Positions 1-64,000 of a DNA stretch of 64,000 nucleotides are shown here, piece by piece. A program made the translations under genes and the position numbers. The DNA is from Lactobacillus sp. CBA3606 (GTDB lineage: Bacteria; Bacillota; Bacilli; Lactobacillales; Lactobacillaceae). The notes below the pieces were generated by a model. It was not told where the DNA came from, did not search any database, and was given only the letters and a program-made list of their open reading frames with translations. Position 1 is the first letter of the stretch. Every line of letters starts with the position of its first letter. The stretch is taken from the NCBI RefSeq assembly GCF_002970935.1, contig NZ_CP027194.1, positions 186,001 through 250,000 on the forward strand. The letters run 5' to 3'.

Positions 1-1
1 T

Positions 2-664
2 ATTACGGCCAATGGTGAGCGCGTTTTATCGGGGAAGCAACAAGTTAATCCGGTCAATGATGTGGTTAGCTTAGATGAGCAGCCTGTCAGTTATCAACAG
101 TATTTTTATTATGTGATGAATAAACCAGTTGGGGTTATCACCGCAACGGTTGATGATCAAGCGAAGACGGTCTTGGATTTATTTAATACGACGGATTATC
201 GTGACGACTTGTTTCCAATTGGTCGCTTAGATAAGGATACGGAAGGTGTATTGGTGATTACCAATGATGGGGCGTTGTCCCATGCCTTGTTGGCACCAGC
301 CCATCATGTTACTAAGGTATATGAAGCTGAAGTAACTGGTGAAATTACGGCTGCGCAAGTGGCTGGTTTTAATGATGGCATTACTTTAAAAGACGGGACG
401 CAATTGCAACCCGCAGCCGCTGAAATTGTTGCTTTTCATGAGATTGAAAACTTTACGACATTACGGATTAAAATCCATGAAGGTAAGTATCATCAAGTTA
501 AACGGATGGTCGGGACTTTAGGCGAGCGTGTCGTGCAGTTGCGACGGATTGCCTTTGGTTCTTTAGAATTACCGGTTGGGTTACTTGCAGGTAATTACCG
601 AGCGTTAACGGATGCTGAACTAGTGGCGTTAAAGGCGGATGCTGGGCATCCTGATGAAGATTAA
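2..664 (+). CDS. rsuA: RsuA-type 16S rRNA pseudouridine synthase (5' end outside window)
   Basis: The reading frame is open from base 2 without a stop, so the start and most of the N-terminal S4 RNA-binding domain lie upstream of the window; 220 residues are visible. The catalytic motif GRLDKDTEGVL holds the pseudouridine synthase Asp, and 'GKYHQVKRM' near the C terminus is typical of the RsuA/RluB/RluE/RluF branch. The family isomerises one uridine in small or large subunit rRNA. The choice of RsuA (16S U516) over RluB is by overall resemblance only. A GTG at 62 could be mistaken for a start, but the S4-like residues before it argue against that. Confidence 0.85.
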   Translation: MTANGERVLSGKQQVNPVNDVVSLDEQPVSYQQYFYYVMNKPVGVITATVDDQAKTVLDLFNTTDYRDDLFPIGRLDKDTEGVLVITNDGALSHALLAPAHHVTKVYEAEVTGEITAAQVAGFNDGITLKDGTQLQPAAAEIVAFHEIENFTTLRIKIHEGKYHQVKRMVGTLGERVVQLRRIAFGSLELPVGLLAGNYRALTDAELVALKADAGHPDED

Positions 665-670
665 GGCGTC

Positions 671-705
671 AAAAAGTCTGAGTGTGACAGCTTAGGCTTT
701 TTTTG
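671..705 (+). terminator. Intrinsic terminator after rsuA
   Basis: AAAAAGTCTGAG pairs with CTTAGGCTTTTT through G-U pairs and is followed by a T run. It lies 7 bases after the rsuA stop. Confidence 0.7.
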
Positions 706-834
706 TTCGATTATGTGTTGCACTTCAATTGTAAATTCGTCCTTCAAACAAGTGAAAGATTACATAGATAATTAGTAGCTGTAAGATTACAGTTTTAATT
801 CGACAAAGTGTTGCACTTGGTTTGACAAGTCGTC
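706..834 (+). repeat. Two 36-bp direct repeats upstream of the aro promoter
   Basis: Positions 706-741 and 799-834 share TTCGA, GTGTTGCACTT and TCGTC at identical spacing (period 93 bp). The second copy contains the dyad AAGTG-TTG-CACTT. Another dyad, CTGTAA-GA-TTACAG, lies between the copies at about 780-793. The arrangement looks like paired binding sites for an unidentified regulator just upstream of the -35 box at 862. Confidence 0.5.
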
Positions 835-861
835 ACCCGTTAAATTAAATTTTAATTAGTA

Positions 862-890
862 TTGACTTTGTAAAATGAGAATGATTTAAT
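862..890 (+). promoter_or_regulatory. Promoter of the aromatic amino acid operon
   Basis: TTGACT (862-867), a 17-bp spacer and TTTAAT (885-890) give a good housekeeping promoter. Transcription would start near 897, about 28 nt ahead of the leader peptide start. Confidence 0.75.
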
Positions 891-924
891 GTAAACAACA
901 ACAAAACGGAAAGGATCGATCGCA

Positions 925-981
925 ATGACGAAACTATTACCAACTAATGCTTATTATTTTGGCTTTTATTACTTTAGGTAG
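925..981 (+). CDS. Tyr/Phe-rich attenuator leader peptide (18 aa)
   Basis: ATG at 925 follows a GGAAAGGA ribosome binding site at about 908-915 and opens an 18-codon frame, MTKLLPTNAYYFGFYYFR, ending at TAG 979-981. Residues 10-17 hold four Tyr and three Phe. The frame sits between a strong promoter and a chain of alternative hairpins ending in a terminator just before the aromatic biosynthesis genes. This is the classic layout of a leader peptide that senses charged tRNA-Tyr and tRNA-Phe through ribosome stalling. The function is inferred from composition and position. Confidence 0.8.
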   Translation: MTKLLPTNAYYFGFYYFR

Positions 982-1157
982 CGTTCGTATTGGTTCCTTA
1001 GATACGAACGTCACGCACGTTCGTGTCTAAGGTTAGCGAAGTCAGATTTGTCTTGGCCAGCTAGACACGGGAAGTCTAGCTGGTAATAATAGTCACTTGC
1101 ATCGTTTTTGATGAGGTGTCGCCTGCTAGATTTCTAAAATCTAGCAGGCTTTTTTTA
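982..1157 (+). promoter_or_regulatory. Multi-hairpin transcription attenuator of the aro operon
   Basis: Four hairpins can be drawn. A is 982-990 with 1002-1010. B is 996-1010 with 1018-1032, sharing its 5' arm with A. C is 1057-1066 with 1074-1083. D is the terminator, 1121-1131 with 1139-1149 plus a T run. The 3' arm of B (1023-1029) can instead pair with the 5' arm of C (1062-1068), and the 3' arm of C (1074-1083) can pair with the 5' arm of D (1122-1131) as an antiterminator. A ribosome at the leader stop masks the 5' arm of A, so B, C and D form. A ribosome stalled at the first Tyr codons leaves A free, which favours the antiterminator. Confidence 0.75.
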
Positions 1158-1187
1158 TATTGTTGGACCTTTGAAGGAGGAAATGCT

Positions 1188-2657
1188 ATGACTAAGCGCC
1201 ATCGTAAAACGTTATCACTAAGCTTGTATTTAAATTACTTTGTCCACGGGTTGGGATTGATTATTTTAACGCAGAATATGCAAGCACTGAGCCATCATTG
1301 GCAAACCCCAATCGAAACGGTTTCTTATGTTATTTCAGGAATTGGGATTGGTCGGTTATTAGCTTATTTCATATTTGGGCAATTATCTGATCGATACGGT
1401 CGCAAAGTTTTCGTTAATTTAGGGATGTTAAGTTATTTTATCTTTTTCTTAGGAATGGCCTTTGTGCGCGATAGTCAAGTGGCCTATGGCTTAGCGATAT
1501 TGGCTGGGATTGCTAATTCGGCCCTTGATGCCGGTACTTATCCGACCTTCATGGAATTGAATGGCAATCAAGGTGCATCCAATGTGTTGTTAAAAGCATT
1601 CATGTCGGCCGGTGAATTTTTATTACCGCTGTTGATTGCGTCATTGGAAACGGCTCATTTATGGTATGGCTGGTCTTTCATGGTTGCCGCATTTATTTTG
1701 AGCCTTAATTTTTGGCAGTTAAATCGACAAAAATTTCCGCCAAAGAATCAAGCCTCAGCAGCAGTCGTTAAGACTAGTGCACCGTTATCAAGATTACGCC
1801 GTTGGCTAGCAACTATCGGTTTAGCTGGCTATGGTTACACCTCGATGGCATTAATGATTTTATATACGCAATGGATTAGCTTGTTTGTGACTCGTGAACT
1901 GAACTATTCGTCAATTACCGCGCACTTATTGTTGTCGCTTTATAGTATTGGGTCAATCAGTGGGGTTGTGCTCATCTTTATGAGTTTACGTTGGGGTGTC
2001 GCTGAAACAAAGCTATTGATTGGCTTGAATCTCGGCGCATTCAGCGCATTATTGGTGGTTTGTTTCACTACTTGGCCGTGGTTATCAATGGTGGCAACGT
2101 TTATCTTTGGGTTTACAGCGGCTGGTGGTAGCATGCAAATCGGCTTAAATTTGTTGCTTAAATTATATCCACAAGCTAAAGGTCGTGTGATGGGGCTATT
2201 CTTTACGCTCGGTAGTGTTGCCTCTTTTACGATTCCGTTGATAACCGGGTGGCTTTCAAAACAGCACATTGGTCGTGCGATGCGGTTTGATTTAGTCATT
2301 AGTCTGGTCGGCGTGGGTTTGGTCTTACTCGCAATCTGGGCTTTAGGGCCACAGCAGTCACTAGTACAGCAACGTCACCGGATTAATCGAATTGACCACC
2401 ACTTGGTTAGTTTGTTGAACCAACGATTTGATGCTGTCACAACGATTGGCGGGTTAAAGCAACAGGCGCAGTTACCAGTATTGGATGCTAAACGCGAAGA
2501 TCAAGTGTTAGCCCGAATTGCCAAACAGAGTCGCTCAGCAGCACAAACGCCGTACTTACAAGCAATTTACCGAGAAATTATGCTGAATTCGCGTACGTAT
2601 CAACAAGTAGAACCTATTAAAATAATGAAGACTCAGGAGGACTTAACACATGATTGA
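1188..2657 (+). CDS. MFS transporter fused to AroQ-type chorismate mutase
   Basis: The 489-residue protein has about 390 residues of 12-helix major facilitator transporter, including the loop motif GQLSDRYGRK after helix 2. A C-terminal domain of about 80 residues (395-475) then reads as an AroQ chorismate mutase: RHRINRID, LLNQR, the Lys of GGLKQQ, PVLDAKRE and SRTYQ supply the usual active-site Arg, Arg, Lys, Asp, Arg/Glu and Gln positions. The mutase converts chorismate to prephenate, the branch point for Phe and Tyr. ATG 1188 follows GGAGG; the frame is open back to 1116 but that part lies inside the attenuator terminator. The stop overlaps aroC by 8 nt. The transported substrate is unknown; an aromatic amino acid or shikimate-type precursor is a guess from context. 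Confidence 0.8.
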   Translation: MTKRHRKTLSLSLYLNYFVHGLGLIILTQNMQALSHHWQTPIETVSYVISGIGIGRLLAYFIFGQLSDRYGRKVFVNLGMLSYFIFFLGMAFVRDSQVAYGLAILAGIANSALDAGTYPTFMELNGNQGASNVLLKAFMSAGEFLLPLLIASLETAHLWYGWSFMVAAFILSLNFWQLNRQKFPPKNQASAAVVKTSAPLSRLRRWLATIGLAGYGYTSMALMILYTQWISLFVTRELNYSSITAHLLLSLYSIGSISGVVLIFMSLRWGVAETKLLIGLNLGAFSALLVVCFTTWPWLSMVATFIFGFTAAGGSMQIGLNLLLKLYPQAKGRVMGLFFTLGSVASFTIPLITGWLSKQHIGRAMRFDLVISLVGVGLVLLAIWALGPQQSLVQQRHRINRIDHHLVSLLNQRFDAVTTIGGLKQQAQLPVLDAKREDQVLARIAKQSRSAAQTPYLQAIYREIMLNSRTYQQVEPIKIMKTQEDLTHD

Positions 2658-3816
2658 TTATATGACAGCTGGTGAATCTCATGGCCCACAATTAACAGGA
2701 ATTTTGACTGGCATACCTGCTGGTTTATCGATAGATGTTGATCAGATTAATGCTGGTCTAGAAGAACGACAAGGTGGTTTTGGGCGCGGCAATCGCCAAC
2801 AAATTGAACACGATATGGTGACGATTACTGGCGGATTGCGCCATGGGGTCACGCTAGGGTCACCGTTGGCCTTAGTCATCCAGAATCGTGATCACGCCCA
2901 TTGGCACGAAATTATGAATCCGATTAGTCCAGCGACTAATGATAATACGTTGCGGCGAGTAACCCGACCACGACCAGGGCATGCGGACTTGGTCGGCGGG
3001 ATGAAATATGGTCATCGTGATTTGCGCAACGTGTTGGAGCGATCATCCGCGCGCGAAACGGCGATGCGGGTTGCTATTGGTCAAATTTGTAAACAGCTAC
3101 TAGGTCAATTAGGCATTGAACTCGTCGGCTATGTTCAACAAATTGGGCCAATTATGACAACTAGCCAGTCCTTATCGGTTGCCGAATTAACAAAGCAGAT
3201 TAAGAAAAATGATTTACGGTTGGTCGATCAAACTAAGGTTGCGGCCAGTCATGACTTGATTACAGCGACTAAAAAAGCTGGTGATACGTTAGGTGGTGTG
3301 ATTCGGGTGGTCGCAACGAATGTGCCAGCTGGATTAGGGAGTTATGCAACTTGGAATACAAAGTTAGATGGTCAATTAGCGGCGGCGGTCATGGGCGTCA
3401 ATGCAATCAAGGGCGTTGAAATTGGTGATGGCTTTATAGCCGCTGACCAGTATGGTAGTCAAGTCATGGATGCCATTGACTGGCAGGCTGATACCGGCTG
3501 GTCACGGTTGACGAACCATCTTGGCGGTTTTGAAGGTGGCATGACTAATGGGATGCCGATTGTTATTAAGGCGGCCATGAAACCAATCCCAACGTTATAT
3601 CGACCACTGCAAAGTGTAGATATTCAAACCAAAGTGGTTAAAAAAGCGAGTGTAGAACGTTCCGATACGACGGCCATCGTGCCAGCCGCCGTGGTTGTTG
3701 AAAGTGTCGTCGCCATTGAATTAGTGCGGGTGTTAACAGCCACTTTTGATGGTAGTAACTTAACGCGGTTACAGCAGATGCTCCAAAACTATCGGGCTGA
3801 ATTGCAGGCCTATTAG
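2650..3816 (+). CDS. aroC: Chorismate synthase
   Basis: This 388-residue protein makes chorismate from 5-enolpyruvylshikimate-3-phosphate using reduced FMN, the last shikimate pathway step. Family signatures are GESHGPQLTGILTGIPAG at the N terminus, RPGHADLVGGMKYGHRD near residue 110 and RSSARETA-type sequence just after it. Length is normal for the family. The start lies inside the end of the preceding gene and follows AGGAGG, which suggests translational coupling within the operon. Confidence 0.97.
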   Translation: MIDYMTAGESHGPQLTGILTGIPAGLSIDVDQINAGLEERQGGFGRGNRQQIEHDMVTITGGLRHGVTLGSPLALVIQNRDHAHWHEIMNPISPATNDNTLRRVTRPRPGHADLVGGMKYGHRDLRNVLERSSARETAMRVAIGQICKQLLGQLGIELVGYVQQIGPIMTTSQSLSVAELTKQIKKNDLRLVDQTKVAASHDLITATKKAGDTLGGVIRVVATNVPAGLGSYATWNTKLDGQLAAAVMGVNAIKGVEIGDGFIAADQYGSQVMDAIDWQADTGWSRLTNHLGGFEGGMTNGMPIVIKAAMKPIPTLYRPLQSVDIQTKVVKKASVERSDTTAIVPAAVVVESVVAIELVRVLTATFDGSNLTRLQQMLQNYRAELQAY

Positions 3817-3818
3817 CG

Positions 3819-4346
3819 ATGCGGATTCAAACTTTGGGTCCGCAAGCTACCGATAGTTATGCTGCTGCTGAACAATATAATCAACAACACTTTCAAGGAC
3901 GCGCCGAAATCCAAGGTCAATCAAGTTTTGAAGCTATATTAAGGCATTTGGACCGCGATACAGGTGATTATTTAATTATGCCAGCCGCCTTTAAATCGAC
4001 TAGTTTAGATGCAAGTTGGGGCGACATTCATTATGCATTGTCAGCACAAATGACGTTGGTAGATTGTTTCATAACACAGCTTGACCCGTTAGTGGTCGTT
4101 CAGCGCATAACGGCTAAAAATCGGTTGGGCTATACTCATGCCGCTACTGCTCAGCTATTACAACGGACGGTGAACATGGTGACAGTCCAAACGGCGCCTA
4201 GCAAAGTCGTTGCTTATCAGTTATACGTTAAAAATCAAGCCGCTTACGTGTTGACTAATCTAAAAAATGTGACGCTGACGTCAACCGAACAGATTATCAA
4301 ACAATTGACACCAGCGATGGTGTGGTGTGTTTATCAAATCAATTAA
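3819..4346 (+). CDS. Prephenate dehydratase-like protein, short and divergent
   Basis: The 175-residue protein starts MRIQTLGPQATDSYAAAEQY, which resembles the first strand and loop of prephenate dehydratase (GP-G-T-S--AA) and of the related BacA decarboxylase. It lies 2 nt after aroC and ahead of aroA. It is much shorter than a normal PheA: it lacks the C-terminal ACT domain, and I cannot find the Thr-Arg-Phe catalytic motif or the usual ENS-EG motif. Reading it as the Phe-branch enzyme rests mainly on operon position and the N-terminal match. A BacA-like prephenate decarboxylase or a non-catalytic relative is equally possible. Confidence 0.5.
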   Translation: MRIQTLGPQATDSYAAAEQYNQQHFQGRAEIQGQSSFEAILRHLDRDTGDYLIMPAAFKSTSLDASWGDIHYALSAQMTLVDCFITQLDPLVVVQRITAKNRLGYTHAATAQLLQRTVNMVTVQTAPSKVVAYQLYVKNQAAYVLTNLKNVTLTSTEQIIKQLTPAMVWCVYQIN

Positions 4347-4357
4347 GGAAGTTTACG

Positions 4358-5668
4358 ATGATGAAAAAATTAATGACGAGTCCACAAAATGGATTACAGG
4401 GGACGCTTACTGTGCCAGGGGATAAAAGTATCTCACATCGCAGTTTGATTTTAGGCGCAATTAGTCATGGCGTGACGCACATTGATCACTTTTTAGTCGC
4501 CGATGACTGCCTCACAACTTTAACCGCGTTACAAGCCTTGGGGGTAGTCATCGAACGGGCAGGGACTACGGTCAAGGTTGATGGGGTTGGCTTAGCTGGG
4601 CTACATCCGGCGGTTGGGGCGCTACAAATGGGAAATGCCGGGACAGCCACCCGTTTAATGGCTGGACTATTAGCTGGTCAGCCATTTGATAGTACCTTAG
4701 TTGGTGATGCATCGTTGAGTCGCCGGCCAATGGAACGGGTTCGGCAACCCTTAGCAACGATGGGGGCACAAGTAACGTTGACTGCCGGGGCGTTACCGAT
4801 GCATATTCATGGACAGCCCCTAAAACCAGCTAATTATGCCCTAACGGTCGCCAGTGCGCAAGTCAAAAGTGCCTTAATATTGGCGGCATTACAGGCATCT
4901 GGGCCAAGTACGATCATTGAAAAACAACCCACTAGAGATCATACCGAACGCTTATTAAAGCTATTTGGTGGTGATATTACGACTGCCGCCGATCAACGGA
5001 CCATTACCGTACAACCACAGCCAAATTTACAAGGTCAGCATGTCATCGTGCCAGGAGATCTGTCATCAGCGGCCTTTTTCTTAACAGCCGCAAGTATTGT
5101 ACCCAAGTCACACCTGTTGCTACGACACGTGGGGCTTAATCCTACGCGAACGGGACTGTTAAACGTATTACAGCGCATGGGTGGAAACGTGAAAGTGACA
5201 CAATTAGTCAGTGACGGTGAGCCGGTCGGTAATATTGAAGTGATGGCAAGTTCATTGCGACCGATTAAGTTAACGGCTAGCGAAATTCCCGCAGTGATTG
5301 ACGAATTACCGTTAGTGGCATTATTGGCCGCTACGGCGGATGGTGTGAGCACCATTAGTGGCGCTGCCGAATTACGGGTTAAGGAAACGGATCGGATCAA
5401 GGCAATCGTGACTGAATTTCGGCAATTGGGTATTGCAATTACCGAACGTCCCGATGGCTTTACGATTGATGGTCGGCAAGCGTGGCACGTCAAATCACCG
5501 ATCCTTACTAGCCATGGTGATCATCGCATTGGAATGATGTTGGCGATTGCTGCTTTGCGGATCAACACCCCATTACAATTGGCAGGGGCGACTGCGATAA
5601 ATATCTCATACCCCACCTTTTTTAGCGATTTGCAACAATTGTTATCAAGAAAGGAGCGCCTTAAATGA
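4358..5668 (+). CDS. aroA: 5-enolpyruvylshikimate-3-phosphate synthase
   Basis: This 436-residue enzyme joins phosphoenolpyruvate to shikimate-3-phosphate. Signatures are TVPGDKSISHRS near the N terminus, GNAGTATRLMAG, DASLSRRPMERV and, near the C terminus, LRVKETDRI and HGDHRIGMM. ATG 4358 is chosen because AAGGAAG ends 6 nt before it; an in-frame GTG at 4322 lies inside the previous gene and has no such site. The stop overlaps tyrA by 4 nt. Confidence 0.97.
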   Translation: MMKKLMTSPQNGLQGTLTVPGDKSISHRSLILGAISHGVTHIDHFLVADDCLTTLTALQALGVVIERAGTTVKVDGVGLAGLHPAVGALQMGNAGTATRLMAGLLAGQPFDSTLVGDASLSRRPMERVRQPLATMGAQVTLTAGALPMHIHGQPLKPANYALTVASAQVKSALILAALQASGPSTIIEKQPTRDHTERLLKLFGGDITTAADQRTITVQPQPNLQGQHVIVPGDLSSAAFFLTAASIVPKSHLLLRHVGLNPTRTGLLNVLQRMGGNVKVTQLVSDGEPVGNIEVMASSLRPIKLTASEIPAVIDELPLVALLAATADGVSTISGAAELRVKETDRIKAIVTEFRQLGIAITERPDGFTIDGRQAWHVKSPILTSHGDHRIGMMLAIAALRINTPLQLAGATAINISYPTFFSDLQQLLSRKERLK

Positions 5669-6762
5669 CTCAGGTTTTAATTAATGGACTCGGCCTGATT
5701 GGTGGGTCATTGGCGTTAGCCATTCGACAAGCACATGCTGATGTGTGGCTTATGGGGAGTGATCGGCAAGCTAGCTGTTTGATGTACGCTAAACAACACC
5801 GAATTATTGATGAAGTTGTCACTGACTTTGCAACTGCCGCCATCAAAGCGGATGTGATTATTTTAGCGGGACCGGTTTCAGTGATTCGGGCTGACTTAAG
5901 TCTCTTAGCAACCTTAGCCTTGAAACCACAAGTGTTAGTAACTGATGTTGGAAGTACCAAACAAACGATTATCGCAGCGGCGCAACCTTTACAGGCACGT
6001 GGTATTAGTTTTATCGGTGGTCATCCAATGGCTGGTTCACAGCGAACTGGTGTGGCTGCAGGCCGTGCGGATTTATTTGAAAATGCCTTTTACTTTTTAG
6101 TACCGGGACTCACGCCGCCCTCAGCAATGACGCAGTTAAAAAAGTTACTTAGGGCAACTAAAGTTAAATGGTTACCAGTAACGCCACTGCAACATGATCG
6201 TTTGGTGGGCCAGCTGAGTCATCTTCCACATGTGGTCGCGGCCACTTTAGTTAATCAGACGCACACGGCTTTGGCCGATTCGCCAATGGGGTTACGGTTA
6301 GCGGCTGGTGGGTTTAAGAGCTTAACCCGGATTGCTTCAGCTGACCCGGCGATGTGGACGGCAATTTTATTGAATAACACTGAACTGGTGTTGAGACAGT
6401 TAAGTCAGTTTAGCGGCGCATTGGCACAGATTGAACAGGCGATTCAGGGCCAGGATGCAGTAGCGATTGAGGCCTTCTTTACGCAAGCTAAGGTGACTCG
6501 TGACCAACTTGGGCCAGAACACCTGGGCCAGTTGCCTAATTTTTATGATTTGTTTTTAAATATTCCAGATCATCCTGGGGTTTTAGCAACGATTATGCAG
6601 CAATTGGCTCAAGCAAAGCTGAATTTAATTAATTGTCATATTTTAGAGGTGCGTGAAGAAATTGATGGGGTACTACAACTAACCTTTGGCACTGCCAAAA
6701 GTCAAGCACAAGCAGCAGGACTGTTAAAGGCCGCTGGCTATCAGATTGTGAGGAATCGTTAA
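5665..6762 (+). CDS. tyrA: Prephenate dehydrogenase with C-terminal ACT domain
   Basis: This 365-residue NAD-dependent enzyme turns prephenate into 4-hydroxyphenylpyruvate for tyrosine. The Rossmann fold opens with NGLGLIGGSLALAIR, and the substrate region contains GGHPMAGSQRTG. The last ~70 residues (FLNIPDHPGVLATIMQQLA onward) form an ACT domain, the usual site of tyrosine feedback. The start follows GAAAGGAG and overlaps the aroA stop, so the two are likely coupled. Confidence 0.95.
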   Translation: MTQVLINGLGLIGGSLALAIRQAHADVWLMGSDRQASCLMYAKQHRIIDEVVTDFATAAIKADVIILAGPVSVIRADLSLLATLALKPQVLVTDVGSTKQTIIAAAQPLQARGISFIGGHPMAGSQRTGVAAGRADLFENAFYFLVPGLTPPSAMTQLKKLLRATKVKWLPVTPLQHDRLVGQLSHLPHVVAATLVNQTHTALADSPMGLRLAAGGFKSLTRIASADPAMWTAILLNNTELVLRQLSQFSGALAQIEQAIQGQDAVAIEAFFTQAKVTRDQLGPEHLGQLPNFYDLFLNIPDHPGVLATIMQQLAQAKLNLINCHILEVREEIDGVLQLTFGTAKSQAQAAGLLKAAGYQIVRNR

Positions 6763-7289
6763 TGCAAGCAATTTTAATTGGATTCATGGGTAGTGGCAAA
6801 ACGACAGTTGGTCGATTATTAGCGCAGCAGTTACAGACGCAAGCTGTTGATTTGGACGATCTGATTGTCACACAAGTGGGTCAACCTATTACGCAAATCT
6901 TTAGTGAACAGGGCGAGACTGGGTTTCGGCACTTAGAACAAGCGACGTTATGTCAAGCGTTGACACAGCCGGGGGTCTTATCTACTGGTGGTGGCACACC
7001 CACTAGTCAAAAAAATGCTGAAATCTTGATGGCGAGTTCAATTCCAGTGATTTGGCTGGCGGCTGCAGATCAAACTATTTTGCAGCGACTTGCTAACAAT
7101 CGTGACCGACCGTTAGTTAACACCTTGGCATCAGCTGACTTGTTAGCGTTGAAGCATCGACGGGCTAGTATATATGAGGGCACAGCTGATTTAATTGTGT
7201 CGACGGATGCGTTGACTCCGCTAGCAATCGCGACGCAAATTGTGACTTGGCTGATGCGGCGGACGATGCCAGTTGAATTGAGTCGTTAA
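6762..7289 (+). CDS. aroK: Shikimate kinase
   Basis: This 175-residue kinase phosphorylates shikimate using ATP. It shows the Walker A motif GFMGSGKTTVG, the DLDD shikimate-binding motif and GGGTPTS, all in family order. Its ATG shares a base with the tyrA stop (TAATG). It is the last gene of the aromatic operon; the next gene has its own promoter region. Confidence 0.96.
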   Translation: MQAILIGFMGSGKTTVGRLLAQQLQTQAVDLDDLIVTQVGQPITQIFSEQGETGFRHLEQATLCQALTQPGVLSTGGGTPTSQKNAEILMASSIPVIWLAAADQTILQRLANNRDRPLVNTLASADLLALKHRRASIYEGTADLIVSTDALTPLAIATQIVTWLMRRTMPVELSR

Positions 7290-7325
7290 GCATTGAAAAA
7301 ATTTAAAACTTATTTAGCAAGGCCC

Positions 7326-7361
7326 TTGCCTTAAAGCGCACATTAAGGTTTAACGTATAGT
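7326..7361 (+). promoter_or_regulatory. MerR-type dyad promoter upstream of the 7428 gene
   Basis: The dyad CCTT-N12-AAGG occupies 7329-7348. A -35-like TTGCCT (7326) and a weak -10-like TAACGT (7351) are 19 bp apart, the long spacing typical of MerR-activated promoters. TATAGT follows at 7356. Related sites occur near 8193 and 8631. Confidence 0.5.
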
Positions 7362-7427
7362 CATTGATTAAGCTAATCCATTTGGTTTAATCACCACTAA
7401 ATTCGGTTATCAAAGGGGTTTTAACTC

Positions 7428-8081
7428 ATGAAAAATGTTTTAATTTTAGCAGCTAATGGTCAAATTGCCCAAATTGTTGAACAACGGTTATTGCATGAAT
7501 CAGCATTTAGCACAGTCAATTTAACTTTGTTTTTACGCAATGCGCAGCGCTTAGACAAGTTACAAGCTAATGATCGAGTCACCTTAATTGATGGTGATAT
7601 GACTAACGAAGCCGCTATCGATCGAGCGATGGTCAATCAAGATATTGTTTTTGTGGCGGCTGTGGATCACGATTCACGCAATCGGTTAACTAAAAATGTT
7701 ATTAAGGCAATGCAGACGAATCATGTCAAACGAGTCTTATTCACTAATGTACTTGGCTTGTACGACGAAGTTCCCGGTGAATTTGGTCGATGGAATGCCG
7801 AAATGATTCGTTCTGGAATGGCATCGGCACGACAATCTGACCAGCTATTAGCAGCATCGGGGTTAGATTACACGACCTTGCGTTTGCCGTGGTTAAATAA
7901 TCATGATGAAATTAAGTATTTAGTCACGACTCGTAATGAACCGTACAATGGTGTTTCTGGATCGCGGGCCAGTATTGCGGCTGTCGTGGTTGACCTAATT
8001 AAGAATCCTGACAAGTATGTAAGCGACAGTATTGGGATTGCTGATCCTGATACTCAGGGGGAGAAACGGCCCGTCGATTAA
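7428..8081 (+). CDS. NmrA-like NAD(P)-binding protein
   Basis: The 217-residue protein has the N-terminal dinucleotide-binding pattern ILAANGQIAQIV and the overall shape of atypical short-chain dehydrogenases of the NmrA/YwnB group (LPWLNN near residue 155, ITEYxVT-like segment after it). These proteins bind NAD(P) and often act as redox-stress reductases or sensors; no substrate can be read from the sequence. It resembles the protein at 8748 and shares the same MerR-like promoter type. GGGG ends about 10 nt before the ATG. Confidence 0.75.
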   Translation: MKNVLILAANGQIAQIVEQRLLHESAFSTVNLTLFLRNAQRLDKLQANDRVTLIDGDMTNEAAIDRAMVNQDIVFVAAVDHDSRNRLTKNVIKAMQTNHVKRVLFTNVLGLYDEVPGEFGRWNAEMIRSGMASARQSDQLLAASGLDYTTLRLPWLNNHDEIKYLVTTRNEPYNGVSGSRASIAAVVVDLIKNPDKYVSDSIGIADPDTQGEKRPVD

Positions 8082-8117
8082 GTCATATTTGAGGATAAGT
8101 ATCAGGACGATTGATAG

Positions 8118-8170
8118 AATCACACTAAGCTTAGATGATGTGTATTATCTGGTTTTAGTGTGATTTTTTT
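8118..8170 (+). terminator. Intrinsic terminator
   Basis: AATCACACTAA (8118-8128) pairs perfectly with TTAGTGTGATT (8155-8165), followed by seven T. Confidence 0.85.
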
Positions 8171-8192
8171 AATGAAACACACCTAATAGTGG

Positions 8193-8222
8193 TTGACCTT
8201 AAAGTAACTGGAAGGTTATGCG
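8193..8222 (+). promoter_or_regulatory. MerR-type dyad promoter upstream of the cyclophilin-like gene
   Basis: TTGACC (8193-8198) overlaps the dyad ACCTT-N11-AAGGT (8196-8216), with TATGCG at 8217 as a weak -10. A dyad filling an 18-19 bp spacer is characteristic of MerR-family activation. Confidence 0.6.
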
Positions 8223-8256
8223 GTGCCGTTGGTTCAAAGTTTCAGGAGGATTTGAT

Positions 8257-8616
8257 ATGAATAAAATTAAAGTAGTTATTCAAAATAAAATATTCTGGGT
8301 CAGTTTATCTGAAAATGCAGTTGTGACTGATATCAAAAAACAATTCCCATTAACTTTGACGCTGAATCGAAGTGGTATTAATGAGTATTATAAGCCATTA
8401 CCCAGCAAAGTTGCGGCAACTGCCATTGGTACTAGTCAAGTGAAAGCGGGTTTCGTTTATTATTTTGCGGGGCGTAATGCATTTTCACTCAACTTTGCTG
8501 ATCTAAATATCGCGCCTTATCAAGTTATTGAACCTGGTCGTTTTGACGATGCGACCGCAAGTCAATATTTAGCAAAAGGACCGCAACTGATTACAGTGAC
8601 GGTTTCGGAAAAATAA
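8257..8616 (+). CDS. Cyclophilin-like fold protein
   Basis: This 119-residue protein matches the bacterial cyclophilin-like family in pattern: KIKVVIQNKIFWVSL at the start, PLTLTLNRSGINEYYKPLP in the middle, then KAGFVYYFAGRNAFSLNF and a closing GRFDD segment. The family's function is not settled; some members sit with redox or stress genes, as here. ATG 8257 follows AGGAGG at 8243-8248. An earlier in-frame ATG at 8218 overlaps the promoter and is unlikely. Confidence 0.75.
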   Translation: MNKIKVVIQNKIFWVSLSENAVVTDIKKQFPLTLTLNRSGINEYYKPLPSKVAATAIGTSQVKAGFVYYFAGRNAFSLNFADLNIAPYQVIEPGRFDDATASQYLAKGPQLITVTVSEK

Positions 8617-8630
8617 AATTAAAATAAAGC

Positions 8631-8666
8631 TGGCCTTATAGTAACTTGAATGGGTTACGCTATAGT
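8631..8666 (+). promoter_or_regulatory. MerR-type dyad promoter upstream of the 8748 gene
   Basis: TGGCCT (8631), an imperfect dyad CCTT-N12-ATGG (8634-8653), TACGCT at 8656 and TATAGT at 8661 follow the same design as the sites at 7326 and 8193. The AGTAACT core matches the 8193 site. Confidence 0.5.
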
Positions 8667-8747
8667 CATCAACTAGTCAGTAGTAGTTTAGCTAAATTAT
8701 TTGAATTGAAACTGTTATTAATTAACACTGTGATGGAGGAATGAATT

Positions 8748-9353
8748 ATGACAAATATTTTAATTATTGGGGCAACAGGTACGGTTGGTAGCACGACTCG
8801 GCAATATTTCTTAGATCATACTGACGACCAATTAACTTTGATGGCTCGGCATACCCAGCGATTAGGTCAGATTGACACGAACCGTGAAAAAGTTATTGCT
8901 GGTAGTGTAACTGATTCGACGGCACTTCAAAATGCCTTGGCTGGTCAAGACGTTGTATTTGCTGCATTAAGCGGTAATTTGCGTCAGATGGCACAAGCCC
9001 TAATTGCAGGTATGGACGAAGTGGGTGTGAAACGGCTCTTATTCATTACGTCAATGGGTATCTACAATGAAATTCCGGCTTCGATGGGTGCCAGTGGTAA
9101 TCTGGTTGCCAATCCAATGTTGAAAACTTATCGGGATGCGGCCGATGTTATCGCTGCTTCTGACTTGAATTATACGACGATTCGTCCTGGATGGTTTGAC
9201 GGTGGGGCTGATATTGATTATCAGGTCACCCGTAAAGGTGAACCATTTGGGGGTCACAATGTCTCGGTGACCAGCATTGCTGATTTAGTCGTAAAATTGG
9301 CGCATGATGATAACTATGGCGCGCGTGATAGTCTAGGAATTAATCGTCGATAA
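8748..9353 (+). CDS. NmrA-like NAD(P)-binding protein
   Basis: The 201-residue protein begins with the NADP-binding glycine motif IIGATGTVGSTTRQYF and continues as an atypical short-chain dehydrogenase (FITSMGIYNEIP, TTIRPGWFDGG). It is a distant paralogue of the 7428 product. Related proteins act as NAD(P)H-dependent quinone or flavin reductases or as redox sensors; the actual substrate is unknown. GGAGGAATGAATT places the ATG at 8748 well. Confidence 0.8.
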   Translation: MTNILIIGATGTVGSTTRQYFLDHTDDQLTLMARHTQRLGQIDTNREKVIAGSVTDSTALQNALAGQDVVFAALSGNLRQMAQALIAGMDEVGVKRLLFITSMGIYNEIPASMGASGNLVANPMLKTYRDAADVIAASDLNYTTIRPGWFDGGADIDYQVTRKGEPFGGHNVSVTSIADLVVKLAHDDNYGARDSLGINRR

Positions 9354-9386
9354 GAAAGGTTGCTAGGCAAAATACCAAATAAAGTT

Positions 9387-9592
9387 GTACCACAAGAGAA
9401 TTGCTAACCTTTTCCATGTTGATTTCAATGCGTGGGGCTGATTCACAAGTGAAAGGACATATTGCTGCTAATGCCAATGTTGGCAATAGTAAGCAATTGT
9501 TAATTGATGTTATTACGGTGTTACTGCCATTTATTGGCTAGCCACGTGTGTTGACTGCGCTTAGTCTATTAAATGAAATTATTGAAAAGTAG
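9387..9592 (+). pseudogene. Decayed carboxymuconolactone decarboxylase family gene
   Basis: One frame reads TRELLTFSMLISMRGADSQ followed by VKGHIAANANVGNS, IDVITVLLPFIG, stop (TAG 9539-9541), PRVLTALSLLNEI, stop (9590-9592). This matches the C-terminal half of carboxymuconolactone decarboxylase/AhpD-like proteins, with the in-frame stop where the family has the Tyr of GYPR. The N-terminal half and a start codon are missing. The stop codon is in phase with the rest, so decay is by substitution plus 5' loss. Confidence 0.75.
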
Positions 9593-9601
9593 GTCGTTAT
9601 T

Positions 9602-9967
9602 ATGGAAAAGAACAAAGCGATTGATGGTTATCGACAATTTAATGTTGCCATGAGAAACAGTGATGTAACCACATTAAAACAATTACTGTCATCTGATTTT
9701 ACGTTGACGCATATGAGTGGATTTGTCCAACCCATTGATCAATGGTTGGCTCAAATTGCGAATGGACAAATGCATTATTTTTCATCAAGAGAACAGTCTG
9801 TTAATGCTCGTGCCATAAAAAATGGTTGGCAAGTAACGGGAAATAATATCGTCAATGCTCAAATTAATCGCGGCATCCGAACTGATTGGCAGTTACATAC
9901 CGTTATGGAAATTATTGAAAAAGATGGGATTCCTGTAATTCAGAAAGCGGTAGTAACGCCATATTAA
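9602..9967 (+). CDS. NTF2-like (SnoaL/DUF4440-type) protein
   Basis: The 121-residue protein fits the NTF2-like fold: an N-terminal helix followed by LLSSDFTLTHMSGFVQPIDQWL, a mid-chain strand region and a closing WQLHTVMEIIEKDG. Members include small isomerases and many uncharacterised ligand-binding proteins. It starts 10 nt after the decayed decarboxylase, which may once have shared its transcript. No classic ribosome binding site is visible before ATG 9602; the remnant ends in GAAAAGTAGG, which could serve weakly. Confidence 0.65.
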   Translation: MEKNKAIDGYRQFNVAMRNSDVTTLKQLLSSDFTLTHMSGFVQPIDQWLAQIANGQMHYFSSREQSVNARAIKNGWQVTGNNIVNAQINRGIRTDWQLHTVMEIIEKDGIPVIQKAVVTPY

Positions 9968-10120
9968 AATTGTATTTGGAACCATCTATTGTGGCAACGA
10001 TCAGTTCCTACTTTAGCGGCCAAGAGCATATTTGTTAGGGTTGCTCGGCAAATGACCGGTAAAACATCAGCAAATCAGCGGCAAACTGGTCACCACCAGC
10101 GCCCACGTTAAATCAACCCA

Positions 10121-10158
10121 AAAACGACCAGCTAGCTATTACTAGGTGGTCGTTTTTT
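10121..10158 (+). terminator. Intrinsic terminator
   Basis: AAAACGACCA pairs with TGGTCGTTTT around a short loop and ends in a T run. The preceding 150 bases (9968-10120) hold no gene I can support. Confidence 0.8.
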
Positions 10159-10178
10159 GATTGGAGCGGTTAGATTAA

Positions 10179-10721
10179 TCAGTTGCCTGCTTGTCTTGGT
10201 GTATTCAGAATGAGTTGGTTTTGCAAGTGTCGAACGCGGTTGGCCGCCCGCTCTGAATTGAGTTGGCTAACTACTTGGTCGAGGGTAGTGGTGGCGGTCA
10301 TTGCCTTTTGAAACGAGTGTACTGTATAGCTGTGAAACTTAATGTGGTCGGTTGTCGTTAACTCAAACCAATTTGGTTCTAACGTTTTGGCGGCGGCTTT
10401 AATCTTTTTATCCGGCCAAACTAAATATTGCGTCGTGGCACCATGGGGGTAAATGTCAACTTGCCAGCCACGTTTAACATCAGCGACTTCTTGCCAACGC
10501 TGGATTCTTAGGTGATTGATGGCATAGTAAATAATGCTACAAATCAGTAATGACGGCTTCCTCTTTAGTTCTGCCGATGTTAACGGCATCATCACTTCTT
10601 TATGAGTTGTTGGTACTGTTTTAGATTGCGGATTAGTTGGCGTTACTGGTCTAATGGTTAACATCATGCTGATTGTTAAGATAACCAAGCCTAACCCACT
10701 AAATTTTAAACTTTTTTTCAT
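10179..10721 (-). CDS. Uncharacterised signal-anchored protein
   Basis: I do not recognise this 180-residue protein. It opens MKKSLKFSGLGLVILTISMM, a positively charged start and hydrophobic stretch typical of a signal peptide or membrane anchor, then a Pro/Thr-rich linker. The rest is a globular region with a basic, Trp-containing surface (WQEVADVKRGWQVDIYPHG). There is no lipobox Cys. It probably faces outside the membrane. It follows nnrD on the same strand after about 20 nt and may be co-transcribed. Confidence 0.6.
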   Translation of the reverse strand: MKKSLKFSGLGLVILTISMMLTIRPVTPTNPQSKTVPTTHKEVMMPLTSAELKRKPSLLICSIIYYAINHLRIQRWQEVADVKRGWQVDIYPHGATTQYLVWPDKKIKAAAKTLEPNWFELTTTDHIKFHSYTVHSFQKAMTATTTLDQVVSQLNSERAANRVRHLQNQLILNTPRQAGN

Positions 10722-10742
10722 AATTTGGAATTTACCACGCTA

Positions 10743-11567
10743 CTATTGCGCGAAATCATGCATGTATTTAGGGATAGCATGACTGATCTGATGAGGTAAG
10801 ACCACGTACTGATCTTTGGCGAAGTCATCGGCAATTGCGCTGTGTAGGTAGACGGCACTCAAAATGGCAGCCGTAAAATCAGTGAATTGACCGGCGAAAC
10901 CACCAATCATGCCGGCTAAAGTATCGCCCATGCCACCAGTTGCCATGGCTGGCGTGCCACCGAGATTCTCCCAAGCATCAGTGTCCGTATAAACGGTTGT
11001 ATGATGGGCCTTAACGACTGCAATGGCATGCAGGCGTTGTTGGGCCGCCTGATTAGCAACTGGTGTTTGGTCAGCGATTTTTAAGCCACTCAAACGTTGC
11101 CATTCCATCTGATGAGGGGTGACGACGATTTGTGCGACGGGTAAGACGGTCTGTGCTGCGGCTAATAAGGTGATTGCGGAGCCATCAATAACTAACCGTT
11201 GTTGGGGTGTCACTGTTTGTAACACGTGTTGTAACAACTGAGCCGCTAAAGGTTCGGTGCCGAGTCCAGGACCAATAACAATAACACCCATGGTCGGTAA
11301 TAACGCTAATACAGCCGTTGTTTGGGTATAATCTAATACCATTGCTTCTGGCAGATGGGCGTGTAAGCTAGTAAAATTACTGGCGGCCGTGGCTACTGTG
11401 ACTAAGCCGGCTCCACTATAAGTGGCAGCCATTGCGGCCATGATAATGGCCCCGCCGAAGTTTTCATTACCACCAATTAACATGACCCGACCAAATGTCC
11501 CTTTATAAGAGTCAACCGGCCGTTTGATAATTGTATGGCGGACTAGTGCTGATGTGATTGGTTTCAA
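10743..11567 (-). CDS. nnrD: ADP-dependent NAD(P)H-hydrate dehydratase
   Basis: The 274-residue protein repairs hydrated NADH/NADPH by ATP- or ADP-driven dehydration. It is the stand-alone C-terminal half of the YjeF family and has the ribokinase-like fold. Diagnostic segments are GRVMLIGGNENFGGAIIMAA near the start and NLGGTPAMATGGMGDTLAG near residue 210, which carries the catalytic Asp. The epimerase partner (NnrE) is not fused here. Length is normal. Confidence 0.93.
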   Translation of the reverse strand: MKPITSALVRHTIIKRPVDSYKGTFGRVMLIGGNENFGGAIIMAAMAATYSGAGLVTVATAASNFTSLHAHLPEAMVLDYTQTTAVLALLPTMGVIVIGPGLGTEPLAAQLLQHVLQTVTPQQRLVIDGSAITLLAAAQTVLPVAQIVVTPHQMEWQRLSGLKIADQTPVANQAAQQRLHAIAVVKAHHTTVYTDTDAWENLGGTPAMATGGMGDTLAGMIGGFAGQFTDFTAAILSAVYLHSAIADDFAKDQYVVLPHQISHAIPKYMHDFAQ

Positions 11568-11693
11568 AATAACGCCAGCTTTCTTATTTTAGTCGAGTAT
11601 ACCATGATTATTGAGACCGGTTGCGTCTGATTATTAAGTTAGCGTGACCTATGCTAAAATTAAGGTATTAATACTTTTGGGAGGAACCAATAG

Positions 11694-13097
11694 ATGACAA
11701 TTGATTGGCAAGCACTAGCGGCTGAACACAAAGCGGATTATTTAACTGACTTAACGACCATGTTACGCGTACCGAGTTTTCGAGATGATAGTCAAGCAAC
11801 GGCAGAGGCACCTTTAGGGCCAGGCCCCAAAGCAGCTTTAACCACGTTCTTAGCGATTGCGGCACGTGATGGCTTTAAGACAAAAAATATCGATAACTTA
11901 GTGGGTTATGCGGAATATGGCGAAGGCGATGAAACGTTGGCAGTTTTAGCTCATGTTGATGAGATGCCTGCTGGTAATGGTTGGGATACCGATCCTTTTG
12001 AACCGACGATTAAAGATGGTAAGCTCTATGCACGTGGGGCTTCTGATGATAAAGGCCCGGGTATGGCAGCTTACTATGGCTTAAAATTAGTTAAAGAATT
12101 AGGGTTAAAATTAAATAAAAAAGTTCGGTTTATTGTTGGTACTGATGAAGAAAGCAATTGGACTGGGATGAAGCGTTACTTTGAAGTGGAACCAGCGCCA
12201 ACGTTAGGATTTTCACCGGATGCGGAATTTCCATTAATCAATGGTGAAAAAGGTAATGTTAGCTTACAAGTTCACTTTGGTACCACGGATACCGGTGATT
12301 TTAACTTAGTTTCATTTGATTCTGGGCTACGTGAAAACATGGTGCCACGTGAAGCAGTCGCAGTTGTGACTACTTCGGCTAATGAACAATTAGCTGCTGA
12401 TTTTACGGCATTCTTGGATCAACAACCGGTTACTGGTGAATTAAAAGTAGTTGCTGACGGGGTTCAACTAGAAGTGATTGGTAAAGCGGCGCATGGCATG
12501 GAACCTAAAAACGGCATCAATGCCGGGACTTACCTTGCAAGTTTCTTAAATCAATATCCTTTTGCTGGTGATGCACGAGACTTTCTAGCATTTACTGCCA
12601 ATCAATTACATGATGACTCACGGGTGCATCAATTAGGACTCGCTTTTACGGATGAAGTGATGGGTGATTTGACGATGAACGTCGGCTTATTGCACTTTGA
12701 CCACCAAGCTGGTGGCGACTTAACCTTAAATTTCCGTTATCCTAAGGGGATTGAACCACAAGAATTAACGGCTGGCGTCCAAGCTAAATTACCCGCACAG
12801 GCGACGGTTAGCCAAGGTGACTTTATGGTACCGCACTACGTTGATCCCGAAGATCCGATTGTTAAGGATTTAATGGCTGTTTATCGGCGCCAAACGGGTG
12901 ATCATGACTCACAACCAGAAATTGTGGGCGGTGGGACGTACGGCCGGATGATGAAGCGTGGCGTGGCTTTTGGGGCTTTATTCCCCCACACTGAAGATAC
13001 GATGCATCAAGCGAATGAATTTCAACCAGTTGATGACCTGATGGCTGCAATGGCGATCTATGGAGAATCAATTGCCGTCTTAGCGACAGACAAGTAA
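11694..13097 (+). CDS. pepV: Dipeptidase PepV (M20 metallopeptidase)
   Basis: The 467-residue cytoplasmic peptidase cleaves a broad range of dipeptides and is characteristic of lactobacilli. The two-zinc site is visible: HVD in VLAHVDEMPAGNGWDTDPF, ARGASDDKGPG, GTDEESNW, SPDAEFP and the late FPHTEDTMHQ. The start at ATG 11694 follows GGGAGGAACC. The gene stands alone before uspA, which begins 34 nt downstream with its own ribosome binding site. Confidence 0.96.
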   Translation: MTIDWQALAAEHKADYLTDLTTMLRVPSFRDDSQATAEAPLGPGPKAALTTFLAIAARDGFKTKNIDNLVGYAEYGEGDETLAVLAHVDEMPAGNGWDTDPFEPTIKDGKLYARGASDDKGPGMAAYYGLKLVKELGLKLNKKVRFIVGTDEESNWTGMKRYFEVEPAPTLGFSPDAEFPLINGEKGNVSLQVHFGTTDTGDFNLVSFDSGLRENMVPREAVAVVTTSANEQLAADFTAFLDQQPVTGELKVVADGVQLEVIGKAAHGMEPKNGINAGTYLASFLNQYPFAGDARDFLAFTANQLHDDSRVHQLGLAFTDEVMGDLTMNVGLLHFDHQAGGDLTLNFRYPKGIEPQELTAGVQAKLPAQATVSQGDFMVPHYVDPEDPIVKDLMAVYRRQTGDHDSQPEIVGGGTYGRMMKRGVAFGALFPHTEDTMHQANEFQPVDDLMAAMAIYGESIAVLATDK

Positions 13098-13131
13098 GCA
13101 ACTAGGCACTATAATTTGAGGAGGCTATCCT

Positions 13132-13638
13132 ATGACCCAATATAAAAAGATTCTCGTTGGTATCGATACTTCTGAACAATCACAACTTGCCCTAGATAAA
13201 GCAATTGCGATTGCGAGTCAAAATCAAGCCACTTTAGACATTGTGACGATTATTAACACGGAAAAGTTTATCGGCATTACACAAGGACCAATGGGGTTTG
13301 GTGCCACGAATCCCCAAATTTTAGATGACCTAACAACTGATTTAAAGGCGAACTTGGCCGCTGCTCGTCAGACCGCTGAAAAAGCTGGTGTGACTGAGGT
13401 CCGGGTGCATTTGCATTCTGGTAATTCCAAGTTGCTATTGGCGACGACATTACCGGAACTGTATGGCAACGATTTAATTATTGTTGGCGCTACGGGTCTA
13501 AATGCCATTTCTCGTATCTTGATTGGATCGAATGCGGCCTATGTGGTTCGCAATGCGGCTTGCGATACGTTGATTGTCCGAACTGATTTGAACCAACAGG
13601 CGGTTGCACAGCAAAAACGGTTGATCCGCAAACTTTAA
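13132..13638 (+). CDS. Universal stress protein, UspA family
   Basis: The 168-residue protein starts ILVGIDTSEQSQLALDKAI and carries the ATP-binding G-x2-G-x9-G-S motif in GATGLNAISRILIGSNAAY, so it is of the nucleotide-binding UspA type. Such proteins support survival of acid, starvation or oxidative stress. ATG 13132 follows GAGGAGG. Confidence 0.93.
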   Translation: MTQYKKILVGIDTSEQSQLALDKAIAIASQNQATLDIVTIINTEKFIGITQGPMGFGATNPQILDDLTTDLKANLAAARQTAEKAGVTEVRVHLHSGNSKLLLATTLPELYGNDLIIVGATGLNAISRILIGSNAAYVVRNAACDTLIVRTDLNQQAVAQQKRLIRKL

Positions 13639-13660
13639 TAGCAGTTCATGTTGTGAATAT

Positions 13661-13694
13661 AGAGTTTGGGCTTAAAATCCCAAGCTCTTTTTTG
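13661..13694 (+). terminator. Intrinsic terminator after uspA
   Basis: AGAG-TTTGGG pairs with CCCAAG-CTCT, followed by a T run. Confidence 0.75.
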
Positions 13695-13813
13695 ATTATC
13701 GGCGGTTGCCTTTGGTGCTGAAAAAAATGACTATCAGGTGGTGTAATCGGGCAATTACGAGTATTATGTGAGGATAACGATTTGTTAAATTTTAGTTATT
13801 AGGAAGATAATCA

Positions 13814-15859
13814 ATGTCAGGATTCTATACGGTTGCCGGGCTCTTATTGGGTGTTGTCGGCGCCAATATTTTAAAACGTTTTTTACCAATGGTACCGGAA
13901 GTTTTTATTTTAATCGTCACGGGAATTGGTCTATCCTTTGTGCCAATATTAAAGGGGACTAGCCTAGAACCTGAATTTTTTATGTTAGTCTTTATTGCCC
14001 CATTGATGTTTATTGATGGGCAAAAGCAATCTTTTAACACTATTCGGTCAAAATTTCGTGGCATCTTATTAATGTCAGTTGTTTTGGCAGTGGTAACTGT
14101 GGGTGCGGTGGGGGTGACCGCCAATGGTATTGAGGGCCAGTGGACCTTGCCGCTAGCCCTAGCGCTGGCGGCAATTGTGACCCCAACGGATGCCTTAGCC
14201 GTAGAATCACTAACGCGTGATCGCGACATGCCAGCAGGGGTTGAGGATGCTTTGTCGTTGGAGTCGCTATTTAACGATGCTACTGGGTTAGTTTTATTGG
14301 ATTTAGCACTGTCAGTCTTGACTAAAGGTACGTTTTCACTGGCGAACGGGATTGGTCATTTCTTATTCGTTGCGATTGGCGGCATTTTAATCGGTGGTCT
14401 GGGTGGCCTAGGCTTAGTGATGTTACGCTATAAGTTAAATCGAATGGGAAACAATCCCGAAATCATCACGATTCCAATTAGTTTATTAACCCCTTTTTTA
14501 ATTTATTTATTAGCTGAACACTTTGGCACGTCAGGCATTTTGGCGGTCGTCGCAACCGGGATTGAACATAACTGGGAGGCTAATCGCCTACGCTTAACTT
14601 CCACCAATGTTCAATTGGCAACGAAAGTGATCTGGACGGTAATTACGGATGTTTTGAATGATGGGGTCTTTTTATTTCTAGGGTTATCACTACCTTCAAT
14701 CTGGCAAGATATTCGGCAGTTAGGGTGGGGGTCGACACTGAACTTAGTTGGGTTAAGTGTCTTTATTTATGGGGTCATGTTTGTCGTGCGCTATGTTTGG
14801 TCAGTGACTAATCGCGATATTCACAGGGTCTTTTGGCCACAGCAATCTAAGTCACAGAATCGGTTTAATGCCCGGATTTTTGCTATCAGTGGCGTTCATG
14901 GTTCGATGACACTAGCGCTGGCGTTCTCGTTGCCTAAAACCTTGGGCGGGCAGCCTTTTCCGTATCGTAATGAAATTATTATTTTGACCACGCTAGTTAT
15001 TTTAATTAGCATGTTGGTCAGTGCGGTGATTTTACCAGTTATTTTGCCTAAAAAGGTTGACGCCTATACTGCAGATGAGGTCGACCACGTTCGGAATAAA
15101 ATGGTTGATTTTGCGATTCTACAAATGCGGGCCACGATTGATGATCATATGATACGAGAGCTGTTAACTGATCAGTTACAGTCGCAAAAAAATAGTGAGG
15201 TTACCAGCAATCGTCACAATTTATCCAATAATTTTTATTTGCTATTTGATGAAACGAAAAGCTTGATTGATGCTTTTATTCATAGTGCGACAGTGACAGC
15301 TAATTATAGTAGTCAAAGTATTAATCGCTATGATCGACTTGTTAATCGCTTACTGGTGGAACAGCATCGTTTTAAATTCAAGCATCGGCTAAAACATCTG
15401 GAAAAAGAAGTGATTTGGCATACGAAGAATGGCGTCTTTACGCAACGACAACGCCGTTCGTTTCGAGATCACCGCTTAAGGACTGATACCGATTATGCTG
15501 CTAAGGTCCAAAACTGGCAAGCCACGCGCCAAGACTTATTAAGGTTGAATCAAGCCGTCATCAAAGAAGCTGATCAGTATTTAGATGAGGTGCTACGGGC
15601 CCGGCTGGTACAACAGCATAGTGATAACAATTATATTTACATGGTACAAAAGACGATTGACCGCTTCTTTGAAGGTATTCAACATGAATATCAACCCGAA
15701 ATGCAACCGATTGATGCCGATTATTATGTACGCGCCTTTCAGTATGAGTATGACTTTATTCAGCGAGGAATTGATCAAGGGTTTATCACCAAAGCCGTTG
15801 CTAGTAAGCTATATACCGAAATTAATCAAGCGCAATTATTACGGATTCAAATTAATTGA
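13814..15859 (+). CDS. CPA1 (NhaP-type) cation/proton antiporter
   Basis: The 681-residue protein has about 12 membrane helices in its first 420 residues. The ion-binding region is visible as ATPTDALAVESLTRDRDMP-like sequence (IVTPTDALAVESL) and SLFNDATGLVLLDLAL, the paired Asp motif of sodium/proton exchangers. A long hydrophilic, basic C-terminal half (from about 430) is cytoplasmic and probably regulatory. The likely job is sodium or potassium export against protons for pH or salt balance; ion choice cannot be read. The start follows AGGAAGATA. Confidence 0.88.
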   Translation: MSGFYTVAGLLLGVVGANILKRFLPMVPEVFILIVTGIGLSFVPILKGTSLEPEFFMLVFIAPLMFIDGQKQSFNTIRSKFRGILLMSVVLAVVTVGAVGVTANGIEGQWTLPLALALAAIVTPTDALAVESLTRDRDMPAGVEDALSLESLFNDATGLVLLDLALSVLTKGTFSLANGIGHFLFVAIGGILIGGLGGLGLVMLRYKLNRMGNNPEIITIPISLLTPFLIYLLAEHFGTSGILAVVATGIEHNWEANRLRLTSTNVQLATKVIWTVITDVLNDGVFLFLGLSLPSIWQDIRQLGWGSTLNLVGLSVFIYGVMFVVRYVWSVTNRDIHRVFWPQQSKSQNRFNARIFAISGVHGSMTLALAFSLPKTLGGQPFPYRNEIIILTTLVILISMLVSAVILPVILPKKVDAYTADEVDHVRNKMVDFAILQMRATIDDHMIRELLTDQLQSQKNSEVTSNRHNLSNNFYLLFDETKSLIDAFIHSATVTANYSSQSINRYDRLVNRLLVEQHRFKFKHRLKHLEKEVIWHTKNGVFTQRQRRSFRDHRLRTDTDYAAKVQNWQATRQDLLRLNQAVIKEADQYLDEVLRARLVQQHSDNNYIYMVQKTIDRFFEGIQHEYQPEMQPIDADYYVRAFQYEYDFIQRGIDQGFITKAVASKLYTEINQAQLLRIQIN

Positions 15860-15868
15860 AACGTTATT

Positions 15869-15910
15869 GATCTACTCTATCGGTTAAAACGATGTTGTAG
15901 ATCTTTTTTA
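15869..15910 (+). terminator. Intrinsic terminator after the antiporter
   Basis: GATCTAC (15869-15875) pairs with GTAGATC (15897-15903), followed by six T. Confidence 0.75.
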
Positions 15911-16034
15911 ATATTTACATAAGTTATACATGAATTTTACAGCAATACGACAGGATTGACACGTTTATCTGGCATGATTTAAGAAGTGGCTCGCGCATCA
16001 GAATTACAACTAAATTGTGGGGAGTGAAGACGTT

Positions 16035-17147
16035 ATGGGAATTGAATTACGGGATGTTACCAAGACGTATAATCAGACAGAACCACCAGTATTAACAGCA
16101 ATTAATGCTGAGATTCAGGATGGTGAGTTATTTGTGATTGTCGGGCCATCCGGGTGTGGTAAGAGTACGTTACTGCGGATGATTGCGGGAATTATTCCAA
16201 TTTCAGCAGGCGTGTTAAAGATTAATCAACAGGTGATGAACGATGTTTCACCAAAAGATCGGCAATTATCAATGGTTTTTCAAAGCTATGCGCTCTTTCC
16301 CTTTTTAAACGTGGCCGATAATGTTGCTTTTGGTTTAAAAGCCCGAAAAGTTGCGGTTGCTGAACGGCGGCGCCGGGTTGATGAGGCTTTAGCTTTGGTA
16401 GATTTAACCAAATATCGAGACCGGAAACCGCGAGAGCTTTCTGGCGGTCAACGCCAACGGGTGGCCTTAGCTCGAGCAATTGCGAGTGATGCTAAAATTT
16501 GCTTGATGGATGAACCGCTATCTAATCTTGATGCACAATTACGGGTGCAAATGCGGTCTGAAATCCGTCAGTTGCAACGAAAATTAGGGTTAACCCTGAT
16601 TTATGTCACGCATGACCAAACGGAGGCTATGACGATGGCTGATCATGTGATGGTTTTAAATGACCAGCATGTGCAACAGATTGAGACGCCATTAGGGCTT
16701 TATAACCAGCCAGCAAATCAATTTGTCGCCCAGTTTTTCGGCACGCCCCAACTCAATCTATTGCCAGCAATATGTCGTGATTCTGAAACTAAGCCAACTT
16801 TAGTTGTGGCTGATACTATTCAAGTCACTTTAACGACGTCAATACCAGCGGGAACGTATACAGTCGGTATTCGACCGAATCAATTAGCCGTGACCGCCGT
16901 GACGACACCGATCGCTGGTAATGCCACTGTCGTCAATGTCGAAGTGTTAGGCGATCAGACCATTGTGGCAGTCGTCATGGATAATGGGGCGGAAGTGCGC
17001 ATTGTTAAAAACGGTCAAGCAATCTTAACATTAGCGCAACGAGTCACCGTCACTGCCTTAGGCCCAGTCCTCATCTTTGGAGCGGATCAAACTTTAATTA
17101 TGGCACAAGGAGGGTCAAGCGATGATCAACTCGTTACGCTCAACTAA
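16035..17147 (+). CDS. ugpC: Glycerol-3-phosphate ABC importer, ATP-binding subunit
   Basis: The 370-residue ATPase belongs to the sugar-type CUT1 group: Walker A GPSGCGKST, signature LSGGQRQRVALARA, Walker B LMDEPLSNLD, then a C-terminal TOBE/OB regulatory domain from about 240. It heads a ugpC-A-E-B-glpQ cluster, which points to glycerol-3-phosphate or glycerophosphodiester uptake. GTG 16017 precedes the GGGGAG ribosome binding site, so ATG 16035 is preferred. Both permease genes downstream are broken, so it may now serve another sugar importer or none. Confidence 0.88.
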   Translation: MGIELRDVTKTYNQTEPPVLTAINAEIQDGELFVIVGPSGCGKSTLLRMIAGIIPISAGVLKINQQVMNDVSPKDRQLSMVFQSYALFPFLNVADNVAFGLKARKVAVAERRRRVDEALALVDLTKYRDRKPRELSGGQRQRVALARAIASDAKICLMDEPLSNLDAQLRVQMRSEIRQLQRKLGLTLIYVTHDQTEAMTMADHVMVLNDQHVQQIETPLGLYNQPANQFVAQFFGTPQLNLLPAICRDSETKPTLVVADTIQVTLTTSIPAGTYTVGIRPNQLAVTAVTTPIAGNATVVNVEVLGDQTIVAVVMDNGAEVRIVKNGQAILTLAQRVTVTALGPVLIFGADQTLIMAQGGSSDDQLVTLN

Positions 17148-17848
17148 AGGCCCCGTTACACCTAAAAAAACAACAGTGATAACACCGGCTAGCACTACTT
17201 TAACGCAACAACAGCACGATCAGCGCTATGCGTGGTTATTTTTAGGCCATCGCTAGGCTTATTACTGGTCTTTGTTTTTTATCCGATGTTGCGGACGTTT
17301 TATCTGAGTTTGTTTTTAACGAACAGTTTAGGTCAGCCCACGGTATTTGTTGGGTTACAGAATTATTTTAATTTATTGACGGCCAGTGATTATTTAGCCA
17401 GTCTGAAGGCAACTGGCTTATATGTTGTCGGTGTTACCGCTTTTACCTTGCTGGTTGGGTTATTGTTAGCGGCTGCTGCTAATCAAAAAGTTCGTGGTAT
17501 TGCCTTTTTTCGCACGATTTTTACGGCGACGATGGGGGTATCAGTCTCGGTTTCGGCTATATTTTGGTTATTCATGTTCAATCCATCAATCGGTATCTTG
17601 AATCAACTGGCAACGCTGCTGCATTTACCGCTAATTAATTGGTTAACTAACCCTAACTGGGCTATGGTAGCGATAATTATGACCAGTGTCTGGATGCATT
17701 TGGGCTTTACCTTCCTCATTTTCTTTGGGGCACTACAATCGGTGCCCAAAGGACTGTACGATGCCGCTGATATCGCTGGGGCTAGTCACCGTTATCAGTT
17801 TTTCCATATCACGGTCCCGATGATTTCACCCACCTTATTTTTTGAAAT
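17122..17848 (+). pseudogene. ugpA: ugpA permease pseudogene: frameshifted and truncated
   Basis: ATG 17122 follows AAGGAGGG and opens a normal UgpA N terminus ending ...QRYAWLFLGHR-stop at about 17256. The protein continues in the next frame as RPSLGLLLVFVFYPMLRTFY from about 17244, so one base was lost in the codon before PSLGLL. The second frame keeps the permease core including the EAA-type loop (DAADIAGASHRYQFFHITVP) but is cut at about 17848 where foreign sequence begins, losing roughly the last 55-60 residues. It is the inner-membrane partner of UgpE. Confidence 0.85.
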
Positions 17849-18121
17849 CTGGCGAGGAAATACGTTCTTTTAAGGACGTGATGAATCGCTTTTTGTTTTG
17901 TACGTCGCATATGTTTAATAGAAATCGTTTCAAAATGCGGATTTAGTATTGAATAGATGGAAATTAGTCACGACGATTATAGCCACTTAGTTAATGTATC
18001 GCCAAAGTTATCGGTAAAAAACTAATTGTCACTGGTGGTTACCTAGTTATGATATCGAAAGCATTAGTACCACATTACCCAACAAGTATTGATGACCAAC
18101 GAATAAAAGAGGTGCTTATAG

Positions 18122-19260
18122 ATGACACTGCGGGCAATAAAAACAAGGCTCTATCCCCAAATTGACCAGCAAAAAAAATTATTAATAACTTTGGTTGCTG
18201 TCGGTTCGTTTGGAACCAGTTATTGAGTATGCAGATTGAGCGCCATAATAACGGTGGCGCTTACGTCAACGAATTTGGCATGAATTATCTGATCAAGTGT
18301 CTCAAACAGGAATACCCGTTTCTCAAGCAAGCGGAATCAACCAGTCTTTTACACGTTAGCCGTGATTTACATCATGCTTTTCAGAAGTTATTTAAGGAGC
18401 ATGTTGGTTTTCCGAAGTTCAAATCACGTAAGTTCCCCAAACAGAGCTATCAATCTAATGCCGTCAATCACAATATTAGTCAAACAAGCCAACACCTGAT
18501 CAAATTGCCAAAATTAGGTCATCTTGCATTTAAATCTGGCCGACAACTCATTGGTGAGATTAAGAATGTGACCGTCCGACTATCAGCTACGGGTAAATAC
18601 TATGCAACAATATTAGTCGATAATGACGTGCAAAAACTGCCTAAAACTAAGCAAGCGGTGGGAATTGATATGGGGGTAGCGGATTTAATGATTACTAGTG
18701 ATGGGGTAAAATACCCGACTATTCGCTTTGATAAAGTCTTATCGCAAAAGAAACATTATTGGGAAAGACGGCTAGCCCGACGTCGGTTACAAGCTATGAA
18801 GGAAATTGCATGGGACAAACACAATCACGTTTTAGAACCCCGTGAATTAACGGATTTCAGTAATTATCGCAAGGCGCGTCTCATGGTTGCCAAATATAAC
18901 GAAAAAATCGCTAATCAACGTAGTAATTATTTGAATCAGCTTACCAAGAAACTGGTAACGCTGTACGATGTGATTAAAATAGAAGATTTGAAAACCAAAA
19001 ATCTCCTTAGCAATCATAGGTTAGCTCGAGCAATTGCCAATCAAGCTTGGCGTGAACTACGCACTCAGCTTGACTATAAATGTGCTTGGTATGGTAAACA
19101 GTTGGTCACTGTGAACCCTAGAAAAACTAGTCAGATCTGCGCTGACTGTGGTTACGATGACGGTAAGCATGGGCTAGCTATCCGGCAATGGACATGTCCA
19201 AAATGTGGCATTAACCATGATCGGGATATTAATGCCGCCAAGAACATATTGAATGCTTAA
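18122..19260 (+). pseudogene. tnpB: TnpB RNA-guided nuclease gene, frame-shifted at an A8 run
   Basis: ATG 18122 opens a typical TnpB N terminus (MTLRAIKTRLYPQIDQQKK) that hits TGA soon after an A8 run at 18171-18178. The rest of the protein is in the -1 frame (FGCCRFVWNQLLSMQIE onward) to 19260. Joined, the two give about 379 residues, normal for the family. RuvC residues are intact: GIDMGVADL, KIEDLKTKNL and HDRDINAAKN, plus the zinc finger CADCG/CPKCG. The run is phased A-AAA-AAA, a classic -1 slippage site, so either a one-base loss or programmed frameshifting is possible. Confidence 0.8.
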
Positions 19261-19386
19261 AGAAAAGACTAACTAGGTTCGGAACGAGCCGTGATAAATA
19301 GCTGTAACCGCTGGGCATAGTGCTCGCACTATTGTGTAAGTTAGCAGTGTTCTCAGAAACTTGGACATTCATGGCCGAGTAGTTCA
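19261..19386 (+). ncRNA. Predicted omega (guide) RNA scaffold at the tnpB right end
   Basis: TnpB elements encode their guide RNA across the 3' end of tnpB and the right end. Here the segment is GC-rich relative to its surroundings and ends with ACTTGGACATTC / GGCCGAGTAGTTC, which can form the terminal hairpin. The guide would then be the ugpE sequence starting near 19387. This is inferred from element architecture. Confidence 0.45.
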
Positions 19387-19753
19387 CATGTTACGGCAAG
19401 CGTTTAAACAACTCCCACGCGATTTAAAAGAAGCGGCCGATATTGATGGTTTGACGCACTGGCAGTTTTATTGGCGTGTTGCCTTACCTTATTCACGAAT
19501 TAGTGTGTTAACGCTGGCAGCTTATAGTTTCTTAGGCAGTTGGAATCAATATCTCTGGCCCATGCTAACGACTTTTAGTGATCGGCTGCGGCCAGTTCAA
19601 GATGGTCTGCGCCAATTACATTCGGAAGAGACCGCGACGAACTGGGGGCTGATTCAAGCGAGTGCAGCCATTGTGGTCATTCCCACGTTAATTGTGTTGT
19701 TTATTGGGCAGCATTATTTTAAATCCGGTTTAAATGAGGGGTCCGTCAAATGA
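19386..19753 (+). pseudogene. ugpE: ugpE permease 3' fragment
   Basis: Homology resumes at LRQAFKQLPRDLKEAADIDG, the EAA loop of a CUT1 permease, and runs to a normal C terminus. About 123 residues remain of an expected ~275, so roughly the first 150 residues are gone, replaced by the IS element. A frame can be read from 19361, but its first residues come from the element. The stop overlaps ugpB by 4 nt, preserving the old operon layout. Confidence 0.85.
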
Positions 19754-21120
19754 TGAAGCTAAAGCAGATGGGTCAACGTTATCGGTACGGATTGACAATT
19801 TTAGGGATTATGATGCTTGCACTGGGTGCTTGGGGCTATGCGCGGAATCAGGCTCAAGCTGCCGCAATGCCAAAACGAACAAAAGTGGTCTTTTGGCATG
19901 AGATGAAAGGCCCTGGTGTTGAACAAATTGCCGCAACTGTCAAAGCCTTCAATCGGCAGCAAACAAAGTACGAAGTGGTCGCCGAGTTTGAGGGGGGCTA
20001 CAATGATGTGATTCAAAAGATTCTTAATACACATGGGACGGCGGCTTCGCCAGCATTATTTCAGTCAATGGATATTTCAACGAGTCAGATGTATCACAGT
20101 GGGTTTACGACCCCTATGCAAAAGTTTGTTGACCAAGAGGGGTATGATTTGAAGCAGATTATTCCAGGTGCGAAGGCCGTTGTCACCCGCAATCATCAAT
20201 TATTATCAATGCCCTTTAATGCCTCGCAAACCGCATTATATTATAATAAAGCCGTCCTCCGGCGATATGGCATTACACCACCGCCAGTTGATCCGACATA
20301 TCAAGATATTACGCGGGTGGCTAAAGCGATTCATGATCGGTCGCACGGTAAAGTTAGTGGCATGACCATGGAGGCTTACTCGTGGTTATTTGAACAATTA
20401 TTAGCGAATGCGGATACCGCCTTTGCTAATCACAATAATGGTCACACGGGAAATGCGACCAAGGTTGATTTTACCAGTCCAGCGGCCATTCAAGCTATGA
20501 ATTGGGTTAAAACTAATATTGATTATGGTGATTTTATGAACTTTGGTTCGGGTGGGAATGCGTCGGCCAACGAAGCGGCAGCCTTTCTATCCGGACACTT
20601 AGGGATTTTTATGCAATCATCAGCTAAAACGGGTCAGTTAGCGAAAATCTTGAAGCAGGATTTAGGTGTGACGTACTATCCACATCCAGATGGGCAAAAA
20701 GCGAATGGCATTGCGGTTGGTGGGGCCTCATTGTGGATTACAAACGATAAGTCGGCGGCCGTTCAAAAAGGTGCCTGGGAATTCACGAAATTTTTAGTGA
20801 ATGCAAAAAATCAAGCTAATTGGCAAGCTAAGACGGGGTACCTAGCAGTGAATCAAGCTTCACAAGCGGAACCAGTATTGCAAGCGTTATTCAAGCAATC
20901 ACCCGCACTAAAAGTTTCCAGTGATCAGATGCGGCGGACGGTGCCGAATGGCACTAATTCAGGCATTTTTATTGATGGACTGGTCCCAGCCCGTACGGCG
21001 ATTCAAACGGCAATGCAAAAGATTTTTGCTGGTCAAGATAGTTATCGCGCGTTAAAAACTGCTGAAAATTCGTATAATCAAGTGTTAAAATCGAATAATC
21101 GTGCCAATGGTCGTAACTAA
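19750..21120 (+). CDS. ugpB: Glycerol-3-phosphate ABC importer, substrate-binding protein
   Basis: The 456-residue protein has an N-terminal signal (TILGIMMLALGAWGYARNQAQAAA) followed by the extracellular solute-binding fold starting RTKVVFWHEMKGPGVEQIA and FNRQQTKYEVVAEFEGGYND, typical of UgpB. There is no lipobox Cys; the AQAAA end resembles a signal peptidase I site, so it may be anchored by an uncleaved helix or secreted. It is intact although both permeases are broken. Its ATG overlaps the ugpE stop. Confidence 0.88.
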   Translation: MMKLKQMGQRYRYGLTILGIMMLALGAWGYARNQAQAAAMPKRTKVVFWHEMKGPGVEQIAATVKAFNRQQTKYEVVAEFEGGYNDVIQKILNTHGTAASPALFQSMDISTSQMYHSGFTTPMQKFVDQEGYDLKQIIPGAKAVVTRNHQLLSMPFNASQTALYYNKAVLRRYGITPPPVDPTYQDITRVAKAIHDRSHGKVSGMTMEAYSWLFEQLLANADTAFANHNNGHTGNATKVDFTSPAAIQAMNWVKTNIDYGDFMNFGSGGNASANEAAAFLSGHLGIFMQSSAKTGQLAKILKQDLGVTYYPHPDGQKANGIAVGGASLWITNDKSAAVQKGAWEFTKFLVNAKNQANWQAKTGYLAVNQASQAEPVLQALFKQSPALKVSSDQMRRTVPNGTNSGIFIDGLVPARTAIQTAMQKIFAGQDSYRALKTAENSYNQVLKSNNRANGRN

Positions 21121-21140
21121 AAGAAAAGAGTTGAATTTTA

Positions 21141-21827
21141 GTGACAGTTAAATCATTAATTTATGGGCATCGCGGGGTGCCCGTTAAGTTTCCCGAAAAT
21201 TCGTTGGCGGGGTTCGCCTATGCCATTAGTCAGGGGATTGATGGGTTAGAATTTGATGTGCATCTGACTAAAGATCAAGTTCCTGTTATTATGCATGATG
21301 AGACCATTGATCGGACAACCAATGGGCAGGGAGAAATTGCGGCCTATCGTTATCAGGAACTACGTCAATTTCGGTTAACTAATGGGGAGCCGGTGCCAGC
21401 TTTAGCCGAATTATTGCAGCTAGTCAGCGGGGAGCCGGTTCGGCTGAATCTAGAGTTTAAAACGGATCGGCATTACTATCAAGGGATTGAACGAATTGTT
21501 TTACGATTGGTTCACCAGACGGATTTAGTTTATCCGGTGGTATTTTCCTCATTTAATTTACGGAGTCTTGAACGGGGCTATCGAATTGATGCCAATCAGA
21601 AATACGCTTTCTTGTCAGCGGCGCGGATTGGTGATCCTGAGGGGTTCTGTGCAGCCGAACATTTGGAAGGGTTACATTTAGAGCACTATCAAGCCATGCG
21701 TCATGTTTCAGAACGGGTTTGGACAGTTGATGACCCCGATGCCATGCGCCAACTGTTTGATCATCAGGTGAGTGCGGTTATTACGAATAATTTTGAGTTA
21801 GCCCAAGATGTTCGCGCTGAAGTTTAG
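21141..21827 (+). CDS. glpQ: Glycerophosphodiester phosphodiesterase
   Basis: The 228-residue enzyme hydrolyses glycerophosphodiesters to glycerol-3-phosphate and an alcohol. Active-site motifs are GHRGVPVKFPENSLAGF, EFDVHLTKD and HDETIDRTTNGQG. No signal peptide is seen, so it acts in the cytoplasm on imported diesters. It starts with GTG at 21141 and ends the ugp cluster, which explains the cluster's likely substrate. Its supply route is doubtful with the importer broken. Confidence 0.93.
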   Translation: MTVKSLIYGHRGVPVKFPENSLAGFAYAISQGIDGLEFDVHLTKDQVPVIMHDETIDRTTNGQGEIAAYRYQELRQFRLTNGEPVPALAELLQLVSGEPVRLNLEFKTDRHYYQGIERIVLRLVHQTDLVYPVVFSSFNLRSLERGYRIDANQKYAFLSAARIGDPEGFCAAEHLEGLHLEHYQAMRHVSERVWTVDDPDAMRQLFDHQVSAVITNNFELAQDVRAEV

Positions 21828-21830
21828 ATA

Positions 21831-21873
21831 AAAAATGGTTCTCGCTGAATAATTTCAACGAGAACCATTTCTT
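21831..21873. terminator. Bidirectional terminator between convergent genes
   Basis: AAATGGTTCTCG pairs perfectly with CGAGAACCATTT; A and T runs flank it on both sides, serving glpQ and the kinase on the other strand. Confidence 0.85.
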
Positions 21874-21876
21874 TAA

Positions 21877-22524
21877 TTAAACATTAGTTGGTTTCCGCAC
21901 CGTGGCTAGCTTAGCATCAATTTGAGCTAAGACAGCTTGTTGGTTAGCGGGATCTTCTAAGTTATAAGTTTGTAGATCAAGCTTCATCTTAGGACTTGCA
22001 TCGTAAGCATCAAACCATTTACGGTAGGCTGTCCACATCTTATAGTAGTAGGATTCCAATTCAGGATTGTGATCAAATTGCTCGTAATCCCGACCACGTT
22101 TTTTGATGCGATAAAGGATGGTTTCAAAATCGGTTTCTGAATAGACCATCAAATCAGGTGCTTTCTTAGGTAATTCAGTTAATTCAGTCATCATATTATC
22201 CAACAATTGCAGATAAACATCTAATTCCGTATCTGAAATATTACCTTCAGCGTTGTTTTCGGTCGTAAATAAAGCATCTTCATAGATTGAACGGTCGAGG
22301 ACATTATTATCATCGGCCAATGCTTTTTTGATCATTGCGAAGCGTTTGTTTAGGAAATAGATTTGTAATAGGAAACCATAGTTCTTAGGATCCGAATAGT
22401 ATAGTGGCAGAACTGGGTTGTCGCCAACGGGTTCGTAGAAAGCCTTAGTTCCAAGGTGATCGGCAATTAAACCAGTTAAAGTAGTTTTGCCGACCCCAAT
22501 CATTCCTGCTGTTATTATCACCAT
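21877..22524 (-). CDS. Deoxynucleoside kinase
   Basis: The 215-residue kinase has the P-loop GMIGVGKTT, the substrate motif EPVGDNP and the DRSIYEDALF segment of the deoxyadenosine/deoxyguanosine kinase family, which salvages deoxynucleosides to monophosphates. Lactobacilli rely on such salvage enzymes. Whether it prefers dA, dG or both cannot be decided from sequence. It stands alone on the minus strand. Confidence 0.92.
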   Translation of the reverse strand: MVIITAGMIGVGKTTLTGLIADHLGTKAFYEPVGDNPVLPLYYSDPKNYGFLLQIYFLNKRFAMIKKALADDNNVLDRSIYEDALFTTENNAEGNISDTELDVYLQLLDNMMTELTELPKKAPDLMVYSETDFETILYRIKKRGRDYEQFDHNPELESYYYKMWTAYRKWFDAYDASPKMKLDLQTYNLEDPANQQAVLAQIDAKLATVRKPTNV

Positions 22525-22566
22525 GATAGCCCCTCTTTATAGAAAATTGCACTACATATTGTATAA

Positions 22567-22608
22567 CAAAAAAAGTTTCAATACCATATAGACTTTTGGG
22601 CGAAACTT
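22567..22608 (-). terminator. Minus-strand terminator after mscL
   Basis: On the minus strand AAGTTTC pairs with GAAACTT across a 22-base loop and is followed by a T run. The long loop makes it a weaker call. Confidence 0.5.
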
Positions 22609-22623
22609 TGCTTGGGGTTAAAA

Positions 22624-23004
22624 TTAATGTTTGTTTTCAGCTTGTGCTTTCAATAAATCGCGGATCTCAGCTAAATATTGAGCGGATAAGTCGGGCTCTT
22701 CTTCAGCGACTGGTTCCGGTTTAACGAGGCGATTAATAATTTTAACTAAGATAAAGACGACGATGGCAACAATAAAAAAGTTAATGACGGCATTTAAAAA
22801 GGCGCCGTAGCGAAAGGTGGCTTCACCGATACTAACTTTAAGGTTAGATAAATCAATCTGGCCTAGAAAAATTCCGATAAAAGGGTTAATTAAGTTATTC
22901 GTCAAGGATTTAACAATCGAGGTAAATGCCGACCCGATAATAACCCCGACCGCTAAGTCGATGACGTTGCCCCGAGCAATAAATGTTTTAAATTCTTCAA
23001 TCAT
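22624..23004 (-). CDS. mscL: Large-conductance mechanosensitive channel
   Basis: The 126-residue protein forms the pentameric tension-gated pore that releases solutes on hypo-osmotic shock. It has the signature IEEFKTFIARGNVIDLAVGV leading into helix 1, a short periplasmic-type loop, helix 2 (FLNAVINFFIVAIVVFILVK) and the charged C-terminal helix. Length is normal. Confidence 0.97.
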   Translation of the reverse strand: MIEEFKTFIARGNVIDLAVGVIIGSAFTSIVKSLTNNLINPFIGIFLGQIDLSNLKVSIGEATFRYGAFLNAVINFFIVAIVVFILVKIINRLVKPEPVAEEEPDLSAQYLAEIRDLLKAQAENKH

Positions 23005-23158
23005 GGTGTAAGTGCTCCCTTCAATTTGTCATTAATAGTATAGCTAAATCTCCTAGGAGACTCAACTGCTTTGCGTTAAATGGTTGAATAAAGCGGTTGC
23101 AATTGCCGGCCGACTTCGATAAAGTAAAAGGTAGATTAAGAATTGAGAGGGTATTGGC

Positions 23159-23980
23159 ATGTATAAAATGATCGTATGTGATTTGGACGAAACTTTAATG
23201 AACGATGACGGCACGCTTTCGGCGGCCAACGCGGCAGCGATTCAGGCGGCCACAAAAAAGGGTGTGTACTTTGTGCCTAATTCAGGCCGGAGCTATACAT
23301 CGTTTCAAAATGATTTAGCACAGATGCATTTAAAAGACCAAGCGGATCAATATTCGATCTCGTATAATGGTGGTTTGATTTTGGAAAATGCTGGGAATCG
23401 GGTGATGGCAGTAAATGCGATGCCATTTGAAACGGCGAAAAAAGTCTTTGCAATTGGCGCAGCTCATCCCCAAGCGGCGACCCATGTTTATACGCAGGAT
23501 ACCCTCTATATTTATCATGCCACCCCGGATGATTCGGCTTATTTGACTAATCGGGGCGTCACATTCACGGCATTAACCACAGCGGACTTCGATTGTTTCA
23601 AGACGGCGAACGTGATGAAAGTGATTATGGCGTTGCCAACAATGGCGCAAAGACGGCAGATGCAAACTGCCGTGGAAGCACAAGTTGATCCAGCCGAATT
23701 GGCCGTGACGTATTCTTCGGACCGTTATGTGGAATTTAATCGCGCTGGTGTCAATAAAGGGACGGCGTCGATTCAACTGGGCGCACAACTGGGAATTAAA
23801 CCCGCTGAAATCATTGCTGCCGGGGATAATAGTAATGACTTGCCAATGCTAACGGCTGTGGGCTTGCCAATTAGTGTAGCTAATGGCATTGCGTCAGTTA
23901 AAGCTGCCGCTAAATACGTGACGGTTGCGACTAATAATCAAGATGCGATGGCTGAAATTATTAATAAATTTATCTTGTAA
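23159..23980 (+). CDS. Cof-type HAD hydrolase
   Basis: The 273-residue phosphatase has the HAD nucleophile motif CDLDETLMNDDGTLS, Thr/Ser motif NSGRSY, the Lys of NKGTA and the metal motif GDNSNDLPML, with a large type IIB cap between. These enzymes dephosphorylate sugar phosphates, flavin or pyridoxal phosphates; the substrate is not predictable. The start follows GAGAGGG. Confidence 0.92.
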   Translation: MYKMIVCDLDETLMNDDGTLSAANAAAIQAATKKGVYFVPNSGRSYTSFQNDLAQMHLKDQADQYSISYNGGLILENAGNRVMAVNAMPFETAKKVFAIGAAHPQAATHVYTQDTLYIYHATPDDSAYLTNRGVTFTALTTADFDCFKTANVMKVIMALPTMAQRRQMQTAVEAQVDPAELAVTYSSDRYVEFNRAGVNKGTASIQLGAQLGIKPAEIIAAGDNSNDLPMLTAVGLPISVANGIASVKAAAKYVTVATNNQDAMAEIINKFIL

Positions 23981-24119
23981 ATAAAATAGTAATCGGACTA
24001 TAATGGTGTGTGTTTGGATTGAAGCTTTTACAAGTGGTATGATAACTAATGAAAATAAGATAAAATCTATAATTTTGCCAGTGATCACTCACTGGACATT
24101 AATAAATGGGGGAACGCGC

Positions 24120-24722
24120 ATGAGTGCGATTCAAGACAATTTAGCCCAAGCCATTAAAAACAAACACCTCGTTGAGATCTATGCTAAAGGGACCAACGAA
24201 CAATTTAGTGTTGGCTATGTGATACAACAAGATGAAAAGTTTGTTTTAGTCGAAACCATTAATGTTGACGGTGAGTTAGATGGACTAGTCGTTTTTCGGA
24301 AGGCCACGTTGGCTAAAGTAGTGACTGGGACCGATTATTTAAAGAGTATGGCGACAATCGTCAGTTTAGCGCAACAACGAGGCTATTTCGATGTTTGGAA
24401 TACCGAACGCTTGGTCACCAAGTTTTTGAAAAAAGAGTCCAAGCATTCTTTACTCAAACAACTACTTAAAATGGCCTTCAAGCAAGACCAAGTCATTCAG
24501 CTGTCTGGTCGGATTAAAAAGCACGGTGATAGTTATACTGGCTTTATTCATAGTGAACATAAAAAATATTTGGAATTCAATTATGTGGATTTGTTTAACT
24601 TGGCTAAACGGCCCCAAATTGCTGTTCGTTATGCAGAAATTGACGAAGCGAGCTTGCATAGTTTTGAAACTTTTAATATTACGGCTGTTATTGAGCGCTA
24701 TATGCCCGGTGACTTCCATTAA
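24120..24722 (+). CDS. Uncharacterised cytoplasmic protein
   Basis: I do not recognise this 200-residue protein. It has no signal peptide or membrane helix. Two similar segments (KGTNEQFSVGYVIQQDEKFVLVE near 22 and GDSYTGFIHSEHKKYLEFNYV near 135) look like repeated small beta-barrel units, each ending in a charged strand. ATG 24120 follows GGGGGAA; an in-frame GTG upstream at 24003 is not supported. It is followed by its own terminator. Confidence 0.6.
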   Translation: MSAIQDNLAQAIKNKHLVEIYAKGTNEQFSVGYVIQQDEKFVLVETINVDGELDGLVVFRKATLAKVVTGTDYLKSMATIVSLAQQRGYFDVWNTERLVTKFLKKESKHSLLKQLLKMAFKQDQVIQLSGRIKKHGDSYTGFIHSEHKKYLEFNYVDLFNLAKRPQIAVRYAEIDEASLHSFETFNITAVIERYMPGDFH

Positions 24723-24734
24723 TTAAGTCCTAAC

Positions 24735-24767
24735 ACATCGAACTGGTCATAGTTCGATGTTTTTTTG
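24735..24767 (+). terminator. Intrinsic terminator
   Basis: ACATCGAACT pairs perfectly with AGTTCGATGT, followed by seven T. Confidence 0.88.
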
Positions 24768-24945
24768 ATATGACCAAAACTCGAAAAGATTAGTTAAAGA
24801 TTGTTAAGTTTCCATCAGATGAAATATACAAATGGTCAGGGATTCGATACAATAAGACTATTGGTTTATCGGTACTCTGGGGAGGGGCTTAATCATCGTT
24901 TATGTCTATTGGTATATCGCAGCAGTTGATCATTGGTATTCGGTC

Positions 24946-26208
24946 ATGCTGGTTTTTATGCTACAAATTTTGATTAATCGAGAATTACGGCAACGGCGTG
25001 TTTATCTTGCCGTGGTTTTAATGGCAAGCTTCTTAACTGGACTTTACATGTTATATGATAATTATTCTGATATTGCGACTTTTATGGTCAATTTAGGGCT
25101 ACTGTGGTTTGTTCGGGATAAAAAATATTTTGTCGTGACGAGTTTAACAGCGACGCTCGCTTATATTTTATTTAGTTTCTTTGGTAATTTTGCAACGGAA
25201 ACAATTTTTCATTTGTGCCACTTAGGTATTGATCAGTGGAGTGGCTGGTTATTTGAAATTGTGGGCGAGACGATTGTGACGGCCTGTATGTTGGCGGTCG
25301 CGGTCAGTTTTCAATTGTTGTATAAGCGTCATGTCAAACAATTTCGCGACGAAGTCATGCTCAATGTTATTATGAGTGCGTTAGTGGTCGCAACAATTGC
25401 TTTCTTTACGATTGCTACGGCGGCGGACAACTATAACATTGGTTCTGGATTCTTAGGGATTCTAATGTTGATTTTGATTGCCATTCTGTTAATTAACGGT
25501 GGAACCTTTATCTATCTTTTTTACAGTTATACGATGCGGGTACAGGCCCATCGGCAGGCGTTAGAACGGCATCAATATGATATTTATGTTAAAAATCTAG
25601 AAAATAGCTATCAAAATTTACGTAAATTTCGCCATGACTATCAAAATATTTTATTATCACTAGGAGAATACATCCAAGCAACTGATAGTTCCGAATTAAA
25701 GCACTATTTCAATCAAGTGGTTGACCGCTCTAAGCAGAGCTTGACGCGTGACTTTGGTCATTTTGATAATTTAGATCGCATTAAAGATAAGTCGTTAAAG
25801 GCGATTATTCAAAACAAGTTTTCGATAGCTCGGCAGGCGGGGATTCAGGTTCGCCTAGAAGCGACCGATACAATTACTGATTTAGCCATTGATCCTGTAA
25901 CATTAGCGCGGGTCAGCGGCATTTTATTGGATAATGCAATTGAAGCTGTCACGGGTCAAAGCGGTGGCGAAATTGCGGTGGCAATTGTCAAATACCCACG
26001 GATGGTTGAATTGCTTTTTACTAATTCGTTACAAGGCCCGATTAAGCGGTTAGACGAATTATTGGTCGCCGGACATACCTCGAAAGGTCAAGGTCATGGT
26101 CAGGGATTAGCTACCGTACGAGAATTACTGGATCCCTTAGAAAATGTGACTTTTGAGTTAGGGGCCAGCCAGCAATTTGAATTTGTGATCAGTATTGAAA
26201 GTGAGTGA
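24946..26208 (+). CDS. AgrC-type (HPK10) sensor histidine kinase
   Basis: At least 420 residues: about six membrane helices in the first 200, then the HPK10 H-box RKFRHDYQNILLSL, the N-box DNAIEAV and the glycine-rich GQGHGQGLATVRELL. This class usually senses peptides and signals to LytTR regulators, here the next gene. ATG 24946 has no ribosome binding site. A strong GGGGAGGGG at about 24879 instead points to initiation near 24892, where the frame holds only ATC codons. The true N terminus is probably 18 residues longer with a non-standard start. Confidence 0.85.
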   Translation: MLVFMLQILINRELRQRRVYLAVVLMASFLTGLYMLYDNYSDIATFMVNLGLLWFVRDKKYFVVTSLTATLAYILFSFFGNFATETIFHLCHLGIDQWSGWLFEIVGETIVTACMLAVAVSFQLLYKRHVKQFRDEVMLNVIMSALVVATIAFFTIATAADNYNIGSGFLGILMLILIAILLINGGTFIYLFYSYTMRVQAHRQALERHQYDIYVKNLENSYQNLRKFRHDYQNILLSLGEYIQATDSSELKHYFNQVVDRSKQSLTRDFGHFDNLDRIKDKSLKAIIQNKFSIARQAGIQVRLEATDTITDLAIDPVTLARVSGILLDNAIEAVTGQSGGEIAVAIVKYPRMVELLFTNSLQGPIKRLDELLVAGHTSKGQGHGQGLATVRELLDPLENVTFELGASQQFEFVISIESE

Positions 26209-26214
26209 GGGCGC

Positions 26215-26982
26215 GTGTTAAAAACTTTTGTAGTTGAAGATGATCCCGAGCAATTAGCAACGTTAAAAGCAGTTATTAATAATCACATTATGATTAATGA
26301 CTTTGAAATGACATTAGCTTTGGCCACGAATCAGGCACAAGTGTTACTGGATTATCTTGAAAAACAAGGGGCGGTTGAAGGCCTGTACTTTTTGGATATT
26401 GAGTATCCAGGGCAGGCATTAAATGGCTTAGGGTTAGCGACCAAGATTCGTGAATTAGACGTCAATGCCAAGATTGTCTTCGTGTCAACCCATTCAGAAA
26501 TGGCTTTTTTAACGTTTGAACGGCGAATTGAACCGCTGGATTTTATTGTTAAAGATTTAGGACAGGCAACAGTAAAGGAAAAAGTCGAGAAAGATATTCG
26601 GATTGCATATGCCCGTTACTTGAAGCAAGGGGTCGTCAGCAAGGCCATGTTTGCTTATTCTAAGGGGGGCCAGTTATTCAATCTACCGGTGAACCAGGTT
26701 TTATTTATTGAAACTGGCGCTAGTCGAAATAAATTGATTTTGCATTTAGTGGATCGGCTTGTACAGTATAATGGCAAAATAATTGATGAGACGGTGGCGC
26801 ATCCGGAATTGTTTCGAGTGCATAAGAGTTTTCTAGTTAATCCTGAGCGACTCGTTCGAATTGATAAGCAAGCACAGTTGGGCTGGTTTGCGAATGATGA
26901 GACGGTGGCAATTTCTTCACGAAAAATGCATGATTTATTAGTCTTAATCAAACAAGCTCAGCTAACCGTTAAACTAGATTAA
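26215..26982 (+). CDS. LytTR-family response regulator
   Basis: The 255-residue regulator has a receiver domain (VVEDDPEQL, FLDIEYPG with the phosphorylated Asp, VFVSTHSE, and Lys in VKDLG) and a C-terminal LytTR DNA-binding domain (residues ~150-250: LPVNQVLFIETG, FRVHKSFLVNPERL, ISSRKM). It starts with GTG 6 nt after the kinase stop and is the obvious partner. Neither an AgrB-type processing protease nor a signal peptide gene is visible nearby. Confidence 0.92.
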   Translation: MLKTFVVEDDPEQLATLKAVINNHIMINDFEMTLALATNQAQVLLDYLEKQGAVEGLYFLDIEYPGQALNGLGLATKIRELDVNAKIVFVSTHSEMAFLTFERRIEPLDFIVKDLGQATVKEKVEKDIRIAYARYLKQGVVSKAMFAYSKGGQLFNLPVNQVLFIETGASRNKLILHLVDRLVQYNGKIIDETVAHPELFRVHKSFLVNPERLVRIDKQAQLGWFANDETVAISSRKMHDLLVLIKQAQLTVKLD

Positions 26983-27032
26983 TAACCTTAATGTAACAAA
27001 ATCGTGCCACTGATTAAAATAAGAGTGACGTT

Positions 27033-27066
27033 GGTGCAAGCTATTTCAGGCTTTGCACCTTTTTTA
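27033..27066 (+). terminator. Intrinsic terminator after the two-component operon
   Basis: GGTGCAAG pairs with CTTTGCACC, followed by six T. Confidence 0.8.
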
Positions 27067-27148
27067 GTTTTTTTGGGACCGAATCGACTATGATAAACCT
27101 ATCGAAATAATTAGCCATGGGAGCTAGTTATTAGAGGGGGATATAGGA

Positions 27149-27490
27149 ATGAGGCAATTCTGGTCATTAACATTGATGGTACTCGCCGGATGCTTATTAA
27201 TTCTCGGTTCGGAATACAGCTTGCAAGGTGATGATCACCATTATCGACATCAAGTCGTGGCCAAGATAGTCTATAATCAAAAGCAGCAACAAGCGACGAT
27301 TACCGGGCGAACCAAGCAAGGTGTGATTGTGACGATTCGTGGCGGTAAGCAGGTCCGACAGGTGATTTCGAACAAACAAGATGGTCGGTTTTTAGTGCGA
27401 CTAGCCGTTAAAGGTCAAAAACGAGTCGTTGTGCAAGTAAAAGGCTTAAAGGCAGTTGCGTTAACCGTGCCAGTAGTGTCAAAGCGTTAG
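27149..27490 (+). CDS. Small signal-anchored surface protein
   Basis: The 113-residue protein begins MRQFWSLTLMVLAGCLLIL, a signal or anchor segment. VLAGC resembles a lipobox, but the following LLIL is more hydrophobic than usual after a lipid-linked Cys. The remainder is basic and strand-rich (ATITGRTKQGVIVTIRGG, QDGRFLVRLAV), like a single bacterial Ig-like domain. Function is unknown. Its place right after an AgrC/LytTR pair makes it a candidate target or accessory. AGAGGGGG precedes the start. Confidence 0.65.
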   Translation: MRQFWSLTLMVLAGCLLILGSEYSLQGDDHHYRHQVVAKIVYNQKQQQATITGRTKQGVIVTIRGGKQVRQVISNKQDGRFLVRLAVKGQKRVVVQVKGLKAVALTVPVVSKR

Positions 27491-27648
27491 GTGAATAAGT
27501 AATTATGGGTTGATCCGGAAGGAAACTTGCGGGTCTTTTTTTGGCTGTTTTTTGCTAAAAAAGCCTTAAGCTTCTAGTTGATTAGTAGGCGTGCTGATGG
27601 AAATACGGTATGGTTAATGGGACAATAAGAGGGAGTCGTGAAATAACC

Positions 27649-28011
27649 ATGCTAATCGTTGGCATTATTCTAATCGTGGGGCTGATTGGAACGGGCATCT
27701 TACGGTTTAAGTACCATTACCGTTTATCAATGGGTGCTGTCACCGAGACGGCCTTTGCCTGTGCACTATTAAATATCGGTGTCTTTTTATTTTTTGTTTT
27801 ATTAGGGCAACTATTTGGGTCAGCTTTAGCGGCTAATACGGTGTATCTATTGATTTATCGGGGATTACAAGGGGGGCTCATCCCACTAGTCGGTATGGGA
27901 CTGGCCGGCTTTGGTATGTGGCGTGAGCGAGGGCTCATGAATTGGTGGCTGTTACAATTCAATCTATTATTCCTGTTTTTTGATGTGCTATTAGTTTGGT
28001 CCACAAGTTGA
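27649..28011 (+). CDS. Small integral membrane protein, four helices
   Basis: I do not recognise this 120-residue protein. It is almost wholly hydrophobic, with four predicted helices (LIVGIILIVGLIGTGIL, a pair around 30-75 and one at the C terminus). An earlier in-frame ATG at 27610 adds 13 polar residues, but it would sit at or before the likely transcription start; GGGAG at 27631 favours 27649. It follows the surface protein and may belong to the same signalling locus. Confidence 0.55.
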   Translation: MLIVGIILIVGLIGTGILRFKYHYRLSMGAVTETAFACALLNIGVFLFFVLLGQLFGSALAANTVYLLIYRGLQGGLIPLVGMGLAGFGMWRERGLMNWWLLQFNLLFLFFDVLLVWSTS

Positions 28012-28128
28012 TTTTTTTATAAGTGATTAAATCCTTATGTTTCTAATAACAAATGGAACCATCAGTAATAATTTTAAAATAATTCTAATATTTACAGTGC
28101 CTTTTGACTTAAAATTCACAATTTCTTC

Positions 28129-28154
28129 ACATTTATATAATAATATATAAATGT
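28129..28154. repeat. 26-bp perfect palindrome
   Basis: ACATTTATATA-ATAA-TATATAAATGT is a perfect AT-rich dyad lying over the -10 region of the putative small RNA. It could be an operator or simply AT-rich DNA. Confidence 0.6.
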
Positions 28155-28282
28155 ACCTAATAATTATACAACTTGTCCATTTTACTCCCCCAAAGTGGGT
28201 GGGCAAGTAAGTACAATCCCCCATATTGTACTTAAACCTAACTCTTTGGCCCTACTGCCCCGTGCAGTAGAGTCATTTTTTT
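28148..28282 (+). ncRNA. Candidate small RNA with C-rich loops
   Basis: The 480-base gap 28012-28491 holds no gene. A TATAAT at 28136 precedes three hairpins: ACTTGTCC/GGGCAAGT (28171-28208) enclosing ACTCCCCC; a perfect 10-bp stem 28208-28217/28225-28234 with loop CCCCCAT; and CTACTGC/GCAGTAG (28252-28270) with loop CCCGT and a T7 tract, i.e. a terminator. Exposed C-runs facing Shine-Dalgarno-like targets are a hallmark of Firmicutes regulatory RNAs. No -35 box is obvious, so transcription is inferred. Confidence 0.5.
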
Positions 28283-28491
28283 ATGCTGTGCGGCCCCCCC
28301 AAATGGACGCCAAATTTTTTGGCCAGTTAAAGCGTTAAGTGTGGCAGCCAATTTTATTAGCAACCTAAATAGCATGCATTAAGCATATAATTTTCAATAT
28401 TTAATAAATTAATATCGCTAAACTTAGACATGTGAAAACGTGTAACTCGCGGATGACTGCGGTAGAATAAAAATTGAAGAGGTGAAGGTTA

Positions 28492-29187
28492 ATGCAAGTG
28501 GTTGATCGTGGGTTGAGTTGGCTATGGCGAGTGATAATTATGGTGGGCTTAATTGTTGGGGTGACAGTGCCACCAATGTTATTAAGACTAATTAATACGC
28601 TTAATCAGCAATCCGGAACTGACATTTGGCAGCTAGTCCTAATTGTATTGTATTTCCTAGTTTATTTGGGTGTTATTAGTCTGGCAACGGTGGTATACCG
28701 ACATTATAGTGGCACTTACCGACTAAAACGACTACATCATGAGGATGTTGGCTTCGTCTTTGGCGGTTATTTAGCCATTATTTTATCTGAGGGCCTGCTC
28801 CAAATGATCAATGTTTTAGTGTACCAGCAAACGCAGACTCAAAATAATAATGCGATTAAAACATTAATGAGTGGGAGTTCCATTGCGATGTGGCTCATGG
28901 CTATCGGGGCAGTTTTTTTAACACCAATAATGGAAGAATTAGTCTTTAGAGGGGCCTTAACGAATTTATTTTTTAAGCAAGAATGGTTAAAAATTGGGTT
29001 GAGTGGGTTGGTTTTCGGTAGTCTGCATAGTAGTTCGACTATTCCTAGTTTTTTAATGTACGTGATGATGGGTCTGGTGTTAGCTAGCGTTTATCGGTTA
29101 TCTGGCAAGATTCAAAATTCGATTATTATTCATTTTTTAATCAATGCCGGTGCGATGGCCTTGATGTTAGGATCGTTACTGCTTTAA
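28492..29187 (+). CDS. CPBP-family intramembrane metalloprotease
   Basis: The 231-residue membrane protein has about six helices and the CAAX-protease/bacteriocin-processing signature: EELVFRG (EExxxR) near residue 150, the His of FGSLHSS and INAG near the end. Members cleave peptides within the membrane and often give self-immunity to bacteriocins. No bacteriocin gene is visible next to it. The ATG follows GAAGAGGTGAAGG. Confidence 0.88.
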   Translation: MQVVDRGLSWLWRVIIMVGLIVGVTVPPMLLRLINTLNQQSGTDIWQLVLIVLYFLVYLGVISLATVVYRHYSGTYRLKRLHHEDVGFVFGGYLAIILSEGLLQMINVLVYQQTQTQNNNAIKTLMSGSSIAMWLMAIGAVFLTPIMEELVFRGALTNLFFKQEWLKIGLSGLVFGSLHSSSTIPSFLMYVMMGLVLASVYRLSGKIQNSIIIHFLINAGAMALMLGSLLL

Positions 29188-29231
29188 AAGCATGATTGCG
29201 ACCAGGTCCAGTTTTACGACGTAAATTGCGA

Positions 29232-29268
29232 TAAAAAAAGTGGGCTTAGGTTTTATCCCAAGCTCACG
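29232..29268 (-). terminator. Minus-strand terminator after ohrR
   Basis: GTGAGCTTGGGA pairs with its near-complement ending in CCCAC on the minus strand, followed by seven T. Confidence 0.75.
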
Positions 29269-29275
29269 CAATTAA

Positions 29276-29752
29276 TTAAAAGTCGTTGCCAGTGTATTTA
29301 ATCTTTTGGGGATCGGCGTGCTTAATCCGATCGGCCGCAAAGTTGACCGTTTCACGAGTTTCATTGTAAGTCTTCTCGTCCATGCCAAGTAATTCCATGC
29401 AAGTATTCACATGAGCAAAAATTTCTGGTTTGGCGTCAATGGCTTTAGTTGAAAGTGAAATGTTAACTTGACGTTCATCATTTTCATCACGATTGCGTTC
29501 AACCCAGCCTTGGGTTTGCATCCGCTTAAGTAGTGGCGTTAAAGTGCCACTATCTAAGTTAACGTGCGAGCCTAGTTCCCGGACAGTCATCGGGCTGTTT
29601 TCCCAAAGGGCTAACAGGGTGATGTACTGGGGATAGGTAAGCTTGAATGGCGCGAGCGCTTCTGCGTAAAAATGATTAAAGCGTTTGCTGGCAGTATATA
29701 AAGCGAAACACAATTGTTCATCAAGTAAAATATTTTTTGTTGGCGTAGCCAT
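29276..29752 (-). CDS. ohrR: OhrR-type organic hydroperoxide sensor (MarR family)
   Basis: The 158-residue winged-helix repressor has the OhrR N terminus LLDEQLCFALYTASKRFN, where the Cys is the peroxide-sensing residue, and the recognition region HVNLDSGTLTPLLKRM. Oxidation by organic peroxides releases it from DNA and induces Ohr; no ohr gene is adjacent. A perfect dyad in its own promoter region suggests autorepression. Confidence 0.88.
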   Translation of the reverse strand: MATPTKNILLDEQLCFALYTASKRFNHFYAEALAPFKLTYPQYITLLALWENSPMTVRELGSHVNLDSGTLTPLLKRMQTQGWVERNRDENDERQVNISLSTKAIDAKPEIFAHVNTCMELLGMDEKTYNETRETVNFAADRIKHADPQKIKYTGNDF

Positions 29753-29789
29753 TAAACCAACCTCCTTTTTATATTCTATTATATTGTAC

Positions 29790-29809
29790 GCAATTAATTC
29801 GTTAATTGC
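29790..29809. promoter_or_regulatory. Predicted OhrR operator
   Basis: GCAATTAA-TTCG-TTAATTGC is a perfect 20-bp dyad upstream of ohrR, resembling known AATTA-type OhrR boxes. Confidence 0.65.
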
Positions 29810-29935
29810 AACTTATATATTGCTTATAGTTATAAAAAAATAAATATAGTTTTAAAAGTAGCTTGAAGACGACTAGTTGGGATTGCAGGAACCCATAATT
29901 TCAAGTAAACTTAAAACAAAACGGGAGGTAACGGA

Positions 29936-30214
29936 ATGTTTTTAACAACTGGTGATTTACAACGTTCACATATGATTAAATCAGTCGTATCCGCAACGTC
30001 ACATTTAATGTTTCAGTCCGATAGCATTGATCAATTTGAACTGTTTGATGATTTAATCGAAAAAGTTAAGCAGGCCCTGATTGAGAAGGCCGAAGCGTTA
30101 GACGGCGACGGCCTGATTTATGTTAATTTTAATACTGAAATCGCTCAAATGAGTGTGGCACCACGATTTTTAGTGGTAACCGGGTACGGCACCGTTGTGA
30201 AACTCGCGGATTAG
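29936..30214 (+). CDS. YbjQ/UPF0145-like protein
   Basis: The 92-residue protein has the pattern of the small YbjQ family: an acidic helix (LFDDLIEKVKQALIEKAEALDGDGLIYVNFN) followed by strands ending VTGYGTVVKL. The usual N-terminal part is altered, so the match is moderate. The family may form pentameric rings, with no agreed function. ATG 29936 follows GGGAGG. Confidence 0.55.
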   Translation: MFLTTGDLQRSHMIKSVVSATSHLMFQSDSIDQFELFDDLIEKVKQALIEKAEALDGDGLIYVNFNTEIAQMSVAPRFLVVTGYGTVVKLAD

Positions 30215-30298
30215 CGGGGGAAATGGTTTAAATCTAGAAAAAGGTTTATTTTTAAAGCAAGTTTCGCTATAATTAAGACTGTTGCTGAATAACCACTT

Positions 30299-30382
30299 GC
30301 CCCAGTGGCGGAACTGGCAGACGCGCAGCGTTCAGGTCGCTGTATTGGCAACAATGTACAGGTTCGAATCCTGCCTGGGGCA
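30299..30382 (+). tRNA. tRNA-Leu (anticodon CAG)
   Basis: The acceptor stem GCCCCAG/CTGGGGC, anticodon loop TTCAGGT (CAG), long variable arm and GGTTCGAATCC T-arm are all present. CCA is not encoded. Confidence 0.95.
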
Positions 30383-30411
30383 TTTTAGGATAAATGAGAA
30401 CATTTTAAAAA

Positions 30412-30458
30412 AGTAGTAATCCCGGTAAATCAACGTTTCTCGGGATTGCTACTTTTTT
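30412..30458 (+). terminator. Terminator after tRNA-Leu
   Basis: AGTAGTAATCCCG pairs with CGGGATTGCTACT and ends in six T. Confidence 0.85.
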
Positions 30459-30488
30459 GATGGTATGAGAAAACATGACATTTTAAAC

Positions 30489-30510
30489 AATCGGTGCACA
30501 ATCGGTGCAC
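30489..30510. repeat. Tandem AATCGGTGCAC repeat downstream of tRNA-Leu
   Basis: AATCGGTGCAC occurs twice back to back. On the minus strand the stretch reads KMCTDCAPIV-stop with an earlier stop upstream, which might be the tail of a lost integrase at a tRNA attachment site. This is a weak reading. Confidence 0.4.
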
Positions 30511-30639
30511 ATTTTGAGTACTCAGTCCCACAAAAACGGCGCATTTTGGCCGTAACTACCGACATTCTAAAAAATAAGTAGGTTTAAGTGCCAAAGTAGT
30601 GTATACTTAACTTTGTTGGTTATTACTAACTAACTTGTT

Positions 30640-30713
30640 GGCGGTAGTGGCGAAGTGGTTAACGCACCGGATTGTGGTTCCGGCACGCGTGGGTTCGATT
30701 CCCACCTACCGCC
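30640..30713 (+). tRNA. tRNA-His (anticodon GTG)
   Basis: Acceptor GCGGTAG/CTACCGC with the extra 5' G paired to C73, anticodon loop ATTGTGGTT (GTG) and a GGTTCGATTCC T-arm. Confidence 0.95.
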
Positions 30714-30721
30714 CTTAAGCT

Positions 30722-30766
30722 AAAAAAGCTGGTCACCTGAGCAAAATCAGGTGACCAGCTTTTTTG
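30722..30766. terminator. Bidirectional terminator
   Basis: A 19-bp perfect stem (AAAAAAGCTGGTCACCTGA and its complement) stands between tRNA-His and the minus-strand lipoprotein gene. Confidence 0.9.
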
Positions 30767-30768
30767 TG

Positions 30769-31221
30769 TCAGTCGGCTTGTTTAGTTGTAATGACGCCAT
30801 TAGGATAAACAAAGTAACTTTGTAAGCGATGTCCACGTTGACCGGTCGCAGTGAGTACGTAAGCATCAACTTGATAGTAATGATGTCCTTGGGCATCCGT
30901 ACTGATAGCGGGGACGGGTTGGAACAAACGCTGGCGAGGGTTAGCTAACACCTGTTTGACGGCAGCGGCGGCACTAGTGGCGCTGGTAATATGATCATTA
31001 GCGGCGGTATACTGCTTGCCAGTACGCTTGGCGGCGCTAGTGTCTTGCGCTTGAGCGTTAACCGTTGCCTCGGATTGACGATTAGCGGCCGCAATTTGGG
31101 CGGTCTTTTTTGCCGTAATGTGTGGCTGCACGGTCGCGGCACAACCGCTAAGTAAGCCGACCAGTGCAACTAAACTGACCCAGCTACTTAAATGACGTGC
31201 GAACAAGTTGACCATCTCCAT
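30769..31221 (-). CDS. Putative lipoprotein
   Basis: The 150-residue protein has a signal peptide ending in the lipobox GLLSGC (Cys about residue 27), so it should be lipid-anchored outside the cell. An Ala/Gln/Lys-rich linker follows, then a compact domain (residues 85-150) ending HRLQSYFVYPNGVITTKQ, similar to small domains in other lactobacillary surface proteins. Function is unknown. Its ATG abuts the stop of the 37-codon gene before it (TGAATG), so the two are translationally coupled. Confidence 0.7.
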   Translation of the reverse strand: MEMVNLFARHLSSWVSLVALVGLLSGCAATVQPHITAKKTAQIAAANRQSEATVNAQAQDTSAAKRTGKQYTAANDHITSATSAAAAVKQVLANPRQRLFQPVPAISTDAQGHHYYQVDAYVLTATGQRGHRLQSYFVYPNGVITTKQAD

Positions 31222-31335
31222 TCATTGAACTTGTGAGAGACTAGGATAAGTGGCCGTGGAGATGATTTGATAATCCGCATGAGCCATTATTAAGATACTA
31301 ATCAGTAAGAGCACAGTTAATAGTAGTTTTTTCAT
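31222..31335 (-). CDS. Small secreted or membrane peptide (37 aa)
   Basis: Between two minus-strand envelope genes lies an ORF starting MKKLLLTVLLLISILIMAHA and ending in a polar 17-residue tail DYQIISTATYPSLSQVQ. It has a good ribosome binding site (GGAG 8 nt before ATG), begins 13 nt after its upstream neighbour stops and ends exactly at the lipoprotein ATG. The sequence reads as a signal peptide, or an anchor with a short exported tail. Function is unknown, but operon packing supports a real gene. Confidence 0.65.
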   Translation of the reverse strand: MKKLLLTVLLLISILIMAHADYQIISTATYPSLSQVQ

Positions 31336-31348
31336 CGGTGCGCTCCAA

Positions 31349-32359
31349 TCATTTCCAGTTAGGAACCCAAATAACGCGATCAATTTGGTCCGAGGTCACG
31401 CGAATTTGGTCACCAGTATTAGGACCAGCTTCGACCGCTACCATATAAGCGGTCGGATTACTCAGGACTGTCACGACAGAACCTCGTTGACCATCGACGG
31501 TGTCTACCAGACTATAAAGTGGAATCTGATTTGTTGCGACGGCCATTTCATATAAAGTAAATTGTAGAAAGTAGGATTTTTGACTCGTTTTGATTTGTAA
31601 TGGTGTATCTGCAGCACCATAATCGGGGAGGGCCCGATTTTGAGCATTCGGATCATTCATGTATTGGATTTCGTCAACGGCATCAATTGCCATCTTCCAT
31701 TGTCCCCCAGTTAAACGGGTTTTGGAGGATAGGGTCATGACCGAGTTGGCATAAATATCAATTACATTGAATGCTTCATTGACTTGCTTTTTGGGTAGGT
31801 AGCCAATTACATAGCCATGTTCAGCAATCTTTAGTTCAACCCGCACGGAACGTTGGGCGCCGTCAACTTCTTCCACCAATTGAATTTCACCAATATTGGC
31901 GTTGGCGTCGACCCGATATTTTTTGGCATATAAATAGTCTGCTTTTAAGCCGGCTTCATTGTAATTATCATAAGGCTTAAAATAACCGCGTTGACTAGCA
32001 TCCGTTAGAGCGGCCTCGAAGTTTTTTTGGTAATAGTCCAGGCCAACCACATAAGAGCGGAAGATGGCCCGTGAATTTGCATCAATACGGTGATTTTGGG
32101 GACTGTTAGCAGTCTGCGTACTTGTTTTGACTAAACTAGTTTTGAAGGCCGTATTTTGTTGTTGCAATTCAGCAATCGTGGTTTCTTGACGCTGAGTTAA
32201 TAAAGTTTGTCGTACGAGTTTAGTGCGAATCGTTTTTAATAACATGGCCTGATCGCCAGCAGCGTTTTTAACGCGATGCAAATGGACGCCAATAATCAGT
32301 AAAGCAATCAATAATATGCCGGCGAGTAGGCCGAAAATGAGCATCAAATAAATTGTCAT
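31349..32359 (-). CDS. Membrane-anchored protein with coiled coil, unknown function
   Basis: The 336-residue protein has one N-terminal membrane helix (LMLIFGLLAGILLIALLIIGV), a probable coiled coil (residues 35-75, rich in Gln/Leu/Thr) and a mostly soluble remainder. A segment around 105-190 (FRSYVVGLDYYQKN, then YVIGYLPKK) faintly recalls the HIRAN domain. I do not recognise the rest. It heads a three-gene minus-strand unit with the small peptide and lipoprotein, suggesting a cell-envelope role. Confidence 0.55.
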   Translation of the reverse strand: MTIYLMLIFGLLAGILLIALLIIGVHLHRVKNAAGDQAMLLKTIRTKLVRQTLLTQRQETTIAELQQQNTAFKTSLVKTSTQTANSPQNHRIDANSRAIFRSYVVGLDYYQKNFEAALTDASQRGYFKPYDNYNEAGLKADYLYAKKYRVDANANIGEIQLVEEVDGAQRSVRVELKIAEHGYVIGYLPKKQVNEAFNVIDIYANSVMTLSSKTRLTGGQWKMAIDAVDEIQYMNDPNAQNRALPDYGAADTPLQIKTSQKSYFLQFTLYEMAVATNQIPLYSLVDTVDGQRGSVVTVLSNPTAYMVAVEAGPNTGDQIRVTSDQIDRVIWVPNWK

Positions 32360-32525
32360 AAAATTTCACTCCAAGAATAATTGCAAATTAGTTTCAGTAT
32401 AAAGGACTGCGCCGACTAGCGCCAATTTTGCGCCTGAACTTGTCAGTTACTAGTCAAATAGGTTATGATAAGCCATAAATGACTTTTAATTATTACTATT
32501 TTATAGGAAATGGCGGCGAACGGCA

Positions 32526-32993
32526 GTGCGAGCGGTAACAAAAATCTACCGGCGATATCGGTATTTCTGGAAATATGCCTTGTTTGGCTTTATGGGAGCG
32601 TTAGTGAACGTCCTAGCCTTTTGGGTCTTACATTCGGTATTGCTAGAACATTATTTGTTTTCTAATACGATTGCTTGGATTTTAGCAACTTTATTCAGCT
32701 TCTTTACGAATAAAGCCGTCGTGTTCCAATCAAAATCTAAAAATTTTTGGCAAGGATGTCGCGAGTTCATTAGTTTTATGTTGACGCGCGGCCTATCTTA
32801 CCTATTTGATACATTGTTAATGTTTGTGGGGATTTCAGTTTTATTCTGGGGTCCCATGTTAGTTAAAATTATTGATCAGCTGTTAGTGGGACTGTTCAAT
32901 TATGGCACGTCACGGTTGATCTTTATGGAACATAATCAAAAAATGCGTATTCGTCAACAACTGATGAAACGACTCAATAATCGCAACGAGTAG
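32526..32993 (+). CDS. GtrA-family membrane protein
   Basis: The 155-residue protein has four helices and the GtrA pattern (YALFGFMGALVNVLAFWVLHS, ILATLFSFFTNKAVVFQSK). Family members are thought to flip polyprenyl-linked sugars for surface glycan decoration. No partner glycosyltransferase is adjacent. The GTG start at 32526 has a weak ribosome binding site and is uncertain. Confidence 0.85.
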   Translation: MRAVTKIYRRYRYFWKYALFGFMGALVNVLAFWVLHSVLLEHYLFSNTIAWILATLFSFFTNKAVVFQSKSKNFWQGCREFISFMLTRGLSYLFDTLLMFVGISVLFWGPMLVKIIDQLLVGLFNYGTSRLIFMEHNQKMRIRQQLMKRLNNRNE

Positions 32994-33023
32994 TGTTTTG
33001 GCCTAGGTCGAAACACTTTTTTA
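32992..33023 (+). terminator. Intrinsic terminator after the GtrA gene
   Basis: AGTGTTT pairs with AAACACT, followed by six T. Confidence 0.75.
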
Positions 33024-33039
33024 ACCACCAAAATCAGGC

Positions 33040-33399
33040 TTAAATCACTTGCCCAGTCAGTAACCAATGTAACCCGACACCACACAGTAGGGTCAAAAGT
33101 AGGCTACTGACTAAAACCGTAATCAATTGGCGGGAGAGATGACTTTCCTGCTTGCGTGCAAAGGCAACCTCAATTAAGCCAATTGACCCAATCCCTAAGA
33201 CGGATTTTAATAAGGTTAAGGCCCAAGCTTGGCCGACCGTTTTAGTCGCTAAGTAAACGCCACTAATAATTAATAATAAGTAGCCTAATCGACTCAAGAT
33301 TAAATAACGATTGGCTAATTTAACGGAATGCCGGGTTAACCCGAAGCTAACCATGATGACTAGCCAGAGCCAACTTAATAAATGAATCCATAAAAACAT
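33040..33399 (-). CDS. YisL-like (DUF1516) membrane protein
   Basis: The 119-residue protein has four helices and matches the Bacillus YisL family in pattern (FLWIHLLSWLWLVIMV, ILSRLGYLLLIISG, LLKSVLGIGSIGLIEVAFARK). Function is unknown. ATG 33399 follows GGAGGCGTTAAG; an upstream in-frame start at 33417 lacks such a site. The ribosome binding site is one arm of a 14-bp inverted repeat. Confidence 0.8.
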   Translation of the reverse strand: MFLWIHLLSWLWLVIMVSFGLTRHSVKLANRYLILSRLGYLLLIISGVYLATKTVGQAWALTLLKSVLGIGSIGLIEVAFARKQESHLSRQLITVLVSSLLLTLLCGVGLHWLLTGQVI

Positions 33400-33467
33400 C
33401 TTAACGCCTCCAATCAACCTAACATGTCTAATTTTAGCATGAAAGTGTTGTTCGGAGGCGTTAAGAT
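33398..33467 (-). promoter_or_regulatory. 14-bp inverted repeat that can hide the yisL ribosome binding site
   Basis: Arms 33398-33411 and 33454-33467 are perfect complements (minus-strand core CTTAACGCCTCC / GGAGGCGTTAAG) separated by 42 bases. The 3' arm contains the Shine-Dalgarno sequence and the first two bases of the start codon. A -10-like TGCTAAAAT lies in the loop, so a transcript from there would lack the 5' arm. Confidence 0.65.
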
Positions 33468-33468
33468 T

Positions 33469-35325
33469 TTATTTGGTTACCGTTAAATTTTTTTGTTGCA
33501 CGTAATTGACTAACTTAATGATTGTTTTGAACCGATTAAACGGTGTGACGAGGTGCACGCCGTTAAATTCAGTACAGATGCCATCAATTAATTCTTTAGC
33601 GATTTGGAGACCAACCGCGGCTTCGTTGCCATCAAGTTCCGCCTGGGCCATCCGCGCGCGAACGGCTACCGGTAAACGGATGCCATGGACTTCATGATGC
33701 AAGAATTCCGCGTTTCGTTTTGAAACTAACGGCATTACCCCGATAAAAACGGGGATTTGTAAGTGACGCGCGCGTAAAGCTGCTGCTAAGTCGTGGACTT
33801 TTTCCAAATCAAAGACGGGTTGGGTAATGAGATAGTCGCAGCCATAAGCCAGCTTACGTTCAATCGATTTGGTCGAAACGGTGGTTCGAACGGCATTGGG
33901 ATTAAAAGCCCCGGCTACCCGAAAGTCGGTGGCTTGTTTGAGTGAATTTCCAGTTGGGCCAATCCCACTATTGAATTGTTTAATGAGTTTCATCAGTTCT
34001 ACAGAACGGACATCGCCAACTGAAGTGGCACCTGGAAAATCGCCTAATTTAGCCGGATCACCGGTCACCGCTAAGATATCTTCAATGCCTAAACTGTGTA
34101 AGCCCATGATTTCAGATTGCAATCCAATTAGATTTTGATCGCGCGTCGTCAAATGGACAATCGGTGTGATGCCGTAATTGAGCTTGAGTTGTGCAGCAAT
34201 CATGGTGTTGGCGATGCGGACACTTGCCAGCGAATTATCAGATAAGGTGATGCCGTCCACGCCAGCCGCTTTCAACCGTTGCGCCCCTTTGAAAAAATGA
34301 GCAGTTGCGAAGTCTTTCGGCGGATCGAGTTCCACTAAAACGGTTTTTTGTTGCGTGACCTTTTTTAAGAAATCATGGTGACCAACAGTAGGGGTCAGGG
34401 GCGTCGCAATGGGCGGAACGCCTTGATTTGAATGTGGGACAATGGTGCGACTAACCAGACCGCGTACTAATGCGGCGGTGTGTAAGGGGGTAGTCCCACA
34501 ACAGCCGCCAATTAAGTTCAAGCCTAATTGGCGGAAGCGCTCCGCATATTCTTCAAAATAACTGGGTTCGCCATCGTAGACCACCTGTCCGGCTTGGTTG
34601 GTACCTGGCAGGCCGGAATTGGGATAGACGGCCAACTGGACGTTAGCTGGAATCGGCAGGTTCTCAAACGATTGTGCTAAATAGTAAGGCCCTAACCGAC
34701 AATTAGTGCCGACCACCGCAGCTCCAGCGGCTGCCAGTTGAATGACTGCATCGGCAAACGTGGTCCCATCACGCAAGACGCCTGGCGCTAACATTGAAAC
34801 ATTCGTGATTACTGGCAGTGTCGTGTGGGCAGTGACAATCTTTAAAGCGGCTAATAATTCAGGCAAATCATAGTAGGTTTCTAATAAAATACCGTCTAAG
34901 GCTTTTGTCGCTAATAACGCATTTAATTGTTCCGTTAAGCTAGCAGTGATGGCAGCAGGCGTCGCTTGTTGAACGGTCTGATCGGTATCGCCAGCGAGGC
35001 CACCGATAGTTCCGAGTAAATAGACCGGATGATCCGCGGCTTGTTGGGCGGTTACTGCCAATTTGACGGCGGCTTGGTTAATTGCAACGACTTGGTCCTG
35101 TAAGTCATACCGTGTTAACTTTAAGCGATTGGCCGCATAAGTGTTGGTCTGAATCACATCCGCACCAGCATTAATGTAAGCTTGGTGAACCCGTAAGATC
35201 GTATCCGGATGGGTCAAATTCAGATTTTCAAAGGCGGATGAGAGACCATAATTGCCATATAGTAGGGTTCCCATCGCCCCATCTGCAACTAAGACCCGTT
35301 GTTTTAAAGCTTGGCGTAAGTTCAT
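33469..35325 (-). CDS. Bifunctional homocysteine S-methyltransferase / methylenetetrahydrofolate reductase
   Basis: The 618-residue protein is a YitJ-type fusion. Residues 1-300 form a zinc-dependent homocysteine methyltransferase (GAMGTLLYGNYG, GTNCRLG, IGGCCGTTPLHT with the three zinc Cys). Residues 325-618 form an FAD-dependent MTHFR (VLVELDPPKDF, DGITLSDNSLASVR). It supplies methyl-tetrahydrofolate to MetE, the gene just upstream (14 nt away), and may itself methylate homocysteine. ATG 35325 follows AAGGAAG; an earlier in-frame ATG lies inside metE. Confidence 0.93.
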   Translation of the reverse strand: MNLRQALKQRVLVADGAMGTLLYGNYGLSSAFENLNLTHPDTILRVHQAYINAGADVIQTNTYAANRLKLTRYDLQDQVVAINQAAVKLAVTAQQAADHPVYLLGTIGGLAGDTDQTVQQATPAAITASLTEQLNALLATKALDGILLETYYDLPELLAALKIVTAHTTLPVITNVSMLAPGVLRDGTTFADAVIQLAAAGAAVVGTNCRLGPYYLAQSFENLPIPANVQLAVYPNSGLPGTNQAGQVVYDGEPSYFEEYAERFRQLGLNLIGGCCGTTPLHTAALVRGLVSRTIVPHSNQGVPPIATPLTPTVGHHDFLKKVTQQKTVLVELDPPKDFATAHFFKGAQRLKAAGVDGITLSDNSLASVRIANTMIAAQLKLNYGITPIVHLTTRDQNLIGLQSEIMGLHSLGIEDILAVTGDPAKLGDFPGATSVGDVRSVELMKLIKQFNSGIGPTGNSLKQATDFRVAGAFNPNAVRTTVSTKSIERKLAYGCDYLITQPVFDLEKVHDLAAALRARHLQIPVFIGVMPLVSKRNAEFLHHEVHGIRLPVAVRARMAQAELDGNEAAVGLQIAKELIDGICTEFNGVHLVTPFNRFKTIIKLVNYVQQKNLTVTK

Positions 35326-35338
35326 TTTGACCACTTCC

Positions 35339-37645
35339 TTACTGCACTGACGCCGGTAGGGCTGCTCGAATCGCATTGCGAGCCGCCACCATGTTCTTCA
35401 AAGCTGCGACTGTTTCAGGTGCTTGTCGAGTTTTAAGGCCACAATCGGGATTAATCCAAAATTGATGCACATCAATCACCCGTAATGCCCGTTGAATATT
35501 GGTTTCAATTTCGGCCACACTGGGAACTCGCGGACTATGGATGTCGTAGACGCCTAACCCGATTGCTTGGTCATAACCAGTCTGTTCAAAGGCACTAATC
35601 AATTCGCCGTGACTACGAGAGGTTTCAATTGAAATGACGTCAGCATCGAGTGCTTTGATCGTTTCAATAATATCTGCAAAATTGGAATAGCACATATGGG
35701 TATGAATTTGCGTCTCATTGGCAACGCCCGTTGTCGTAATTTTAAATGAATAAACGGCTTCTTGCAGATAGGCTTGCCAGTGGCGGTGTTTGAGCGGTAG
35801 GCCTTCGCGGAGAGCTGGTTCATCGACCTGAATCAATTTAATACCGGCTTTTTCTAGATTTTGAACTTCTTGACGTAAAGCTAAAGCAATCTGATTTTGA
35901 ACTTGCGCTTTCGGTAAGTCATCACGGACAAAGCTCCAATTAATCATCGTCAAGGGAGCTGTCAACATGCCCTTCACTGGTTTATTCGTGAGGCTTTGCG
36001 CATACACCGCGGTCGCAACCGTGATGGGCTTCGTGTAAGCAACATCGCCAAAGATAATTGGTGGCCGCACTGCCCGCGAACCATAGGATTGGACCCAGCC
36101 ATTTTGCGTTGCGTAAAACCCGGTTAATTGTTGGCCAAAATATTCAACCATATCCGTTCGTTCAAATTCACCATGGACCAAAACATCTAAGCCCAGATCG
36201 GTCTGTAATTGAATCCAGCGCTTAATTTCAGCTTTTAGAAAGGTTTGGTAGTCAGTTTCACTAAGCTCGCCATGACGCCAAGCAGCTCGCTTTTCACGGA
36301 CTTTAGGACTTTGTGGAAAGCTACCAATCGTTGTAGTCGGTAGTAAGGGAAGCTTGAGCTTGGCCTGTTGTAAACGTCGCCGAACCGCAAAGGGAGCCTG
36401 GCGTTCAAAGGTTTGTTGCGATAGCTGTGCTTCAGCTGTACGGACCGTCTGATTATTGCGATGGCTGGAAGCATTCAGGGCGTGCAAGGCGGCTTGATTT
36501 TGATCAAAGGCGGTTTGGACGGCTTGAATACCGTGATTAGCGGCTGTCGTTAACGTGGTCAATTCTTGTAGCTTCTGGTCAGCAAACGCTAAGCCATGCC
36601 GTAAGACGGGATCAGCTTGTGATTCATTAGCGGTAGTGATGGGGACGTGAAGTAATGAATTGGCTGGTTGTAACCACAAGTGATCTGTTGGCACTAAGGA
36701 TTGTAAGGTCTGGACTAAGTCGAATTTTTGGTGCAAATCACTGGCCCAAACGTTGTGACCGTCAATAATGCCCGCAGCTAAAATTTTATCGCTAGGGAAA
36801 CCCGCAGTTTTTAGGTGCGCGAGATTTTCACCGTGGTCGTGCACAAGGTCTAACCCGATTGCTTGGACCGGCAGTTGGACCACTTGATCATACAAATCTA
36901 AGCTGTCAAAGTAAGTCTGTAGTTCAATATTTAACGTTGGTACGGCCTGATGTAAGGCAGTTAAGGCTGTTTGATAGGGGGCCAGTTCAGCTACCGTCGT
37001 TGTTTGGACTAATGTTGGTTCATCTAGTTGTATCCAGTGGGCGCCGGCAGCGACTAATTCTTGACAGACTTGCGTGTATAACGGTAATAGTTGCGGTAAC
37101 AAGGCCGTGATTGCGGCGGCATCCAGATATTGGCCGTGGCGTTTGCCCAGTTTTAAGAATGAAACTGGGCCTAAAATTACCGGTTTACCATCAATACCAA
37201 GTTCGGTTTTAGCTTCTTGGTAGTAGCGTAACCAGCGATTGTCGAGTAATTTAAATTGAACGTCATCGAATTCTGGCACGATGTAATGGTAGTTGATGTT
37301 GAACCATTTTGTCATTTCAGCGGCGACGACGGTAGCTGTACCGCGAGCAATCGCATAATAATCGGTCAAGTTTAACCGGTGATTGAATGAGCCAAACCGT
37401 TTGGGAATCGCCCCAAAGGCGGTCATTGTATCTAAAACGTGGTCATAGTCTGAGTTATCAGCCACAGGAATGTAAGTCACACCCAAGGCTTGTTGTTTCT
37501 TTAAATTGATTAAGCGTAATTTTTTAGCAGTGGCGTGAAATTCTGGCGCAGTTAACCGTTGTTGCCAGAAATGTTCCAATAAATGCTTCCATTCTCGATG
37601 TTCACCTAAGCGGGGATACCCCAAATTACTACTAATTACTGTCAT
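35339..37645 (-). CDS. metE: Cobalamin-independent methionine synthase
   Basis: The 768-residue enzyme transfers a methyl group from methyl-tetrahydrofolate polyglutamate to homocysteine. Both barrels are present ([15 protein letters not shown] at the start; [14 protein letters not shown] opening the second). Zinc ligands are visible in HTHMCYSNF and [12 protein letters not shown] 37645 follows AAAGGAGTGG; a GTG at 37654 is too close to it. A Met-specific T-box precedes the gene. Confidence 0.97.
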
Positions 37646-37676
37646 CTTGACCACTCCTTTAATCTAATTGAACATA

Positions 37677-37950
37677 AAAAAACGGTAACCGCGTCGCAAA
37701 AGGACGAAGTTACCGTTCGTGGTACCACCTTAATTCATCAATATCTCATGATATTGATCTTATCCCGTACATATCATACGGTAGCGGGGTAACAGTGGCT
37801 GGCTGTCATCACTTGGCAAAAAGCTCAGTGGTGCCGTTTAGAGGCCATTTTCGTTGCATCGTTGCCTGGCTTGTTTTGCACTAATCCAAGCTCACTGTTC
37901 AGGACGACGCAATTACTTTCCTCATCAAAACGTTGTTATTTTTAGGTTGC
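37677..37950 (-). promoter_or_regulatory. T-box riboswitch of metE (Met specifier)
   Basis: On the minus strand the leader has the T-box sequence AAGGTGGTACCACG (37731-37718), a stem I region and a terminator (AACGGTAAC.../GGTTACCGTT plus T7). The putative specifier is ATG at 37848-37846 in the context GAAAATGG. It should let uncharged tRNA-Met switch on metE and the downstream fusion. Confidence 0.92.
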
Positions 37951-37952
37951 TT

Positions 37953-37981
37953 AGAAAATACCACCTAAATTAACTAAAGTC
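37953..37981 (-). promoter_or_regulatory. metE promoter
   Basis: Minus-strand TTGACT, 17-bp spacer and TATTTT sit just ahead of the T-box. Confidence 0.75.
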
Positions 37982-38140
37982 AAATCTAATTTTAATCATT
38001 TAGCCATTTTTATCAGTCTAACCTCATCATACGAGCGCCTCGTTCACGTGACAGAGCAGGTTTTTCAAGCTTTTTTGGCTTACTAGATAGTTAAGCCCAA
38101 TCATTAATCTAACTGACGCCTTTAAAAGGAAGATCGTAGC

Positions 38141-38196
38141 GGGTTCCTAAGTGACTCATTGCACAGCAATGAGCAATTTAGGAACCCCATTTTTTC
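38141..38196 (+). terminator. Strong hairpin terminator with no gene upstream on its strand
   Basis: GGGTTCCTAA/TTAGGAACCC encloses a second perfect stem CTCATTGC-ACA-GCAATGAG, followed by six T. Nothing codes on the plus strand between it and the minus-strand metE leader. It could be an attenuator for the sulfation genes starting at 38346 or the end of a short RNA. The rest of 38000-38345 shows only AT-rich sequence and a small dyad near 38211. Confidence 0.7.
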
Positions 38197-38345
38197 GAGC
38201 GACCGTACGCTGACCAACGGTGGTTAGTCATAAATTAGTCATATTATTTTCGAGATATGGTTATAGCTTTAAACAAAGTTATTGCTAGGATATTGTTTGA
38301 GCCCACTTAAGTCAGTTAAAAAAATAAAAAATTAGGATGATCAAA

Positions 38346-39962
38346 ATGACGAAAAGTATATTACAGCGACTATTTGCAAAACATCAAACTAAAAAAGCGG
38401 TGCTGATTTTAGGGAGTGGTCGTTCTGGCACGTCGGTTTTGACCAGATGTATTAATTTGATGGGTATTTCGCTAGGGACGGACAATTTGTTGGCCCCCAG
38501 CAAGAAGATTAACCCGAAAGGCTATTTTGAGAATAAGGATATTATCAAAATTCATAAATCATTAGGTGGTAAGTTACGGTACCGGCCAGCTTTTGAAGGG
38601 TATTATGACAGCCCTAAAATTAAGCAGGACCGGCAGGATTTGACGAATTATCTCACTAACTTTTTTGAAAATGAGTCCTATTTAGCGATTAAAGATCCGC
38701 GCATGAATGATTACATCGACTTATGGCAACAAGTGTTAGCCGAGATTGACGTTCAACCGGCTGAAATTATTTTATTACGTCATCCACTGGACGTCGTTAG
38801 TTCCAATGAACGGGCTTGGCACCGGGATACAACGTTGGCGATGCGGCAATGGCAAGTACGGACGCTATTATCGTTACGCGATACCCATGCGCAAAATCGG
38901 ATTTTAGTGACGTATGAGGATTTATTCAATCAGCCACTGGCAACCTTACATCGCATCGCTGATAAATTAGGCTTGCCTTGGCCAACTGATGAAGCGGCTT
39001 TGAGTGCTGAGATTGATGATTTCATTGATCCCAAGCTACAGCAGAGTGATAGTGGCGAATCCGTCGCCGCCTTTGCGGCCCGCACGGATGTCGCACCGGA
39101 TGTTAAAGCATTGTATCTATTAGGCATGCAAGCAGCCGATGATGAAACTTTCTTTGAATCAGCAGATTTCAATCAACAAATTCAAGCACTGACGACGGCC
39201 TATCTGACAGACTATGGCGCTTTATATCGTGATTTCAACGCCAAGATTACGCATGAAACAGTTTTTGTTTTTGGCAATCATCAAACTGAAATTAATCAAG
39301 TTAATGCACAATTGATTAACAATGGTGTGGTCATGGAAAATGATCAGACGGCTGATAGTCATGATGATGTTGTTGCCTTGACGCAGTCACTAAAGGCTGG
39401 GGTGGCTGATATTAAGACATATACTAAGGACTTTTCGTTAGTCGAACGGAAAGAGAACCTGAACAATTATTTACGACGTCATGCCAAACGTACGGAACGG
39501 TGGGGCGTTGGCGATGCCGCGATGATGGCAGTTCCCGAAATGGTCACCACAGTAAGTGCTGAGATTGGTGCTGATACGCATCATATCGTGATTGCTGAAG
39601 ACTACATGGCAATCGAAAATCAAGCTCAATTACAAACAGCGTTGCAGCACTTAATTCGAACGGTGCAAGCCGTTCAACAACGGCCTTACTTAGTCGTCCT
39701 AGCCGAGGAGCTGGAGAGCGACGCAACGGCACAGCGTATTCAAACGTTTATCAATACAGCAGCGGTGGCGCAACCGGCAGTACTGGCAACCGCAACCAGC
39801 AAACCAATCATGTTGAAAACACCGCTTGATTGGCAACAAGTCGCCGAAAATGTGACCCGTTTATGCGAAGTGGCTAGTCAAGGTCGCGCGGGTCAGGCCG
39901 AATTAAACCAATTTATTGATGTGAATGCCACCAAAATTTTAAAACAGATAGGTGATAAATAA
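38346..39962 (+). CDS. PAPS-type sulfotransferase with C-terminal extension
   Basis: The 538-residue protein starts with a sulfotransferase fold: [15 protein letters not shown] (residues 20-34) is the 5'-phosphosulfate loop, and [20 protein letters not shown] holds the 3'-phosphate-binding Arg/Ser region. It should transfer sulfate from PAPS to a hydroxyl on an unknown glycan, lipid or protein. Residues ~300-538 are an extension I do not recognise, without membrane helices. ATG 38346 fits TAGGAT; ATG 38337 would overlap it. The next gene, sat, starts on its stop codon. Confidence 0.82.
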
Positions 39963-41131
39963 TGGAAAAAGTATATGGTATTACCCCACATGGGGGTCAA
40001 TTAATTAATTTAGAAGACTATTCAGTTGTGGCTCAAACTGAGGCAGCCCAATTGCCTAGCTTAACAATCAATGCTTGGAATTTATCTGATTTAGAACTAA
40101 TCGGCATCGGCGGTTTCAGCCCTTTGACCGGCTTTATGACTAGTGATGATTACCATGCTGTGGTTAACACGATGCATTTAAATAACGGGGTTATCTGGAG
40201 TGTGCCCATCACGTTGCCAGTATCAAAAGCGGTGGCGGCAACAATTGAATTAAACCAAAAAATTGCCTTAAAAACTGCGGATGGCACCATTTATGGCACG
40301 CTCTTAGTTGAAGATAAATATGTGCCAGATAAGCAACTTGAAGCGCAGCATGTGTATGGGACCACTGAAGTTGCCCATCCTGGGGTTAAACGGTTATTTG
40401 AAAATGGTGACGTTTATTTAGGCGGTGCCATCAAGTTACTTAAAAAGCCTAGTCATGGTGATTTCAATGAATTTTATATGGCGCCAATCGAAACCCGAAA
40501 AATGTTCCATGACTTAGGGTGGCAGACTATCGTGGGCTTCCAAACTCGGAATCCCATTCATCGAGCCCATGAATATATTCAAAAATTAGCCTTAGAAAAT
40601 GTTGACGGCTTATTCCTCAATCCATTAGTTGGCGAAACTAAGGCTGATGATATTCCGGCGGATGTTCGAATGGCAAGTTATCAAACCATTTTGAAGTATT
40701 ACTATCCGGCTGATCGGGTTCGGCTAGTCATTTATCCCGCAGCTATGCGGTATGCCGGGCCTAAAGAGGCCATTTTACATGCAATTGTCCGCAAAAATTA
40801 TGGGTGTACTGACTTTATCGTGGGCCGTGACCATGCCGGTGTTGGCGATTATTATGGTACTTATGAGGCCCAAGAGCTGATTGCGACTGTCGAGGATGAA
40901 CTAGGGATGCATTTCTTTAAGTTTGATAATGCCTTCTATTGCCAAAAATGTGGCGCCATGGCGACCAGCAAAACTTGTCCGCACGATGATGTCGATCATG
41001 TCTCATTAAGTGGAACTAAAGTACGGCAGATGCTGAGTGACGGCGTTGTGCCACCAAAAGAGGTCTCTCGTCCAGAAGTGGCCCAAGTCTTAATTGATGG
41101 TTTGCAGCGTAAACGCGAAATGGAGGTCTAA
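39962..41131 (+). CDS. sat: ATP sulfurylase
   Basis: The 389-residue enzyme makes adenosine phosphosulfate (APS) from ATP and sulfate. It has [27 protein letters not shown] and a zinc-binding [16 protein letters not shown] loop, all typical of the Bacillus-type homomeric enzyme. It overlaps the sulfotransferase gene by one base and cysC follows after 2 nt, so sulfate activation and use are in one transcript. Confidence 0.95.
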
Positions 41132-41133
41132 GG

Positions 41134-41769
41134 ATGGCTAAAGCTGAAAATATTACGTGGCAGGATTCAAAAGTGAATAAGATCCAGCGGCAAGCGTTGA
41201 TGGGTCATAAGAGTGCCGTACTATGGTTCACTGGATTATCCGGTTCAGGAAAGTCAACAATAGCTAATGAAGTTGAAAAACAACTTTTCAGTCAACAAAT
41301 CGGCAGTTATGTCTTAGACGGCGATAATATCCGTTTTGGGCTAAACAGTAATTTGGGATTTTCAGCTGCTGAGCGGCAAGAGAATATTCGTCGCATTGGT
41401 GAAGTTTCCAAATTGTTTATAGATGCCGGTGTGCTGACGCTGACGGCCTTTATTTCACCTTACCGTGCTGACCGTGATCAGGTTCGGGCCTTACTAGCAG
41501 CGGATGAATTCATCGAGGTTTATGTCGATACGCCGATTGAAGTTTGTGAACAGCGCGATGTTAAGCAGTTGTATGCGAAAGCGCGGCGTGGTGAAATCAC
41601 CGGTTTTACCGGCATTGATGCGCCCTATGAAGCGCCAGTTAATCCAGAGATTACGATCAATACCGCTGAACAACCATTAGCTGCTTCTGTCGCTCAGGTG
41701 TTGGACTATTTGCATGAAAATGCGTATATCGACTTAGCTCATGCCAAGGATTTTGAAGCGATTGATTAG
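41134..41769 (+). CDS. cysC: APS kinase
   Basis: The 211-residue kinase phosphorylates APS to PAPS. Walker A is [19 protein letters not shown], the RRIGEV region, SPYRADRD and the [14 protein letters not shown] segment that holds APS are all present. In lineages that reduce sulfate via APS this step is not needed, so its presence fits a need for PAPS itself. Confidence 0.95.
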
Positions 41770-41776
41770 CGCCATC

Positions 41777-42694
41777 ATGGCGACCATCAAAGCGTATGAT
41801 CGGATTTTCGTTTACCGCCATACGAACCCTGATCCGGATGCGATTGGCACGCAATTTGGGTTAGTCACAGTGCTCCAGCAAGCTTTCCCAGCTAAAATGG
41901 TGATGGCGATGGGGACGATTCCACCGGCCCTGCAGTGGTTGAGTGAACCAATGTCCACGGCCATCACGGCCACGGCCACTGATTTAGTGATTGTGGTTGA
42001 TTGTGCCAATCAAAAGCGGATTGATGGCAGACTGCCGGCTGGTGCCAAGATCATCAAAATTGATCACCATCCTAACCATGATCCTTATGGTGATTTGAAC
42101 TGGGTGGACGAGCAAGTGGCGAGTTGTGCCGAATTAATTGCTAGGCTCGCACAAACGGCCCAGTTACCGGTGACACCGGTTGCGGCGACCCGATTGTATG
42201 CGGGGATTATCGGCGATACGGTTCGATTCTCAACCCCGGAAACGACGGCGCAAACCCTGCAAATCGCTACTGACTTAGTCGCAGTTGGTGTGGATGTGGC
42301 GCAGGTTAGTCATCACGAAATGGATTTGTCACCAGCACTGAGTAAGCTATTTGGTTATGTTTTAAGTGAAATCCAAGTGGATGCGGCCGGATTAGGTCAA
42401 ATTGTTTTAACCCAGTCGCAATTAACGGTGTTTGGCTTGTTACCTGGTGAAGAAGATGCGGTTGTTAAATTACCGGGACAGTTGACTAATGTCGCTGTCT
42501 GGTTATTGTTTATTGAACAACCAGATGGTCAATATCGGGTACATTTCCGGTCTAAAGCACTGGCGATTGATTCAGTTGCCCGAGCTTATCATGGTGGCGG
42601 TCATCCGCTAGCGAGTGGGGCGTTTATCCCCGATTTAGCAACGGTCCAGTCGGTGGTTCAGCATGTTCAGGCGCTGATGAAAAAAACAAGTTGA
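41777..42694 (+). CDS. nrnA: DHH phosphoesterase, NrnA/PAP phosphatase type
   Basis: The 305-residue protein has the DHH-DHHA1 architecture: HTNPDPDAIG, VDCAN, IDHHPNHDPYGD and the C-terminal HGGGHPLASGAF. NrnA proteins degrade nanoRNAs and remove the 3'-phosphate of PAP, the by-product of PAPS-dependent sulfation, which fits this operon. ATG 41777 is used, 8 nt after cysC; the ribosome binding site is weak, suggesting coupling. Confidence 0.88.
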   Translation: MATIKAYDRIFVYRHTNPDPDAIGTQFGLVTVLQQAFPAKMVMAMGTIPPALQWLSEPMSTAITATATDLVIVVDCANQKRIDGRLPAGAKIIKIDHHPNHDPYGDLNWVDEQVASCAELIARLAQTAQLPVTPVAATRLYAGIIGDTVRFSTPETTAQTLQIATDLVAVGVDVAQVSHHEMDLSPALSKLFGYVLSEIQVDAAGLGQIVLTQSQLTVFGLLPGEEDAVVKLPGQLTNVAVWLLFIEQPDGQYRVHFRSKALAIDSVARAYHGGGHPLASGAFIPDLATVQSVVQHVQALMKKTS

Positions 42695-42733
42695 TGACGT
42701 AACCAAGTGTCTGCGAGCTAACCAATCATATTA

Positions 42734-42778
42734 ACCATTTAAACCCCGTAATAAAATTATGGGGTTTAAATGGTTTTT
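42734..42778 (+). terminator. Intrinsic terminator after the sulfation operon
   Basis: CCATTTAAACCCC pairs perfectly with GGGGTTTAAATGG, followed by a T run. Confidence 0.88.
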
Positions 42779-42858
42779 AACGGTAATTTAAAGCATAATG
42801 AAGGTTGCTTTAATTAATAAAAAAATTATATTGAGAGATATTAGGAGGAAATCGCGAC

Positions 42859-44601
42859 ATGCGAAAAAAAGGCATAATTATTTCGGTAATCGTGGTGATT
42901 TTAGTGGCAATTGGTAGTGGCTATGGTTACAAGCACTATCAGTCAACGACTACCACTAAGCAGACTACGACAAGTAATATTCGATCTGATCAAGCAGTTA
43001 AGAAAGATATCAATACGCGGTTGGTGACTAATGAGAGTAAAGCGCAGTCAGGTATGAAGACTACTTTGAAAAAAGCAGTCAATAATAAGCAGTATACGGT
43101 CAATAACATGTATACCAAGGTCAATCCATACGGCACCTCCCCGTTGTCAGCAGTAGTGATTTTTCAAACGACTAAAGCGGCTAAAATTAGTTATACTGTC
43201 GCTGGTAAGAGCAAAGCGACTTCAATTACGAATACACAAAGTAAGTATTCAACGCACCACCAGCTACAAGTGTTGGGATTGTATGCCAATACCAATAATC
43301 AAGTGAAGGTGAAAGTAACCTATAAAGATGGGACCAGCACGTCGAAAACGATTCATTTACAGACGGCTAAGTTGCCGAGTTCGTTAACCAGTATCAAAAT
43401 TAATGTTAAAAAAGCGAACAAACAAAAGATGGTTGTGGGCACTGGTAACTCGAAGTTAACGTTTATGGTGCGGACGACGATTTCTGGGAAGAATCAAGCA
43501 AAGAACTTTACCTTTGGACTTGATGCGGATGGCGCGATTCGCTGGTATACTACAAAACCAACGTCGCATATTTTTAAGCAATTAACCAACGGGCATTTGT
43601 TGATTTGGACGAAATCCAAGAGTAGTCATTCTTATTTCGATGAATTAGTTGAAATGGATTATACCGGGAAAGTCTATAAGACTTACAAGTTCAATCATAA
43701 GGCCTGGGGTAAAACGAAGGGTTCAAAGAAGCAAAATCATAACCAAGTCCATCATGATGTGACCGAGTTAGCGAATGGCGACTTGATTGCCACGGTATCT
43801 GATGGTGGCCGGACTTACGTGGAAGATACGATGATTGTGATTTCGCATCGGACGGGTAAAATTATCAAAGTCATTAATTTGAAAAAAATATTACCGGCGA
43901 AATTCTATACGACCTATAATGCGACAAGTTCAAATAAGTATATGGGCAAAAAGGATTGGTTCCATCAAAATTCAGTTTATTATACGAAGTCGGACAATAG
44001 TCTGATTATCTCTAGTCGAAACCAGAACTTAGTGATGAAGATTAACTATAAGACGGAAAAGATTCAATGGATTTTATCGGGTAAAAAGCGTTCAGCTTGG
44101 CCGAAATCATACCGGAAGTATCTATTGAAGGCGAGTGGTAAGATTGCCTGGCCAGGTGGGCAACACGCGGCAATTGTTGATCCAACGACATTAAAAAACA
44201 AAAATTCCTTAAAACTGTTGATTTTTAACAATAATATCGCAGTTGGAACGACTAAAAAGTCCTTAGCTGCTTCATCAGGGAAGTATTCTGAAGGCGTTGA
44301 ATATCGCATCAATGAAAAGACGAAGACCATTAAGCAAGTGGCTAGCTATGGAAAATCATTAGGTAAGGCCAACTTTGCCGATATCATTGGCTCTAACCGG
44401 TACTTGAGTGCGACTAACCGGCTGATTGATTTTGGTTGGCTAGATAGTGGTAAGGCCGCTAATATTATTGAATACGATCAAAAGACGCAACAAGAAGTCT
44501 TTAATGTGAAGTTGACGAATCTTGGTAGTGGCGGGTACGTTTATCGTGCTGAACGCTTCTCACTGTATCCGACTAAGCATGCTTATGGGATTAACGAATA
44601 G
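42859..44601 (+). CDS. Arylsulfate sulfotransferase-like surface protein
   Basis: The 580-residue protein has an N-terminal membrane anchor (IIISVIVVILVAIGSGYGY), a Thr/Lys-rich linker and a beta-propeller matching ASST enzymes. DWFHQNSVYY holds the His (about 369) that forms the sulfohistidine intermediate; HHD near 299 and SSRNQN near 387 match the other active-site His and Arg. ASSTs move sulfate between phenolic compounds without PAPS. Lying outside the membrane next to a PAPS pathway, it could use or remodel sulfated surface molecules. Basic residues are abundant. Confidence 0.82.
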   Translation: MRKKGIIISVIVVILVAIGSGYGYKHYQSTTTTKQTTTSNIRSDQAVKKDINTRLVTNESKAQSGMKTTLKKAVNNKQYTVNNMYTKVNPYGTSPLSAVVIFQTTKAAKISYTVAGKSKATSITNTQSKYSTHHQLQVLGLYANTNNQVKVKVTYKDGTSTSKTIHLQTAKLPSSLTSIKINVKKANKQKMVVGTGNSKLTFMVRTTISGKNQAKNFTFGLDADGAIRWYTTKPTSHIFKQLTNGHLLIWTKSKSSHSYFDELVEMDYTGKVYKTYKFNHKAWGKTKGSKKQNHNQVHHDVTELANGDLIATVSDGGRTYVEDTMIVISHRTGKIIKVINLKKILPAKFYTTYNATSSNKYMGKKDWFHQNSVYYTKSDNSLIISSRNQNLVMKINYKTEKIQWILSGKKRSAWPKSYRKYLLKASGKIAWPGGQHAAIVDPTTLKNKNSLKLLIFNNNIAVGTTKKSLAASSGKYSEGVEYRINEKTKTIKQVASYGKSLGKANFADIIGSNRYLSATNRLIDFGWLDSGKAANIIEYDQKTQQEVFNVKLTNLGSGGYVYRAERFSLYPTKHAYGINE

Positions 44602-44616
44602 TATTTTGTGAACGTG

Positions 44617-44666
44617 AAAAGTCGATTTGAAGCCTGATTATGAGGGCTTTAGATCGACTTTTTTTT
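44617..44666 (+). terminator. Intrinsic terminator
   Basis: AAAAGTCGAT pairs with ATCGACTTTT and runs into eight T. Confidence 0.85.
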
Positions 44667-44875
44667 GCGTTCAACTTTTAGTCAAAGAAAAATCATAAAC
44701 GACCTAGTTGTGACAATTTATTATCGAATAAATTCACACTGTGTCGTTAATTCGTTCACATTCCTAGCCTACAATGTAAAGCAGGTTGACAAAACGCTAA
44801 GCCATTTTTTGACAGATGGTCATTTTACGAACAGCGTGTCAGCTAAACTAAGTTGAGTATGGGAGCGAAACGCAT

Positions 44876-46654
44876 ATGACCCTAGAAATCGCCACTGTCT
44901 TAATCACTTTATTAGTCGCCTTTATTCTAATGGCGCTCGAAATTACCACCCCGAATGCGGTGATTCTGTGTGCGTTAAGTTTCTTAATGTTTGTCGGCAT
45001 TCTATCACCAACGGATGCCCTGTCAGGTTTCTCGAATGATGGCCTAGCAACCATTGCCTTAATGTATATTATTGCGTATGCAATCGCTAAAAGTGACGTC
45101 ATCACAACTCTATTTAATCGCATTTTAGGAAATGGAAAAAATGAACGACTATCCTTATTAAAATTACTAGCTAGTGTTAGTGTGATTTCACCATTTATGA
45201 ATAATACACCAATCGTTTCAACGGTGACCCCCATGGTGCAACGGTGGTGCCGAGAAAAGGGCTTAGCGGTATCGAAATTTTTGATTCCGTTATCCTATGC
45301 CACAATTTTGAGTGGGTTAACGACGGTGTTAGGGACCTCGACGAATTTGGTGGCCCAGGGGTTGCTATCTAAGTATAATTTGAAGCAATTTGGTATTTTT
45401 GATTTAGCCGTTGTCGGGATCCCAATTACCGTGGTGGGTCTAGTCTACTTGGTCACGATTGGCTATAAACTATTGCCGACTTATCGCGGCAACTCAATTG
45501 ATGAAGTCGTCAAAACCCCGAATGAATATCTGATTGAAATGTCGATTGGCGCGGACTTTGATTATTTAAATCGGACGGTCGCCGCTGCTAAGTTGCGTCA
45601 CCTAACCAATGTTTATCTAGCGGCGATTAATCGTGAAGGCCAAGCCATCGTTCCGGTTACTGATGGCACGATTTTGCGACTAGGAGACCGACTTTATTTT
45701 ACTGGTCCTGTGAACTGTATTAATGATTTATTACAGATTAAAGGCTTAATTCCCAGTACTGAAAAAATTAATATGGCGGATATTACCAATGAACGGGCCC
45801 GCTTAGTTGAAATCACAATTCCAGAAAACTCTGGTTTGATTAGTCAAAGTGTTAAGTCAGCGGACTTTCGCAATGTCTACGGTAGTGTGATCGTCGCCAT
45901 TCATCGTAATGCGGTCAAACTGCATGACCAAATTGGTCGTATTACACTGAAGGCGGGCGATAACTTGGTTGCGATTACGGCGAATGAACCGGAACAATTG
46001 GCAGCCATGCGTGACGTCCAAGTATTCAATGTCCAAGCAACGAAAAATAAAAATAAGAAGACTAATTATAAAGACTATTTACCAATTTTTTTATTAGTCA
46101 TGACGATTATAATGTCGTCGTTCAATGTGATTGAACTATTTGTTGGGTTGGCAGTGAGTTGTGTCATCTTGTTCTTAACAAAATGTGTCTCGGTTAAAGA
46201 CGTGGTCAAAGCGGTTGATATGAATGTTCTATTCCTAGTTGCCAGTAGTTATGGTCTAGGGTTAGCGATGTCCAATGTGGGCGCGGATAAGTATATTGCA
46301 AAGCTGTTAGTTAACGTGGCGGGGACGTCGACGCCGATTTTGTTTATGTTCTTGCTATACTTTGTGACGAATTTTTTAACGGCGATCTTGTCAAACGCAG
46401 CTGCCATTTCATTGATGTTTCCCATTGTGATTTCGGCCGCAAAAATCGTGGATTTACCTGTGATGATGCTCGTTATGTTGATCACGATTGCGGCGACAGC
46501 CGACTTTTCAACGCCAATCGGCTACCAGACTAATCTGATTGTGTATGGTCCCGGTCATTATAAATTTACAGATTATTTTAAAGTTGGAATACCACTGAAT
46601 CTTATTTGTATGGTGATTTGTGTCTTGGTGACGTATTATCTCTATCTCGTCTAG
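44876..46654 (+). CDS. SLC13/DASS-type anion permease with TrkA-C domains
   Basis: The 592-residue protein has two halves of membrane helices (residues 1-190 and 395-592) around a cytoplasmic insert with two TrkA-C (RCK-C) domains (about 205-375: GADFDYLNRTVAAAKLRH, ILRLGDRLYFTG, LKAGDNLVAI). The motifs NNTPIVSTVTP and GTSTNLVAQGL are the paired ion/substrate loops of the family. Sulfate is the likely substrate given the neighbouring sat-cysC genes; dicarboxylates remain possible. It has its own promoter (TTCACA/TACAAT near 44757-44775). Confidence 0.85.
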   Translation: MTLEIATVLITLLVAFILMALEITTPNAVILCALSFLMFVGILSPTDALSGFSNDGLATIALMYIIAYAIAKSDVITTLFNRILGNGKNERLSLLKLLASVSVISPFMNNTPIVSTVTPMVQRWCREKGLAVSKFLIPLSYATILSGLTTVLGTSTNLVAQGLLSKYNLKQFGIFDLAVVGIPITVVGLVYLVTIGYKLLPTYRGNSIDEVVKTPNEYLIEMSIGADFDYLNRTVAAAKLRHLTNVYLAAINREGQAIVPVTDGTILRLGDRLYFTGPVNCINDLLQIKGLIPSTEKINMADITNERARLVEITIPENSGLISQSVKSADFRNVYGSVIVAIHRNAVKLHDQIGRITLKAGDNLVAITANEPEQLAAMRDVQVFNVQATKNKNKKTNYKDYLPIFLLVMTIIMSSFNVIELFVGLAVSCVILFLTKCVSVKDVVKAVDMNVLFLVASSYGLGLAMSNVGADKYIAKLLVNVAGTSTPILFMFLLYFVTNFLTAILSNAAAISLMFPIVISAAKIVDLPVMMLVMLITIAATADFSTPIGYQTNLIVYGPGHYKFTDYFKVGIPLNLICMVICVLVTYYLYLV

Positions 46655-46663
46655 AAACGGCGT

Positions 46664-46720
46664 GCAAACTGTTGTTGGTCCGCAAGGAAAGCCTTGCGAA
46701 TCGACTGCAGTTTTTTTGCT
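46664..46720 (+). terminator. Intrinsic terminator
   Basis: GCAAACTG/CAGTTT encloses an inner perfect hairpin CGCAAGG-AAAG-CCTTGCG, followed by seven T. Confidence 0.8.
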
Positions 46721-46844
46721 TTTAAAACCCTTGATAAGTCGGCAAAATTGTTATAAAAACAAGGACTTTAATAATTTAGAATAAATGACTAGTATTGCGA
46801 TGGTAAAGTTGGTATACTAGCAAAGTTTGCTTAGAAACTGGCTA

Positions 46845-46860
46845 AAGAAAACGTTTTCTT
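46845..46860. promoter_or_regulatory. LacI/CcpA-like operator before the MATE gene
   Basis: AAGAAAACGTTTTCTT is a perfect 16-bp dyad with the central CG of LacI-family sites, about 30 bp after a TATACT -10 (46813). It may be a cre site or the target of a local repressor. Confidence 0.6.
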
Positions 46861-46894
46861 AACCACGACTTCACTTAATGAAAGGAGCGTAAAA

Positions 46895-48286
46895 ATGAAC
46901 GATTTAACGAAGGGGAACCCGTTAAAACTAATCTTTTGGTTTACGATTCCATTATTAATCGGTAACATTTTTCAGCAATTTTATAGTTTATCAGATACGT
47001 TGATTGTTGGTCAGACTTTGGGTGTTAAAGCCTTAGCGGCCGTTGGATCAACTGGGAGTGTCCAATTCTTAATAATTGGGTTTGCTCAAGGCCTAACCGC
47101 CGGCTTATCTATCTTAACGGCGCAACACTATGGCGCCAAAGATTTTAAAGCTGTCCGGCGTAGTTTTGCCATTAGTATCGTGGTTAGTTTGGTCGTGGGG
47201 ATTATCTTAACGATTGTGTCCTTAATCTTTGTTGACCACATCTTAGTCTTAATGCAGACGCCGACTGACATTATTAATGATGCGCGAACCTTCTTACAAA
47301 TCATGTTGGGCGGCATGTTGGCACCAATTGCCTTCAATTTACTGTCTAATATCATTCGTGCGCTCGGTGATAGTCGGACACCATTATGGTTTTTGATAAT
47401 TAGTTCGGTGATTAATATCGGCTTGGAATTGCTTTTTATTTTAGGCTTTCATTGGGGAATCGCTGGGGCTGGCTGGGCGACAATTCTCGCTCAATTAATT
47501 GCGAGCTTGATGTGTGTGATCTATATCATCGTGCGAGTGCCAATATTACACATTGGTCGGCGCCATTTCAATTTGCGATTGTCTGAACTGAAAGGGCATC
47601 TCCGAGTAGGGTTACCAATGGCGTTTCAGATGTCAATTATTGCGATTGGAACGATTGTCTTACAGGCGGCCTTAAATAGCTTGGGGACTAACTCAGTGGC
47701 AGCTACCACTGCGGCTCAAAAGATTGACCAATTAGCAACGCAACCCTTAATGTCGTTTGGGGTGACGATGGCCACCTTTGCGGCGCAAAATTTTGGCGCC
47801 CATCAATATGAACGCATTATCAAAGGGGTTAAACAAACCATGTGGTTATCTGGCAGCTTCAGTGTGGCCGCCGGATTAATTGAAATTTTATGGGGCAAGC
47901 AATTGGTTGGGCTCTTCGTTGGGCACCAAGATATGGCCGTCCTAAACTTATCGCAAACTTATTTTAATGTCATTGGGAGTACTTATATTTTGCTGTCCAT
48001 GTTATTCATTATGCGAAATACACTGCAAGGTCTAGGCCGAAGTGCCATTCCAACCTTGGCGGGTGCGGCTGAATTATTTATGCGGGTTTTTGCGGCATTA
48101 ATTTTAGTTCGGTTCTTTGCTTATCCTGGGGCCTGTGCATCAGAACCGCTAGCTTGGTTAGGGTCCGTTGCAGTCTTGTTACCGGCTTATTTACAAGCCG
48201 TTCGTGAACTACATCAACGGGCGCGGGCCGAAAAAACGCCCGTTACCCCGACGACGCCAACGGTTGAAGTTGCGTCCAAAAACTAA
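46895..48286 (+). CDS. MATE-family efflux transporter
   Basis: The 463-residue protein has 12 helices and MATE features (GNPLKLIFWFTIPLLIGNIFQQ at the start; PLMSFGVTMATFAAQNFGA in the second half). Such proteins export cationic drugs or metabolites using sodium or proton gradients. A charged Pro/Thr-rich tail ends the protein. ATG follows GAAAGGAGC. Substrate is unknown. Confidence 0.92.
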   Translation: MNDLTKGNPLKLIFWFTIPLLIGNIFQQFYSLSDTLIVGQTLGVKALAAVGSTGSVQFLIIGFAQGLTAGLSILTAQHYGAKDFKAVRRSFAISIVVSLVVGIILTIVSLIFVDHILVLMQTPTDIINDARTFLQIMLGGMLAPIAFNLLSNIIRALGDSRTPLWFLIISSVINIGLELLFILGFHWGIAGAGWATILAQLIASLMCVIYIIVRVPILHIGRRHFNLRLSELKGHLRVGLPMAFQMSIIAIGTIVLQAALNSLGTNSVAATTAAQKIDQLATQPLMSFGVTMATFAAQNFGAHQYERIIKGVKQTMWLSGSFSVAAGLIEILWGKQLVGLFVGHQDMAVLNLSQTYFNVIGSTYILLSMLFIMRNTLQGLGRSAIPTLAGAAELFMRVFAALILVRFFAYPGACASEPLAWLGSVAVLLPAYLQAVRELHQRARAEKTPVTPTTPTVEVASKN

Positions 48287-48354
48287 TCTTTTACTTGCAA
48301 CTCAAGTGGGAATTTGCTAGTATGTGGTATTAATTTGAATTGAGGAGTTTTCTA

Positions 48355-48600
48355 ATGGCTGTGGAATTAAAAATTGGCGATTACGTCCAAGGTAAAAAAT
48401 TTGCTTCACTTGAACATGATTTTAGTGGTGAAATTGAAAAGGTCTACGAAAATTCAGTTTTAATTTTAATCAAAGAGTTCGACAAATCAGATGCACCAAT
48501 TGTGAATGAATATAATCATCGGGCAGTCGTACGTAAGGTGGATATCAAGATGATTAAAGCCGCACCAGCGCCCGTTGAGGTTCCCGACTCAGAAGCTTAA
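48355..48600 (+). CDS. DUF2187/YkvS-like small protein
   Basis: The 81-residue protein is a KOW-like small beta barrel: ELKIGDYVQGKKF, FSGEIEKVYENSVLI and AVVRKVDIKMI. It resembles Bacillus YkvS of the DUF2187 family, function unknown. ATG 48355 follows GAGGAG, which rules out the upstream in-frame ATG at 48340. Confidence 0.75.
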   Translation: MAVELKIGDYVQGKKFASLEHDFSGEIEKVYENSVLILIKEFDKSDAPIVNEYNHRAVVRKVDIKMIKAAPAPVEVPDSEA

Positions 48601-48662
48601 ATTTTTTTATTTTTTCAATGACAACACAGAAAATATATGCTATACTATTTTCTGTTGTCAAT

Positions 48663-48733
48663 GCGGGTGTAGTTTAGTGGTAAAATACAAGCTTCCCAAG
48701 CTTGAGTCGCGAGTCCGATTCTCGTCACCCGCT
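48663..48733 (+). tRNA. tRNA-Gly (anticodon CCC)
   Basis: Acceptor GCGGGTG/CACCCGC, anticodon loop TTCCCAA (CCC) and a 71-nt length. CCA is not encoded. TATACT lies about 20 bp upstream. Confidence 0.93.
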
Positions 48734-48800
48734 TAATTAATAATTCGGCTGCTAGTAATGTCACTTGACGTTGCTAGCTTTTTATTTAGGAGGAGCGCTT

Positions 48801-49274
48801 ATGATGACTTTTCAGGCGATTAAGTTTGATGATTTAACGCCACGCCAGTTGAATGCTATTTATCAATTACGGGTGGCAATTTTTGTGGTTGAACAAGCTT
48901 GTCCCTATCAAGACGTCGATGATTTGGATTTAACGGCGGTCCATCTGTTAGGCACTACCTCGGCTGGCTTACAGGCTTACGCGCGGTTAATGGTTGAACC
49001 ACAGCAGCAAGCGCGTATCGGGCGCGTTGTCGTGCGAGCGACTGCACGTGGTACCGGTCAAGGACAGGTACTATTACGTCAGGCCATTGCGACGATTCAA
49101 CAATTGTGGCCCCAAACGCAACAGATTAATATTCAAGCGCAACATTATTTGGACCGCTTTTATCGGTCATTTGGGTTTGTTCCCGTCTCAGAAGTTTATT
49201 TAGAGGACGGCATTCCGCACCAAGATATGATTTTGAAGGTCAACACTGGAACTGATGCTAGTCAAACGGTGTAA
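48801..49274 (+). CDS. elaA: ElaA-type GNAT acetyltransferase
   Basis: The 157-residue protein has the ElaA signature RVAIFVVEQACPYQDVDDLD and the GNAT acetyl-CoA region RIGRVVVRATARGTGQGQVLL. The acceptor is unknown. ATG 48801 follows AGGAGGAGC; the longer frame from 48765 begins next to the tRNA-Gly and lacks a site. Confidence 0.88.
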   Translation: MMTFQAIKFDDLTPRQLNAIYQLRVAIFVVEQACPYQDVDDLDLTAVHLLGTTSAGLQAYARLMVEPQQQARIGRVVVRATARGTGQGQVLLRQAIATIQQLWPQTQQINIQAQHYLDRFYRSFGFVPVSEVYLEDGIPHQDMILKVNTGTDASQTV

Positions 49275-49293
49275 TATTTGGTATACTAGCGCA

Positions 49294-49503
49294 TGGTTTA
49301 AAATGTAAAACGTCTTATGAGAAAGAAAAGTAAGTCAGCTAACTGGCAAGCGAGTTCGGGGTGATGGGAGCCGAATCAGACAAGTTGATTGAAGCGCACT
49401 TTTGAGGACGACAATTAGATAATAAGTGGATCTTAACGTCAATTAGAGTGGTACCGCGGGTCATCTCGTCTCTTACATGTTTTTTATGTAAGGGGCTTTT
49501 TTT
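49294..49503 (+). promoter_or_regulatory. T-box riboswitch of argS
   Basis: The leader contains AGAGTGGTACCGCGG (49445-49459), a stem I region with the GTAAGTCAG-type AG bulge and a terminator (TCTTACAT/ATGTAAGG plus T7, 49469-49503). A CGC at 49395-49397 is a plausible Arg specifier codon but was not confirmed by folding. TATACT at 49282 is the -10 box. Confidence 0.9.
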
Positions 49504-49535
49504 GTCTTGTGACCCTCAAATTCAAGGAGGACAAT

Positions 49536-51224
49536 ATGGATTATAAACAACAAGTTGCGGCGGCTTTAGCACCCGCATTACCAGCATTATCAGTGGCTGA
49601 AATTACTGAAAAAATTGAACAACCGAAAACGTCAAAACAAGGTGACTTAGCTTTTCCAACGTTTACTTTGGCTAAAACCATGCATCAAGCGCCACAATTG
49701 ATTGCGGCCGCTTTAGTTGAAAAGCTGGATCAAAGTAACTTTGAAAAAGTGGTTGCGATGGGCCCATATGTCAATTTCTTCTTTAAGAAGACGGCCTTTT
49801 CAGCCGATATTTTAGGCCAAATTTTAACGGCCGGTGCTAATTTTGGGGCGGCAAGTATTGGGAATCAAGGCCAAGTGCCGATTGATATGTCATCACCTAA
49901 CATTGCCAAGCCAATTTCAATGGGCCATTTACGGTCAACGGTCATTGGGAATTCATTGGCTAACATTTTAAGTAAAATTGATTATCAGCCCGTAAAAATC
50001 AATCACTTAGGTGACTGGGGTACCCAATTCGGTAAGCTGATCACGGCCTATAAGATGTGGGGAAGTGAAGCGGAAGTTAAGGCTGACCCCATTAATAATT
50101 TATTGAAATATTATGTACGTTTTCATAAAGAAGATGTTGACCATCCTGAGATGGATGATGAAGCACGTGATTGGTTTAAAAAGCTTGAAAATGGGGATGC
50201 AGAAGCAACTCATTTGTGGGAATGGTTCCGCGCTGAATCATTAAAAGCTTTCAAACAAATTTACCAACGCTTGGATATCGAGTTCGATTCGTTTAAGGGC
50301 GAAGCGTTCTACAATGATAAGATGGCGGAAATCGTCGATATTTTAGAAGCTAAAGATTTATTGCATGAAAGCCAAGGGGCCGAAGTGGTTGATTTAAGTA
50401 AATATGACTTGAATCCAGCCTTGATTAAAAAATCTGATGGCGCCACCTTGTATATTACGCGGGACTTGGCTGCGGCCGTTTATCGGAAGCGGACCTATGA
50501 TTTTGTCCAGTCACTTTACGTGGTCGGTAATGAACAAACCAACCATTTCAAGCAGTTAAAGGCTGTGCTAAAAGAAATGGGCTTTGATTGGTCTGATCAA
50601 ATCTACCACATTCCATTCGGTTTAATTACTCAAGGCGGTAAGAAATTATCAACGCGGAGTGGCCGGGTCATTTTATTAGATAAGGTGCTAGATGATGCCG
50701 TTGCATTAGCACATCAACAAATTGAAGCGAAAAATCCAGATTTGGCTAATAAAGATGCGGTTGCGGATGCCGTCGGGATTGGCGCCGTTATTTTCCATGA
50801 TTTGAAGAACGAACGGATGAATAGCTTTGACTTTAATTTAGAAGAAGTCGTGCGTTTTGAAGGGGAAACGGGTCCTTATGTCCAATATGCCCATGCGCGA
50901 GCTGAAAGTATCTTGCGTAAGGCCGGTAGTCCAGCAATTGACACCACTGATCAACAATTAGCGGATCCAGCCGCTTGGGATACCTTAAAGCTATTGAGCG
51001 AGTTCCCAGCGACCGTTGTGCGGGCCAGTGATGATTACGAACCATCTGTCATTGCCAAGTATGCGATTCATTTGGCTAAAGCGTTCAATAAGTATTATGG
51101 TAATACCAAAATTTTAGTGGAAGATGCGGAATTACCAGCACGTTTAGCCTTGGTTAAGAGTGTCAGCATCGTCTTGAAAGAAGCGTTACGATTATTAGGT
51201 GTTAAGGCACCTGACGAAATGTAA
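49536..51224 (+). CDS. argS: Arginyl-tRNA synthetase
   Basis: The 562-residue class I synthetase charges tRNA-Arg. It has [17 protein letters not shown] (HIGH-type motif), [11 protein letters not shown] and [11 protein letters not shown] (KMSK-type region), with the C-terminal DALR anticodon domain. ATG 49536 follows AAGGAGG; the frame upstream lies in the T-box terminator. Confidence 0.97.
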
Positions 51225-51263
51225 GTGTTAGTCTGCAGGGGATGTGACATCAGTCCTTGTTTT

Positions 51264-51311
51264 AAAAGTCAGTCATAGAGAATCTGCGGATTCTCCATGA
51301 CTGACTTTTTG
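51264..51311 (+). terminator. Intrinsic terminator after argS
   Basis: AAAAGTCAGTCAT pairs with ATGACTGACTTTT and encloses GAGAATC/GATTCTC. Confidence 0.85.
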
Positions 51312-51332
51312 ATATAACGAAAACAAAGTACA

Positions 51333-51373
51333 AAAATGGACGTACAATCAAGATTCGGTTGTACGTCCATTTT
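51333..51373 (-). terminator. 15-bp hairpin, likely minus-strand terminator of the toxin-antitoxin operon
   Basis: AAAATGGACGTACAA pairs perfectly with TTGTACGTCCATTTT. On the minus strand it is followed by more T. It contains the TTGTAC word also found in the operator repeats upstream of the antitoxin. Confidence 0.6.
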
Positions 51374-51425
51374 CACTTTTCAAAGGCTAGATATGTCACA
51401 GCCTTTTTATTTATTTGCCATTTTT

Positions 51426-51767
51426 TCAATAACTTTTAGAACGGTTTTGCCCAGGAAATAAACGATCGTGCGACCCTACGCGAATTCCGATTAAGACTAG
51501 TTCATTTTTATCAATCGTGTAAACAACCAGGACATTGTTAGTTTCATTTGGTGTTTTATTTTTCGGTGTATCGCGTAAATGAAATTCATTATATCCGCTC
51601 ATTCGTCGATTAAGCTCATAATCTTCAAATTCTGGTGGTAATTGTTGTTGTTCAAGCAACAGGTCGATGGCTGTTCGAACTTCGTCAATAATAGTTTTGT
51701 CCAAACTGGCTAATCGCTTTAGGTCAGCATTAAAAGTGGCACGTGGTTTAAATCTTAGTTTTTTCAT
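51426..51767 (-). CDS. YafQ-type toxin (RelE superfamily)
   Basis: The 113-residue protein fits the YafQ ribosome-dependent mRNA nuclease: FNADLKRLASLDKTIID, PPEFEDYELNRRMSGYNEFHLRD and the C-terminal VLIGIRVGSHDRLF with the catalytic His. It overlaps the antitoxin gene by 4 nt. An insertion between the conserved strands (KNKTPNETNN) is slightly longer than usual. Confidence 0.88.
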   Translation of the reverse strand: MKKLRFKPRATFNADLKRLASLDKTIIDEVRTAIDLLLEQQQLPPEFEDYELNRRMSGYNEFHLRDTPKNKTPNETNNVLVVYTIDKNELVLIGIRVGSHDRLFPGQNRSKSY

Positions 51768-52045
51768 GCTTTAAACTGACCCCAATAATCATCATTTGAT
51801 TCTACACTTTCATCATCAGGCAAAACATGCCGTTTAATTAATTGATCACGCGCAATTGCATATTCTAATGAACCTTCCTTCGCTTTTAATGCTCTTTCTA
51901 GCCAGTCCATTTTTTCTTGCGAAACGATGGCCACTGCCCGACTATTTGAACGTGCAATATAAACGGTCTCGTCTTCGTCATTAACTTGATCTAAATATTT
52001 TTTTAAGTTAGCGCGGAAATCACTTTGTGTTAGTGCCAATGTCAT
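51764..52045 (-). CDS. Phd/YefM-type antitoxin
   Basis: The 93-residue protein is a Phd/YefM antitoxin: SDFRANLKKYLDQVNDEDETVYIAR is the N-terminal DNA-binding fold and SRAVAIVSQEKMDWLERA the following helix; the acidic tail would bind toxin. Pairing Phd/YefM with YafQ (usually DinJ-linked) is a known mix-and-match. Triple operator repeats lie just upstream. Confidence 0.88.
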   Translation of the reverse strand: MTLALTQSDFRANLKKYLDQVNDEDETVYIARSNSRAVAIVSQEKMDWLERALKAKEGSLEYAIARDQLIKRHVLPDDESVESNDDYWGQFKA

Positions 52046-52060
52046 CGTACCACCCTCTCT

Positions 52061-52096
52061 TTGTACCTAATGTTGTACCTTAATTTGTACTGAAAG
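52061..52096. promoter_or_regulatory. Three 12-bp tandem operator repeats
   Basis: TTGTAC recurs at 52061, 52073 and 52085 with exact 12-bp spacing (units TTGTACCTAATG, TTGTACCTTAAT, TTGTACTGAAAG). Placed just before the antitoxin start, they look like the autoregulation site. Confidence 0.7.
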
Positions 52097-52125
52097 GCAA
52101 AAAATCTTTTTGAAGGGCTAAAACT

Positions 52126-52314
52126 ATGCAACAAGTTGTCTTACCAATCAAAGATTCAAATGTTCTTAAAGAGGTACAAAATACTTTACTTAATAATTTT
52201 AAAGCTAGCCGCCGTAACGATACGATTCTTCAAGTTGGGAAAGCTACGCTACTAGGAGTCAGTGACGTTATGTGTTTAAAACCAACAGATATCTTTAATG
52301 TTGAATCAAATTGA
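52126..52314 (+). pseudogene. Tyrosine recombinase (integrase) fragment
   Basis: The 62-residue frame (PIKDSNVLKEVQNTLLNNFKA, VGKATLLGVSDVMCLKPTDIF) matches the start of the catalytic domain of small phage-type integrases, up to the region where the first catalytic Arg is expected (here Val-Met-Cys-Leu, so lost). The rest is missing. It marks an old mobile element next to the toxin-antitoxin pair. Confidence 0.6.
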
Positions 52315-52336
52315 CTTTGGCTAGGAGGTTTTCTTT

Positions 52337-52384
52337 ATGGACTTAGATTTTGAAACAAACAAGTATGATCTTTTTGATGATTGA
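52337..52384 (+). other. 15-codon ORF with strong ribosome binding site, probable remnant
   Basis: AGGAGG is followed by MDLDFETNKYDLFDD-stop. It looks like the start of a lost gene of the same mobile remnant. The remaining gap to 52440 shows no gene. Confidence 0.35.
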
Positions 52385-52440
52385 CACCAAAACAAGAATT
52401 TACACAAGTGTTGGTCGCGTGCACAGAATGATTAATTCGA

Positions 52441-52469
52441 TTGACAAACTAACGGCGCTTCCGTATAGT
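52441..52469 (+). promoter_or_regulatory. Promoter of the papain-like amidase gene
   Basis: TTGACA, 17-bp spacer, TATAGT; a small dyad ATCCG-TTGA-CGGAT lies in the 5' leader at about 52479-52492. Confidence 0.75.
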
Positions 52470-52516
52470 TGAACAACATCCGTTGACGGATATTAGAAAG
52501 TGATGGCACAATAATT

Positions 52517-53587
52517 GTGAATGATATTTTACATCAATATAAACTTAATCGGGCCATCGTCATCAGCTTATTAATCGGGCTATTGATTTTTGCCCAGTTG
52601 CCACTGATGACCTTAGCTAGTTGTGGAATTGCAGCAGCGATGATGATTCGCACTTGGTTAACGGCGTCGAAGCGGACAGTAAAAGTGGGACTAAGTGTCA
52701 TTTACGGTGGGGTCATGGTCTTTCAGCTGACATTCAATGCGCTGGTCGTGTTTGCATTACGGGGCGTTAGTCCGCTCTATTATCCCACTAAATTAGTTGC
52801 GGTCGGCTTATTGCTATTGCCGCTAGTCGTCGAACGATTTATGATGGTGACGCAGCAAACTGAATTTTATTTACCAACTGCAGAAGATGTGACGGCGATT
52901 AGTTTTGCGGAATTACGCCGCAATCGAACCCGGATGCAGGCGACGTTAAAGCAGATGGCTGAAATGAAACAGCGGATTTCGGTGGCACATTTAAAAACGG
53001 TCATTACTGATTTGCCACGCCATCGGGCCGCAACTTATATTAATCATGGCACTTTGACAGCCGCTTATTTTACGGCCGCCCAGGCAACACTTGCGGACCA
53101 AAATATTTATTTAGTCGTTTCGAATACTGGCAGCCCGGCCAGTGAAATCATTTCATCGTTTACGCAAAAGCAATATAACCATGTGTCACTGGCTTTTGAC
53201 CGGGAGTTAACGACCATTATTAGTTATAATGGTGGTGATAATGTCTATCCACCAGGGATGAACGCTGAAAACTTGGCGTTCTTTCATCAAAAAGCGGATG
53301 CTTCGGTTCTGGTCTATCGGCTACCGGTCACCACGGCGGCCAAGCAATTCATGATTGATAAAATTACTGAAATTAACCGTGAGGGGAGTGCGTATAATCT
53401 AGTCGGGCTCGTTGCCAAGCACTCCTTTCGCCCCAATATCATGTTTTGTTCGCAATTCGTCTATACGATGTTGAAGTTAGCTGGTGTCACTTATTTTGAT
53501 AAAGCGGCGGGAGCAGTTCGGCCAACTGATTTCATTGAACTTGACTATTACAAGCAGTTGAAATTTGAATATGAAATCACATTTTAG
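52517..53587 (+). CDS. Membrane-anchored permuted papain-like (YiiX/C92) amidase
   Basis: The 356-residue protein has about three N-terminal helices (residues 13-110), a basic helical linker, and a C-terminal domain (190-350) with YNHVSLAFD and IMFCSQFVYTMLKLAG. These are the His and Cys of the circularly permuted NlpC/P60 (YiiX, C92) fold. Such enzymes cleave amide bonds in lipids or peptidoglycan. GTG 52517 is the start. The target is unknown. Confidence 0.75.
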   Translation: MNDILHQYKLNRAIVISLLIGLLIFAQLPLMTLASCGIAAAMMIRTWLTASKRTVKVGLSVIYGGVMVFQLTFNALVVFALRGVSPLYYPTKLVAVGLLLLPLVVERFMMVTQQTEFYLPTAEDVTAISFAELRRNRTRMQATLKQMAEMKQRISVAHLKTVITDLPRHRAATYINHGTLTAAYFTAAQATLADQNIYLVVSNTGSPASEIISSFTQKQYNHVSLAFDRELTTIISYNGGDNVYPPGMNAENLAFFHQKADASVLVYRLPVTTAAKQFMIDKITEINREGSAYNLVGLVAKHSFRPNIMFCSQFVYTMLKLAGVTYFDKAAGAVRPTDFIELDYYKQLKFEYEITF

Positions 53588-53612
53588 GACCACTCAATAA
53601 TGATGAATGGTG

Positions 53613-53643
53613 TGGCGCTTGACGTAATCCAAGCGCTTTTTTT
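53613..53643 (+). terminator. Intrinsic terminator
   Basis: GCGCTTG pairs with CAAGCGC, followed by seven T. Confidence 0.8.
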
Positions 53644-53771
53644 GTGCACCGATTTTAGGGGTCTAATTAGGTAACTTTCGATACTAAAAGTTTGCGACCC
53701 GTCCTGGTTCATGGCAGTGCTAAGCTTTAAGTTGAGCTGAGATTGCATGCAGGGAAAAGTGGGGGTTTTAG

Positions 53772-55763
53772 ATGAGTTACTTAGAATTACATGGGATTCA
53801 TAAAGCTTATTATATTGGCAAGCAAGCTTATCCCGTCTTGAATGGGATTGATTTAAAATTTAACTTAGGTGAATTTGTGACCATCTTAGGTGAGTCTGGT
53901 GGGGGTAAATCAACCTTAATGAACATTATTGGCGGTTTGGATCGTGATTTTGACGGCGAACTGCGGTTACAAGGTCAACTTTTAGACCATCGTCATGATC
54001 GCCAACTAGATCAGTATCGGCGCGCCACAGTGGGCTATATCTATCAGGCTTATAACTTAATCAGTCACCTAACCGTGTTAGATAATGTGATGTTGTCGCT
54101 GGATATGACTCGGTTAAAACATGCGGAACGGTTAGCACGTGCGCGTGATTTATTGACTCAGGTAGGCTTACAAGATCAGTTAAAGAAATATCCACAACAA
54201 CTGTCAGGTGGGCAAAAACAACGGGTCGCTATTGCCCGGGCCTTGGCAAGTGAGCCACAACTTATTATTGCGGATGAACCGACTGGGGCCTTAGACGCGC
54301 AAAATACGCAAGAAGTATTGGCGATTTTACAAAAAATTGCGGCGAGTGGGTGCTTAGTGATTTGCGTCACCCATTCGACGACTGTTGCCCAAGCTGGGAC
54401 CCGGATGGTTCAGTTAACAGGCGGTAAAATTGTCGCAGATACGGCGTTGAAAACAGCATTGCCGCCCGTTAAGTCCCAGCCACGGTTAACGGCTCGAAAC
54501 TTACCATGGCGCGTCTCATTGGCGACGGCATTTAAACATTTCCGCCATACGTTAAGTTGGAACTCATTAATTGTTTTAGGAACGGCGATTGGATTGTTTG
54601 CGGTCTTGTTGTTTGCCGGTTTAGGAAATGGGCTTAAAGGCTACATCAACCATCAAATTAATTCATTAGTTGATCCCCAATCCATTACAGTCATGCGGTA
54701 TGTTAATAGTGCTAAGGACCAAGAAGAACAGTTTGCTGCCCAAGCCGACCCACAAGCGGCCGGGAGTATTGCAACACACATGCCGACATTTTCAGCGGCT
54801 CAATTACAACAGTTGCGTGATTTATCGCAGGTGGTGAAGCTGGAGCCTGGGATTGCGGCAAGTAATGCTATGATTAAGATTGCCGGCACTAGTTATTCGG
54901 CCCCCCAATTAACAACGTGGACCAGTGCTGATCAAACGGCTAATTTAAAAGCCGGTCATGTCGCCGGAAATAATCAGATTGTGGTTGATAAGAGCACCAT
55001 TGCACAAAAATGGTCGGCTAAAAATTGGCGGCAGTTAATTGGTAAACCGGTGATGGTTAGTTATCAAGCAACTAATGCGCAAGGCCGTCCCGTCACGGTG
55101 CAACGTCAATTGACGGTAGCTGGCATTGCAGATAGTACCGCTGGTGCCGGTTTAAACGCTGTTAATTATGCGACGATGCAAGCAATGCGTGCGCAAGCTA
55201 ATGTCAATCAGCAACCGACTTTTGTCACCGTTAGAATTACGCGACGGCAACAAAATGAAGCTGTTGTGAACGCTATTAATCGGTTAAAGGTGAATGGTAA
55301 GCCCCAATTTGCCGCAACCAGTATTGCCGCAGCCCTAGATACGGTTAATACCTATGTAACGTTAGCAACGACCATCTTAGCGGCTATTGCGGGCATTTCA
55401 TTATTGGTTTCGATTTTGATGATTGTTGTAACAATGTTTATGTCTGTCAGTGCGCGTATGAAAGAAATTGGAATTTTGCGGGCATTAGGTGAGAGTCGCC
55501 GGGATATTCGGCGGTTGTTTACGGGCGAAGCGTTAATGATTGGCGGGTTTAGCGCTGTGTTAGCCACCGGACTTGCGTATGGTGTTGGTGCCGGTCTCAA
55601 CCATATCTTATATCGGATTGCTGGTTATCAGTTCATTCAGATTCACCCGATTGATGTGGGGCTAATCGTCGTGATTGCCTTAGTGATTGCCTGGTTAGCG
55701 GCCATCTTGCCAGCACGACGGGCAGCTAATTTGAATCCTATTACTGCATTAGCAGCAGAATAA
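53772..55763 (+). CDS. MacB-like ABC transporter (ATPase fused to FtsX permease)
   Basis: The 663-residue protein has an N-terminal ATPase ([38 protein letters not shown]) of the LolD/MacB group, one helix near 265, a ~240-residue external domain and three C-terminal FtsX helices ending [16 protein letters not shown]. It should move peptides, lipids or antibiotics across the membrane by mechanotransmission. It is a single-gene unit with strong terminators on both sides. Confidence 0.9.
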
Positions 55764-55802
55764 GTTTTTGAAAAGTGTGGTCATTTGTGAGCATTAACCT
55801 GA

Positions 55803-55843
55803 AATCGGCGGTCATTCTGTTTTTTGAATGACCGCCGATTTTT
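55803..55843 (+). terminator. Intrinsic terminator
   Basis: A perfect 15-bp stem (AATCGGCGGTCATTC and its complement) with a T run. Confidence 0.9.
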
Positions 55844-55893
55844 GGTTAAACGGCCCGAATTGACTTTTCGGTCATACATTTTTTGGAAAAAAG

Positions 55894-55953
55894 TTGACAC
55901 TCACATCGAAATGGGTATAATTGGCTTTGTTAATGAGTGACTAATTACTCACT
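55894..55953 (+). promoter_or_regulatory. Promoter and TetR-type operator of the ABC efflux operon
   Basis: TTGACA (55894), 16-bp spacer, TATAAT (55916), then the near-perfect dyad AGTGA-CTAATTAC-TCACT (55936-55953) just after the start site. The TetR regulator at 57942 is the likely ligand. Confidence 0.75.
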
Positions 55954-55989
55954 AGTTAAAAATAGGCTAGCTTTAAAGGAGTGTGTCGG

Positions 55990-56733
55990 ATGACTAAAGA
56001 AATTATTAAAGTAAGTGAGTTACAACAAGGCTATGGTAAGACCGTGATTATTAAAGACATCAATTTATCTTTGAAAAATGGCGATATTTTAGGCCTAATC
56101 GGGCCTAGTGGTGCCGGTAAGACCACCTTGGTTAAGACCATTATGGGCATGTTAAAGCCGAAGCAAGGTAGGGTTACTTTATTGGACACCCCCATGCCTA
56201 ACCGAAAAATGTTAGCAAAAATCGGTTATATGGCGCAAAGTGATGCACTATATGCAGACTTATCAGCACGTGAAAATTTAATCTTTTTTGGTGAAATGCA
56301 GGGCATGCGACCAGCTGAACTCAAAAAACGGATTCTTTATGCCGCTAAAATTGTGAATTTAATCCCACAATTAGATCGCCGAGTTGAGGATTATTCGGGT
56401 GGAATGAAGCGCCGTTTGTCACTCGCAATTGCTTTGTTGGCGGATCCGCCAATTCTAATTCTGGATGAACCGACCGTTGGCATTGATCCTGAGCTTCGGC
56501 AACAAATTTGGCGGGAATTACATCGGATTGCGAATTCAGGCAAGACCATCTTATTAACGACTCATGTGATGGAAGATGCTGAACAGTCCACGCAATTAAT
56601 GATGATTCGCGGTGGTGAAGCAATTGCACAAGGCACGCCAGCTGACTTAATCAAACAGTATCAAGTGTCGACAGTCGAGGAAGTATTCTTACAAGCGGGG
56701 AGAGATCAAGATGCGCACAGCAGCAATGATTAA
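55990..56733 (+). CDS. ABC-2 type efflux ATPase
   Basis: The 247-residue ATPase has Walker A GPSGAGKTT, signature YSGGMKRRLSLAIAL, Walker B LILDEPTVGIDP and the DrrA-like overall form. ATG 55990 follows AAAGGAG with 8 nt spacing; GTG 55981 directly abuts it. It overlaps the permease gene by 23 nt. Confidence 0.92.
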   Translation: MTKEIIKVSELQQGYGKTVIIKDINLSLKNGDILGLIGPSGAGKTTLVKTIMGMLKPKQGRVTLLDTPMPNRKMLAKIGYMAQSDALYADLSARENLIFFGEMQGMRPAELKKRILYAAKIVNLIPQLDRRVEDYSGGMKRRLSLAIALLADPPILILDEPTVGIDPELRQQIWRELHRIANSGKTILLTTHVMEDAEQSTQLMMIRGGEAIAQGTPADLIKQYQVSTVEEVFLQAGRDQDAHSSND

Positions 56734-57877
56734 ACGCGTTTTCCGTGAAATGTCACGGGACAAACGAACAATTGCATTAATGTTTATTGCACCATTATTT
56801 ATTTTGTCGTTAGTTTACTTTTTATTTCAAAGTAATGCGACAACGACGGCATCGCTAGCAACTCGAAATGTCGATCGCACCTTAGTTTCAGCTGTTAAAG
56901 GGAAGCATATTAAGATTCATCAGGTGACGACTAAAAAGTCCACAAAGGCGCTCATTCGTACTCATAATTATGATGCACTGATGACTCAAACGGGGGACAA
57001 GTTAACGATTACGTTGGCTAATGATGACCAAACTAAAGCGGCCTTGGTTAAACAAAGTTTACAAGCGGCGCAAATTAAATTGAAAACTAAAGCGGCGGCA
57101 ACGACGATTAAAACGCAAGCCGTTGCAATGAAAAAGTTACAACTCGCTTTAGCCACGGCAACTAAAACTGCAGGCGTCAGCACACCAGCTACGCAGACTA
57201 GTCACGCGACGAAAAGGGTTAAAGGGACGACGTCGTATCATCCGACCTATCATTATCTTTATGGAAGTAAGGATTCAACTTTCTTTGATACGCTCTTGCC
57301 GATTATGATGGGGTTTGTTGTCTTCTTCTTTGTTTTCCTAATTTCTGGGATTGCGCTATTACGCGAACGGACGACGGGGACTTTGTATCGGTTATTAGCA
57401 ACCCCCATTAAACGTGGTGAAATTTTAGCGGGGTATTTAATTGGTTATGGCACCTTTGCATTAATTCAAACGTTACTAGTTGTCCTTTTTACGATGGGAG
57501 CCTTTAAAATCCAGATTCTAGGGAGTATTTGGACCGTCTTGTTGATTAATGTCATGTTAGCGTTAGTGGCGTTGACTTTAGGGCTCTTAGTGTCTAGTTT
57601 TGCGGCTAGTGAGTTCCAAATGGTTCAATTTATTCCAATTGTTGCGATTCCACAGATCTTCTTTGCTGGCATTATTCCGATTAGTTCCTTACCCGATTGG
57701 TTACAACCGGTTACTTATATCATGCCGCTGTACTATGGGGCTTCTAGTATGAGTGCGGTCGTGATTAAAGGGGCTAAGTTAATGGATGTGTTACCAAATC
57801 TTGGTATTCTAGCCGTGTTTAGTGCGGTGTTCTTAGGTTTGAATTTATTAGTAATGCGACGTTACCGGCAAGTTTAA
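56711..57877 (+). CDS. ABC-2 type efflux permease
   Basis: The 388-residue protein has one helix near residue 20, a ~170-residue extracytoplasmic domain rich in Lys/Thr, and five C-terminal helices (MGFVVFFFVFLISGIALL onward, with LLRERTTGTLYRLLATP after the first). This is the YhgE/DrrB-like layout. With the preceding ATPase it forms an exporter, probably for a drug or lipid; the regulator follows. Confidence 0.9.
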   Translation: MRTAAMIKRVFREMSRDKRTIALMFIAPLFILSLVYFLFQSNATTTASLATRNVDRTLVSAVKGKHIKIHQVTTKKSTKALIRTHNYDALMTQTGDKLTITLANDDQTKAALVKQSLQAAQIKLKTKAAATTIKTQAVAMKKLQLALATATKTAGVSTPATQTSHATKRVKGTTSYHPTYHYLYGSKDSTFFDTLLPIMMGFVVFFFVFLISGIALLRERTTGTLYRLLATPIKRGEILAGYLIGYGTFALIQTLLVVLFTMGAFKIQILGSIWTVLLINVMLALVALTLGLLVSSFAASEFQMVQFIPIVAIPQIFFAGIIPISSLPDWLQPVTYIMPLYYGASSMSAVVIKGAKLMDVLPNLGILAVFSAVFLGLNLLVMRRYRQV

Positions 57878-57941
57878 TAAAAATTAAGACTGTAGTATGA
57901 TTATTAAAGTGTATTCTTAAGCCTAAACGGAGGACCAAATA

Positions 57942-58595
57942 ATGCAAGTTAATAATTTTGAAGTGTTATTCGAACAGACGTTGCAAGCATCAACGCTATC
58001 TGAAAAACAACAAGCTGTTCTGCGGGCCAGTCTAGCCTTGTTTGCTGAACAAGGGTTTGATAAGACCAGTACCGGCGAAATTGCTAAACAGGCGGGGGTT
58101 TCGGAGGGGACAGTTTTTAAACAATTTAAAACCAAAAAAGGTATTCTGGAAGCCTTAATGCAACCCTTTGTCGCTAAAATTATTCCGTTGGCGATTACAG
58201 AGTTTATAACCGAAATTGATAGTAATCAATTTAATGATTTTCGCCAATTTTTAACGTATGTGAGTCGTGATCGAATGGATTTTGCCTTAGCTAATCAAAA
58301 ACAAGTTAAGATTTTTGTCCAAGAAATGATTCGTGATCCGAAAATTATTCAAACCATGGCAGCCAGATTACAACAATTATTGACTGGTGATCTTGGACAA
58401 TTATTTAATAAGTTTCAAGCAAGTGGGCAACTTGTTGACTGGCCGTTGCCACGAATTGGTCGCTACATTGCCAGTACGATTGCAAGCTATATTGCGCCGC
58501 AGTTGCTAGGAACGTCAACTGATTTTGATACTGAACAAGCCAGTCAAGAGGCAGCTGAATTTTTGGTCCGGGGGTTAACGCCAGTTAAAGGTTAA
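57942..58595 (+). CDS. TetR-family regulator
   Basis: The 217-residue protein has the TetR helix-turn-helix ALFAEQGFDKTSTGEIAKQAGVS-type segment at residues 30-65 and a helical ligand domain. It sits just after the ABC-2 exporter, whose promoter carries a suitable dyad, so local repression of the exporter is likely. GGAGG precedes the start. Confidence 0.9.
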   Translation: MQVNNFEVLFEQTLQASTLSEKQQAVLRASLALFAEQGFDKTSTGEIAKQAGVSEGTVFKQFKTKKGILEALMQPFVAKIIPLAITEFITEIDSNQFNDFRQFLTYVSRDRMDFALANQKQVKIFVQEMIRDPKIIQTMAARLQQLLTGDLGQLFNKFQASGQLVDWPLPRIGRYIASTIASYIAPQLLGTSTDFDTEQASQEAAEFLVRGLTPVKG

Positions 58596-58698
58596 TCACT
58601 TTTGGCGCAGGTAGACTAATATTAAAATTATAGTCCTGTTGCTTAAAAGAATATAGATTTTTAGGTTGCCACACTGTTCAGAGAAGGAGCGTGGGCGT

Positions 58699-58941
58699 AT
58701 GGATAAAAAGGTCACGATTGAGTTAGATCAAGCCACTGTACATGAACTTGAAGCTGTTTTCAAAGTGCAAGGTTTAACGTTGGAACAAGGTTTTCAGCTT
58801 TTTATAACAGCAACCATTGCAACTGGACGACTACCATTTCGAATTGAAAAACCAACGGAACGGCTTAAAGCAGCTTTAGCCAGCACCAACTATGTTGCGT
58901 ATAGCAACGCTAAAGATGGATTAAAAGCGCTCTTGGGATAA
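58699..58941 (+). CDS. Orphan RelB/DinJ-type antitoxin
   Basis: The 80-residue protein has the ribbon-helix-helix start KKVTIELDQATVHELEAVF, LTLEQGFQLFITA and RLPFRIEKP, typical of RelB/DinJ. No toxin gene follows; the 290 bases to 59231 have no recognisable coding remnant apart from an AAAAAGCAATTGCTTTTT hairpin. ATG 58699 follows GAAGGAGCG. Confidence 0.8.
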   Translation: MDKKVTIELDQATVHELEAVFKVQGLTLEQGFQLFITATIATGRLPFRIEKPTERLKAALASTNYVAYSNAKDGLKALLG

Positions 58942-59141
58942 GCTGAACTTTGATTTTAACTTTATTGAACAAAAGCTTGGATAAAAAGCAATTGCTTTTT
59001 CGTCATTAAGGCTGTTAATGACTGCTAAAATCAGAAATTCGATAAAAATTAGCTTGGTAGCGTCATCAGCGGAATTTGAAAATTTAAAAAACGATTAGTT
59101 GAAATGCCAGTCGAGGAGCATGCTTTTCATTTCCGAACGAT

Positions 59142-59155
59142 GTATTGTACAATAC
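59142..59155. promoter_or_regulatory. Dyad over the -10 of the DMT transporter promoter
   Basis: GTATTGTACAATAC is a perfect 14-bp palindrome overlapping TACAAT (59148-59153), a probable operator. Confidence 0.5.
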
Positions 59156-59193
59156 TGCTAGCAATAAATTCAGCAACGTGGGAGCGTCTAAAC

Positions 59194-59238
59194 ATGGCAG
59201 TTAAATTTTTAAATAGGTTTCAGGTGACACGATGTTAG
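59194..59238 (+). CDS. 14-codon upstream ORF overlapping the DMT transporter start
   Basis: ATG 59194 after GGGAG opens MAVKFLNRFQVTRC, and its stop (59236-59238) overlaps the transporter ATG (59232). The layout suggests translational coupling or a leader peptide. Confidence 0.4.
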   Translation: MAVKFLNRFQVTRC

Positions 59239-60167
59239 CGATCATGATTGGGATTGCGATTGGAATCGGATTGCCAATTCAGACCAGTATTAATTCACGT
59301 TTACGGCAATCAGTCGGTTCACCATTTTTAGCGTCGTTAATTTCCTTTGCGATTGGCACCATGTTTTTAGGAATCATCACTTTAGGTGTCGATCATTCAA
59401 TCTGGTTCGCCAATGAATTATTCGTCAGTCAGCCATGGTGGCTATGGCTGGGAGGCCTGTTTGGGGTGGTTTATCTCACAGGAAATATTTTGTTATTTCC
59501 TAAACTAGGTAGCGTTCAGACCGTCATTATGCCTGTCTGTGGTCAAATTTTGATGGGATTATTAATTGATAACTTTGGCTGGTTCTATTCCGGGGTGACT
59601 CCTCTAACGAGTGTGCGCCTATTAGGAGCTGCTTGTGTTTTGTTAGGGGTTGTGATTACGGTGGCAGTTAGTCAATGGCTGACGACCCGCCACCAACCAC
59701 GGACTAGTCAAGCTGGTGGTGGTTTTTGGTTTTGGCGATTATTAGGGGTTGGTGCCGGGATGCTTAGTGCCACCCAAACGGCAGTTAATGGACATTTAGG
59801 GCAAGTCTTGAATTCTGGCTTAAAAGCAGCGTTGGTTTCATTTTTGTTTGGGACGATTGCGCTAGTGTTGATCAATCTGGTCTTACGTCCTACCTTAACC
59901 TTAAGTCGGCCCACTAAGCGGGCTAATCCATGGTGGATGTGGATTGGTGGGATGATTGGGGCACTATATGTGCTCGGCAACGTGTATCTTGTCCCCATGG
60001 TTGGCACGGGCTTAGCCGTAGTCATTGTGTTGGTCGGCTTGATTACAGGGAGTTTGCTCATTGATCAGTTTGGTTGGTTAGGGGCTAAGCGGCAACCAAT
60101 TACCGTCATGCAAGTGCTCGGTTTAGTTGTGATGATTGGCGGCGTAGTGTTAATTCGGCTGTTTTAG
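59232..60167 (+). CDS. DMT-superfamily YdcZ-type transporter (tandem DUF606)
   Basis: The 311-residue protein is two similar five-helix units in tandem: GIGLPIQTSINSRLRQSVGSP and its repeat SATQTAVNGHLGQVLNSGLKA, each followed by SFLFGTIALV-like and LGGLFGVVYLTGN-like segments. Most bacteria have this family as one repeat or an operon pair. The substrate is unknown. Confidence 0.85.
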   Translation: MLAIMIGIAIGIGLPIQTSINSRLRQSVGSPFLASLISFAIGTMFLGIITLGVDHSIWFANELFVSQPWWLWLGGLFGVVYLTGNILLFPKLGSVQTVIMPVCGQILMGLLIDNFGWFYSGVTPLTSVRLLGAACVLLGVVITVAVSQWLTTRHQPRTSQAGGGFWFWRLLGVGAGMLSATQTAVNGHLGQVLNSGLKAALVSFLFGTIALVLINLVLRPTLTLSRPTKRANPWWMWIGGMIGALYVLGNVYLVPMVGTGLAVVIVLVGLITGSLLIDQFGWLGAKRQPITVMQVLGLVVMIGGVVLIRLF

Positions 60168-60198
60168 GGTGAATAACAGTTCGTTAACTATTGGCTGA

Positions 60199-60232
60199 TG
60201 AAGCGTTTGGCACAAGAGCCAGACGCTTTTTT
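60199..60232 (+). terminator. Intrinsic terminator after the DMT gene
   Basis: AAGCGTTTGGC pairs with GCCAGACGCTT, followed by seven T. Confidence 0.75.
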
Positions 60233-60386
60233 TACGGCTTCAAGTAGCCGTACCAATCCAGAATCTAGCGGGCTTGGCTTATATTTATCCAAGCAATTGG
60301 TGGTGGCAATGGCTGGGACCCTGACAGCAAAGTTACCGCTGGCTGGCGGATTTGGAATTCAATTGACGTTATCGCGGCCGATATAA
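60228..60386 (+). pseudogene. Histidine kinase C-terminal remnant
   Basis: The frame FFTASSSRTNPESSGLGLYL then SKQLVVAMAGTLTAKLP and GIQLTLSRPI-stop matches the G-boxes and last strand of a sensor kinase ATPase domain. Everything upstream is gone, and the first codons overlap the terminator of the DMT gene. About 50 residues remain. No response regulator is nearby. Confidence 0.7.
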
Positions 60387-60414
60387 TGCCAGTTGTATTA
60401 ACCAAATGAGTGAT

Positions 60415-60462
60415 AAAAAGGATTTAGTTTCAGCGCTCAAACGTTGAAGCTAAATCCTTTTT
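60415..60462. terminator. Bidirectional terminator
   Basis: AAAAAGGATTTAG pairs with CTAAATCCTTTTT between the kinase remnant and the minus-strand MocR gene. Confidence 0.85.
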
Positions 60463-60485
60463 GTAATAGCCAATTAATCAGTACT

Positions 60486-61940
60486 TTAGACCGGAAAGTG
60501 TTGTTCAATCAATTGGGTCAGAATTTGAATGCCGCGTTCAAAGCGTTCGGTAGTTTCAAAGGAAAAACTTAAGCGAATCGATTGATTGGGCTGAAAGTCG
60601 TAAATATTGCCCGGATTAAAGAGGACATTGTGAGCGGTGGCAAGGTCGAGTAGCTTGGGAATATTGATGCGATCTGCCAAGTGGACCCACAAATAAAAAC
60701 CACCAGTCGGTGCTTGCCATGTTGCAATTCCATTGTCCCAATAACGATGCAGAATGGCTTGCGCCGCGCTGGCTTTTTGCGCTAGGACGGCGCGGAAGTT
60801 TGCTTGGTAAGTCTCATAATCCGGATTAGCTAGAATTTCAGCGAGGACGAGTTGTGATAAGGAACTCGCCCCGTAATCTGTTTGCATCCGGACGTCGGTT
60901 AAGCGATCAATGACTGGTTGACTAGCTACCGTCCATCCCAGTCGTAACCCGGGTGCCAGTGACTTGGAAATACTGCCAAAATAAATAACGTTACCTGTCG
61001 TATCCATGGCTTTTAACGGCTGTGGCGGTTGGTGGTCAAACCAAACATCTTGATAAGCAGCATCTTCCAAAATTGGTATTTGGTGGTCTTGGGCAAACGT
61101 CAAAACTTGTTGACGGCGTTCAGCACTCATGACAATGCCAGTGGGGTTATTAAAAGTTGGAATGGTATACATAATGGCCTGGGAACCGTTACTTGGTGGG
61201 GTTAATTGCCAGTAAGCCATCCCTTGACTATCCATCGGTACGCCTGATAGTTGCGTATGGGCCGACTGAAAGACTTGCAGTGATTTAACATAGGTTGGCG
61301 CTTCCGTGTAGATGGTCGCATTCTTAGGAAATAAGGATAGTGAAACTAATTGTAGCGCCTGTAACGATCCCGAGGTAATCAGAATGTTGGCAGGGTGTGT
61401 CTGAATACCAACTTTAGCGAGGTGCCGTGCAATTTGGATCCGCAAGGCCAAAATCCCAGCAGGTTCTGTATAATTTAAGCTAGTTAAGTGCCGGCCTAGA
61501 TGGTCAAACGCTTTTTGAAATAGCGCGCGTGGGAATTGGTCGGGTGCCGGTTCACCGGTGCTGAGACGGATGATATCATCCGTCTCAAATTGATTGATTT
61601 TTTGGAGCGCATGCGTATTAGGCTTGAATTGGCCAGCTTTGACGTATTGTGTCCAATCGACATGTTCAGCCAATAAGCTCGACCAATGGTTTCCAGAAAC
61701 AGCCATCCCGGACCCAGGATTACTGGTAATTAGACCGACTGCGATTAAGTCGTCGAGTGCGGTAATCAGGGTACTACGATTAACGCCAAATTGGGCCGCA
61801 AGTTGACGTTGGGCCGGTAATTTAGCGCCCACGGGCCAGTCACCATTGGCAATCCGTTGTTGGAAAAAGGCTGTAATTTGCTGATAAATTGGGGTCGTGA
61901 CCGTTTTGTCAGGCTGCCAGTTAATTTTGATTGGGGTCAT
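60486..61940 (-). CDS. MocR/PdxR-type regulator (GntR HTH plus aminotransferase fold)
   Basis: The 484-residue protein has an N-terminal GntR winged helix (residues 10-80: YQQITAFFQQRIANGDWPVGAKLPAQRQLA) and a fold-type I aminotransferase domain. The PLP lysine is in YFGSISKSLAPGLRLGW, with NPTG and a late Arg in SIRLSFSF. MocR proteins use PLP or an amino acid adduct as signal. It is divergent from a LysE exporter, its likely target. Confidence 0.9.
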   Translation of the reverse strand: MTPIKINWQPDKTVTTPIYQQITAFFQQRIANGDWPVGAKLPAQRQLAAQFGVNRSTLITALDDLIAVGLITSNPGSGMAVSGNHWSSLLAEHVDWTQYVKAGQFKPNTHALQKINQFETDDIIRLSTGEPAPDQFPRALFQKAFDHLGRHLTSLNYTEPAGILALRIQIARHLAKVGIQTHPANILITSGSLQALQLVSLSLFPKNATIYTEAPTYVKSLQVFQSAHTQLSGVPMDSQGMAYWQLTPPSNGSQAIMYTIPTFNNPTGIVMSAERRQQVLTFAQDHQIPILEDAAYQDVWFDHQPPQPLKAMDTTGNVIYFGSISKSLAPGLRLGWTVASQPVIDRLTDVRMQTDYGASSLSQLVLAEILANPDYETYQANFRAVLAQKASAAQAILHRYWDNGIATWQAPTGGFYLWVHLADRINIPKLLDLATAHNVLFNPGNIYDFQPNQSIRLSFSFETTERFERGIQILTQLIEQHFPV

Positions 61941-61960
61941 GTTAATTAAGAACCTCCTTA

Positions 61961-62080
61961 AATGGTTGGGAATAAAATTAAGAATTGGTTGGGGACAAAG
62001 CTCATTAGGTCTATTATAATCATCTCATGAATTAAAGCCAATTAAGCTAAAGCGCAATTTTGGCTTTCTTAATTGGTTGG
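61961..62080. promoter_or_regulatory. Three AATTGGTTGG direct repeats between mocR and lysE
   Basis: AATGGTTGG at 61961 and AATTGGTTGG at 61983 and 62071 share one orientation; TATAAT at 62015-62020 gives a lysE -10. Direct repeats around the -35 are typical of MocR binding. Confidence 0.6.
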
Positions 62081-62095
62081 ATTGGGGATGGAAAT

Positions 62096-62707
62096 TTGTT
62101 ACAAGTGTTTTTACAAGGCCTCCTGTTTGGAATTGTCTACATTGCACCGATTGGGATGCAGAATTTATTTGTGGTTTCAACGGCCATTGAACAGCCACGG
62201 AAACGAGCTTTTCAAGTAGCACTAATCGTGATTGCGTTTGACACGTCACTTTCGTTAGCTTGTTTTTATGGTGTCGGTAAATTATTGCAGACGACCCCGT
62301 GGTTGGCGTTAGCGGTGTTATTAGTTGGTAGTTTACTGGTCTTTTACATTGGCTGGGGATTAGTCAGAAAAAAAACAGTCGCGATGGGGACAATGACGAC
62401 GAGCTTCTCGTACAAGGCAACGATTATAACGGCTTTTTCCGTTGCTTGGTTAAATCCGCAAGCTTTAATTGATGGCTCTGTTTTATTAGGGGCTTTTCGA
62501 GTTTCGTTGACCGGAAACTCAGCGCATGCCTTTATGGTGGGCGTCATCTTGGCATCAATGACGTGGTTCTTCGGGCTGACTGGCTTAATTAGTCAGTTTA
62601 AGCATTTAATGCAACCAAAAGTCTTATTATGGGTTAATCGCGTATGCGGGATTGTCATTATGTTATATGGGGTCAAATTAATGGTGACCTTCATCACTAA
62701 AATATAG
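62096..62707 (+). CDS. LysE/RhtB-family amino acid exporter
   Basis: The 203-residue protein has six helices and the LysE start LQVFLQGLLFGIVYIAPIGMQNLFVVS, with the family GxGxGP-type region near residue 20 and NPQALIDG in the middle. TTG 62096, after GGGGATGG, gives the family-typical N terminus; the longer frame from 62060 is less likely. It should export a basic or other amino acid under MocR control. Confidence 0.88.
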   Translation: MLQVFLQGLLFGIVYIAPIGMQNLFVVSTAIEQPRKRAFQVALIVIAFDTSLSLACFYGVGKLLQTTPWLALAVLLVGSLLVFYIGWGLVRKKTVAMGTMTTSFSYKATIITAFSVAWLNPQALIDGSVLLGAFRVSLTGNSAHAFMVGVILASMTWFFGLTGLISQFKHLMQPKVLLWVNRVCGIVIMLYGVKLMVTFITKI

Positions 62708-62774
62708 TTGCAGCCAACTGAAACAATCGGTATGCTAGTCGTATTGGATTTTTCAGGAGAGGAACGATGAGTAG

Positions 62775-63896
62775 ATGAAAATTGCTGGTTTTGGGGTTGA
62801 GTCTTGGTTAAATCAATATGAAAAGCAGGCGACGACTGATATTAGTCAAAGTTCAATTGCCGCTTTATCAATGGCGGAACTCGTCGCTTTGGATGGGCAT
62901 CAAGGCAAACAATTTTATGCCCAACTCAATCAAACGCGTTTAGATTATGGTTGGATTGAAGGTTCACCAGCCTTTAAACAGCTCGTTAGTGACCTGTACA
63001 CGCAGGTGCCAGCAGCAAACATCCTGCAAACAAATGGCGCCACGGGTGCGAATCAGTTGGCAATTTATAGTTTGATCGAACCCGGCGATCATGTGATTGC
63101 CTTGTATCCGAGCTATCAACAATTATATGATATGCCAAAGTCATTAGGGGCGACCGTTGATTATTGGCACATTCATGAGGACCAGCAGTGGTTACCAGAT
63201 ATTGCGGAATTAAAACAGTTGATCCGACCAGAAACCAAAATGATTTTGTTAAATAATGCGGTTAATCCAACGGGGAGTTTGTTGGATGCCACTTTATTAA
63301 AGCAAGTGGTGGCGTTAGCGCGTGAAGTGGGGGCTTATGTCTTAGCTGATGAAGTTTATGAACCCTTGGATGACACGCCATTCACCTCAATTGCTGATCT
63401 TTACGAAAAAGGGATTGCCGTGAATAGTTTATCGAAAACTTATTCGGCGCCTGGGATTCGAACGGGCTGGACGGCGACGCAATCAACTGAGTTGACCGAG
63501 CTATTTCGCAAGTATCGTGACTATACAATGATTTGTGGTGGGGTTCTCAATGATCAGGTGGCAGTGCTGATTTTACAACATCGCGCTGAAATTTTACAAC
63601 GAAATCGAGAAATTGTGACCCGTAATTTAGCTCTTTTAACGACTTGGGTCGCACAAGAACCGCGGGTAACGTTGATTGCCCCACAGGCCATCTCAGTTTC
63701 TTGTATTAAGTTGATCATTCCGATTGATGATGAAACTTTTTGTCGCGAACTTTTGACTGAGACGGGGGTCTTGCTGGTCCCAGGGTCCCGCTTTGATTGG
63801 CCAGGCCATGCCCGCTTGGGTTATTGTACTGATACCCAAACGTTACAGACCGGATTGACTAAATTGAGTCAATTTTTACGGCGCTACGATAAATAA
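62775..63896 (+). CDS. PLP-dependent class I/II aminotransferase
   Basis: The 373-residue enzyme has the fold-type I features: ATGANQLAIYSL, LNNAVNPTGSLLD, LADEVYEPL and the PLP Lys in VNSLSKTYSAPGIRTGW. The substrate amino acid is not known; placement next to mocR-lysE suggests a shared amino acid. GGAGAGG is 12 nt before ATG 62775; a closer ATG at 62767 opens only three codons (MSR-stop) overlapping the true start. Confidence 0.88.
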   Translation: MKIAGFGVESWLNQYEKQATTDISQSSIAALSMAELVALDGHQGKQFYAQLNQTRLDYGWIEGSPAFKQLVSDLYTQVPAANILQTNGATGANQLAIYSLIEPGDHVIALYPSYQQLYDMPKSLGATVDYWHIHEDQQWLPDIAELKQLIRPETKMILLNNAVNPTGSLLDATLLKQVVALAREVGAYVLADEVYEPLDDTPFTSIADLYEKGIAVNSLSKTYSAPGIRTGWTATQSTELTELFRKYRDYTMICGGVLNDQVAVLILQHRAEILQRNREIVTRNLALLTTWVAQEPRVTLIAPQAISVSCIKLIIPIDDETFCRELLTETGVLLVPGSRFDWPGHARLGYCTDTQTLQTGLTKLSQFLRRYDK

Positions 63897-63917
63897 AATT
63901 AATAGTTATTCAATTTG

Positions 63918-63962
63918 AAAGCATATTTTCCGGTTTGAGAACCGTGAAAATATGCTTTTTAA
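63918..63962 (+). terminator. Intrinsic terminator after the aminotransferase
   Basis: AAAGCATATTTTC pairs with GAAAATATGCTTT and encloses CGGTT/AACCG, followed by T. Confidence 0.88.
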
Positions 63963-64000
63963 GTCCATAACGTAGTTTGCTAGGTGAATATTTGCTATAA

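Follow-up and report, generated by a model that had tools for sequence, protein, structure and literature searches.

A ribosome-mediated attenuator with Tyr/Phe regulatory codons is proposed for an aromatic amino acid operon of Lactobacillus sp. CBA3606, within a probable codon-swapping family of Lactobacillales leaders

The control of amino acid genes in Lactobacillales is usually credited to T-boxes. The locus described here raises the question of whether a translated leader peptide governs an aromatic amino acid operon in Lactobacillus sp. CBA3606 and how widely such a device is used in the order. We analyzed a 64-kb stretch of this genome (contig NZ_CP027194.1, positions 186,001 to 250,000; hereafter, the window), in which the block consisting of promoter, leader and operon lies downstream of an rRNA pseudouridine synthase gene (Table 1). 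With a probability that we put at about 0.88, the leader is a ribosome-mediated transcription attenuator that senses charged Tyr and Phe tRNAs and belongs to a homologous family whose members exchange their regulatory codons.

Table 1. Features of the leader and the operon in the window
Feature	Position	Strand	Partner or basis
Promoter: TTGACT (862-867), 17-nt spacer, extended -10 TGa TTTAAT (882-890)	862..890	+	direct reading
Shine-Dalgarno sequence of leader ORF, GGAAAGGA	908..915	+	direct reading; kept in relatives
Leader peptide ORF, MTKLLPTNAYYFGFYYFR, then stop	925..981	+	ORF list; relatives
Regulatory codons Tyr-Tyr-Phe-Gly-Phe-Tyr-Tyr-Phe	952..975	+	
Arm P, TTTGGCTTT	958..966	+	within leader ORF; partner Q
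Arm A	982..990	+	partner B; begins directly 3' of stop codon, within footprint of stop-codon ribosome
Arm B	996..1010	+	partner A or C
Arm C	1018..1032	+	partner B or D
Arm Q, GAAGTCAGA	1038..1046	+	between C and D; partner P
Arm D	1057..1069	+	1062-1069 with C; 1057-1066 with E
Arm E	1074..1083	+	partner D or F (E:F, antiterminator)
Arm F	1121..1133	+	terminator 5' half, or partner of E
Arm G (1137-1149) and U-run (1150-1156)	1137..1156	+	F:G, intrinsic terminator
MFS transporter fused to C-terminal type II chorismate mutase, first gene	1188..2657	+	Pfam MFS_1 + CM_2
aroC, chorismate synthase	2650..3816	+	
Divergent prephenate-dehydratase (PDT)-like protein, 175 aa	3819..4346	+	weak match; no Pfam hit
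aroA, EPSP synthase	4355..5668	+	
tyrA, prephenate dehydrogenase	5665..6762	+	
aroK, shikimate kinase	6762..7289	+	

The promoter is kept in relatives as TTGACA ... TGAGAATGTTTTAAT; it was absent from the list of a consensus promoter scanner because that scanner demands A at position 2 of the -10 element. The leader ORF ends, as an earlier note on this DNA had claimed, in an aromatic-rich tail, YYFGFYYF, with aromatic residues at seven of eight positions, and it is the sole short ORF on either strand of the 64 kb with at least six Phe or Tyr per eight residues. The only intrinsic terminator found within 700-1250 (1121-1149) consists of a 13-bp stem followed by TTTTTTT. It lies 31 nt before the start codon at 1188, the distance given in the same note; the gene that begins there, taken in the note for the first aro gene, is the MFS-chorismate mutase fusion, with the aro genes next. 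The 271-nt leader as a whole folds at -94.7 kcal/mol, compared to -60.8 +/- 4.9 for shuffled sequences (z = -7.0).

The MFS-chorismate mutase fusion is kept across Lactobacillaceae and Sporolactobacillus, and in some genera the match ends before the mutase part. For the product of the third gene (3819-4346), no Pfam hit and no solved relative were found, and profile comparison with true PheA gave a weak match involving the N-terminal part. Because the PheA match is weak, the PDT-like identity rests on a weak NCBIfam match together with Phe-only leaders, behind which homologues of this protein (30-53% identical) stand alone in other genera, suggesting a divergent prephenate dehydratase that lacks an ACT domain.

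The RNA of the leader can adopt two alternative chains of helices, namely, A:B, C:D and E:F (antitermination) or B:C, D:E and F:G (termination). By exact complementarity in the window, A:B spans 9 bp, B:C 15 bp, C:D 8 bp, D:E 10 bp and F:G 13 bp; E:F comprises 10 positions, 9 of them paired, with one mismatch. Per helix, the energies are about -9 to -11 kcal/mol in the antitermination chain and about -18 to -23 in the termination chain; in classical attenuators, a weaker earlier helix typically pre-empts a stronger later one. The chain of mutually exclusive pairings recognized previously is thus real, but had been described incompletely, as it involves seven arms, A to G, plus P and Q. The linker between C and D (1039-1054) can also form a small hairpin, AAGTCA-GATT-TGTCTT, in which the T-T mismatch is replaced by T-A in one relative (L007); this hairpin may genuinely belong to the antitermination state, or it may act as a pause signal. 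A possible second leader ORF (GTG near 1026, between C and D) was rejected, its frame being lost to indels in relatives, and the conservation of the linker is therefore at the RNA level, in arm Q and the small hairpin.

Comparison with relatives bore out the proposed leader, with the peptide and the arms kept across the genus and far beyond, and with both structures covarying. All same-genus relatives with the operon carry the leader, and the peptide core YY[YF]xF..F[R/K/S] is located directly before the stop codon in Lactobacillaceae genera and in Sporolactobacillus. The carriers include Lactiplantibacillus (among others, L. plantarum EGD-AQ4, L. fabifermentans and L. herbarum), Levi-, Bombi-, Secundi-, Liquori-, Loigo-, Lenti-, Pauci-, Lacticasei-, Limosi- and Ligilactobacillus, as well as Fructobacillus, Apilactobacillus, Holzapfeliella and Sporolactobacillus. 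Among 20 aligned leaders, 97.5% of the cells are paired in the termination state and 94.8% in the antitermination state; for 84 more diverse sequences, the corresponding values are 94.5% and 92.2%, with changes on both sides at 36 of the 37 termination pairs and 23 of the 27 antitermination pairs, compared to 26-45% pairing (n = 84) when the alignment was slid by 1-3 columns as a control. The alignment was fitted solely to the termination state, so that, shared arms apart, it does not favor the antitermination counts. Palindromic sequence also gave rise to echo hits on the strand opposite to the leader, such as window 1052-1207 (minus). These were left out of the P:Q, folding and order-wide 101-sequence counts; three of the 85 rows of alignment A5 are of this kind. 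Arm A pairs solely in A:B, and all nine A:B pairs covary; the C:D pair that lies outside D:E (columns 104/191) is C-G in 29 sequences, U-A in 27, U-G in 14 and another combination in 1. Across the order (n = 101), each of the six helices is 87-96% paired, and F:G is 94-96% paired across relatives. Nearly all of the 101 model hits retain an ORF that terminates where the model begins, and arm A directly follows the stop codon in nearly all members.

The pairing of P, which is embedded in the regulatory codons, with Q encloses B:C and crosses C:D, and P:Q and C:D are mutually exclusive. The two arms change together: the pairs are TTTAGC with GCTAAA before TrpX-type ABC genes, TTAGCA with TGCTAA and TCAGCA with TGCTGA in Ile/Leu/Val leaders, and TACGGTTTC with GAAACCGTA and TATAGCTTC with GAAGCTATA in Sporolactobacillus. 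The mean energy of P with its own Q was -11.35, compared to -8.20 (sd 0.26) after permutation and -9.53 (sd 0.25) after permutation within classes, and in both cases none of 20,000 permutations was as strong; the same test on an upstream control region revealed no effect. The P:Q pair of the window itself is weak (-8.6 kcal/mol), and 46 of 96 foreign Qs bind the window P better. Judged by their sequences, P and Q co-evolve, and the mid-peptide Gly/Ser codons are kept because arm P pairs with Q.

From these features, we infer how stalling and a kinetic order of folding would shape the response in vivo. When Tyr and Phe are plentiful, a ribosome at the stop codon would cover A, leading to B:C, D:E and F:G, and transcription would end. 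Under a shortage of charged Tyr- or Phe-tRNA, the ribosome would stall on codons 10-17, leaving A free and covering P; A:B, C:D and E:F would then form in order, G would be left alone, and transcription would continue. Without translation, P:Q could form, and transcription would end by default. Constrained folding of the window leader with D just emerged predicted a C:D probability of 0.02 without a ribosome, 0.29 and 0.54 with a ribosome stalled at Tyr10 and Phe12, respectively, and 0.00 when the ribosome occupied the stop codon. Over 94 leaders, the predicted means were 0.47 (stalled), 0.16 (none) and 0.06 (at stop), the last value being partly predetermined, since masking of A is assumed for that position; no such assumption underlies the difference between none and stalled, which arises from P:Q and other pairings of the ORF. 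C:D was predicted to be more probable with a stalled ribosome than with none in 70 of the 94 leaders, and than with a ribosome at the stop in 72; in about a quarter of the leaders, the shift is lacking. These predictions agree with the logic put forward in the earlier note, in which a stop-codon ribosome masks A and stalling at Tyr codons frees it; what the note missed is that the stalled ribosome would also cover P, blocking the P:Q pairing that opposes C:D. Equilibrium folding of the complete window leader yielded the terminator at every ribosome position and was rejected as a readout of antitermination; the decision of the switch must therefore be kinetic.

With covariance models, between a third and a half of the sampled Lactobacillales genomes were found to carry the element. 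Model R1 matched 139 of 301 Lactobacillaceae genomes, and model R2 matched 146 of 295 Lactobacillales genomes (about 100 at E<=1e-8); the tallies, taken at E<=1e-4, should be read as upper limits because matches weaker than about 1e-7 are unsafe, and the lower figure for Lactobacillales is the safe one given that weak hits include plain terminators. Two weak hits in the genome under study (L205 and L206; E of 4e-4 and 0.01) are ordinary terminators after other genes, and the weak R1 hits L191, L195 and L200-L203 in other families are not leaders. A few matches were obtained in Bacilli outside Lactobacillales, and none at E<=1e-6 in 248 further genomes drawn from the phylum. The earlier note had supposed that leader-peptide attenuation sensing both Tyr and Phe is unusual in Lactobacillales; as regards extent, this is wrong, since the element occurs widely in the order.

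The same RNA stands before genes for different amino acids, with peptide tails to match. Tyr/Phe(/Trp) peptides precede aro operons, and 56 aro leaders contain on average 3.8 Tyr and 1.9 Phe in the last 10 residues, compared to 0 Tyr and 3.8 Phe in the leaders of lone PDT-like genes. Genes were identified with NCBIfam and Pfam, and the TrpX and cystine assignments below are from matches under the curated cut-offs; two of the automatically picked peptides in the table of tails, those of L052 and L186, were read in an incorrect frame. Phe-only tails (FAFSFFFR, NFSFFR, FFFSDFR) are found before Lactobacillaceae TrpX-type ABC transporters, lone short PDT-like genes and a true pheA, and Phe/Tyr tails (FYFSYFR) before aroE-aroF operons, a DAHP synthase and the TrpX-type ABC transporters of other families in the order. 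The genes behind Ile/Leu/Val tails (IISIIR, LLISVIR) are ilvA (threonine ammonia-lyase), ilvB (acetolactate synthase), ilvE (branched-chain aminotransferase) and livJ (branched-chain ABC binding protein). Cys tails (CCCTCC) are found upstream of two kinds of gene, one for a cystine-type ABC binding protein and one for a dicarboxylate/cystine-type symporter; L162 and L152 are Cys-run leaders (CCCTCC, CCCTC) that share the RNA scaffold and lead into cystine-type uptake genes. Tyr-rich leaders (KYYRNYAYFA and KYYNSYAYL; L170 and L171) are located before genes of the NhaC-type Na+/H+ antiporter family, hinting that these antiporters handle tyrosine, and the Tyr/Phe leader VYFSYFR (L221) before the gene of a CitMHS-family transporter, next to which comes an aminotransferase-like gene. 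Probably, a single ancestral attenuator spread in Lactobacillales through swaps confined to the regulatory codons (Tyr/Phe/Trp, Phe, Tyr, Ile/Leu/Val, Cys) while keeping the RNA relay and the ORF-embedded arm that would turn transcription off when there is no translation.

Could the peptide itself, rather than its codons, be what is read? A TnaC-like nascent chain, together with free Tyr/Phe or another ligand, might stall the ribosome via the exit tunnel, making codon decoding secondary. Such arrest would feed the same RNA arms, and residues outside the regulatory set are indeed kept (the mid Gly/Ser and the Arg before the stop), but the kept middle codons (GGC/AGC) are part of arm P and vary in step with Q, which explains them at the RNA level. 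The same RNA also carries tails as unrelated as IISIIR, CCCTCCMI and FSFFFR, and biosynthetic genes better fit release at the stop, making arrest of this type unlikely. Somewhat less probable still is a terminator/antiterminator controlled by a metabolite or protein, that is, a riboswitch or a target of an RNA-binding protein, with the ORF incidental or a mere tuner. In its favor are long kept stretches such as CGTGTCTA and CAGCTAGACAC and the small hairpin between C and D; however, the kept stretches are explained by their double pairing duties, neither an Rfam aptamer nor a T-box was detected in the leaders, the codons match the amino acid under control, and arm A directly follows the stop codon in nearly all members.

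We consider it very improbable that the short ORF encodes a functional microprotein and that the hairpins are an unrelated terminator array: the N-terminal halves of the peptides vary freely, six alternating helices covary, and the tail, although kept over long distances as this explanation would have it, follows the downstream gene in composition. Ribosome-mediated attenuation governed by the codons accordingly remains the favored reading.

The attenuators of the E. coli and Salmonella trp, pheA and his operons combine a leader ORF of regulatory codons, mutually exclusive hairpins, an intrinsic terminator and a logic of stalling versus completion. The present leader resembles them in its codon-rich ORF, exclusive hairpins, terminator and presumed stall/completion logic, and all the sequence and structure features of ribosome-mediated attenuators that we checked were found, namely, an ORF with a Shine-Dalgarno sequence, a codon cluster, a terminator and an exclusive antiterminator. 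Unlike those attenuators, it has seven arms, a three-step relay and the ORF-embedded arm P, and it is the ribosome at the stop codon that would mask the first arm and the stalled one that would free it. At gathering score, none of the Rfam leader families (Phe_leader, Trp_leader, His_leader and others) was detected in the window leader or 32 related loci. The T-box model (RF00230) gave no hit at 850-1250 even at E<=1, and in the same scan of the window found a true T-box (96.9 bits) at 37697-37937 (-), which precedes metE and a homocysteine methyltransferase/methylenetetrahydrofolate reductase-like gene; thus, the same genome uses T-boxes for methionine. Like T-boxes, the family applies one RNA architecture to many amino acids in Firmicutes amino acid genes through a codon-like element; T-boxes swap the specifier codon, whereas here the swapped elements are regulatory codons, and specificity lies in the translated codons of a leader peptide.

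Among Bacillota, His leader-peptide attenuators have been reported in bacilli, with his-related genes of lactobacilli/Lactobacillales assigned to T-boxes (PMC2965389, PMC9413887), and branched-chain amino acid leaders have been reported for Listeria (Rli60; PMC5864092) and for S. aureus, L. lactis and Streptococcus (review PMC6123439). These leaders likewise combine a regulatory-codon peptide with a terminator before amino acid genes and were described for one amino acid group each; those of L. lactis and Streptococcus could be homologous to the present family. The uORFC-13-1 motif upstream of aroF, a candidate Phe-codon uORF before a terminator and a shikimate gene, was reported as a separate motif from another genome set, in a paper whose main text makes no mention of lactobacilli (PMC8632094). 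The open literature that we searched contained no Tyr/Phe, Phe or Cys leaders from Lactobacillales, although the survey of Lopatovskaya et al. 2010, seen here through its citation in PMC4833913, may list some; neither that literature nor Rfam contained a homologous multi-amino-acid attenuator family. The mechanism is classical ribosome-mediated attenuation, and the new part is the homologous codon-swapping family.

Such a family would constitute a second, similarly modular RNA system beside T-boxes, including in Lactiplantibacillus plantarum (EGD-AQ4), a species in wide food and probiotic use. Because the peptide spells out the amino acid, the leader annotates the genes downstream, as with the short PDT-like proteins behind Phe-only leaders or the Lactiplantibacillus TrpX-type ABC transporter, which stands behind a Phe-only, not a Trp, leader. 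If our reading is correct, this homologous multi-specificity attenuator family would provide a route to the substrates of uncharacterized transporters and enzymes, as well as a natural series of homologous attenuators for studying the co-evolution of codons and RNA arms.
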